Below, in pieces: positions 1-32,480 of a stretch of 32,480 bases of DNA (positions are counted from its first letter, which is position 1; every line of letters starts with the position of its first letter). The stretch lies in IMG/VR virus record IMGVR_UViG_3300027898_000028, positions 1-32,480 of that record; one strand, written 5' to 3'. The notes beneath the pieces were generated by a model. That model searched no databases, had not been told where the DNA came from, and worked only from the letters and a program-made list of their open reading frames with translations. The DNA comes from a virus. The translations under genes and the position numbers were made by a program.

Positions 1-1
1 C

Positions 2-178
2 CTGCGCATTTTGATGCGCCGCAATCCGCCGCCGCCGACCTCCATCGCCGCCGTCATGAGCCATCCTGCTTCCCCGTGGGGCCGCATCGGCTGGCAGATC
101 ATCGTCGGCGCCGATATTTCCTTCGCCCCGACCTCGATCGAGCCCACCATTGTTCCGGCCGGAGTCGCGCATGGCTAA
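2..178 (+). CDS. C-terminal part of an unidentified protein (runs in from the left edge)
   Basis: An open frame enters at the window edge and stops at 176-178, overlapping the next start (171) by 8 bp. Such tight overlaps recur among the genes of this phage (for example at 5340 and 5701), which supports it being real. The visible 58 residues contain a proline run and then a mixed hydrophobic stretch with W and G residues. A start at 14 would give a complete 54-residue protein, but no good ribosome binding site is visible there. I do not recognise a family. Low confidence. Confidence 0.35.
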   Translation: MRILMRRNPPPPTSIAAVMSHPASPWGRIGWQIIVGADISFAPTSIEPTIVPAGVAHG

Positions 179-908
179 AGGCCGTCCGAAAAAGCCCGGC
201 AAGCGCCATCCCGGCGGCCAGCTTATCCAGGAGCCGGAGGGACCATCGCTCGCCGGCTGGCACCGCATCCGCGAGGACGCCGTCAAGCTCGGCTGCAATC
301 CTCTCATCGCCACCCAGCTCGGCCGCCTCGGCTACGCCGGTAGCCTGACGCCCGTAGAAGTAGCAACCGGATTCCGCATTGCAGAAATCTATGGCCGTTA
401 CGACCGCTCGATCGGCCGGAGGCGGTCGGTCGCTTCGCCGTCCTATGAACTGGGCCGTGGTCGCGATACGGCGGCCATCGAGAGCGAGGAAGCACGGGAG
501 CGTGCCCAGGACGTCGCGCGCGCGTTCGGCACCCTGCAGGCCGAAATCGCGCTCTGCCCGCGCCAAGTGAAAGGGCCGCTTGAAGAGCTGTGCGTCGAGG
601 ATCGCGCCTGCCCGCCGGGATGGCTGCCGGCGGTGAAGATCGCGCTGGGAATCCTGGCGGATGCATTGGGGATCAAGCGGCGGCCCGGAAGAAAGCGAAT
701 GGGGAGTAGCGAACTAGCGAGTAGAAGGGACGCTTCCCTACTCGCTACTCGCTACTTCGCCACTCGCTCCTTAAACTCCGAGCGCGAAGCCTTCATCGAG
801 ACGGTGACCCGACTCGGCCTGGTTGACCCGGCGGACGCGGCCGGAGTTTATGGGCATTTTCGGGCGTTGATGGAGCGGGAGCGGCATCGGAAAGACAAAA
901 TCAAATGA
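171..908 (+). CDS. Conserved phage protein with AT-hook-like N-terminus, extended by an in-frame repeat
   Basis: A 245-residue protein. I chose ATG 171 over an in-frame TTG at 150 because it begins the motif GRPKKPGKR (residues 4-12), a basic AT-hook-like segment. The body up to about residue 170 resembles a family of unknown function common in rhizobial phages and prophages, ending in a C-terminal block with CVEDR (141-145). Residues about 175-201 are encoded by a copy of the CTACTCGC palindromic repeat read in frame, after which a further helical 44-residue segment follows. The family-like part seems to end where the repeat begins, so the tail may be a repeat-mediated fusion or extension (inference). 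Location upstream of the terminase and the basic N-terminus suggest DNA binding, but the function is unknown. Confidence 0.75.
   Translation: MAKGRPKKPGKRHPGGQLIQEPEGPSLAGWHRIREDAVKLGCNPLIATQLGRLGYAGSLTPVEVATGFRIAEIYGRYDRSIGRRRSVASPSYELGRGRDTAAIESEEARERAQDVARAFGTLQAEIALCPRQVKGPLEELCVEDRACPPGWLPAVKIALGILADALGIKRRPGRKRMGSSELASRRDASLLATRYFATRSLNSEREAFIETVTRLGLVDPADAAGVYGHFRALMERERHRKDKIK
691..774 (+). repeat. CTACTCGC palindromic repeat, copy 1, inside a coding region
   Basis: Two arms made of iterated GAGTAGCGA and TCGCTACTC units fold around a short centre near 728-732 (AAGGGA facing TCCCT). It is the only full copy lying within an otherwise ordinary gene (171-908), and it keeps the frame open. 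Confidence 0.85.
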
Positions 909-1165
909 AGCTTAAGATTATCGGCGGCCCGCGCGATGGGCAATTTGCGGATTTAACGCCGGGAGCGCGCGACATCGAATTGCCCGATCCTCCGGGCCGA
1001 CTGAACGTGTTGACGCGATCGGGCGTCGCTCCGGCGATGGTCGAAGTGTCGCACACGTATTATACGGTTCGCGAACTTCATTGTTCCAATAAGTGGCGGC
1101 TGAGATTTCTTACGCCGGCCGATTGGCCTGACTGGAAAGCGATCGAGCATCAATTTCGCAAATAA
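905..1165 (+). CDS. Small conserved hypothetical phage protein
   Basis: An 86-residue protein whose ATG overlaps the previous stop by 4 bp (ATGA), implying translational coupling. It opens with the IIGGPRDGQ pattern (residues 5-13), which I know as the start of many short phage proteins of unknown function, followed by beta-rich sequence and a tyrosine-rich HTYYTV segment near residue 51. There is no signal peptide or membrane span. It is the last gene before a terminator-like hairpin at 1231. Confidence 0.75.
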   Translation: MKLKIIGGPRDGQFADLTPGARDIELPDPPGRLNVLTRSGVAPAMVEVSHTYYTVRELHCSNKWRLRFLTPADWPDWKAIEHQFRK

Positions 1166-1230
1166 ATCGGCTCTTGACTCTTTCGCTACCGCGCCGCAGA
1201 ATTCATGAAATTCCAGATTGACGACATATG

Positions 1231-1260
1231 CCCGCCGCATCTTTGCGCCGCGGGTTTTTT
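1231..1260 (+). terminator. Intrinsic terminator
   Basis: CCCGC-CGCA stem pairs with TGCG-(CC bulge)-GCGGG around a TCTT loop, followed directly by TTTTTT. It lies in the 194-bp gap between 1165 and 1360. I see nothing else convincing in that gap. Confidence 0.7.
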
Positions 1261-1359
1261 CGTATGGCCCCACCCGCGGGCCTCGGCGGCCCGGCATCTT
1301 CCCCAGCCCCCCAGCCCACGAATGCCGGGCCGCCACTTCCTCCAAGGTCATCCTGACGC

Positions 1360-2100
1360 ATGTCCAGCGGCCATCGCCATGCCGAGCCCAAGACGCCGGC
1401 GGAACTCTCGCGCATGCTCGGCGAAGGCGATACGCCCGATCTGCTGGCGCGGGCGGTCAGGATCGACACCACCCGGGACGTCCCTTACGCGGGCGGCATC
1501 AGCGCGGACGGCAAGACCGTCTACATCGATCGCCGGCTCCATGCCGAGGTAATGGCCGGCGATGTCCGCGTCCGCGGCATCGCGCCGAAGGAACTGATCG
1601 GCGCCTGGATCGAGCACGAGCACACCGAGTGGTCGGTGGACGCCGGCGACAATCCGGTGGACAGCTACGGGGCCGCGCACGCCTATGCGTCGGCCAAGGA
1701 AAATGAGCGTTACGAAACTCTGGGACGCAATCCCGATAGCGTGAATGAGACGACCGATGCGGCGATCGACCGCTGCGTGAAGCGCGATCCGGTCAATCCG
1801 CCCAAGGATCTGTGGTGCGGCCCCTATCACGACACGGCCTTCACGGATGACGGCCCCGACGGCAAGCGCGCCAAGGAATTGCTGCGCATGTTCCGCGCCA
1901 GAGGTGTCGTGGATGCCTTCAAGGAATCCAAGATCGCGGTGCATTACGGCATGGGGCCGGACAAATGCGCCAACTGCGTCCACTTCGGCCGCGACACCGC
2001 CATCCGCAAGGCGCTCGGCAATGGCGACATCGCCCCCTGCGAAATCGTCTGCGGCCTCGTGCGGGCCGATCGCGATTGCGATCGCTACCAGGAGAATTGA
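1360..2100 (+). CDS. Phage protein with a HiPIP-like cysteine cluster at its C-terminus
   Basis: A 246-residue protein preceded by an AAGG ribosome-binding stretch about 12 bp before ATG 1360. The N-terminal half is soluble and carries HEHTEW (about residues 86-91), which recalls a metal-binding helix but is not a canonical HExxH. The last 45 residues hold five cysteines: CANC near 198-201, a CEIVCG segment, and CDRY just before the end. That spacing, with a final C followed by an aromatic residue, resembles the [4Fe-4S] ligand layout of high-potential iron-sulphur proteins, a pattern also found in phage proteins of unknown role. The family of the N-terminal domain is not recognised. Cluster binding is inferred, not shown. 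Confidence 0.75.
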   Translation: MSSGHRHAEPKTPAELSRMLGEGDTPDLLARAVRIDTTRDVPYAGGISADGKTVYIDRRLHAEVMAGDVRVRGIAPKELIGAWIEHEHTEWSVDAGDNPVDSYGAAHAYASAKENERYETLGRNPDSVNETTDAAIDRCVKRDPVNPPKDLWCGPYHDTAFTDDGPDGKRAKELLRMFRARGVVDAFKESKIAVHYGMGPDKCANCVHFGRDTAIRKALGNGDIAPCEIVCGLVRADRDCDRYQEN

Positions 2101-2101
2101 C

Positions 2102-2518
2102 ATGCGCTCTCTCAACTCGCTGATGGCCTCGGGTGCAATCAGCGCCAAGGCTGCCGCGAAGTTCAAGCCCGCGATTCTGCGCCAGACCCGTGCGCAAAAA
2201 GGCAAGATGGCCAGGTTCGACGGCCGCAGCAAGGACGAAGGGTCCGCGCACAAGAAGGCCGAAGTGCCGAGCAATCACATCAGCCATCCGACCAATCAGC
2301 GCGATCGCGTCGGCTCGACTCCAAGCAAGGGCGGACAGGCGCGCGGCGGAACGGTGCCGACTCGCAAGCAGATCGACCAGGCGCCGTTGCAGGGCAAGAA
2401 ATGGATCCCGGGCAGCGGCGTCAGCACGAAAAATCCTAAGACCGGGAATACGCGGATGAAGGGGACGATCGCCAACACCGGCGGCCCCTACGGCGGCGGC
2501 GGACGCGATACGCAATAG
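2102..2518 (+). CDS. Basic, glycine-rich hypothetical protein
   Basis: A 138-residue protein. ATG 2102 follows the previous TGA (2098-2100) by one base, so the two are probably co-translated; the same frame is open upstream but antiparallel to the previous gene's good coding sequence. It is rich in K, R, S and G, with short motifs such as GSTPSKGGQARGG near residue 77 and a GGPYGGGGRD tail. No domain, signal peptide or membrane span is visible. Its basic, low-complexity nature suggests a nucleic-acid or structural role, but that is a guess. Confidence 0.65.
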   Translation: MRSLNSLMASGAISAKAAAKFKPAILRQTRAQKGKMARFDGRSKDEGSAHKKAEVPSNHISHPTNQRDRVGSTPSKGGQARGGTVPTRKQIDQAPLQGKKWIPGSGVSTKNPKTGNTRMKGTIANTGGPYGGGGRDTQ

Positions 2519-2587
2519 ACCTCGCGCCCGAAATATGATTCTCCTGCGGTGATCGCAATTCGCGATTTCACACGAGGAGTATCAAAT

Positions 2588-2704
2588 ATGGCCAAGAAGG
2601 CCAAGCGCGGCCCCGGCCGCCCGAAAAAACCCGCCGCGAAGACTGCGCTAGCGAAAGCCGGCGCCGCCAAGACGCGCAAACATCACGCCAAGAAGGCGCG
2701 ATAA
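2588..2704 (+). CDS. 38-residue lysine-rich AT-hook-like protein
   Basis: A very short gene with a strong ribosome-binding site (GAGGAG, 8 bp before ATG). It encodes MAKKAKRGPGRPKKPAAK followed by an A/K-rich tail ending in HHAKKAR. RGPGRPKK is a textbook AT-hook core, and the whole protein resembles a small histone-like DNA-binding peptide. It sits alone between a small hairpin (2550-2567, ATCGC/GCGAT) and a strong terminator at 2711, so it may be a monocistronic unit. Good ribosome-binding site plus composition make it likely real. Confidence 0.65.
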   Translation: MAKKAKRGPGRPKKPAAKTALAKAGAAKTRKHHAKKAR

Positions 2705-2710
2705 CGCGAC

Positions 2711-2742
2711 GGCCCGGTCCGGTGAGACGGCCGGGCCTTTTC
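2711..2742 (+). terminator. Strong intrinsic terminator
   Basis: GGCCCGG-T-CCG pairs with CGG-CCGGGCC around a GTGAGA loop, followed by TTTTC. It comes 6 bp after the stop of the AT-hook-like gene. Confidence 0.85.
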
Positions 2743-2745
2743 AGT

Positions 2746-2778
2746 CTTCGAGAAGCCCTCGGTCTTCGAGAAGCCCTC
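2746..2778 (+). repeat. Tandem pair of the 17-mer family (CTTCGAGAAGCCCTC twice)
   Basis: CTTCGAGAAGCCCTC occurs at 2746-2760 and again at 2764-2778, just ahead of the ATG at 2797. Related copies sit at 3000, 5169, 23223, 25821, 27218 and 30931. Confidence 0.85.
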
Positions 2779-2796
2779 CGACGAAGGAATTCCATC

Positions 2797-2994
2797 ATGG
2801 GTGAACATCCGCGCCGTAATGACGACACCGCTGAAATGACGCAGGGCGACGGCGCCGGCGTCGTGCTCGCAATGCAGATTCGCGAACGGCTCGATCCGTT
2901 GATTGCCGAGTGCGAAAACCAGATGAAACACAACGGGCCGTGCTCGCCGAGCATCATTGCGCAGCTCAAGGCTCTTCGCGAATTGGCGAGCTGA
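2797..2994 (+). CDS. Small hypothetical protein
   Basis: A 65-residue acidic helical protein. ATG 2797 is preceded by AAGGA at 9-bp spacing, so I prefer it to the longer frame that reads through the two upstream repeats. It has two cysteines and a C-terminal helix ending in AQLKALRELAS. No family recognised. Its stop lies 5 bp before the next repeat copy (3000). Confidence 0.6.
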   Translation: MGEHPRRNDDTAEMTQGDGAGVVLAMQIRERLDPLIAECENQMKHNGPCSPSIIAQLKALRELAS

Positions 2995-2999
2995 ACAAA

Positions 3000-3016
3000 C
3001 TTCGAGAAGCCCTCAG
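3000..3016 (+). repeat. 17-mer repeat CTTCGAGAAGCCCTCAG
   Basis: An exact copy ending 4 bp before the ATG at 3021. It occupies the ribosome-binding position of that gene, with GAGAAG as the only purine-rich stretch there. Confidence 0.85.
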
Positions 3017-3020
3017 TTCG

Positions 3021-3227
3021 ATGCCCTCGACCTCGCCTCTTCAAGCCAAGACCATGTCGGCCATCGCGCACGGCTGGCGCCCCACCGGCTCCGCAGCGGG
3101 AATTCCGGTGAAAGTGGCGAAGGAATTTCACGCCGCCGACAAAGGCAAGAAGTACGGCGCCAAGGTCAAGTCGCTGCGCAAGCGCGGCCTGATCTCCGAT
3201 CGGGCGCATCAGAGGATGAGCGCGTGA
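3021..3227 (+). CDS. Small conserved phage protein (AKEF/ADK type)
   Basis: A 68-residue basic protein. Its pattern, an S-P-x-Q start, AHGW, then VAKEFHAADKGKK (about 36-48), matches a short phage protein family common next to terminase or portal genes, whose function I do not know. ATG 3021 lies directly after a 17-mer repeat; ATG 3054 is an alternative start that would remove 11 residues. It is followed after 26 bp by the small-terminase candidate. Confidence 0.65.
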   Translation: MPSTSPLQAKTMSAIAHGWRPTGSAAGIPVKVAKEFHAADKGKKYGAKVKSLRKRGLISDRAHQRMSA

Positions 3228-3253
3228 GCCGCCGGAAATAGAAATTAATAGAA

Positions 3254-3628
3254 ATGGCCGGTCGACCCCGCGGCATCCCCAAAACAGGTGGTCGGAAGAA
3301 GGGCAGCACCAATAAAATCAATGCCGATTTGCGCCTGGAGGCCCAGAAATATACGGCGGAGGCGCTATCAGCTCTCGTGCTGGCTCTCAAGGACCCGTTT
3401 CAATATGTGGCGGCAGCAAAGATCATCCTCGCCTACGGCCATGGTGCGCCGCGTGCGGCCATCGATATCAACGTGAAGCCGGTGTATGTGATTGCTGACC
3501 GACCTCTCGACTCGGATGAGTGGACGGCAAAATACGCCGAGCCATCTTGCGAACCAGGACCAACCAAACCAACCAAGCCAGCGCGTCGCGTGGCAACCGC
3601 AAAAAGGCCCACAAAGCGCGCTCGTTGA
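3254..3628 (+). CDS. Putative small terminase subunit / DNA-binding protein
   Basis: A 124-residue protein opening with GRPRGIPKTGGRKKGSTN (residues 3-20), then a helical region (about 22-70) with an AKIILAYGHGAPR segment. This is a recognised layout of proteins encoded just upstream of large terminases: a basic arm followed by helices. The natural end is probably near DEWTAKYAE (about 87-96); the lysine/proline-rich remainder is read across the start of the large terminase. In this role it would recognise phage DNA and hand it to the ATPase subunit. The small-terminase assignment rests on position and general shape. Confidence 0.6.
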   Translation: MAGRPRGIPKTGGRKKGSTNKINADLRLEAQKYTAEALSALVLALKDPFQYVAAAKIILAYGHGAPRAAIDINVKPVYVIADRPLDSDEWTAKYAEPSCEPGPTKPTKPARRVATAKRPTKRAR

Positions 3629-5036
3629 TTGCCCGCTGCCGGAAATCTTCTTCGGCGGCGCCCGCGGCGGTGGCAAAACCGATGGCGTGCTCGGCAAATG
3701 GGCGCTGAAGGAAAGGCGCTATGGCGCTGCCTTCAACGGCATGATGTTCCGCCGGACGATGGTAGCCTCGGAAGACGCCATCGAACGCAGCCGCGAGATT
3801 TACGGTGCCCTCGGCGCCAAGATGATCGAGGGCAAGTGGCGGATGCCGCATGGCGGGCGTATCGGTTTCGGCTATCTCGATTCGATCAAGGATGCGGACG
3901 CCTGGCAGGGCCGCAATCTCACTGACGTATGGATCGAGGAAGCCGGTCTTTATGCCACGCCGGACGCCATCTGGCGCCTGTTCGGCGTACTCCGCTCGGT
4001 TCATGGGGTGCCGGTGCAGATGATTTTGACCGGCAATCCGGGCGGCCCCGGTCAGCACTGGATTCGCAGCCGCTACGAGCTGCATCCGTTTCCGGTGAGG
4101 CCGCGGGCGCTCGCCCGCAAGCTGCCGAACGGCAGTTCGCATGCGGTCGCGGTGATCCCGTCGCGGCTGCGCGACAACGCGATTTTGATGGAGCGCGACC
4201 CGACTTACGTCAACCGGCTCTACCTGGTAGGTTCCGCCCAGCTCGTCAAAGCGTGGCTTGACGGCGATTGGACTGCGATCGAGGGAGCGTTCTTTGACTG
4301 CTGGTCGCAAAAGAACGTCATCCAGCCAATGGAGGTCCCCAAGACGTGGGTCCGCTTTCGCTCTGCGGACTGGGGTAGCGCCTCTCCTTTCAGCGTCGGA
4401 TGGTGGGCTGTCGTACAGGATGATCATCAACGGCCGACCCTGCCGCGTGGCGCTATGGTTCGTTATCGCGAGTGGTACGGCTCAACCGATCCCGCGGCCG
4501 GGGGCAAAGGCCTCAAGCTGACCGCGGAAGCCGTCGCCGACGGCATCGTTTCACGTGAAAAAGACGATCCGCGCCTCGCCTATGCGGTGCTCGACCCGGC
4601 GGCTTTTGCGGTCGATGGAGGCCCGTCGATCGCGGAGCGGATCAATTCCAAGCTCGCGGCCCGCAAGATGGCTTCGTTCCGGGCCGCCGACAACACCCGC
4701 GTCGCCCAGAACGCCGGCCGCGACCGTCGCGGCCCCATGAACGGCTGGGACGCCATGCGGGCCCGGATCATCGGCAACGCCGGTGTCCCGATGATCTACT
4801 GCTTCGACACCTGTACGGCGTCGATCCGCACCATCCCGCTCCTCCAGCACGATCCGGCGCGGGCCGAGGACCTCGACACCGAGAGCGAGGATCATGCCGC
4901 CGACGATTGGCGCTACGCCTGTTCGAGCCGGCCCTGGATGCGGACGCCGGAGAAACAGGATATACCGAAGGACGCCTATGCGCCGCCGGGCGAGCCGCTG
5001 GAGCATGACGTGCAGTCCTCGGTGAAGTTGCTATGA
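3516..5036 (+). CDS. terL: Terminase large subunit (packaging ATPase/nuclease)
   Basis: A 506-residue protein from ATG 3516; a TTG at 3492 would add 8 residues. The ATPase domain has a Walker A motif GGARGGGKT (47-55), a Walker B with acidic pair DVWIEEAG (137-144), and the coupling motif TGNPGG (172-177). The nuclease domain has RSADWG (282-287, D285), AVLDP (357-361, D360) and a late DDW (463-465), the three acidic positions expected of the RNase H-like fold. Together these drive headful-type packaging through the portal. No in-frame start exists between 3516 and the conserved core, so an overlap of at least 113 bp with the upstream gene is forced. It ends in ATGA overlap with the next gene. 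Confidence 0.93.
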   Translation: MSGRQNTPSHLANQDQPNQPSQRVAWQPQKGPQSALVDCPLPEIFFGGARGGGKTDGVLGKWALKERRYGAAFNGMMFRRTMVASEDAIERSREIYGALGAKMIEGKWRMPHGGRIGFGYLDSIKDADAWQGRNLTDVWIEEAGLYATPDAIWRLFGVLRSVHGVPVQMILTGNPGGPGQHWIRSRYELHPFPVRPRALARKLPNGSSHAVAVIPSRLRDNAILMERDPTYVNRLYLVGSAQLVKAWLDGDWTAIEGAFFDCWSQKNVIQPMEVPKTWVRFRSADWGSASPFSVGWWAVVQDDHQRPTLPRGAMVRYREWYGSTDPAAGGKGLKLTAEAVADGIVSREKDDPRLAYAVLDPAAFAVDGGPSIAERINSKLAARKMASFRAADNTRVAQNAGRDRRGPMNGWDAMRARIIGNAGVPMIYCFDTCTASIRTIPLLQHDPARAEDLDTESEDHAADDWRYACSSRPWMRTPEKQDIPKDAYAPPGEPLEHDVQSSVKLL

Positions 5037-5347
5037 GCTTCCTCCTCCCCGATCAGGAAGAGCGCGAATTCAATGCCGGGGTCAACATGATCCTGGCCAA
5101 GCTCTGCGACGGCGCCCGCATCAGCACCTTTCGGGTTGCGGAATCGAGTCCCCTTGCCGCCGGCAAGGCTTCGACAAGCGCTCAGCCCTACGGCCTCATC
5201 ATGCAGCTCGGGGGCAAGCGTAAGACGGTGACGAACGAAAGTCCGTTCTGCCACGCTTCGCAGGATGATATCGTCGCCATGGTGACGGAATGGGTGGCGA
5301 GCCTGCGGCAGGGCGAGCGATGGACGACGGACGAGCGATATGCCTAA
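5033..5347 (+). CDS. Conserved hypothetical phage protein carrying a 17-mer repeat in frame
   Basis: A 104-residue protein coupled to the terminase by a 4-bp overlap. The start MSFLLPDQEEREFN and the C-terminal MVTEWVASLRQGERW belong to a short phage family of unknown function that I associate with packaging-region genes. Residues about 44-52 (AGKASTSAQ) are encoded by a 17-mer repeat copy, which reads KASTSAQ in frame; the same peptide appears in the gene at 30904. The insertion lies in a predicted loop between conserved blocks. Confidence 0.75.
   Translation: MSFLLPDQEEREFNAGVNMILAKLCDGARISTFRVAESSPLAAGKASTSAQPYGLIMQLGGKRKTVTNESPFCHASQDDIVAMVTEWVASLRQGERWTTDERYA
5169..5185 (+). repeat. 17-mer repeat CTTCGACAAGCGCTCAG inside a gene
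   Basis: Identical, as its reverse complement, to the copy at 25821-25837. It translates as part of KASTSAQ in the host gene. Confidence 0.85.
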
Positions 5348-5708
5348 GCCCAAAGCCGGCAATGCAAAGCACAAGGCCGCCAATAAGGCAAAGAAGGACG
5401 AGCGCCAGGCCTTCCTGGACGGCCTCACGCATGTCGACGTATTCCCCGATGCCAAAGCGGCCTGGGATGACCTAGTCGCGGACGCCATGCTCGGCAATCT
5501 GACGCCCAAGCAGCTCCAGGATGCCCGGTTCATCTTCATGTCGGGGTACCAGCGCGCCGCCAACCTGTTCATTTATTGCGCCGGTTGCACCCAGTCGATC
5601 GATATTGCCGCCGACCAGGCGACCAAGGACTGCATGGACTACGAACAGGAAGCGCAGGCCGTGCTGGCGCAGCGCAAGGCGGACGCACCGCCGCAAGGCG
5701 ATGCCTGA
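5340..5708 (+). CDS. Hypothetical phage protein
   Basis: A 122-residue protein overlapping the previous gene by 8 bp. The first 25 residues are lysine-rich (KAGNAKHKAANKAKK); the remainder is helical with an FIYCAGCTQSI segment (about 77-87) holding a CxxC pair. No signal peptide or clear membrane span. It lies between the terminase and the portal, where small accessory head genes are usual, but I do not recognise the family. Confidence 0.7.
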   Translation: MPKPKAGNAKHKAANKAKKDERQAFLDGLTHVDVFPDAKAAWDDLVADAMLGNLTPKQLQDARFIFMSGYQRAANLFIYCAGCTQSIDIAADQATKDCMDYEQEAQAVLAQRKADAPPQGDA

Positions 5709-6000
5709 CCCCGACGCCGCCCGCGTCATGCGGGCAATCGACAAGCTCTCCGAACCGATGCGCGACCTGGCGAACGAATTCGGCGCCCAGGTCGTGCTTG
5801 CCATGATCGCGGACGGCCACAGCAGCGCAAAGAAACTCCGGACGGAACTTGAAACGTGGCGCGACAAGCGGCAGGCGGAATGGTTGGCAACGGATTATAA
5901 AATCAAGGTATCCGCATTTGATCAACCAAAACCGAAGCCACGACCCGCGCCGAAGCTTTCGCAAGAGCTTTTGTTGACCGAACTGTTCCCCGATCTCTGA
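5701..6000 (+). CDS. Small helical hypothetical protein
   Basis: A 99-residue protein starting at ATG 5701, an 8-bp overlap with the previous gene like the pair before it. Largely helical with charged heptads (KLRTELETWRDKRQAEW, about 43-59), then a proline/lysine linker and a short C-terminal helix ending LFPDL. The composition suggests a small oligomeric or connector-associated protein. No family recognised. The portal starts 7 bp downstream. Confidence 0.7.
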   Translation: MPDPDAARVMRAIDKLSEPMRDLANEFGAQVVLAMIADGHSSAKKLRTELETWRDKRQAEWLATDYKIKVSAFDQPKPKPRPAPKLSQELLLTELFPDL

Positions 6001-6007
6001 GTAATCC

Positions 6008-7981
6008 ATGCCCGCGAACTTCGTCTCCCGGACCGGCACCGTCGGCAATTGGGGCACGCATTCGCCCGACGAATTCGATTGGTCCGGCGACGCCGACGGA
6101 ATGTTCCCGGTGTCGCGCCTGCGGCAGCAATACCTCGACTATCTCGCCGCCAAGGTGCTCGAATACGAAGAACAGAAGTTATCGCGCCATTATTACCACG
6201 GCGCGCAATGGACGCCGGAGGAAATCCGCGTCCTTCGCGAACGCCGGCAGCCGGTCATCACCTACAATCGCACTGCCCGCAAGATCGACGGCGTCGCGGG
6301 CCTGTTGCAACGCCTGCGCCAGGACCCCAAGGCCTATCCGCGCAACCCGCGTAATGCCGACGGCGCCGAGATCGCGACGCAATCCGTGCGCTCGGTGCTC
6401 GATGCCAACGAATGGCAGTTCCTCGACAATTACTGCGCCACCCAGGCCGCCACCGAGGGCATCGCCGGCATCGAACTCAAGTTGATCGAAGGCGACCATG
6501 ACGATCCGGACGTGGGGGCCGATTTCATTTTCGGCGACGATTTCTTTTACGATCCTCGCAGCTTTAAGCCTGATTTTTCCGATGCGCGCTATATGGGAAT
6601 TGCGAAGTGGCTCGATGTAGAGGCCGCCATCGAACTATTCCCCGACAAGGAGGAAGAGCTTCGCACCCTGATGGTGGAAACCGGGTTCGATCTCACTACT
6701 CACGCGGATCGCGAATACAAGTGGGTTTATGTGAACGAGCACCGGCTTCGGCTCGTGGAACATTGGTACAAGCATCGCAATCGCTGGTATTGGGCATTCT
6801 ATTGCAGCTTCATTCTATTGGCCCAAGGCGAGTCGCCGTTCCGCGATGAAAAAAAGCGGTCGATGAACCGGTTCATCATGTTCTCGGCCGCGGTGGATCA
6901 CGACGGCGACCGCTACGGCTTCATCCGCAATCTCAAAGGTCCGCAGGACGAGCTGAACCAGCGCCGCTCCAAGGCGCTCCACATCTCCAATGTCACGAAG
7001 CTCACGCTGCAGAAGGGTGCGGTCGACGATGTCGAGACCGCGCGGCGCGAGAACGCGCGGCCCGACGGCGTCGTCGAATACAACATGGGCTTCGATGCGC
7101 CGACGCCGGCGGATAAGACGCAGGACCTGCAAGCGCATCTCGCCCTGATGCAGGACGCCGGCCACGAAATCGATTCGTTCGCCAACATCAACCCGGCAAT
7201 CCTCGCCCAGGACGGCCAGAACGAGCATTCCGGCGTCGCCATCAACTTGTTGCAGAAGGCCGGCATCGCGGAAATCGGATCGTTCCTGCGCAATTATCGC
7301 GCCTGGAAGATCAGGGTTTATCGCGCGGTGTGGAATGCCATCCAGCAGAATTGGACTTCGGAGCGCTACGTGCGGATCAACCAGTCGGACGGCCTGGCGC
7401 AATTCCTGCATCTCAACAAGCTCGGCCTCAACCAATGGGGCCAGCCGACCATTGTTAATGCGGTGGGCGCGCTCGATGTCGACATCATGCTTGATGAAGG
7501 CCCCGATAACGCGAACCTGATGCAAGACGCCTACGAGATGATCAAGGACGATCCGACCATCCCGTGGCAGATCAAGCTCGAGTTCATGCCGATGCCGTCG
7601 AGCATGAAGAAGTCGATCGAACAGAAACTCGCGCAGGCCGAACAGCAGGCCGCCCGGAAGCCCGATCCGAAGGCACAGGGCGAAATGATCAAGGCGCAGA
7701 CCGCCCAGCAGAAAGGTCAAGCCGAGATCGCCAAGGCGAAGATCGCGGCCCAGGCCGAACTGATGAACGCGCAGCAGGACCAGGCGCAGGCCCAGGTCGA
7801 CGCCCAAATGCAGCGCGAGCGCGAGGCGGCCGACCGCGAGAAGATCCAATTGGAGATGGAGCGGACGCGACGCCAGCACATCTTCAAAATGCAAGAGCTT
7901 CAGGAACAGCGCCGTACGCAGCAAATTCAGCATGCGCAGAAGCGCAAGGCCGCGGCGCGGCCCAAGAGGAATGCGGCATGA
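6008..7981 (+). CDS. P22-like portal protein
   Basis: A 657-residue protein. The portal ring occupies one capsid vertex, forms the DNA channel and docks the terminase. The core has the features of the P22-type portal: an early YYHGAQW segment (about 59-65), RRQPVITYNR (about 79-88), IDGVAGLLQ, then a wing/stem region with an SKALHISN helix (about 322-329) and IDSFANINPAILAQ (about 396-409). From about residue 530 to the end it is almost uninterrupted Q/A/K/E/R-rich helix, matching the long C-terminal barrel helix of podovirus portals. Length is slightly below P22 gp1 (725). It is followed with a 4-bp overlap by the exported-looking protein. Confidence 0.9.
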   Translation: MPANFVSRTGTVGNWGTHSPDEFDWSGDADGMFPVSRLRQQYLDYLAAKVLEYEEQKLSRHYYHGAQWTPEEIRVLRERRQPVITYNRTARKIDGVAGLLQRLRQDPKAYPRNPRNADGAEIATQSVRSVLDANEWQFLDNYCATQAATEGIAGIELKLIEGDHDDPDVGADFIFGDDFFYDPRSFKPDFSDARYMGIAKWLDVEAAIELFPDKEEELRTLMVETGFDLTTHADREYKWVYVNEHRLRLVEHWYKHRNRWYWAFYCSFILLAQGESPFRDEKKRSMNRFIMFSAAVDHDGDRYGFIRNLKGPQDELNQRRSKALHISNVTKLTLQKGAVDDVETARRENARPDGVVEYNMGFDAPTPADKTQDLQAHLALMQDAGHEIDSFANINPAILAQDGQNEHSGVAINLLQKAGIAEIGSFLRNYRAWKIRVYRAVWNAIQQNWTSERYVRINQSDGLAQFLHLNKLGLNQWGQPTIVNAVGALDVDIMLDEGPDNANLMQDAYEMIKDDPTIPWQIKLEFMPMPSSMKKSIEQKLAQAEQQAARKPDPKAQGEMIKAQTAQQKGQAEIAKAKIAAQAELMNAQQDQAQAQVDAQMQREREAADREKIQLEMERTRRQHIFKMQELQEQRRTQQIQHAQKRKAAARPKRNAA

Positions 7982-8556
7982 AATTTCGCAAAATTGCTAT
8001 AATTGCCGTCGCTTGCCTCCGGGCCTCGCTGGCGTTCGGACAGGCCAATAATTCCAGCAACTGGCAAACGCCGGGAAACCAAATCGTTCCCGGCGTCGTC
8101 GAAATGTGTGTCACCGGCGGCAATGCGGCCGTGCCATGTAGTGCCGCTACACCGCTGCCGGTCACGCAAGGCACTATTGCGGCGGGAACGGCCGGGGCCG
8201 GATATCCGCCCGGCGCAACTCCGGTCTCGAATGCGGCGACCGGAACCACCGCCGGTGCGACGGCGACACTTCCCGCGGCGGCCGGAAAGTTCACCTACAT
8301 CTGCGGATTCAGCGTTTCTCCCGGCAGCGCCACGACGGCAATTACCATCAACGTGGTGATGACGGCTGCCGGCACCTTTACGTTTTCGGTCGGCGCGCCG
8401 GTTACGGCCGTCGGCACCACCGGGGCAAACATTATTCATCCGATTACGCCGTGCATCCCCGGCAGCGCCGTCAATACCACCGTCACGGTCGCGGCGGGCG
8501 CACTCGGCGCCGGAGGCGTCAATCAGGACGTCAATGCCTGGGGCTTCCAGCAATAG
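7978..8556 (+). CDS. Virion-region protein with signal peptide and several cysteines
   Basis: A 192-residue protein. The N-terminus (MKFRKIAIIAVACLRASLAFGQA) is a good Sec signal peptide with a likely cleavage after A19 or at FGQ|A. The mature part is T/A/G/V-rich beta sequence with cysteines in EMC, VPC, YIC and TPC segments. The repetitive small-residue composition is typical of decoration, fibre or adhesin-like modules. It overlaps the portal by 4 bp, so it is clearly part of the head operon. An exported protein is unusual here; four others in this phage share the signal-plus-cysteine pattern. Function unknown; head decoration or a periplasm-facing factor are possibilities. Confidence 0.8.
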   Translation: MKFRKIAIIAVACLRASLAFGQANNSSNWQTPGNQIVPGVVEMCVTGGNAAVPCSAATPLPVTQGTIAAGTAGAGYPPGATPVSNAATGTTAGATATLPAAAGKFTYICGFSVSPGSATTAITINVVMTAAGTFTFSVGAPVTAVGTTGANIIHPITPCIPGSAVNTTVTVAAGALGAGGVNQDVNAWGFQQ

Positions 8557-8559
8557 GCC

Positions 8560-8769
8560 ATGCGCCATAGCCTGATCGATGCCCATGCCATCAAGGAATT
8601 GCGCAATCGCAACATCGAGCTTGCAAAGCAGCTCGTGGCCAAAGGCGCATTGGTGACCGCCCAGCGGACCGAGATCGGCCGCCTGCGCAGAGAGATCGCC
8701 CGGCTTCAGCGAAATGAAGCCAAGCCCAAGCGGAGGGCTGGAGGAACGAGTAGCGAAAAGAGCGAGTAG
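8560..8769 (+). CDS. Small coiled-coil protein, C-terminus formed by a repeat
   Basis: A 69-residue protein starting 3 bp after the previous stop. Residues about 8-50 form a charged amphipathic helix (AIKELRNRNIELAKQL, then RLRREIARLQRN), a probable coiled coil. The last dozen residues (GGTSSEKSE) are encoded by the left arm of a CTACTCGC repeat, so the original stop may have lain earlier. Located between portal and scaffold; role unknown. Confidence 0.65.
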   Translation: MRHSLIDAHAIKELRNRNIELAKQLVAKGALVTAQRTEIGRLRREIARLQRNEAKPKRRAGGTSSEKSE

Positions 8770-8861
8770 GGAAATAGCGAGGTAGCGAGTAGAGGAGCTT
8801 CCCTATTCGCTACTCGCTACTCGCTAGTTCGCTATTTCGCTACTTCGCTACTCGCTCCTCC
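8741..8861 (+). repeat. CTACTCGC palindromic repeat, copy 2 (largest)
   Basis: An inverted repeat of about 120 bp bounded by GAGGAACGAG at one end and CTCGCTCCTCC at the other, centred near GGAGCTTCCC (8805-8814). It ends 97 bp before the scaffold gene. No other element is visible in that remaining gap. Confidence 0.85.
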
Positions 8862-8958
8862 AATTCCGCCCCGTCCCGGCCGAACGACATCGACTGACCG
8901 CGCCAGCCGGCGGATTCCGGGCTGACCCGCGCACACCGCGAAACCGTGTGAGAACCCC

Positions 8959-9990
8959 ATGGCAAAAACCCCCAGAGCTACTCCTCCGCTGGAGGAGCTG
9001 ATCGGCGAAGCGATCGCCGAAACGGAACAGGAAATCTTCGACGAAGCGACCAACCGGGAGCCCGACGAAAACGACGGCGATCGGTCGCTTGAGGAAATGG
9101 ATACCGATGACGGCTGGCCGACCGATGAGGACGGTGAGCTCGAGGAGGGAGACGAGGACGACGAGGACGAGCCGCAGGACGAGGACGAAGGCGAAGGCGA
9201 CGAAGAGCCGGACCGCACCGAACCGGATGATCGTGACGGCCGTATCGCCGCGCGCGATCGGGAACCCGATCGGCGCGGACGTATTCCGTCTGCCAGGCTA
9301 CGCGAAGAAGCGGAGGGCCGCCGTGTCGCGGAGGCCGAACGCGAGACCGAACGTCAACGCGTGCGCCGGCTGGAGGCCGAGATCGAGGCCCTCAAGCGCG
9401 ATAGAGAGCCCAAGGCCGAAGAGCCGGAAAAGCCCGACATCTTCGCAGATCCGGATGCCTGGGCGCGCCGGCAGCGCGAGGAGATCGAGCGCAGCCTGAC
9501 CGAGCGCCATGTCAACTCCTCGTTCTCGGAAACCGCGGAAGAGCATGGCGAAGCCTTCACCGAAGCCTTCCGAGCGCTCACCTCGCAGAATCCGCAGGAT
9601 CCTGCCGCCCGTGCCCAGGTGCAACGCATCTGGAATGCCCCCAATCCGGGCAAGGCCCTGATGCGCTGGCACAATGAGCAACAGGTGCTGCGCGAGATCG
9701 GCGGCGATCCGCAGGCCTATGAGCGCAAGGTCGCCCAGCGCCTCCTCGAGGATCCGGACTATCGTCGGGAACTCACGCAGGCACTCAGCGGGGATGCCCG
9801 CGCCGCCGGGCGTTCCCGAGTCGAGCGCGCGATCGAGCGCGGCACCGGCGAGGTCGACTCCAAGACCGTCCGCCGTCTTCCGCCATCCCTCAATTCCACT
9901 TCCGGCGGCGCCGCCCATCGCTCCCGCGATGCCGGCCCGCGCTCCGATCGCTCCACCGAACAGGAAATCTTCGAATCCGCGTTTGAGTAA
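8959..9990 (+). CDS. Capsid scaffolding protein
   Basis: A 343-residue protein positioned between portal and major capsid, as scaffolds are. The first 95 residues are extremely acidic, with runs of D and E (about 57-85), followed by a charged coiled coil (ERETERQRVRRLEAEIEALK, about 131-150) and a helical C-terminal part ending in EQEIFESAFE. Acidic N-terminus, central coiled coil and lack of any enzyme motif are the usual signature of podovirus scaffolds paired with N4-gp56-type coats. It would guide procapsid assembly and then leave. No protease gene is visible nearby. Confidence 0.83.
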   Translation: MAKTPRATPPLEELIGEAIAETEQEIFDEATNREPDENDGDRSLEEMDTDDGWPTDEDGELEEGDEDDEDEPQDEDEGEGDEEPDRTEPDDRDGRIAARDREPDRRGRIPSARLREEAEGRRVAEAERETERQRVRRLEAEIEALKRDREPKAEEPEKPDIFADPDAWARRQREEIERSLTERHVNSSFSETAEEHGEAFTEAFRALTSQNPQDPAARAQVQRIWNAPNPGKALMRWHNEQQVLREIGGDPQAYERKVAQRLLEDPDYRRELTQALSGDARAAGRSRVERAIERGTGEVDSKTVRRLPPSLNSTSGGAAHRSRDAGPRSDRSTEQEIFESAFE

Positions 9991-10002
9991 TTGTCGGCGA
10001 AA

Positions 10003-10084
10003 AGAGCGAGTAGGGAAGTAGCGAGTAGCGAATAGGGAAGGCTTTCTTCTACTCGCTATTTCGCTACTCGCTACTCGCTCCCTT
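10003..10084 (+). repeat. CTACTCGC palindromic repeat, copy 3
   Basis: GAGCGAGTAGGGAAG... faces CTACTCGCTACTCGCTCC. Its left end (GGCGAAAAGAGCGAGTAGGG) is the reverse complement of the right end of copy 4, so the element occurs in both orientations. Confidence 0.85.
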
Positions 10085-10100
10085 AGTCGGCCCCTGACGA

Positions 10101-10125
10101 ACCCGCCCTCACCGGCGGGTTTTTA
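10101..10125 (+). terminator. Intrinsic terminator ahead of the capsid gene
   Basis: ACCCGCC pairs with GGCGGGT around CTCACC, followed by TTTTT, ending 17 bp before the capsid ATG. Since the operon continues, it may be a partial terminator or a leader hairpin that sets the level of capsid mRNA. Confidence 0.7.
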
Positions 10126-10141
10126 TTGAAAGGACCGGCAC

Positions 10142-11290
10142 ATGGCCGTCACCACTGTCTCCTCCAACAACAAGCTGATCGTGTTCCGCAAGGAAGTGAC
10201 GCGCGAATACATTCGCCAGAACCTCTTTGCGCCCTATATCGGAACCGAACTGACCGCCATCATTCGGGTCATCAACGACCTCAAGAAGGGCGGCGAACAG
10301 ATCAACATTCCGCTGATCGCGCGTCTCAAGAACCAGCCGATCTCGACCGGCACCTTGGTCGGAAACGAGGAATCGATCGACAACTACGGCGACCGCATGT
10401 GGATCGACTGGGCGCGCAATGCCGTCCGACTGCCGCGGTCGGAAGAGCAGAAGAGCAGCGTCGACCTGTTCGGCCAGGCGCGTCCGTTGCTCGATGATTG
10501 GGGCAAGGAACTTCAGCGCGACGAAATCATCGACGCCTTCTATGCCGTCCCGCTTGCCTCGACCGCTCCCGTCGGTCTCGGGTCGGTCAACGGCCAGCGC
10601 GTCAACGGCGCGCTGTTCGACGGCGCGACCGCCGCCCAGCGCAATACCTGGCTGACCGACAATGCCGACCGCGTATTGTTCGGCGGCGCCCAGGGCAATC
10701 TCTCCGCCGGCAACTGGGCGACTTCGGCCGCCAACATTACCTCGGCAATGACCGCGTCGGCCGCATCGCTCAACAAGATGAAGCGGCTCGCCAAGAAGGC
10801 CAACCCGCGGCTGCGGCCCTACAAGCTCAAGAACGGCCGCGAATACTTCGTGGTGTTCGCCGGATCGAATCCGTTCCGCGATCTTCAGAACGACACCACC
10901 GTGATCACGGCAAACACCCAATCGCGCCCCCGCGAAGGCGATGGGCTCGACAAGAACCCGTTGTTCCAGGACGGCGACCTGCTCTACAACGGCATGATCA
11001 TCCGGGAAGTGCCGGAGCTCGACGTGCGGCTGCCCACCACCTACACCACGGCGGGCTCGGCCGGCATCCAGATCGCGCCGATCTTCCTGTGCGGACAATC
11101 CGCCATGGCCTGGGCATGGGGCCGCATGCCCACCCCGACGTTCCTCAAGGAAGACGATTATCAGTTTTTCCGCGGTGTCGGCGTCATGATGGCGTACGGC
11201 ATGAAGAAGATCGCCAAGGCGAACCCCACCAACAATTACAAGGAATGGGGCGTTTTCACCGGATACTTCGCTGCGGCGAATGATCAGTAA
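10142..11290 (+). CDS. Major capsid protein, N4-gp56 family
   Basis: A 382-residue protein with a good AAAGGA ribosome-binding site. It matches the N4-gp56 type of HK97-fold coat: an N-terminal segment (TREYIRQNLFAPYIG, about 20-34), the GGEQINIPL motif (about 51-59), WIDWARNAVRLPR (about 87-99), the VVFAGSNPFRDLQ block (about 238-250) and a C-terminal GVGVMMAYGMKKIAK strand (about 345-359). Length agrees with the family (about 350-400). It follows the scaffold, a repeat and a terminator, suggesting separate expression control. It forms the shell of the head. Confidence 0.93.
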   Translation: MAVTTVSSNNKLIVFRKEVTREYIRQNLFAPYIGTELTAIIRVINDLKKGGEQINIPLIARLKNQPISTGTLVGNEESIDNYGDRMWIDWARNAVRLPRSEEQKSSVDLFGQARPLLDDWGKELQRDEIIDAFYAVPLASTAPVGLGSVNGQRVNGALFDGATAAQRNTWLTDNADRVLFGGAQGNLSAGNWATSAANITSAMTASAASLNKMKRLAKKANPRLRPYKLKNGREYFVVFAGSNPFRDLQNDTTVITANTQSRPREGDGLDKNPLFQDGDLLYNGMIIREVPELDVRLPTTYTTAGSAGIQIAPIFLCGQSAMAWAWGRMPTPTFLKEDDYQFFRGVGVMMAYGMKKIAKANPTNNYKEWGVFTGYFAAANDQ

Positions 11291-11380
11291 GAGCGTAAGG
11301 GGGCGAGTAGGGAAGTAGCGAGGTAGCGAGTAGAGGAGCTTCCCTACTCGCTATTCGCCACTTCGCTACTCGCTCTTTTC
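11291..11380 (+). repeat. CTACTCGC palindromic repeat, copy 4
   Basis: It begins GAGCGTAAGGGGGCGAGTAG and ends CTTCGCTACTCGCTCTTTTC, both nearly identical to the ends of copy 7 (22428). It starts one base after the capsid stop. Confidence 0.88.
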
Positions 11381-11415
11381 GCCTGTTTTCCCCTCCATTC
11401 GAAAGGATCATCCCC

Positions 11416-12048
11416 ATGCGCAACTTCCTGCGCTCCATTACCACGCGCGTTCGCGACGCCGCGATCGCCGGCCTTGTCGGACTTGGCATCGGCTCGTTTC
11501 TTATCGGTCCGGCGGCGCTCGCTCTGGTGTTCCCGGGCCAATTCGCGCCGCGGGCATTTCCGACCCAGCAGGTCCATTACGAGCGCCATGTCATCAACAT
11601 TACGGCGACGAACTTCCAGGCCGACCAGGCGCAGAACACCTGCATCTTCGTCGGCCTGACCTGTTCGATCCGGGTGGCGGCGCTGCCTTACAATGCGTTC
11701 GTGGTGCGCGCCTATCAGCAGGTGGTGACGGCCTGCAATGCCGCCACCACCTGCACCTTGGCGGTCGGCACCACTTCGGCGGCCGTCAACCTTGTGGCGG
11801 CACAGACCATCGCGGCTATCACCGGCTCGACCGCGCTGACCGTCGTCGCCGCCAATGCCGGCATCGCGGCGACCGGCAACGGCATCGCCCAGACCGGCGC
11901 CAACGGCGGTTTCGATGTGTGGCTCACCGTGACCTATACGGGCGCGGCGCCATCGGCGGGCACCGTTATCGTCGTGCTCGAATACTTCGGCCCGAACGAT
12001 GGCGGCTGCATCTATGTGCCGATGGGCTCAACCGCCGGCGCGTGCTGA
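11416..12048 (+). CDS. Putative head-decoration protein with N-terminal signal/anchor
   Basis: A 210-residue protein with GAAAGGA before ATG 11416. The N-terminus has a basic stretch and then a hydrophobic run (AAIAGLVGLGIGSFLIGPAALALVF, two pieces around 15-39) that reads as a signal peptide or single membrane anchor. The mature part is beta-rich and contains paired cysteines: CIFVGLTC (about 74-81) and CNAATTC (about 105-111), plus GGCIY and a C-terminal C. Position directly after the coat suggests a decoration or head-stabilising protein; the export signal and cysteine pairs would fit a periplasmic fold instead. Family not recognised. Confidence 0.75.
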   Translation: MRNFLRSITTRVRDAAIAGLVGLGIGSFLIGPAALALVFPGQFAPRAFPTQQVHYERHVINITATNFQADQAQNTCIFVGLTCSIRVAALPYNAFVVRAYQQVVTACNAATTCTLAVGTTSAAVNLVAAQTIAAITGSTALTVVAANAGIAATGNGIAQTGANGGFDVWLTVTYTGAAPSAGTVIVVLEYFGPNDGGCIYVPMGSTAGAC

Positions 12049-12055
12049 TTTTCAG

Positions 12056-12129
12056 AAAGCGAAATAGCGAAGTGGCGAATAGCGAGTAGGGAAGCGTCCC
12101 GTCTACTCGCTAGTTCGCTACTCGCCTTC
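12056..12129 (+). repeat. CTACTCGC palindromic repeat, copy 5
   Basis: GCGAAATAGCGAAGTGGCGA ... faces CTACTCGCTAGTTCGCTACT, centred near 12093-12100. It fills the gap between two head genes. Confidence 0.85.
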
Positions 12130-12142
12130 TCGGAGCCTTCCC

Positions 12143-12535
12143 ATGTCCACCACCAATGACGCCCTTCTGGTCGCGCTGGCAGCCGATGGCTTTACCGTCC
12201 TCGACGATCTCGGCGCGCCGAATGCCGCAAACCAGAATACCGGCACGGCGCTGCCCGGACCGGCAAATCGTTTCACGACATCGGTTGCGACCGGCAGCGC
12301 CACTCTCAAATCGATTATCTCCAACGAATGCTCGTTTCTGTGCTTCGTCATCAACGACTCGCCCAATTCGATGAACGTCTACCCGTTCCCGGGCGAGAAA
12401 ATGAACGGCGTCGCCAATGCCGCCTTCGCGGTGCCGGCCGGTCAGTCGGGTTTCTTCCTGCGCATTCCGCCGACGATCGGCAAGGGCGGCGGCGGCGGCG
12501 GCACCAACGATTGGCGTCCGGCCGTCGTGCCGTAA
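12143..12535 (+). CDS. Probable head-associated structural protein
   Basis: A 130-residue protein with a GGAG ribosome-binding stretch. Beta-rich, with an NECSFLCFVIND segment (about 60-71), a PFPGEKMNG loop and a C-terminal six-glycine run before NDWRPAVVP. No signal peptide. Small beta proteins of this kind after the coat commonly decorate the capsid, but I cannot name the family. Confidence 0.65.
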   Translation: MSTTNDALLVALAADGFTVLDDLGAPNAANQNTGTALPGPANRFTTSVATGSATLKSIISNECSFLCFVINDSPNSMNVYPFPGEKMNGVANAAFAVPAGQSGFFLRIPPTIGKGGGGGGTNDWRPAVVP

Positions 12536-12544
12536 TCTCCGTAA

Positions 12545-12573
12545 ATAGAGAAATCGCGAGTAGCGAATAGGAG
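12545..12573 (+). repeat. Half copy of the CTACTCGC repeat
   Basis: A single arm (AATAGAGAAATCGCGAGTAG...GGAG) without its partner. Its terminal AGGAG lies 8 bp before ATG 12581 and seems to serve as that gene's ribosome-binding site. Confidence 0.7.
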
Positions 12574-12580
12574 TACAACC

Positions 12581-13033
12581 ATGGCCAAAGCTTCTACGGT
12601 ACGAAAAGTCGCCGCCCCGGAGCCGGAACCGGCGCCGGCCAAATCTCCGGCCCGCGGCGTCAACGTCACTTACATTCCGCTTAACGATCATGACCCGCAC
12701 ACCATGGTATGGAACGGCGTGAAGTTCCATGCCCGCGTGCCCGTCATTCTCGATCCGTCGAAACATTTCGTGGTTGCGCCGCTGCCGAAAGAGCACATCC
12801 TGCCGGACGGCACGGTGCAGACCCGCCACAGCGAAGGCAAGGTTTCGATGATCGAGCTTGCCAAGGCCAATCCGTCATTCCAGGTCGAAGGCTTCCCGCG
12901 CGCCAAGGTGAAGACATCGAAGCGCATAGTGCCGCCGCCCGGCAAGGACTGGGACGAGAGCAATGATGCCGAGTTGATCACCGAACAGGAATGGACCAAC
13001 GGCAACTGGACCTCCGGGGAAGAGGCGGCCTGA
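12581..13033 (+). CDS. Hypothetical structural-region protein
   Basis: A 150-residue protein. Residues 1-28 are a P/A/K/E-rich linker-like segment; the rest is a compact mixed region with a HTMVWNGVKFHARVP strand pair (about 40-54) and a C-terminal acidic tail. It sits between the head genes and the gp4-like adaptor, 3 bp from the latter, so a head-completion or connector role is plausible but unproven. Confidence 0.7.
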   Translation: MAKASTVRKVAAPEPEPAPAKSPARGVNVTYIPLNDHDPHTMVWNGVKFHARVPVILDPSKHFVVAPLPKEHILPDGTVQTRHSEGKVSMIELAKANPSFQVEGFPRAKVKTSKRIVPPPGKDWDESNDAELITEQEWTNGNWTSGEEAA

Positions 13034-13036
13034 TAG

Positions 13037-13438
13037 ATGGCCACCGGCGGGCGCTACCGCAATCAGAACGACCTGATCACCGAAGCTCTCGCCAATCTCG
13101 GCGTCCTCGCACCCGGCCAATCCGTCGATGTCGAGGACTTCAATTACGTCCAGGAGAAGCTCGACTCGATCTTCCGCAAGCTTGCCGCCTTGGAAATCTG
13201 CGTCGTCGCAGACGCCAATAACATCCCCGGCGAATGGTTCTCCGACTTGGCCGACGTCGTGGCCGGGGAATGCTGCACCAAGTTCGGGGTGACGCCGGAC
13301 GACTATACCAAGCTCATCAACAAGGGGCTGGGCGGGGTCAACGGCGTCGATGTCGGGACGGGGGCGGCGGCAAAGTCGCTGCGGGCCATCAATCGCGGGC
13401 GCTATACCGGCGAGCGGCTGCGGACGGAATATTTCTAG
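13037..13438 (+). CDS. P22 gp4-like head-tail adaptor (packaged-DNA stabilisation)
   Basis: A 133-residue protein. The helical start (NDLITEALANLGVLAPGQ, about 10-27, then YVQEKLDSIFRKLAALEI about 36-53) is the classic pattern of the gp4-type tail accessory factor and related connector proteins, which bind under the portal after packaging to close the channel. P22 gp4 is somewhat longer (166); there is no muramidase motif visible. Followed by one small gene and then the gp10-like hub, the same order as in P22. Confidence 0.75.
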   Translation: MATGGRYRNQNDLITEALANLGVLAPGQSVDVEDFNYVQEKLDSIFRKLAALEICVVADANNIPGEWFSDLADVVAGECCTKFGVTPDDYTKLINKGLGGVNGVDVGTGAAAKSLRAINRGRYTGERLRTEYF

Positions 13439-13453
13439 TGAGGCTCTCGAACT

Positions 13454-13936
13454 ATGCCTGTCGATCCTTCGGCTCTCGCAGCTCGCGGGCTCATCAGCGA
13501 CGATGCCTTGGAGAACCTGCTTTCCCGAGTCGCCGACGTGCCGGGCAATCGCGGATCGTATCCGCCCGGTCAGGGACCGGGCGGCCCCGAAATGGCTCCC
13601 CGCGGAAGTGCGCGAACTTACACCGGGGCATCGGGCGAAAAAATCGTTGCTCCGGTGCGTGGCCAGATGGCCGGCGTTAATTACGAAGTCACACCCGAAC
13701 AAGCCGATCAATTGCAAATTGCGCGCAAGGCGGGCGCCGGCCGGGCTGAAATTCAGAAGATGGTAGATTCATTCACTGCCAAGCCCGCATCCGCGGCAAC
13801 CGGGACTTTCCCGCCGGAATTGGAAGACGCGTACCGGAATTACAAGCGCGGCGGACCGACCGGCGCCAACAAGGCGTTGTTCGAAGCGCGCCGGGAAGCC
13901 GACCGCGCGGAACTCAAGCGCAGGCGAGGCTGGTAA
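13454..13936 (+). CDS. Hypothetical protein between gp4-like and gp10-like genes
   Basis: A 160-residue protein. N-terminal helix, a G/P-rich linker (GSYPPGQGPGGPEMAPRG, about 34-51), then a helical segment and a C-terminal basic helix (ALFEARREADRAELKRRRGW). No recognised domain. Its stop is immediately followed by the ATG of the next gene, so it is co-translated with the tail hub. Confidence 0.7.
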   Translation: MPVDPSALAARGLISDDALENLLSRVADVPGNRGSYPPGQGPGGPEMAPRGSARTYTGASGEKIVAPVRGQMAGVNYEVTPEQADQLQIARKAGAGRAEIQKMVDSFTAKPASAATGTFPPELEDAYRNYKRGGPTGANKALFEARREADRAELKRRRGW

Positions 13937-15394
13937 ATGTCTCCGCGCGGCAAGGTCGACATCCCATGGCCGCTATCGAGCTTCCCGGGCTCGACGCCGC
14001 AGGAATCCGCCGGCCGCCTCATCAACTGCCATTCCGAACCGTTGGGCGAGAACGGCCCGGCCCGCGCTGCCTATCATCGGTCGCCCGGGCTGACGCAATA
14101 TGCCTCGACCGCGAACACCGGCTACCGCGGCGGCCTGATCGTCAACAACCTGTCCTACGAGACCTGGTCCGGAACCGCCGCCACGGTCGACGGCAGCGGC
14201 AACGTCGTCGTGCTCGGTGCTTTTGCGGGCACCAAGAAGGTCACCATCGCGCGCAATCAGTCGGCGACCCCGAACGTGGTGGCGGTCGATATCGACAACG
14301 GCGCCTTCACGCTGTCCGGGGGCGCCCCTACCTCCTATAACGGCGGCGGCAACATGGTGGGGGTGCCCAACTCGGTCTGCTTCCAGGACGGCTACCTGTT
14401 TTTCACCATCGCGGCGGGCCAGTGCCAGGCGACTAACGTCAATTCGCTGACCATGAATGCCCTTACGTTCACGACGGCCCAGGCGAAATCATCGGTCACG
14501 TTGCTGCGGGGAATTGCGTATTCCGGCGTGTTGTTTCTGTTCACCACCGCCTCGGCCGAGGTCTATCAGGATACCGCCAATGCCGTGCCCGGCTTCCCCT
14601 ACACTCGCCTCGTGGTGCTCGAATATGGGCTGATCCAGGCCAATGCTATCGCGGGTTGGGAAGACGGCTTCTCCATACTGATGTGGGTGGCGCAGGACTT
14701 CGGGGTGTACCTGATGCCGCCGGGGTCGCTCGCCCCGACCAAGGTGAGCCCGCCCGACCTCGACCGCTTGATCGAGGCGCAAGTGCGCGCCGGCGCAACG
14801 CTCGAGGCCGGCTGCTACATCATCCAGGGCAAGAAGTTCTGGACCATTTCATCGCCGTCCTGGAGCTGGGAATTCAACCTCTCCAGCCAGAAGTGGAACG
14901 AGCGGTGGTCGCTCAACACGAGCGGCATGCAAGGCCGCTGGCGCGCCACCGGCGGCCATCCGGCGTTCGGCAAATGGCTGATGGGCGACGTCCAGTCGGG
15001 CGTCCTCGCCTTTGTGGACGACACCGTGCTGACCGAGCTGGGCAACCCGCAATTGCGCCGGATCGAATCGTCCCCGGCGGTCGACTTCCCCAACCGCATC
15101 CGGGTAGCGCGGGCGGATTTCAACTTCTCGACCGGTGCCGGGATCGCGATCGGCGCGGCCCCGAACATCATCAATCCGGTGGTGGCGATTAGTTGGTCGG
15201 ACGATGACGGCATCACCTGGAAAAACCCGCTCGTGCGCTCGCTGGGGCTCCAGGACAAATCGTTGCGCACGCGCGTCAGCGTCAAGAACACCGGGCTGTC
15301 GGGGCCGCAGGCGCGGCGCTGGCGGCTCGACGACACCGATTGCGCGGCGCCGTTCATGAGCGCGACGCAGAGCGATGATCCGCGGGAAAATTGA
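13937..15394 (+). CDS. P22 gp10-like tail hub / packaged-DNA stabilisation protein
   Basis: A 485-residue protein, close to P22 gp10 (472). Typical features: the early GRLINCHSEPLGENGPA segment (about 26-42), where gp10-like proteins state the strand order of a beta-propeller-like fold; a PGLTQYA motif (about 50-56); repeated blade-like segments; VVLEYGLIQANAIAGWEDGF (about 225-244); and a C-terminal block with SWSDDDGITW (about 416-425) and RWRLDD. This protein extends the neck after gp4 and holds tail needle and spikes. It overlaps the next gene by 1 bp. Confidence 0.83.
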   Translation: MSPRGKVDIPWPLSSFPGSTPQESAGRLINCHSEPLGENGPARAAYHRSPGLTQYASTANTGYRGGLIVNNLSYETWSGTAATVDGSGNVVVLGAFAGTKKVTIARNQSATPNVVAVDIDNGAFTLSGGAPTSYNGGGNMVGVPNSVCFQDGYLFFTIAAGQCQATNVNSLTMNALTFTTAQAKSSVTLLRGIAYSGVLFLFTTASAEVYQDTANAVPGFPYTRLVVLEYGLIQANAIAGWEDGFSILMWVAQDFGVYLMPPGSLAPTKVSPPDLDRLIEAQVRAGATLEAGCYIIQGKKFWTISSPSWSWEFNLSSQKWNERWSLNTSGMQGRWRATGGHPAFGKWLMGDVQSGVLAFVDDTVLTELGNPQLRRIESSPAVDFPNRIRVARADFNFSTGAGIAIGAAPNIINPVVAISWSDDDGITWKNPLVRSLGLQDKSLRTRVSVKNTGLSGPQARRWRLDDTDCAAPFMSATQSDDPREN

Positions 15395-15954
15395 TGGTCG
15401 CCCCGCTCCCGCCGCCTACCGTCAATTGGGTGAATGTGCAGGGCGCGCCAGCAAGCGGCAGCGGCAAGCCCGGAGCACCAACGCAATTTTTCGCGCAATT
15501 CATGGCGGCGGTGGCAACCGGGATCATTCAATCGATCGGCGTCGGTCTGACATTCGTCGGCGGTCTGCTCGGAATATCGTTACCCTCGATCACGAATAGC
15601 CTCAGTGCCGATGTCAACCTCAACAATACTTCCAATTATTTCGATGGTCCGAGTTGCGCGCAGGGAACCACCGGGACGTGGCTGGCGACCGGAACGATCT
15701 GTTTGACCGATACCGGCGGCGCAACTTTCTTCGAAGTCAAATTATGGGATGGCACGACAGTCATCGCCAGCGCTGCGACAACGAGCATCGCTGCTAGCGA
15801 TGGAATATCCCTAAGTCTGAGCGGCGTGATTTCGTCACCGGCCGGCAATATTCGAATGTCCGCAAGAGATTCAGGATTCCCGACGGGAAAGATACTGTTC
15901 AATTCTTCCGGACTTTCAAAAGACAGCACACTCACGGTAATCAGAATAGGGTGA
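15394..15954 (+). CDS. Putative tail-fibre or fibre-associated protein
   Basis: A 186-residue protein using ATG 15394 (TGATG overlap with the gp10-like stop). Residues 1-30 are proline- and glycine-rich, followed by a hydrophobic region (about 37-65) and then S/T/G-rich beta sequence (LSADVNLNNTSNYFDGPS..., ALSLSGVISSPAGN-like). This N-terminal attachment segment followed by a beta-sandwich is usual for short fibre or decoration proteins. Base composition falls slightly (more A/T) toward the end and into the next gene, which hints at exchangeable host-range DNA. Confidence 0.65.
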   Translation: MVAPLPPPTVNWVNVQGAPASGSGKPGAPTQFFAQFMAAVATGIIQSIGVGLTFVGGLLGISLPSITNSLSADVNLNNTSNYFDGPSCAQGTTGTWLATGTICLTDTGGATFFEVKLWDGTTVIASAATTSIAASDGISLSLSGVISSPAGNIRMSARDSGFPTGKILFNSSGLSKDSTLTVIRIG

Positions 15955-15962
15955 CGATCGTC

Positions 15963-16604
15963 ATGAACCGAATCATTCTCGCCCTCGCACTCTGCGCATG
16001 GTGTTTCGCTGCCGAAGCGGCGACATACTGCCTCAACAGCGATGGCACTCTCGCCAATTCGTCGTTACAGCCATGTATCGGTGTGCCGGGACCCGCTGGG
16101 CCTGCCGGCCCCACCGGCGCGCAAGGTCCTGCCGGTCCTCAAGGCCCTGCGGGAGGTGCGATTTCCGCCGTTCAGACATATTCCAGCGGTCCGGAGATGG
16201 TCCCACAGATCGTCACCAACACGACCGTCAATGGTGGTTGGACCTCTATTTACAGCATTCAAATCACCAATCTCAATCCGCAAGATGTCGTGATCCTGAC
16301 TGGACAATACGAAGCCACGAACGATCTTGGCATCAATGTCGGCCTCGTTTCTGTTCTAGTGCGCTCCACCGTTGGTCCGAACGAATGGCAGACCGGTGCA
16401 ATCGTATCGCCTGCGGCCGGCGGTGATTTCGGTTCGGTGTCTAACGACCATCATCGCGCGGTCTATATCCCCGGCATCGATACGGGGGCCAATGGAACCG
16501 TCTACTACAATCTCCTCTCATCGAGTCAGTCGACCGGCACAAATGGCCCAATTCAAATTATGCAGGGTTATGGCAATCTGCGTGCTGTCGTCTTGAAACA
16601 CTAA
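15963..16604 (+). CDS. Exported collagen-like fibre protein
   Basis: A 213-residue protein. I prefer ATG 15963 over GTG 15951 because it gives a clean signal peptide (MNRIILALALCAWCFAAEA) with cleavage before ATYC. Residues about 38-65 are a collagen-like run of G-x-y triplets rich in GPAGP. The C-terminal 145 residues are beta-rich, like a trimeric fibre head. Two cysteines (YC, PC) lie between the signal and the triplets. Collagen-like trimers are frequent in phage fibres, but a Sec signal on one is unusual. It is followed by a 94-bp gap in which I see no clear element. Confidence 0.72.
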   Translation: MNRIILALALCAWCFAAEAATYCLNSDGTLANSSLQPCIGVPGPAGPAGPTGAQGPAGPQGPAGGAISAVQTYSSGPEMVPQIVTNTTVNGGWTSIYSIQITNLNPQDVVILTGQYEATNDLGINVGLVSVLVRSTVGPNEWQTGAIVSPAAGGDFGSVSNDHHRAVYIPGIDTGANGTVYYNLLSSSQSTGTNGPIQIMQGYGNLRAVVLKH

Positions 16605-16698
16605 GACACGATTTTCCGGTGACAACTTCAACAATCGGTGGAGCAACTTTCGGGCGTCCACTAATGGCGAAAATATCCAGTTTGCCCGTTTGAAATAA

Positions 16699-17628
16699 AT
16701 GGAGCATGCCCCATGGGCATTTTTTGATATATTCGGCACCGGCGATCAGCGTCAGGCGGCCAACGATCAGATCTCCGGCATCAACCAGGGCTATTCCCAG
16801 CTCTCCGACCTGTTCGGCCAGGGCCGCGGGGCGCTGTCGACCAACTATGCGCAGGCGCTCCAGCCCTTCACGCAAAACTACTCCCAGGCCAACCAGGGCA
16901 CCACCCAGCTCGGCAATCTCCTCGGCCTCAACGGCGCCTCCGGCGGCGCCACCGCGCAGAAGACTCTGGAGAACATGCCGGGCTATCAGTTCGCGCTCGG
17001 TCAGGGTTCGCAGAACGTGCTGCGCAATCAGGCCGCCACCGGACAGCTCAATAGCGGCGCCACCGATGTCGCCCTGCAGAACCAGGGCCAGGGCATGGCG
17101 AGCCAGAACTACAACAATTACGTCTCGCAGCTCCTGCCGTTCCTCAACGCATCGAACAGCGCCGCCGGCGGTATTGCAGGCGTGAACACCGGGCTCGGCA
17201 ATCAGCTCAACGCCAACCTGACGAATCAGGGGAATGCGGCGTATGGGGCGCAGACTTCGATCGGCAATGCCAATGCGAATGCCGATCTCGCGGGACTGAC
17301 GGCGTCGAGCAACCTGATGGGCGCGCTGGGCGGCGGGCTGAAGATGGGCGCGAGTCTATTACCGTTCCTCTCCGATGCCCGCGCGAAGGACGATATCGAA
17401 CAAGTCGGCGAACTTTTCGATGGCCAGCCGGTGCACCGCTATCGCTACAAGGGCGACTCGCGCCATCAGATCGGGCTAATTGCGCAGGAAGTCGAGCGCG
17501 AGCGGCCGGACGCGGTGGTGGCCGATATGGGCGCCTATCGGAAGGAATTGAAGGGCCTCAAGGGTGTCGACTACCGCCGCGCCACCGACATGGCGGCCGA
17601 GCTCGGCCGATTCCTCAAGGCAGCATGA
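16699..17628 (+). CDS. DNA-ejection-type protein with C-terminal S74 chaperone-like domain
   Basis: A 309-residue protein. Residues 1-215 are Q/N/G/A-rich helices with a PGYQFALGQGSQNVLRNQAATGQLNSG-type block (94-120), matching a phage family I associate with gp7-like DNA-transfer proteins. From residue 225, LSDARAKDDIEQVGELFDG and then QIGLIAQEVERERPDAVV form an intramolecular chaperone domain of the peptidase S74 type, including the SD pair (225-226) at which such domains self-cleave. S74 domains normally end fibres and tailspikes, so its presence on an ejection-type protein is notable. Next gene starts 3 bp downstream. Confidence 0.72.
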   Translation: MEHAPWAFFDIFGTGDQRQAANDQISGINQGYSQLSDLFGQGRGALSTNYAQALQPFTQNYSQANQGTTQLGNLLGLNGASGGATAQKTLENMPGYQFALGQGSQNVLRNQAATGQLNSGATDVALQNQGQGMASQNYNNYVSQLLPFLNASNSAAGGIAGVNTGLGNQLNANLTNQGNAAYGAQTSIGNANANADLAGLTASSNLMGALGGGLKMGASLLPFLSDARAKDDIEQVGELFDGQPVHRYRYKGDSRHQIGLIAQEVERERPDAVVADMGAYRKELKGLKGVDYRRATDMAAELGRFLKAA

Positions 17629-17631
17629 TCG

Positions 17632-19326
17632 ATGGGCGCATCCGACTACATGGTGGGGAATGCTCCCGGCGCGATGAGCTATGGCGCCGGCAACATGGCC
17701 CAGCAGCTCTATCAGATGATCGGAGGCCTGCCGCAGGATTACCAGCAAGGTCAGCAAGCCTTTCGCCAGAACCGGCAACAAGATCTTTTCAAAGACGGCA
17801 TCCCGCAGGACCGGAATGGCCAGCCCGATTACGCCGCGATGATTTCAAAGATGATTCAGACCGGCGGCGCTCCGGTGGCGCAGCAGATGATTCCGGCCAT
17901 GATCGGCCAGCAAACAAATGCGCAGATCGCCAATGTGCTCAATCCCGGGCAGTCGCCGGCGCAGCCGCCCGCACAGAACAACTCCCCGACCGGCCAGACG
18001 CCCGCCATGCTTCAGCGCGGCGGCGGCGCGGCCGCCGGCCAATCGCAATCCGGCGGCGACAACGGTCGCAATACCATCACGAGCATGGTGACGCAGAACG
18101 CCGACGATCCGGATGCTGCCGGAGCCACCATCGCGAAGGTGGCGCAATATACCGGCCTCGATCCGAACGCGCATATCACTAATCCGCGCGACGTGACGCG
18201 GGTGCAGAACGCCATGAAGGCGGCCGGGCTGCGGGTGCAGAACGCCAATGGGGTGCCGGCGGGGCGGCCGGTGCCCAATGCGTCGTCGCCGGAAGAGAGC
18301 AACGACACCACGCCGGTCGGCACCGGCGGTCCCAGCCAGGCCGCGCCCGGCGGTGGCGGGCAGGTATCGCCGTCGCCGCAGGGGGACAGCTTCAATACGC
18401 GATTCAATGCAGCCAATATGCGGCAAACACCGGTCGGCACGGAAGCAGAGGCGCGCAAGGCGATCGCGCTGGGACAGCGCCAGCAGGCCGCTGCCGCCAT
18501 GTATGGGGCTTCGCCGAAAGCCGCAGAGGCGGCGCTTGCGGCAGGAAAGGCGAATATCGAGCGGGGAGAGAAAATTCTCGAAAGTCTCGGGAAGTACAAC
18601 GAACCGACCACGAAGCAGAAAAACGTTGAAAGCGGCGCTGAAGGGCATGCGGCACAAGCAGCCGCCGACATAAAATATTATGACTCGCTGCATCGAGGGC
18701 TTGCCGGCTCCGGCATGATTGCGGCTCAACAAAAGCAGAACGTCGATATGCTGCGCCAGGTGGCGGAGAGCCCGTCGTTTACGCCCGGAACCGGCACGGA
18801 TGCGTGGCTGACCTATCAACGCGCCTTGACACAATTCGGCATCAATCCGACCGGCGCGGCTCCGCGCGAAATCTTCAATCAGGTGTCCGCGCGCATTCTC
18901 GCCGATCAATTCTCCGGCCTGAAGTCGATGGCGGCCGAGACGGGAGAGCAGGGCGCGCGCATCTTCAAGTCGATGCTCGATATCGAGGAAAAGGCCAACA
19001 TCACTCCGGAGGACAGCCTGGCGGGCATCAAGGCCAAGCTCAATCTGCTGGATAAGACCGGCGACCTGATGATGAAGTGGGCCGACAAGGCCGACGATTA
19101 CAAGATCAAGCATGGCAGGCTTGATGCGGGCTTCGATAAGGAACTTCGGGCCGATATAGCGAAAGCGCGGGTTCCGAACGCGGTGCCGAAAGGTGAGCCG
19201 AAAGGAACTGGCGTTACCGGGGCCCCGCCGATCGGTCATATCGAACAGGGAATGCGGTTCAAGGGCGGCAATCACCGCGATCAAAACAATTGGGAGCCCG
19301 TACGGGCGGCCGGAGAGCGAAGCTGA
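17632..19326 (+). CDS. DNA-ejection (internal virion) protein
   Basis: A 564-residue protein. The N-terminal 130 residues are Q/P/A-rich; the middle has low-complexity G/S/P linkers (about 190-255); residues 280-500 are long helices. Near the end, HIEQGMRFKGGNHRDQNNWE carries the short G-x-RFKGG...NNWE motif seen at the termini of many podovirus ejection proteins. Position between the gp7-like and gp16-like genes agrees with a P22 gp20-like role: delivered from the virion to help DNA cross the cell envelope. It overlaps the next gene by 1 bp. Confidence 0.75.
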   Translation: MGASDYMVGNAPGAMSYGAGNMAQQLYQMIGGLPQDYQQGQQAFRQNRQQDLFKDGIPQDRNGQPDYAAMISKMIQTGGAPVAQQMIPAMIGQQTNAQIANVLNPGQSPAQPPAQNNSPTGQTPAMLQRGGGAAAGQSQSGGDNGRNTITSMVTQNADDPDAAGATIAKVAQYTGLDPNAHITNPRDVTRVQNAMKAAGLRVQNANGVPAGRPVPNASSPEESNDTTPVGTGGPSQAAPGGGGQVSPSPQGDSFNTRFNAANMRQTPVGTEAEARKAIALGQRQQAAAAMYGASPKAAEAALAAGKANIERGEKILESLGKYNEPTTKQKNVESGAEGHAAQAAADIKYYDSLHRGLAGSGMIAAQQKQNVDMLRQVAESPSFTPGTGTDAWLTYQRALTQFGINPTGAAPREIFNQVSARILADQFSGLKSMAAETGEQGARIFKSMLDIEEKANITPEDSLAGIKAKLNLLDKTGDLMMKWADKADDYKIKHGRLDAGFDKELRADIAKARVPNAVPKGEPKGTGVTGAPPIGHIEQGMRFKGGNHRDQNNWEPVRAAGERS

Positions 19327-21260
19327 TGCCGGCGCCCTGGGAGCAGGATTATCACGAACCGCCGCCGGATGCCGTGAAGGCGAAACCGTGGGAGAAAGAT
19401 TACGGTAGTGAAGCAAAGGCCGCCGCAAATACCCAAGAGCCCGGTCTCGGGGCGGCCTGGGAGCGCATGAAAACATGGCCGGGCCGGATCGCCGAAACCG
19501 TGGTCAGCGGCGCCACGCTGCCGCGCGATGTCTGGCAGGGCAACGTCGACCCGAACAGCGAAGAGGGTCAGCGGCGCTTGTCCGATACGGCGAGCTTGAT
19601 CATGCCGGGCTCGATCGCGGCGAGAACGGGAGCGCAGGTTGCCCGGCGGACGTTTGATCAAGGTAAAGTCAATCCGGATTTCGTCGGCCAGGCGATATCC
19701 CCCGCCGTAACCGGGCCGCGTTCGCTGACCGCATTCGGAAAGCCCTTATTCAAAGGCGCCGGCGAAGATTTGCCGCAAACCATGACGCCCGGCATGGAAG
19801 CTGCCAGGACGGCATCCGATCTTGGAGTGCCATTGCCGGCGGGGCTCGTATCCGACAGCAAGGCCACCCGGGCATTGACGCAGGCGTCCCGCTCGATGCC
19901 GATCGTGGGCGCCAAGATCGATGAGCGGGTCGGGAACACGATCGAGGCCGCAGGAAATGCGGTGAATGACATTGCCGAAGGCATGTCGGGCGGCGTGCCC
20001 GACCGCGCCACCGCCGGCGCCGGTCTGCGGCCTTCGCTTCAGGGCATCATCGACGACAACAACGGGCGCATCGATCAGGTTTACCAGGCGCTCCGCCACG
20101 TCATCGATCCGGACGCGGTCACGGCACTCTCGCGCACGCGGGTGGCCCTGGACAGCATCTTCAAAAGCCGCATCGACGCCCGCATGGTCAAGCCTGAAGC
20201 CGGGTTGCAGGACATCAACAAGCTGGTCAACAATGGCGCCAGCTTCAACGGCCTGCAGCGCGCCCGCGCCGACGTCGGCAAGATCATCGGCCTTGCGGCG
20301 AATAATCCCAATCCGGGCTTCAACGTCGGTGATTTCAAGCGGCTCTACGCGGCAATGACCGGCGACATGGAAGGCGTGGTGCGAATCAATGCCAAAGGTG
20401 TGCATCCCAATCAGGCCGCCGAAGTATGGAAACAAGCGGAAGGCGCCGCGGCACAGCTCGTCGACCGCAACAAGAAGGTCCAAAATCTTCTCAATATCAA
20501 GACAGACGAAGGGGTAGTGGGGGGCATAATCAATGCGGCACAAGGCAAGAGCGGCAATGCAAAGCTGCTCATGCAATTGCGCCAGCAGATGCCGAAACAG
20601 GATTTCGAGCAGATCGTGGGGGTCGGACTATCCGAACTGGGTCATAATCCCGCGACGGGTAAATTCAGCCTCGAAAAATTCGGCACCGGCTATCGCAATT
20701 TGGGCGCGACCGCGAAATCGATTCTCTTTCCGGACCCGGCGCACCGCAAGGCGCTCGATGGAATTGCCAATCTCGATGAGGTGCTGAAGGCCAGCGACAA
20801 ATATATCAACAAATCCGGAACCGGCCGAGTCGATACTCTTACAAAGATAATCGGCGGCGGCGGTGCCGTTGCCGGCGCATTGGCGAGCGGCAATATTGCA
20901 GCCGTCTTTGCCGGACTGGTAACCGGAGCCGGCGGCTTCGGGCTCGCGAAATATCTGGCGCGGCCGGCGACGGCTTCAGCGCTCGCCAAATGGATGCATG
21001 TCGCTCGGAACGCTCCCCGCGTCCCCGGACCCGCAAGACAGGCTATGCTCGCCATGGCCTCACGAAATCTCATCAACAATGTGCCAGATATCACCGGCCC
21101 CATCCGGAACGAATTGATAAAGCGGTTTGCAAATCCAACTCAGGTAGATACTGAACCCGAAGAGCAGAAGAGCGCCAATCGAGTTCGCCCAGATCAGAAT
21201 AATCGCCAGGTACGCGGTAAAGATCAGTCGCGCGCTCCTCGTGTTCAGCCAGCGCAATAG
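19326..21260 (+). CDS. DNA-ejection protein, P22 gp16-like
   Basis: A 644-residue protein starting at ATG 19326 (1-bp overlap), with paired PWEQDY and PWEKDY motifs in its first 30 residues, a mark of this ejection class. Most of the length is helical; about residues 510-545 (IIGGGGAVAGALASGN followed by AAVFAGLVTGAGGFG) is a glycine-rich hydrophobic hairpin that could insert in a membrane. The last 50 residues are Q/N/R-rich and lie opposite a minus-strand frame (21060-21380) that encodes two membrane helices, so that tail's composition may be imposed by the antisense gene. Family assignment is by motifs and position. Confidence 0.75.
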   Translation: MPAPWEQDYHEPPPDAVKAKPWEKDYGSEAKAAANTQEPGLGAAWERMKTWPGRIAETVVSGATLPRDVWQGNVDPNSEEGQRRLSDTASLIMPGSIAARTGAQVARRTFDQGKVNPDFVGQAISPAVTGPRSLTAFGKPLFKGAGEDLPQTMTPGMEAARTASDLGVPLPAGLVSDSKATRALTQASRSMPIVGAKIDERVGNTIEAAGNAVNDIAEGMSGGVPDRATAGAGLRPSLQGIIDDNNGRIDQVYQALRHVIDPDAVTALSRTRVALDSIFKSRIDARMVKPEAGLQDINKLVNNGASFNGLQRARADVGKIIGLAANNPNPGFNVGDFKRLYAAMTGDMEGVVRINAKGVHPNQAAEVWKQAEGAAAQLVDRNKKVQNLLNIKTDEGVVGGIINAAQGKSGNAKLLMQLRQQMPKQDFEQIVGVGLSELGHNPATGKFSLEKFGTGYRNLGATAKSILFPDPAHRKALDGIANLDEVLKASDKYINKSGTGRVDTLTKIIGGGGAVAGALASGNIAAVFAGLVTGAGGFGLAKYLARPATASALAKWMHVARNAPRVPGPARQAMLAMASRNLINNVPDITGPIRNELIKRFANPTQVDTEPEEQKSANRVRPDQNNRQVRGKDQSRAPRVQPAQ

Positions 21261-21380
21261 CGCATCTTCGCAGCGAATCCAAAGCGTGTCTTCTCGCCAC
21301 CACCAATAATGGCGGCGGACCCATTCGCTTTGATCCACAAAGATTCCGCGATCATCTTTGATTAGATTGAGAGTTTTCAT
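21060..21380 (-). CDS. Possible antisense small membrane protein
   Basis: A 106-residue frame on the minus strand, alone inside a plus-strand operon. It starts MKTLNLIKDDRGIFVDQSEW, continues with a W-rich basic region (RRHYWWWRED, about 23-32) and has two hydrophobic spans (about 53-70 and 73-90). It covers the whole 118-bp gap after the ejection gene and overlaps that gene's last 200 bp. Its ATG shares the CATG at 21378-21381 with the ATG of the next plus-strand gene. The amino-acid sequence looks natural rather than like an antisense shadow, but the ribosome-binding site is weak. Regulator of fibre expression, or a moron, are possibilities. Confidence 0.42.
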   Translation of the reverse strand: MKTLNLIKDDRGIFVDQSEWVRRHYWWWREDTLWIRCEDALLRWLNTRSARLIFTAYLAIILIWANSIGALLLFGFSIYLSWICKPLYQFVPDGAGDIWHIVDEIS

Positions 21381-22428
21381 GATTCGTCGCTTCGTTTTGG
21401 GCGCCGTCGCCCTCCTATGGTCATCCCTCGCCAGTGCCCAGGGCACGCTGCCGATCGCGCTGACCCAGCAATTCGCATTCACCAATTGCGTGAGTTTCAC
21501 CAACGCCTGCGGCACGCCGCTGTCGGGCGGCTTGCTGTATTTCTATCAGACCGGCACCGTCAACACCGTTCAAAATTCGTTTCAGGACACCGGCCTGACG
21601 ATTCCCAATTCGTGGCCGCTGGCGCTCGACATCAATGGCCGCATCCCGCCGTTCTATCTGGCGAACGGAACGATTCACGTCAGGCTCACTGACATAAACG
21701 GCGTGGTGCAATTCGATTACCCGAACATGCTGGTCATCGGTCCGTCGGCCGGCGGCGGCGGCGGCGGCGCGGTCGATCCGACCACCATCGCGTCGACCGG
21801 CGACCTCAAATGGCGACTGACCGGGGAATTCCTGTCGGGCTGGGTCAAGGCCAATGCCCAGACCGTCGGAGGGGCGGCCTCCGGCGCCACCCAGCGCGCC
21901 AATGCCGACACCCAGAACCTCTTTACGTACCTGTGGACCAATTGCCCGGATGCGCATTGCCCGGTGGTCGGCGGGCGCGGCATTTCGGGGCTCGCCGATT
22001 TCAATGCCAACAAGCAGATCACGCTGCCGGATTGCCGCGGGCGGATCTGCGGTGTCGGTCTCGACGATATGGGCAATACCGCGGCAGGACGATTGCTGGC
22101 CAGCAACGTGACCAGCGGCGGCGCCGACACCACGACAACGCCGGGCGCCAGCGGAGGCGAAGCCAATCATACGATGTCGCTCGCGGATTTGGTTACCCAT
22201 ACGCATGCCAATTCGCTGACCGACCCGGGACATTCTCATACGGCGACAGTTTATGCGACGGGCACCTCGGCTGTGTTCGCAGCCGGCAATGCCACGACAA
22301 ACTATGGCGGCCCCGCAACGAACTCATCTGTCACCGGCATCACCATCAACAATGCCGGTACCGGCAGCGGTACGCCGTTCAACGTGATGCAGCCGTTCGT
22401 GCTCGGCACCTGGTACATCAAGCAGTAG
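21379..22428 (+). CDS. Exported tail-collar fibre protein
   Basis: A 349-residue protein. ATG 21379 gives a signal peptide (MIRRFVLGAVALLWSSLASA). The middle has an NTVQNSFQDTGL-type repeat-like attachment segment (about 53-64) and a linker with six glycines (about 123-130). The C-terminal half is a phage tail-collar/fibre tip: LPDCRGRICGVGLDDMG (about 216-232), HTHANSLTDPGHSHT with HxH metal-binding patterns (about 274-288), and a final NVMQPFVLGTWYIKQ. Cysteine pairs occur in TNCVSFTNAC, TNCPDAHC and DCRGRIC. Collar domains mediate receptor contact; the Sec signal is unexpected for a virion protein. Confidence 0.82.
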   Translation: MIRRFVLGAVALLWSSLASAQGTLPIALTQQFAFTNCVSFTNACGTPLSGGLLYFYQTGTVNTVQNSFQDTGLTIPNSWPLALDINGRIPPFYLANGTIHVRLTDINGVVQFDYPNMLVIGPSAGGGGGGAVDPTTIASTGDLKWRLTGEFLSGWVKANAQTVGGAASGATQRANADTQNLFTYLWTNCPDAHCPVVGGRGISGLADFNANKQITLPDCRGRICGVGLDDMGNTAAGRLLASNVTSGGADTTTTPGASGGEANHTMSLADLVTHTHANSLTDPGHSHTATVYATGTSAVFAAGNATTNYGGPATNSSVTGITINNAGTGSGTPFNVMQPFVLGTWYIKQ

Positions 22429-22519
22429 GAGCGTAAGGGGGCGAGTAGCGAGTAGCGAAATAGCGAGTAGGGAAGCTCCTCTACTCGCTACTCGCCACTT
22501 CGCTACTCGCTCTTTTCGC
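22428..22519 (+). repeat. CTACTCGC palindromic repeat, copy 7
   Basis: Starts in the stop codon region with GAGCGTAAGGGGGCGAGTAG and ends CTACTCGCTCTTTTCGC, the same ends as copy 4. It fills the gap to ATG 22529. Confidence 0.88.
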
Positions 22520-22528
22520 TGATCCCCC

Positions 22529-23221
22529 ATGTACTTCAACCGCGCCCTCCCGCAAGTCACCAATCGGGAGGATCTGCTGCTGATGATTTCGCTGTTCGAT
22601 GACGACACCGCGCAGCCGATCAAGCTCGACGGCTGCACCACGTTCAATGCGCTGCCGTTCACCGGCGCGGCGTGGACCGTCACCGACGGCGCGATCGTCA
22701 CCGCCTCGACGACACCGCTGACAATTCCGGTGTTTCCGATCGGCAACCAGGTGTCGACGCTGTCGCTCACGATCGCAAAGAACCTGAGTATCAATGTAGG
22801 CGATCCGGTCACCGTCAAGGATACTGCGAGCGGCCTCAATTCGATGACCGGATACGTGGTGTCCTATGCGGCGGCGACCGGCGCACTCGTGTGTCAGATC
22901 GGCCTCACTTATCAATTCGAAATCCGCCGCGGCGGTCCACGCAATTACGGCGGCGGCTTCGTGCCGTGGTTCGATTTCGGCACGCCCGACGATCTCGGGC
23001 CGCTGCTCTCGGCCTCGCTTGGAAACGGCATCACGATAATCGATGTCGGGATGCTTCAGCTCCTCATCCCGGAGGCGACGTTCAAGACGCTTGGGTCCGG
23101 CACGTTCTCCGGCACCACCACCGGGACACTCAATGCCGCGTTGACCATGACCGATAGCGTGAACACCCGGCAGGTTTTCCTCGTCCAATTGCCGGTGCTC
23201 TACGGCGGAGTAACAATCTAA
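22529..23221 (+). CDS. Structural-region protein of unknown family
   Basis: A 230-residue protein. Begins YFNRALPQVTNREDLLLM, then beta-rich segments with a central GDPVTVKDTASGLNSMTGYV (about 91-110) and a C-terminal strand-rich part. No signal peptide. The small, beta-dominated fold and position in the fibre cluster suggest a virion component. No convincing ribosome-binding site lies between the repeat and the ATG (GATCCCCC), so expression may depend on coupling or on the repeat hairpin. Confidence 0.68.
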   Translation: MYFNRALPQVTNREDLLLMISLFDDDTAQPIKLDGCTTFNALPFTGAAWTVTDGAIVTASTTPLTIPVFPIGNQVSTLSLTIAKNLSINVGDPVTVKDTASGLNSMTGYVVSYAAATGALVCQIGLTYQFEIRRGGPRNYGGGFVPWFDFGTPDDLGPLLSASLGNGITIIDVGMLQLLIPEATFKTLGSGTFSGTTTGTLNAALTMTDSVNTRQVFLVQLPVLYGGVTI

Positions 23222-23222
23222 T

Positions 23223-23239
23223 CTTCGAGAAGACCTCAG
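23223..23239 (+). repeat. 17-mer repeat CTTCGAGAAGACCTCAG abutting a start codon
   Basis: The copy ends exactly one base before ATG 23240, filling the whole gap after the previous stop. Its GAGAAG is the only purine-rich stretch available as a ribosome-binding site. Confidence 0.85.
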
Positions 23240-23749
23240 ATGAGCCTGGCCGCCAATATCCGCGTCAATCTTTCCGCCCCGTTTCCTGCCATGGTGCAGG
23301 GCGGTAGCGGCATCACGGTCACCAAGCAGAACGGCATTTGGACTATCGGGCTCAGTTCCGGGCAGCTGCTCGGGATCATGCAGGCGGCGGGCTACGTGCC
23401 GGTGACGGCCGGCTCCGGACAGATCAATTTCGGCGCCTTCCCGGGCTCGACCGATGCGCAGCTCGTCATCACCGGGCAGGCCAATATCCTGGCCGGCTCG
23501 ATCGTCGAGGCGTTCATCATGCCGGCGGCGACGGCCGACCATACGGTCGATGAACATTGGCTTGATCCGCCGCGCATCCAGGCCGGCAATATCGTCCCCG
23601 GCGTCGGCTTCACGATCTATGGGGTCAATACCTGGGCATCCGGAGGACTGGACCCCGTCAATCCGATGCTCGGTCCGGGATCCGATAGCGGATTTTCCGG
23701 AGTTCCTCTCGTCCATGGCGCGTGGAGCGTCGGTTGGCGTTGGCAATAG
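23240..23749 (+). CDS. Hypothetical fibre-region protein
   Basis: A 169-residue protein with N-terminal beta strands (GGSGITVTKQNGIWTIGL, about 21-38) followed by a region of alternating strands and a GWRWQ end. The GGSGI-T-N-G-W pattern recalls the connecting segment at the start of many fibre modules. No signal peptide. Thirteen bases separate it from the next gene. Function unknown. Confidence 0.65.
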   Translation: MSLAANIRVNLSAPFPAMVQGGSGITVTKQNGIWTIGLSSGQLLGIMQAAGYVPVTAGSGQINFGAFPGSTDAQLVITGQANILAGSIVEAFIMPAATADHTVDEHWLDPPRIQAGNIVPGVGFTIYGVNTWASGGLDPVNPMLGPGSDSGFSGVPLVHGAWSVGWRWQ

Positions 23750-23761
23750 GAGTAGTTCGAC

Positions 23762-24412
23762 ATGGCCGGCATTATCGTCGTCGGTAAGATTTCGGGACAA
23801 GGGCAGGACGTGCAGGCCGACAGCTCTGCGCTGGTGGCCCTCAAGCCCTTTAATCCGGGCGCCCTCGGGCAATACAAGATGGCGCTCAAGAGCGGCCTGA
23901 TGGCGGCCGGACTCGGCGCCGGTTCTCCGATCGCGGCGTTCCGGTATGGCGGCGCCAACATCGCCACGGTGCGCCGAATTCTCTTTTCCGCCGGCGTTAA
24001 CACGACCGGATTCGCGCTCGGGGCCGCGCAATTCGATCTTTATGCGGCCCGTTCTTTCACCGCCTCCGACAGCGGCGGAACGGCGGCGACGTTGACCGGC
24101 AACAACGGCAAGCTGCGCACTGCGTACGCGACCACGGGGCTCGCGGATTTCCGCGTGTCGAGCACCGCGACCCTGACGGCCGGCACCCGCACGCTCGACG
24201 CCCAGCAGCTCGAATCGATGGTGCGCTCGATGTCGGTGTCCACGAGCCAGGACATCGTCAATCCGGAGACCGAGTTTTTCAAAGCCCTGCCGGGCGATCA
24301 GCGCCTGATCCTCGCGACCAATGAAGGCTTCGTGATACAGGCGACGGTGCCGGCGACCGGAACATGGAATTTCACCGTCGGGGTGGAATGGGACGAGTCG
24401 GCGGTCTGGTAA
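23762..24412 (+). CDS. Beta-sandwich virion protein of a recurrent phage family
   Basis: A 216-residue protein with AGGAG before ATG 23762. It contains ALGQYKMALKSGLMAAGLG (about 34-52), the SFTASDSGGTAATLTGNN segment (about 97-114), TLTAGTRTLDAQ (about 136-147) and a final LATNEGFVI...TGTWNFTVGVEW block. I know this set of blocks from proteins of unknown function in the fibre or decoration region of several phages of GC-rich bacteria. It is probably exposed on the virion. Good coding sequence, confident as a gene, less so in role. Confidence 0.72.
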   Translation: MAGIIVVGKISGQGQDVQADSSALVALKPFNPGALGQYKMALKSGLMAAGLGAGSPIAAFRYGGANIATVRRILFSAGVNTTGFALGAAQFDLYAARSFTASDSGGTAATLTGNNGKLRTAYATTGLADFRVSSTATLTAGTRTLDAQQLESMVRSMSVSTSQDIVNPETEFFKALPGDQRLILATNEGFVIQATVPATGTWNFTVGVEWDESAVW

Positions 24413-24424
24413 GCGGAGGATCAT

Positions 24425-24604
24425 ATGGCGGCCGTGAAATTGTTCGGGACCGGGGACCGCGATGAGTCGCATCGCAAGCTTGAAGAGGTTCTCGCGAGCG
24501 GACTGCATCCGCTCGCGGAATGCCGGGAAGATCCCAATCATGCGGAGCATCCGTTCCAGGTGTGGAGCGGGCCGCATGTGAAGGATCATGCCGGGACCGT
24601 CTGA
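24425..24604 (+). CDS. 59-residue hypothetical protein ending the structural operon
   Basis: A short gene with a strong GGAGG ribosome-binding site (GCGGAGGATCAT before ATG 24425). The acidic/histidine-rich sequence includes FGTGDRDESHRKLEEVLASG and HPFQVWSGPH. Its last 19 bp overlap the end of the convergent minus-strand gene, so both transcription units meet here. No terminator is evident. Family not recognised. Confidence 0.62.
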   Translation: MAAVKLFGTGDRDESHRKLEEVLASGLHPLAECREDPNHAEHPFQVWSGPHVKDHAGTV

Positions 24605-25416
24605 CGACGGTCGAGAAAATCCGGGATATCGTCATGGGGCGGCGGTTCCTCCATGATCGGATGGCGCCGTGTGATTTCGGATACCAGGAATGGCTTGGAC
24701 GGCTCGGCATTGCGTTCCCGTTCCAGGGTGTTCGCGATTCGCCCCTGCAGGGCGCGATCCGCGATCCCGCCATTCTTTAAGGAATGCTTAGGCGCCGGGA
24801 CGATTGTCCGTACTATGGTCTTCGCCGTGGCCGCCTGTTTGATGGCGCGCTCGACTTCCTCGCAAGGCGGCAATGCTCGCGGCGCCGGCGCGGGAATTTC
24901 CGGTTGCGGCACTTCCTGCTTGGCGCCGGCCGGAATATCGTCCATCTCGGTTTCGTCGAGAAAGCCGAGCCCGCAGATCGACAAAGTGGCGCGGCGCTTG
25001 GCCTTGGTAGAGGCTTTCATCATCGCGTTACAAAGCGCCTCGCCCTTAAGATTTGCGATCGGCACCGCGCCTATGTCGGCATCGGTGCGGCCGGCGCCCC
25101 CGGCGACATCTGCCGTGACGATGAAAATTCCGTCCTCTATGGTTTTCGTGAGAGCCGTTACGGAAATCCTGTGGATGGCGCGGAGCTGGTCGGTGCATGC
25201 CTTGAGCGCATAAAGCTGCAATTCGCCATTGAGCAGGATGTATTTGAACGGTCTGGTCATCGGATTAAGACCGAGCGATTCGCAGATGCGCACGTAATAT
25301 TTCGCGCGTTCGGCCTGGGTGAGGGCGGAAAGGTCGCCCTTGATCAGGACGGCCTCCATGATGGCGCCGACCTTGGCGGGATCGAATGGGGTGAGGAAAT
25401 TCGCGGGGGCGTTCAT
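24586..25416 (-). CDS. Putative single-strand annealing/recombination protein (RecT/Bet-like)
   Basis: A 276-residue protein starting at ATG 25416 (MNAPANFLTPFDP). The conserved core includes KYYVRICESLGLNPMTRPF (39-57), ILLNGELQLYALKACTDQLR (60-79) and KASTKAKRRATLSICGLGFLDETE (about 134-157). That arrangement (GLNP, then a substrate-like strand, then a K/R-rich helix before a glycine-rich turn) resembles phage annealing proteins of the RecT/Bet type, and I know the family from phage early regions without a proven function. The last 100 residues are a charged, proline-rich tail. It overlaps the upstream gene by 4 bp. Role in replication or recombination is an inference. Confidence 0.6.
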   Translation of the reverse strand: MNAPANFLTPFDPAKVGAIMEAVLIKGDLSALTQAERAKYYVRICESLGLNPMTRPFKYILLNGELQLYALKACTDQLRAIHRISVTALTKTIEDGIFIVTADVAGGAGRTDADIGAVPIANLKGEALCNAMMKASTKAKRRATLSICGLGFLDETEMDDIPAGAKQEVPQPEIPAPAPRALPPCEEVERAIKQAATAKTIVRTIVPAPKHSLKNGGIADRALQGRIANTLERERNAEPSKPFLVSEITRRHPIMEEPPPHDDIPDFLDRRQTVPA

Positions 25417-25757
25417 GCTGCGTCCCTCGTTTCGAGGATGACATCGCGCGCGGCCAGCAATTGTCCGCAGACATCCGACGCGGAGTCGGCGAGGATTGCG
25501 GCAATGCCGGTCTGATCGATGCAGGACGTTCCCGCCGACATCGAATCGATCGTGTCCTGTACGATGCATTTTGCATAATTGGCGACGGTGGCGAAAATCG
25601 CCTTGAGATGTTCGGCGCGGTCGGTCAGGTCGTGCTCATCGGCAATACCGGTGATCGGCGCCGGCCGCATGAACATCAGCCGGGTGACGAGATCGGCGTG
25701 CATGCGGCCTTCATCGTAACCGCGACTCGTGATAGAGGGCAACGCAGCTTGGGCCAT
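25413..25757 (-). CDS. Early-region hypothetical protein
   Basis: A 114-residue protein with AGGAG before its ATG (25757). Helical, with DEHDLTDRAEHLKAIFATVANYAK (part, about 39-62) and four cysteines late in the chain. It is coupled (4-bp overlap) to the putative annealing protein, which suggests a shared role in DNA metabolism. No family recognised. Confidence 0.65.
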   Translation of the reverse strand: MAQAALPSITSRGYDEGRMHADLVTRLMFMRPAPITGIADEHDLTDRAEHLKAIFATVANYAKCIVQDTIDSMSAGTSCIDQTGIAAILADSASDVCGQLLAARDVILETRDAA

Positions 25758-25820
25758 AGGGGGCTCCTGTGGTTCGGGTTAGGGCCATGGGGGAAGGCTG
25801 CAATCCTTCCCCTGGGCCTG

Positions 25821-25837
25821 CTGAGCGCTTGTCGAAG
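25821..25837 (-). repeat. 17-mer repeat CTTCGACAAGCGCTCAG, intergenic
   Basis: A minus-strand copy identical to 5169-5185. It lies in the 127-bp gap between 25757 and 25885, where I see no gene. Confidence 0.85.
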
Positions 25838-25856
25838 CGTTGGGCTGATGCCCGAT

Positions 25857-25887
25857 AGGCGTCCCGCGGGGCGCCCGTCGCGCGTCA
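25857..25887 (-). repeat. 31-bp trailer repeat, copy A
   Basis: It matches 26127-26157 at 27 of 31 positions. On the minus strand each copy begins with the TGA stop of a gene (TGACGCGCGACGGGCG...), so the repeat runs straight out of the coding end. Copy A contains the inverted repeat GGCG-t-CCCGCGGG-g-CGCC and may form a hairpin. Confidence 0.8.
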
Positions 25888-26100
25888 ACTTCCGGAATGT
25901 TTGGCGATTTCTTCGGCAACGAGACTGCCGAGTTCGGCGTGAAACAGATTTTCCGCACACTCGATCGCTTCCCGCCGCGCATTATGTTTGTGTCCGCAAG
26001 CGACGACGAACGGATGGCCGCGATGCGCGGTGAGACCTCCGATCCACCTGATGCGACCTCCGAAAGACACTTGTTTTCGTGCCGTCACGGTTAAAGTCAT
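25885..26100 (-). CDS. Small hypothetical protein
   Basis: A 71-residue protein with GGACAGGAA before ATG 26100. The centre has HRGHPFVVACGHKHNARREAIECAE (part, about 26-50), an H/C-rich segment that could bind a metal but does not match a known finger. The C-terminal helix ends LVAEEIAKHSGS. Its stop codon is the first triplet of trailer repeat copy A. No family recognised. Confidence 0.6.
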   Translation of the reverse strand: MTLTVTARKQVSFGGRIRWIGGLTAHRGHPFVVACGHKHNARREAIECAENLFHAELGSLVAEEIAKHSGS

Positions 26101-26126
26101 TTTCCTGTCCTTTTTGTCTTGAGGGG

Positions 26127-26157
26127 AGGCGTCCTGTGAGCCGCCCGTCGCGCGTCA
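26127..26157 (-). repeat. 31-bp trailer repeat, copy B
   Basis: The second copy of the stop-codon-associated repeat, differing from copy A at four positions in the centre. The differences destroy part of the copy A palindrome. Confidence 0.8.
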
Positions 26158-26490
26158 GGCGGCGTACTCAAGTCGTTTGGCGGCCATGGAGATTACTTCG
26201 CCGCGCAATTCGTCCAGCGCATTGCGCACACATGCGCGCGCGTAAGCTTGCCAGCGCTTCGACTCTGACCCGCCCCGCAATGTTCCTTCGGACCATTTGT
26301 CGCCATTGGATCCGCTAATCGTCGTGTACCAAATCACTTCACCTTCGGCGGTGCTCTCCACCCATCCCGTCAGGTGTGCCAGTTCGATGAACCATGTGCC
26401 GGGGGTTGTCTCTGTTTCGACGATCTGCGCTGAGCGCAGCGACGCAACCAGCCGTTCATCATGCTCGCGTTCCCAGGTTTCGTAAGCCAT
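26155..26490 (-). CDS. Hypothetical early protein
   Basis: A 111-residue protein. ATG 26490 is preceded by GAGGAG, so I choose it over an upstream in-frame ATG that would add a hydrophobic 22-residue leader. The sequence starts AYETWEREHDERLVASL, has a W-containing strand region (GTWFIELAHLTGWVE, about 30-44) and a C-terminal helix ending AAKRLEYAA. A shared 22-bp leader precedes it and the gene at 26641. Function unknown. Confidence 0.65.
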   Translation of the reverse strand: MAYETWEREHDERLVASLRSAQIVETETTPGTWFIELAHLTGWVESTAEGEVIWYTTISGSNGDKWSEGTLRGGSESKRWQAYARACVRNALDELRGEVISMAAKRLEYAA

Positions 26491-26499
26491 AGTCGTTGC

Positions 26500-26521
26500 T
26501 CCTCTTGCCTTATTGATGATT
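26500..26521 (-). repeat. 22-bp leader repeat, copy B
   Basis: On the minus strand AATCATCAATAAGGCAAGAG and GA follow, providing the GAGGAG of the gene starting at 26490. Matches 26958-26979 at 20 of 22 positions. Confidence 0.75.
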
Positions 26522-26606
26522 GTGTAGATAATCGCGATGCTGAGACCGAGGATCATAGAGTTGCCGTCGCTCCGGCGCCGGTTAATAAGGCTTCGGCCAC
26601 CAAATC

Positions 26607-26632
26607 GAGCGCGGGGCTATGGCCTCGCGCTC
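26607..26632 (-). terminator. Stem-loop after an early gene, possible terminator
   Basis: GAGCGCG pairs with CGCGCTC with a partly paired centre. On the minus strand it follows the stop of the gene at 26641-26949 by 8 bp and is followed by GATTTGG, a weak T-tract. On the plus strand it is followed by CGGATTTTT. Transcription may be only partly stopped. Confidence 0.42.
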
Positions 26633-26640
26633 CGGATTTT

Positions 26641-26949
26641 TCAGGCTTCGCCGGAAAAATAGGCTGCCCTGCGATCACCAAAATCCACCACGTAAAGATC
26701 GCCGCGCCGCGCACCTTTCCGGGCTTGTTGATTTTCCCAAATGTACAGGGTCGCAAAGCTATATTTTTCAATATTTGCGGGCGTGCCGCGGGATTTGATG
26801 AAATCGGCCAGCGTTTCGGTGGTGGCGGTAACGTCATCCTCGCTGCATAGCGAATCGTCGATCGTGGCGTCTTCCTCGTAGCCGCTCGCATTGTGGGCTG
26901 CGGTTGCGAGGCGGAACTTTTCAATTTGGTCTGATGTCAGACTGGTCAT
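26641..26949 (-). CDS. Hypothetical early protein, first gene from the main minus promoter
   Basis: A 102-residue protein starting at ATG 26949 after AGAGGA. Acidic N-terminal half (SGYEEDATIDDSLCSEDD, part of 20-40) followed by a helical region and a C-terminal strand set (RGDLYVVDFGDRRAAYF, about 82-98). The composition, with an acidic N-terminus, resembles small phage DNA mimics or regulators, but nothing specific supports that. A clear promoter lies 33 bp upstream. Confidence 0.68.
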   Translation of the reverse strand: MTSLTSDQIEKFRLATAAHNASGYEEDATIDDSLCSEDDVTATTETLADFIKSRGTPANIEKYSFATLYIWENQQARKGARRGDLYVVDFGDRRAAYFSGEA

Positions 26950-26957
26950 GTCCGGGT

Positions 26958-26979
26958 TCCTCTTGCCTTGTCGATGATT
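26958..26979 (-). repeat. 22-bp leader repeat, copy A
   Basis: It lies between the -10 element at 26982-26987 and the ATG at 26949, so it forms most of the 5' untranslated region. It includes the AAGAGGA ribosome-binding stretch. Confidence 0.75.
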
Positions 26980-26981
26980 AA

Positions 26982-27010
26982 GTGATACCAACATTTCATG
27001 AGTTCGTCAA
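26982..27010 (-). promoter_or_regulatory. Sigma-70-type promoter for the early minus-strand operon
   Basis: On the minus strand TTGACG (27010-27005) is separated by exactly 17 bp from TATCAC (26987-26982). The expected start is near 26975, giving a leader of about 26 nt. The promoter overlaps the first codons of the divergent ribbon-helix-helix gene, which makes self-linked control likely. Confidence 0.65.
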
Positions 27011-27240
27011 TAGCCGATACCAAAAAAGATGAAAAAAAACGTAGACGTGGCCGGCCGCCAACAGGCATCGGGCCGAATGTAGGGCTGCGTCTTCATCCGG
27101 AATTGGAAAGACGGCTTGATCTGTGGATTTTGGAGCAGAAGCCGGTGCCTTCGCGGCCGGAAGCCATTCGCCGTTTACTCGAACTCGCGCTAGATTCCCG
27201 GAAGGCCACTCGAAACTCTTCGAGAAACCCTCAGAAGTGA
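26998..27240 (+). CDS. Ribbon-helix-helix type transcriptional regulator
   Basis: An 80-residue basic protein. KKRRRGRPPTG (13-23) is an AT-hook-like arm; NVGLRLHPELERRLDLWI (27-44) reads as the beta strand and first helix of a ribbon-helix-helix domain, and SRPEAIRRLLELAL (52-65) as the second helix. Such proteins bind DNA as dimers and often repress the promoter next to their own gene. The overlap with the divergent early promoter fits. The last codons are made by a 17-mer repeat copy (27218-27234). No strong plus-strand promoter or ribosome-binding site is visible. Confidence 0.72.
   Translation: MSSSIADTKKDEKKRRRGRPPTGIGPNVGLRLHPELERRLDLWILEQKPVPSRPEAIRRLLELALDSRKATRNSSRNPQK
27218..27234 (+). 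repeat. 17-mer repeat CTTCGAGAAACCCTCAG at a gene end
   Basis: It encodes the SSRNPQ just before the stop of the regulator and lies 13 bp upstream of ATG 27248. Confidence 0.8.
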
Positions 27241-27247
27241 AACCTTC

Positions 27248-27619
27248 ATGCGCATGAAAATCGCAACGGCCGCCATCCTGGCGGCTTTTTTATTCGCCCA
27301 ATCCGGTTGCGGATTGATTCCGGCCTATGCCCGCGACACCGGCCGGTGGGGCCACGACCCGGTCACCTCGGAATGGTTCAAATCGTTGCGCTCCGCAGCC
27401 GGCACGCCATGCTGCGATTATGCCGACGGTGTCCGCCTGGAAGATCCCGAGTGGCGCGAGAATGACGACGGGACGTTCGATGTCTTCGCCCGCGGCGCCT
27501 GGTGGAAGATGCAGCCCGATCAGCTCGTCAAGGCGACCAATCGGGTCGGCTACGCGATTCTATGGTGGCCGGTAAACTGGGCGGCGCCGAGCTGCTTCTT
27601 GCCGGGATCGAGAGGATAA
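27248..27619 (+). CDS. Exported conserved hypothetical protein
   Basis: A 123-residue protein; ATG 27254 is an alternative start. Residues 3-25 are a signal peptide with a cleavage most likely after AYA (near residue 28); QSGC at 18-21 resembles a lipobox but lacks the usual hydrophobic -3 residue. The mature part has the set W-F-x-SL, GTPCCDYADG (about 52-61), GAWWKM (about 83-88) and a final CFLPG, which I know as a Rhizobiales phage and prophage family of unknown function. Its place just upstream of the endolysin suggests a lysis or periplasm-related role. Confidence 0.72.
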   Translation: MRMKIATAAILAAFLFAQSGCGLIPAYARDTGRWGHDPVTSEWFKSLRSAAGTPCCDYADGVRLEDPEWRENDDGTFDVFARGAWWKMQPDQLVKATNRVGYAILWWPVNWAAPSCFLPGSRG

Positions 27620-27621
27620 CC

Positions 27622-28602
27622 ATGACATATCCGAGCTTCGCCGGTCTGGCCCCCTCCTACGCCAGGCTGTGGGCGGAGCTTGAGCCGGCGCCGGCGCGGA
27701 TTGCGGCGCTGAATGTGATCTGCAACGTCCTTATCTCACATAAGGCAACCTACAGCCAGGTTGCGGCAGCGGTCTGGGGCCGGCCGGAAGTGTGGTTCGT
27801 CGTCGCGTTGATCGACCAGATGGAGCACGATCCCAACCTCGGGCTGTGCAACTCCCATCTGCATAATGGTGACCCGCTGACCGCCCGCACCGTCAGCGTC
27901 CCGGCCGGACGGCCGCCTGGACTGCCACCATTCACCTTCATGGTGAGCGCGGCCGACGCGCTGATCTTCGACGATCTCGATAAGGTGAAGGAATGGCCGA
28001 TCGAGCGCATCGCCTATCAGCTCGAAAAGTACAACGGCGGCGGCTATCTCGATAAGCCGATCGTGTCGCCGTATCTGGCGTCGTGGTCGAACAAGTACAC
28101 GGCGGGGAAGTATGTGGCGGATCACGTCTACGATCCCGCCGCCGTATCGGCACAGCCCGGCGCGCTTACCATTCTCAAAGTGCTGATGACGCTCGACGCG
28201 GACGTGGCAAATGCAATTGCACCACAAAAGCCCGTGGAAGTTCTTGTTGTACTGCAATCTGCACCACTTTCACCTGCGCAACCCAAAGAGGCCATCATGA
28301 CCACCACAACCGCCGTCCCGGCACTGCCGGCAATTCCAACCTTCAACCTCAACACCGTTGAAGTCGATCTTGAAATGATCGCGCCCGTCATCACTATGAT
28401 TGCGGGATTCATTCCGGGCGGCGCCATTGTGGTGCCGTTCATCCCGATCGTGGAAACCGGCCTCAAGATGGCCGCCGCTGTCCAGGCTGCCCCGGACGCG
28501 GTCGGTAAGCTTGCAGTGTTCGAAACTCACCTGCACGATATCGCGAATATGTTCGGGCAGGCGAAGACGGCGGTTGCGCCCGCAAGGACGCCGGTCGCCT
28601 AA
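27622..28602 (+). CDS. Endolysin (peptidoglycan hydrolase) with C-terminal hydrophobic extension
   Basis: A 326-residue protein with AGAGGA before ATG 27622. Residues 60-190 match a phage lysozyme family: IDQMEHDPNLG (65-74, E68 a likely catalytic acid), LHNGDPLTARTV (80-91), PAGRP (94-98), YQLEKYNGGGY (132-142), SPYLASW...KY (149-159) and GKYVADHVYD (162-171). Known members are about 180-250 residues and end near here. Residues 226-326 add a T/P linker and a hydrophobic stretch (about 250-280). No signal peptide, so it needs a holin or equivalent. It would cut the cell wall at the end of infection. Confidence 0.82.
   Translation: MTYPSFAGLAPSYARLWAELEPAPARIAALNVICNVLISHKATYSQVAAAVWGRPEVWFVVALIDQMEHDPNLGLCNSHLHNGDPLTARTVSVPAGRPPGLPPFTFMVSAADALIFDDLDKVKEWPIERIAYQLEKYNGGGYLDKPIVSPYLASWSNKYTAGKYVADHVYDPAAVSAQPGALTILKVLMTLDADVANAIAPQKPVEVLVVLQSAPLSPAQPKEAIMTTTTAVPALPAIPTFNLNTVEVDLEMIAPVITMIAGFIPGGAIVVPFIPIVETGLKMAAAVQAAPDAVGKLAVFETHLHDIANMFGQAKTAVAPARTPVA
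28297..28602 (+). CDS. Possible internally initiated product of the endolysin gene
   Basis: Codon 226 of the endolysin frame is an ATG with AAAGAGG five bases upstream, an excellent internal ribosome-binding site. It would yield a 101-residue protein with a T/P-rich start, a hydrophobic segment (MIAPVITMIAGFIPGG, then VVPFIPIVETG) and a helical tail. Independent production as a small membrane-active partner is inference; it may simply be the C-terminal domain of the longer protein. Confidence 0.4.
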   Translation: MTTTTAVPALPAIPTFNLNTVEVDLEMIAPVITMIAGFIPGGAIVVPFIPIVETGLKMAAAVQAAPDAVGKLAVFETHLHDIANMFGQAKTAVAPARTPVA

Positions 28603-28621
28603 AGAATCCTGTGGCGACATT

Positions 28622-28800
28622 GATCCGGCCGTAATTCCGGTACCCTCGGAGGGACCGGCCGGGGAGTCGGGTGGAGCGAGGCTGATTCAGGCCGAGGGAT
28701 GCTACCGGCCGCCGCATTACGCAGCAGGGTGTGGATAATGCTTCCACGCGACGGTTTCAGCCAAGCGGCAGTGGGACCGGGAGTCTAAACCGGGCCATGG
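28622..28800 (+). ncRNA. Candidate structured RNA upstream of a terminator
   Basis: No convincing coding frame is present in this gap of 280 bp. The sequence forms a strong hairpin at 28637-28658 (CCGGT and CCCT arms), which competes with a CCGGCCG/CGGCCGG helix (28625-28631 with 28656-28662), and a further hairpin at 28731-28747 (GTGGA/TCCAC). An intrinsic terminator follows at 28807. I do not recognise a known RNA class; it could be a small RNA or a riboregulator of the following gene. Confidence 0.35.
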
Positions 28801-28806
28801 GATGGA

Positions 28807-28838
28807 GGGCCGTTCGGAGCAATCCGGACGGCCCTTTC
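28807..28838 (+). terminator. Intrinsic terminator
   Basis: GGGCCGTTCGG pairs with CCGGACGGCCC (one G-U pair) around AGCAAT, followed by TTTC. Confidence 0.75.
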
Positions 28839-28882
28839 TATGGGAGCGATGCTCCGGAATTAAACTCAAATCGAAAAGGTGA

Positions 28883-29101
28883 ATGATGAACGAACAATCG
28901 CAAACGCAGCACGGCGATCCGATGTTGCAATTTTTTGCCTATGAACACCTGCCGGAGCCATTGAAAGAAGTCAGCCTGCTATTCCATTCGCTTGCGGATC
29001 ATCTCGTGAGAACGCTGCCGCGAAATCCAGAGCGCACCGTAGCGCTGCGCAAGCTTCTGGAGGCCAAGGACTGCGCCGTAAGGGCACGCCTGTTCAAATG
29101 A
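28883..29101 (+). CDS. Acb2/Tad1-hairpin-like protein (candidate cyclic-nucleotide sponge)
   Basis: A 72-residue protein with AAAGGTGA ahead of ATG 28883 (ATG 28886 also possible). Residues 17-69 carry FFAYEHLP (17-24), VSLLFHSLADHLVRTLP (30-46), and NPERTVALRKLLEAKDCAVRA (48-68). That order, an F-x-Y opening, a helix ending L-x-P, then ER..AL.KL.EA...A.RA, is what I know from the helical-hairpin domain shared by Acb2 and Tad1 proteins, which bind cyclic oligonucleotides made by CBASS or Thoeris defence. It stands as a single gene between two terminators, as anti-defence genes often do. The relation is by pattern only; many members of this short family are uncharacterised. Confidence 0.6.
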   Translation: MMNEQSQTQHGDPMLQFFAYEHLPEPLKEVSLLFHSLADHLVRTLPRNPERTVALRKLLEAKDCAVRARLFK

Positions 29102-29132
29102 TCGAATAGCTTCTCTTTGATTGAATGAGACT

Positions 29133-29162
29133 GGGCCGCTCCTTGTGGACGGCCCTTTCTTT
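29133..29162 (+). terminator. Intrinsic terminator
   Basis: GGGCCG-c-TCC pairs with GGA-CGGCCC around TTGT, then TTTCTTT. Its stem is nearly the same as that of the terminator at 28807, so the gene at 28883 is bracketed by two related terminators. Confidence 0.75.
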
Positions 29163-29166
29163 AGGG

Positions 29167-29196
29167 GCCCCGGCCATCAAGAATGAAGACCGGGGC
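29167..29196 (+). other. Stem-loop in the gap before the holin-like genes
   Basis: GCCCCGG pairs with CCGGGGC around a 16-nt loop. It is not followed by a T-tract, so it is probably a leader or processing hairpin. Confidence 0.5.
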
Positions 29197-29286
29197 GTCG
29201 CATTATACCGCGGGAACGGCTGTTCTCTTGCGGCCAATCATTCATTTGGCATCACCTCGCTTTCGATAGCTGAGAGGACAATCCCC

Positions 29287-29460
29287 ATGCTCAACACCAT
29301 TACCACCAACTGGCAGACGTCGGCCGGTGGGGCAATTCTGCTCATGGTCGGTGTGCTCGGTGCCGCGTTCGATCTTCATGTGCCGGGATTCACCATGGAT
29401 TCCGGCGTGGCGATCGCCACCGGCATCGGGCTATTGCTGGCCAAGGACGGCAACAAGTAG
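29287..29460 (+). CDS. Small membrane protein, holin-type candidate
   Basis: A 57-residue protein from ATG 29287. Two hydrophobic segments (SAGGAILLMVGVLGAAF, about 11-27, and GVAIATGIGLLLA, about 40-52) are separated by a short polar turn (DLHVPGFTMDS), and the end is KDGNK. Proteins of this shape recur in rhizobial phage lysis regions. With two short spans it could be a holin or a holin regulator. It is the first gene of a three-gene set with 9- and 3-bp gaps. Confidence 0.65.
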   Translation: MLNTITTNWQTSAGGAILLMVGVLGAAFDLHVPGFTMDSGVAIATGIGLLLAKDGNK

Positions 29461-29469
29461 TCCGCCGCC

Positions 29470-29712
29470 ATGGCCATGCCCGACAAGCGATTTCCGCTCA
29501 TTTGGACCGGATGGCTGCTGGCCATCCTGGTTTCGTTCGGCGCGATCGAAGGCGTGGCCATCGCGTGGGGCGACACCACCCTGTCGCGCTACGTGTGGGA
29601 ATTGTCGCTCGCGTGGCCGCCGATCCTGGTCATTTACGGCATGGTGGTCGGGGGCCTTGCGGTCCATTTCTGGTGGCACTGGATGCCGCCGGGGGCGAAG
29701 TCGCAAGGATAG
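29470..29712 (+). CDS. Two-span membrane protein, holin-type candidate
   Basis: An 80-residue protein (ATG 29476 also possible). Hydrophobic helices lie at about 10-32 (LIWTGWLLAILVSFGAIEG) and 46-66 (LAWPPILVIYGMVVGGLAV), followed by a tryptophan- and histidine-rich juxtamembrane end (HFWWHW). N-terminal and C-terminal tails are short and basic or neutral, as in class II holins. It is probably the main holin or its partner that lets the signal-less endolysin out; which of the three genes does so cannot be told from sequence. Confidence 0.65.
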   Translation: MAMPDKRFPLIWTGWLLAILVSFGAIEGVAIAWGDTTLSRYVWELSLAWPPILVIYGMVVGGLAVHFWWHWMPPGAKSQG

Positions 29713-29715
29713 GCC

Positions 29716-29949
29716 ATGTCCGACCTCGCCGAAATCCGCAACGTGCTCGACAGCATCCGTGACGTCGCCACCCGCACGTCGCAGGACGTGGCGTGGATCA
29801 AGGGCGGCATGGAGAAGAGCGGCGCCCGCATGGATGAGCACGAGAAGCGCATCGGCCGGGTCGAAAATCGCCAGCACTGGTATTCCGGCGCCGGCGCCGT
29901 GCTGGGCGCGCTGGCGGGATATTTCGGCGTGCATTTGAAAGCCCCATAG
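29716..29949 (+). CDS. XhlA-like membrane-anchored protein of the lysis cassette
   Basis: A 77-residue protein: an amphipathic coiled-coil helix (about 3-55, with DSIRDVATRTSQDVAWIKGG and ENRQHWYSG) followed by a single hydrophobic C-terminal span (GAGAVLGALAGYFGV). That design matches XhlA-type proteins, which sit in the membrane by the C-terminus and act with a holin. A strong terminator follows at 30028, marking the end of the plus-strand late unit. Confidence 0.68.
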   Translation: MSDLAEIRNVLDSIRDVATRTSQDVAWIKGGMEKSGARMDEHEKRIGRVENRQHWYSGAGAVLGALAGYFGVHLKAP

Positions 29950-30018
29950 GCTATCAGCACGCCCGTGCGGTAGCGCTCGCGACACGCTGCCGCTGCCTTG
30001 CAACAAGGCGTTTCCTCC

Positions 30019-30324
30019 TTAGACTTGCCCCGCCCTCTCCCCGCGAGCGGGGAGAGGGCGGGGTTTTTCATTTGGCGTAGCCCTCTTCGGCCACTCGCAA
30101 TAATCCCCCGCCGGCTGGGCGTCGCCCTCCTGCATCAGTGGGATGAAATTGCGGCAGTACGGAGTCCCCCGCGCGCTGATTACCATCAGGTTGACGCTGT
30201 CGGGATTGACGTGCGCGATAATGGCGGCGAGCGGCTGGCCCTCCGGGTCCGGGATGGTGCCGGCTTCGATTTCGCCCTTGCGGGGATAGTACCAAACGAC
30301 GCGGCCGACAGTGGGGATGATCAT
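30019..30324 (-). CDS. Conserved phage protein, C-terminus extended across a terminator repeat
   Basis: A 101-residue protein starting MIIPTVGRVVWYYPR at ATG 30324. The core (PTVGRVVWY, about 4-12; PLAAIIAHVNPDSVNLMVIS, about 31-50; QEGDAQPAG...CEWP near 65-79) belongs to a short phage family of unknown function usually about 80 residues long. The last 20 or so residues, including EKPRPLPARGERAG, come from reading through the plus-strand terminator palindrome at 30028-30068. The original stop seems lost, so the gene now ends beyond the convergent terminator. Confidence 0.72.
   Translation of the reverse strand: MIIPTVGRVVWYYPRKGEIEAGTIPDPEGQPLAAIIAHVNPDSVNLMVISARGTPYCRNFIPLMQEGDAQPAGDYCEWPKRATPNEKPRPLPARGERAGQV
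30028..30068 (+). terminator. Strong intrinsic terminator with a perfect 17-bp stem
   Basis: CCCCGCCCTCTCCCCGC and its exact complement flank a GA loop, followed by TTTTT. It ends the lysis operon and lies within the 3' end of the convergent minus-strand gene. Palindromes of this type (CTCTCCCCGC...GCGGGGAGAG) are frequent in Bradyrhizobium-type genomes. Confidence 0.88.
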
Positions 30325-30470
30325 GATGGCAGTGGCTCCTGCGCCCGCTCATGAGGAATCGGGGTTTCGTGCGCATAGTCGAACCCGGCCAGCCGAATGC
30401 GTGTGGCGATCAATTCGGCCTCGAGGCGCCTGATTCGGCGTTCGAGTTCGTGAACATGATGTTCATTCAT
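30321..30470 (-). CDS. 49-residue coiled-coil protein
   Basis: A short frame starting at 30470, overlapping both neighbours by 4 bp, which is strong support for a translated gene. It begins MNEHHVHELERRIRRLEAEL, a regular heptad pattern that could form a small coiled coil. No further domain. Possibly an oligomerisation or regulatory peptide. Confidence 0.6.
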   Translation of the reverse strand: MNEHHVHELERRIRRLEAELIATRIRLAGFDYAHETPIPHERAQEPLPS

Positions 30471-30850
30471 GCGTACACCTTTACGGTCACCCGGCCGTTG
30501 CTGGCCTTGGACCATTGCGGCTCCATCTTGATGACGCCGCCCTTCATGCGCGCCTTGCGATCGGCCGGCGAGAGCGCCTGCCAGGCCTCGGTCTGGATCA
30601 CCGGGACATCGCCCTTGAATTCGGCCGCCACGGCGCCGGCGGCGCCGACATAGCCGAGGCCGGGGAACTCTTCCTTGAAACCGGCACCGGCATCGGTGGC
30701 GAGCCTCTTGAGGATGGCGTCGATTTCGGCCATGCGGGCATAGTCGCCGGCGAGACGGTTTTCGATGTTGAGCCGTTCCCGGCACAGATCGCGCCGCTCC
30801 TTGAGCGCCTTGGCGGGCGGCGGGGCGCGGCGGCTGGTTGCGGTAGGCAT
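30467..30850 (-). CDS. Hypothetical early protein
   Basis: A 127-residue protein. GGAGA before ATG 30850 favours it over the upstream in-frame start. Helical N-terminal half (KALKERRDLCRERLNIENRL, part of 15-34), then a compact C-terminal region (FKGDVPVIQTEAWQALSPAD, about 79-98, and KGGVIKMEPQWSK). The end, RVTVKVYA, is strand-like. I do not recognise the family, though the C-terminal region looks conserved. Confidence 0.65.
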   Translation of the reverse strand: MPTATSRRAPPPAKALKERRDLCRERLNIENRLAGDYARMAEIDAILKRLATDAGAGFKEEFPGLGYVGAAGAVAAEFKGDVPVIQTEAWQALSPADRKARMKGGVIKMEPQWSKASNGRVTVKVYA

Positions 30851-30903
30851 AGAGGTCTCCCGATAGGGGCGGGAGAATCGCATGGGAAGGGTTAATAGAT
30901 CAA

Positions 30904-31419
30904 CTATTGCGGTGGGACGGCGATTTCGGGCTGAGCACTTGTCGAAGCCTTCAGGGCGCGGATGTCGGCGGCAATCATCCGTATCAGTCTCGGCACATTT
31001 GATGTGTTCACTCTGGTCTCAACAACATGCGCGCACCGCTCGATGGTGACGGCCTCGATAGCGTCTCGTTCAGCCACGAGTTTTTGCGCAACTGCATGGC
31101 CCATCGCGAATGGTAGTTTGTAGCAGACCCGCAATTCTGCCTCTAAGCAATCCCGTGCAGCCTCGGCCTTCTTGGCGAGCTCGCGCTGTTCTTCGCGGCC
31201 CTGCCACATATCGCCGGCTTTCGCAATGGCGACATCCCGGTCCGCCTCAAGCTCGCGGATTTGTCCCCTCAAACGCAAATTCATTTCATGCATCGTCTCA
31301 ACTTCTTTCTGCCTTTGCGGTGTTCTCGCCGGCCTTTTACTAAGCTCGACCTCAAGCTCGCGGATGCGGGCCTCCAACTCGCGCTTGTGACAATCATTAA
31401 TGGCACAGTTTTCGCTCAT
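30904..31419 (-). CDS. Coiled-coil protein ending in a 17-mer repeat peptide
   Basis: A 171-residue protein. ATG 31419 has GGAG at good spacing, so I choose it over an ATG 30 bp upstream. Residues 10-110 are a charged coiled coil (ELEARIRELEVELSKR, RLRGQIRELEADRDVAIAKA). The C-terminal segment holds a helical region and ALKASTSAQPEI, where KASTSAQ is encoded by a minus-strand 17-mer copy (30931-30947), as at 5169. A structural or regulatory protein of unknown family. Confidence 0.65.
   Translation of the reverse strand: MSENCAINDCHKRELEARIRELEVELSKRPARTPQRQKEVETMHEMNLRLRGQIRELEADRDVAIAKAGDMWQGREEQRELAKKAEAARDCLEAELRVCYKLPFAMGHAVAQKLVAERDAIEAVTIERCAHVVETRVNTSNVPRLIRMIAADIRALKASTSAQPEIAVPPQ
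30931..30947 (-). repeat. 17-mer repeat CTTCGACAAGTGCTCAG inside a gene
   Basis: Encodes the KASTSAQ peptide near the end of the coiled-coil gene. It differs from 5169 at one base. Confidence 0.85.
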
Positions 31420-31471
31420 ATGGCTTGCTCCAATCAAATATGATCGCATTCACCGCCATGCATCGTCGCGC

Positions 31472-32047
31472 TCATGTTCCCCTCAGTGCTTCTTCGCGGG
31501 CTCTATTAATCTCGCTCATTCGTGTACTTGATCCGCCGCGGTCGGGATGATGTTTAAGCGCCAGTATCCTGAAAGCTTCTTCAATGCTTTTTCGATCGGC
31601 GCCGCGCGGCACTCCAAGGATTGCCCACGGATCGTGCGGCGGCGGCAGCGCCGTAAAGGCGTTCAGTGCCCGCTCAAGCATGGCGGTGGCGCCATAACGT
31701 TCGATCGAACGCAATGCCGCAATCGTCAGCCCGATAGCCCTGACGTTGTCGCGTACCGTCGTGAAGGTATCGCAGGCGAAAACTTTCCGTGTGCCCTTGA
31801 GTTCGAAATAGACCGCAACCCCGCGATCGGCCGGCTCGCTCCGATCGCGCTTCGGCATTCCGTCGAGTCGAAGTTCCAGGTTGGTCGATAATATGGGATA
31901 TCGGCCGCCAAGACGTTCGATCTCCGCAGCCAGCTCGGCGATCGCCTTTTCATAGGTGACCTTGAAATTTCCCGAACGCAGTCCGCCGATGTGGCGACAG
32001 CGCGGCCAGCCTTCCGGCCATGCGAGAGGATAACGGGTCACGCTCAT
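31472..32047 (-). CDS. Phage J-domain (DnaJ-like) protein
   Basis: A 191-residue protein with AGAGG before ATG 32047. Residues 1-135 form a conserved phage domain (YPLAWPEGWPR 6-16, LSTNLELRLDG 53-63, GVAVYFELKG 76-85, ACDTFTTVRDNVRAI 91-105, ALRSIERYG 111-119). Residues 139-190 are a short J-domain: DPWAILGVPRGADRKSIEEA, then LKHHPDRGG with the diagnostic HPD at 167-169. It probably recruits a host Hsp70 (DnaK) to a phage complex, perhaps at replication or assembly; the first domain likely supplies the target. The family occurs widely in rhizobial phages. Confidence 0.85.
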   Translation of the reverse strand: MSVTRYPLAWPEGWPRCRHIGGLRSGNFKVTYEKAIAELAAEIERLGGRYPILSTNLELRLDGMPKRDRSEPADRGVAVYFELKGTRKVFACDTFTTVRDNVRAIGLTIAALRSIERYGATAMLERALNAFTALPPPHDPWAILGVPRGADRKSIEEAFRILALKHHPDRGGSSTRMSEINRAREEALRGT

Positions 32048-32076
32048 TTGCCGCCTCTTCGCATGGGCCGTCTAAC

Positions 32077-32379
32077 CTATCGCTGGGCCATCGCCGCCGG
32101 CTTGCGCGCAAACGAGCAATGCCGGCAGCGCTCGCAATCCTCATCGAGAATTTGGAAGCCCTCGATGTAGATGAAATCGTGGCGGCCAAAGAGGCATTTG
32201 AGCGATTCGACTCCATGCCGCAGAGAGTCGAATCGCGGGGGCTTATAACCGCTGTTGCCCGGCGCCCGAGTCGAATCGGTATTTGAATCCGCTGAATAAT
32301 TGCACTTAGCGCGCTGGCCTATCACGCTAGAGGTCGCGGGTTCGAGCCCCGTCGCTCCCGCCATTGTGGGATCAATCAC
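32077..32379 (-). CDS. Zinc-ribbon-like protein frame with unclear start, read across the att site
   Basis: The open frame runs from GTG 32379 to the stop at 32077, but only the last 45 residues look like protein: KCLFGRHDFIYIEGF followed by DEDCERCRHCSF, a CxxCxxC pattern suggestive of a small zinc ribbon. The upstream part, with GATGLEPATSSV, is the familiar antisense translation of a tRNA 3' end and is not coding. No ATG lies between 32379 and the ribbon; a CTG at 32223 is possible. The gene may have lost its start at the attachment site, or use a non-standard one. Confidence 0.4.
   Translation of the reverse strand: MIDPTMAGATGLEPATSSVIGQRAKCNYSADSNTDSTRAPGNSGYKPPRFDSLRHGVESLKCLFGRHDFIYIEGFQILDEDCERCRHCSFARKPAAMAQR
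32202..32279 (+). other. Left cluster of arm-type repeats GCGATTCGACTC
   Basis: Copies at 32202-32213 (plus), 32225-32236 (minus) and 32268-32279 (minus, last base changed). The first two form an inverted pair 11 bp apart. Confidence 0.75.
32314..32363 (+). other. tRNA-Asp 3' fragment, probable attachment-site core
   Basis: CTGGC/GCTAG anticodon stem (32314-32330) with loop CTATCAC, a five-base variable region, a T arm (GCGGG-TTCGAGC-CCCGT, 32336-32352), the 3' acceptor strand CGCTCCC, G73 and CCA to 32363. C38 in the loop and G73 point to tRNA-Asp; the anticodon reads ATC instead of GTC. No D arm or 5' acceptor strand GGGAGCG lies upstream, so this is a fragment, not a gene. Confidence 0.75.
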
Positions 32380-32401
32380 TTAGGCCTCCTTTTGGGGTGC
32401 T

Positions 32402-32458
32402 GCGATTCGACTCTGCCGGCACCGAAATCATTGAGGAATTTTATTTGCGATTCGACTC
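32402..32458 (+). other. Right cluster of arm-type repeats GCGATTCGACTC
   Basis: Exact copies at 32402-32413 and 32447-32458, both plus strand, 39 and 84 bp past the tRNA fragment. No gene is evident in the last 100 bp of the window. Confidence 0.75.
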
Positions 32459-32480
32459 TTGGCCATACGGCCCCTTGCCT

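Follow-up and report, generated by a model that had tools for sequence, protein, structure and literature searches.

Positions 32202-32458 of the window, by which we mean the whole 32,480-nt stretch of viral DNA analyzed here, very probably form a lambda-type attP with which a temperate phage integrates, by means of a tyrosine integrase, into the tRNA-Asp gene of Xanthobacteraceae-like Rhizobiales. The host group is soil bacteria, and the insertion point is the tRNA-Asp gene. We read the site in this way because 16 viral contigs show the same oriented architecture, because in the integrated prophage of a relative the arms are shared out between attL and attR, which have 52 nt of core in common, and because an integrase with a tyrosine recombinase fold adjoins such sites as well as intact tRNA-Asp genes in bacterial genomes. 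The first-pass annotation had likewise taken the core and its flanking repeats for the attP of a tRNA-using tyrosine integrase, and the layout, the split prophage, and the adjoining integrase support that view. Since arms are present on both sides of the core, the window carries attP and not attL or attR. Of the accompanying claim of an unintegrated or circular genome, the presence of both arms fits the unintegrated form. The site assigns a bacterial family and an insertion locus to an environmental phage, and a literature search for tRNA-Asp attachment sites found none.

Arm-type repeats and tRNA-Asp core in the window

The window contains five exact copies of the 10-mer GATTCGACTC, all of them within 32204-32458 (Table 1). 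By chance, 0.12 copies would be expected per window, or 0.0009 in 257 bp; simulation of 60 windows yielded at most three copies of any 10-mer within 260 bp. From left to right, the repeats are oriented +, -, -, core, +, +, with three copies on the left and two on the right, and the left arm thus contains both orientations, as first described. The description of five 12-mer copies holds in part: four are exact, and the 10-mer is exact in all five, but the fifth 12-mer, at P3, carries one mismatch, which lies outside the 10-mer. It had also been cautioned that the word might be common elsewhere; within the window, the 10-mer is confined to the site, and paired copies of the word were found in 0/297 Rhizobiales genomes. 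The P2-P3 spacing is 43 in the window and 41-46 in its relatives. The distance between P'1 and P'2 is 45 bp as opposed to the usual 23 bp in the sites of the integrase family, which counts against the assignment.

Table 1. Coordinates of the attachment site and adjoining features in the window
Feature	Position	Strand	Remark
DnaJ-domain protein, phrog_9210	31472..32047	-	P-arm-side neighbour of att
P1 arm-type repeat GCGATTCGACTC	32202..32213	+	exact match; position and orientation kept in relatives
P2 arm-type repeat GCGATTCGACTC	32225..32236	-	exact match
P3 arm-type repeat CCGATTCGACTC	32268..32279	-	10-mer exact; one mismatch in 12-mer
Core, 42 nt of tRNA-Asp 3' end, anticodon loop to CCA	32322..32363	+	exact to host gene
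Candidate IHF site TCAATCACTTA (TCAANNNNTTR)	32372..32382	+	consensus match, 8 bp past CCA
P'1 arm-type repeat GCGATTCGACTC	32402..32413	+	exact match
P'2 arm-type repeat GCGATTCGACTC	32447..32458	+	exact match
Possible extreme integrase C-terminus ARGRMAKSRIANKIPQ	32428..32480	-	stop at 32428-32430; profile score not above background

The core exactly matches the final 42 nt of tRNA-Asp(GTC) genes from seven Xanthobacteraceae MAGs, in which ARAGORN calls complete tRNA-Asp genes. The tRNA-Asp 3' fragment reported between the repeats is thereby confirmed down to its terminal CCA, and the search for a host tRNA-Asp gene with the same 3' segment, proposed as a check, was successful. In the window, ARAGORN detected no complete tRNA, and the tRNA-Asp piece is therefore a fragment. 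Its similarity to tRNA-Asp becomes weaker leftward of the core, back to about 32305, and the fragment lacks the tRNA 5' half, as expected of an attP. A single difference from the host gene in the anticodon loop (CTATCAC in the window vs CTGTCAC) counts against the assignment. A candidate IHF site, recognized by its consensus, lies between the core and the right arm; the motif TCAANNNNTTR was observed <=40 bp from the CCA in 13/28 att loci, compared with 0.5% of random background stretches. As in a lambda-type attP, the window thus shares a core with the bacterial attB (42 nt of the Xanthobacteraceae tRNA-Asp) and carries repeated arm-type sites on both sides of it, in a geometry kept in relatives.

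Related viral sites and an integrated prophage

Scanning IMG/VR for two direct copies of the word 20-50 bp apart revealed 23 contigs, while the reversed word, used as a control in the same kind of scan, revealed 5. In 16/23 contigs (L083, L113-L116, L118, L120, L122, L124, L125, L127-L129, and L132-L134), the pair is 41-46 bp apart and the oriented layout of the window is found whole or in part; L113, L114, L116, L122, L127, L128, and L133 represent a single site in nearly identical form, and about ten of the sites are independent. The tRNA-Asp 3' end serves as the core in nearly all 16, with the exceptions of L083 and L125. The remaining 7/23 contigs, a number close to that of the control, display other spacings without the family integrase described below. 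At the repeat places, relatives carry GTTTCGACTC, GTTTCAACTC, GTTCCAACTT, or AGTTGATACT.

Some of these sites depart from the common layout. L083 (300-660) combines left-arm repeats with the tRNA-Asp anticodon arm only and has no family integrase, which counts against the assignment; next to it are a phrog_1 integrase and a further repeated word, TGTAAAACGC, and the site is possibly recombinant or decayed. The phrog_1-type integrase was considered as the cognate enzyme; L083, being without right-arm repeats, was left as an exception. L125 (1060-1340) has arms and family integrase as elsewhere, and its core is the anticodon-arm-like CGGCCTGCCCAGCCG, with no tRNA-Asp 3' end. Relative to the integrase, L168 (3819-4046; contig G321) and L201 carry core and arms the other way round from the window and most relatives, and this too counts against the assignment.

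The separation of the arms upon integration can be followed in IMGVR_UViG_3300025679_000009 (G335; 52,774 bp), an integrated prophage. Its attL comprises a complete tRNA-Asp (53-129) and repeats at about 174 and 198 (24 bp apart), followed by the integrase on the minus strand. Its attR, near 52.2 kb, comprises the three left-arm repeats, the outermost as GTTTCGACTC, together with a second tRNA-Asp 3' end, past which the sequence continues without right-arm repeats. The arms thus part into attL and attR around the 52-nt core common to both ends, as they should if the repeats serve as the arms of attP.

The integrase family beside these sites

Comparison of the ORFs around the sites revealed that a protein of about 390-440 aa is conserved beside att, and a profile scan identified 31 viral loci of this family. 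Its 3' end points at the site, at a distance ranging from directly abutting to about 700 bp. PF00589 proteins 11-16 kb off had been considered as the cognate integrase and were set aside once this closer conserved ORF was found. What is new here is an under-annotated integrase family that is barely detected by Pfam, NCBIfam, and PHROGs: NCBIfam detected 0/20 members, Pfam PF00589 marginally detected 3/20 (best E 0.0029), and PHROGs gave one integrase match for the family (E = 0.024). An AlphaFold2 model of a family integrase (pLDDT 82.8) matches lambda Int (1z19_B, Z 15.2) and the catalytic core (1ae9_B, Z 14.2, rmsd 2.7), as well as Cre and Xer, and the family is accordingly predicted to be a lambda Int/Cre-type tyrosine recombinase by structure. 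The modeled N-terminal domain consists of beta strands plus a helix and is located where an arm-binding domain would lie. A structure search with this domain gave no significant match, and no lambda- or Tn916-type N-domain was among the matches listed; arm binding by the domain is thus a putative role.

The canonical catalytic pentad of tyrosine recombinases is RKHRH (PMC8138268), which the family does not possess in full. The nucleophile Tyr, the beta-hairpin Lys, and Arg II are present: Arg II and Tyr are invariant in a 20-sequence alignment, and the Lys was found in 48/48 distinct family proteins, which were collected with a search pattern that required Arg II and Tyr. At the Arg I position, the register of which was taken from the profile alignment, these 48 proteins have Ser (42), Ala (4), Gln (1), or Asn (1) but never Arg, and an Arg is located five residues further on in 46/48. 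The His of HxxR is mostly replaced, and an Asn is found near the H/W position. We tentatively propose, at somewhat less than even confidence, that the active site is rewired, with Arg I changed to Ser/Ala and perhaps substituted by the Arg five residues on or by the invariant RxKTG Arg, and that this is combined with an arm-binding domain that repeatedly switches words at fixed spacing, providing a readable DNA-recognition code. With this family, it could be tested how tyrosine recombinases function when Arg I is missing from its usual place.

In bacteria, the family was identified in 14/397 Rhizobiales genomes and in 25/392 genomes of the candidate host family Xanthobacteraceae (about 6%), mostly beside tRNA-Asp; the seven MAGs with the matching tRNA-Asp lack it. 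A complete tRNA lies no more than about 450 bp from the integrase stop at 31/33 loci with a readable C-terminus (29 Asp, one Glu, and one Gly), or at 30/32 loci when counted by place, since L221 and L254 are the same place. At most genomic loci, the interval from integrase to tRNA contains a repeated word, with copies exactly 23 bp apart, and this word differs by subfamily (GTTCCAACTT, TTTCCGACTC, AGTTGATACT, and others). Such variation at constant spacing could reveal the recognition code of an arm-binding domain.

These loci also bear on whether the tRNA fragment is the core while the 10-mers are operators, for a repressor or the integrase promoter, instead of arm-binding sites. The repeats do sit in intergenic DNA beside genes, and arm sites overlap int promoters in other phages (PMC2951348). 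However, they lie to either side of the core with a set orientation and distance, and integration splits them between attL and attR. In other integrase subfamilies the 23-bp spacing persists while the word itself changes, and the integrase gene converges on the site by its 3' end, which places its promoter elsewhere. We therefore regard an operator function as very unlikely.

A search of the window found no integrase within its 32,480 nt, in agreement with the initial remark that none was visible; this counts against the assignment, and the integrase of the phage should lie just past base 32480. The window end was considered as the possible integrase C-terminus (Table 1), but its profile score was no better than background. 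The DnaJ-domain gene flanking the site is also next to att in L171, L124, and L003, and on the P' side in L168; the recurrence of this neighbor supports the expected layout. In L003, the nearest relative by gene content, an integrase end is followed by a tRNA-Arg 3' end and then the DnaJ-domain gene, without these repeats. Flanking genes alone are therefore no proof of the integrase type, a point against the assignment, and for the window phage the exact type rests on the GATTCGACTC arms. The L003 segment itself (1-290) holds a tRNA-Arg(CCT) 3' end with the adjoining integrase C-terminus and suggests exchange of att/integrase modules between related phages.

Another recombinase could act at the site: an L003-like integrase, or the PF00589 protein that six relatives encode far from att. 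G317, G318, G321, G327, G332, and G335 (L159-L164) indeed encode a second tyrosine recombinase, about 308 aa long and marked by the motif SGHSLRAGF. It lies 11-16 kb from the site, a distance that for four of these contigs holds only if they are read as circular. The L003 integrase end adjoins its tRNA-Arg site. Nevertheless, it is the roughly 430-aa family that adjoins these repeats, and tRNA-Asp genes across genomes, making another enzyme quite improbable.

Decay of the site into the att remnant of a defective prophage appears highly doubtful: the one-base anticodon-loop difference from the host gene and the P3 mismatch outside the 10-mer would fit it, but the five 10-mers are intact, both arms are there, the 42-nt core is exact, and the window retains portal, major head, head closure, tail, and terminase genes. 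Opposite to these structural genes run two adjacent minus-strand ORFs of 702 and 327 aa (22481-25569), with no PHROG or Pfam match; a phage DNA similarity search with the window gave no match. GANTC is the CcrM target of alphaproteobacteria, and each 10-mer has two adjacent GANTC sites (GATTC, GACTC), but a methylation signal controlling the cell-cycle timing of integration is extremely improbable and was rejected, because GTTTCGACTC, GTTTCAACTC, GTTCCAACTT, and AGTTGATACT at the same places in relatives lose one or both GANTC.

Proposed working and comparison with known systems

As predicted from its layout, the attP of the window would work like that of lambda. The integrase would cut inside the tRNA-derived core with its C-terminal domains and bind the five GATTCGACTC arm sites with its N-terminal domain, and the stretch from the core to the right arm would be bent by IHF; both integrase binding of the repeats and the role of IHF are proposed here from sequence. 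Integration would yield an attL with the intact tRNA-Asp, P'1, and P'2, and an attR with P1, P2, P3, and the tRNA 3' copy, and the host tRNA-Asp would remain functional.

The arrangement of arm-type, core-type, and IHF sites in lambda attP (PMC4880445) resembles that of the window, with P and P' arms on either side of a core, five arm-type sites corresponding to the five repeats, and an IHF site (a candidate, IHF-like one in the window) between core and right arm. In the window, however, the core is a tRNA-Asp 3' end, and the arm word, spacing, and orientations differ. The family integrase has the predicted fold of lambda Int with little sequence likeness and, unlike it, non-canonical residues at the Arg I and His positions. 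Among tRNA-targeting prophages, KplE1/IntS at argW likewise has an attP with a tRNA 3' end that restores the gene, along with arm-type and core-type sites (PMC2951348), whereas the integrase of the present family faces the site with its 3' end and is not IntS-like in library searches.

Closer likenesses are found in two further elements. The integrase of Microcystis phage vB_MweS-yong2 (UNJ22071.1; 37.6% identity over 98% of the query) adjoins a tRNA 3' end, past which the IHF-like motif TTTCAACACCTTAG occurs, but the tRNA is probably Arg and the repeated word is ATCCGACTTTT. On the Rhodoplanes serenus plasmid NZ_LR026982.1 (L178), WP_129607576.1, a family integrase annotated as a hypothetical protein, shows 41.7% identity and lies next to a tRNA-Asp 3' end with repeats 23 bp apart. 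This record differs from the window in its word, CGTGACACT, and in being a circular 53.8-kb plasmid; with its tRNA-Asp-type attP, it may represent the circular form of an integrative element.
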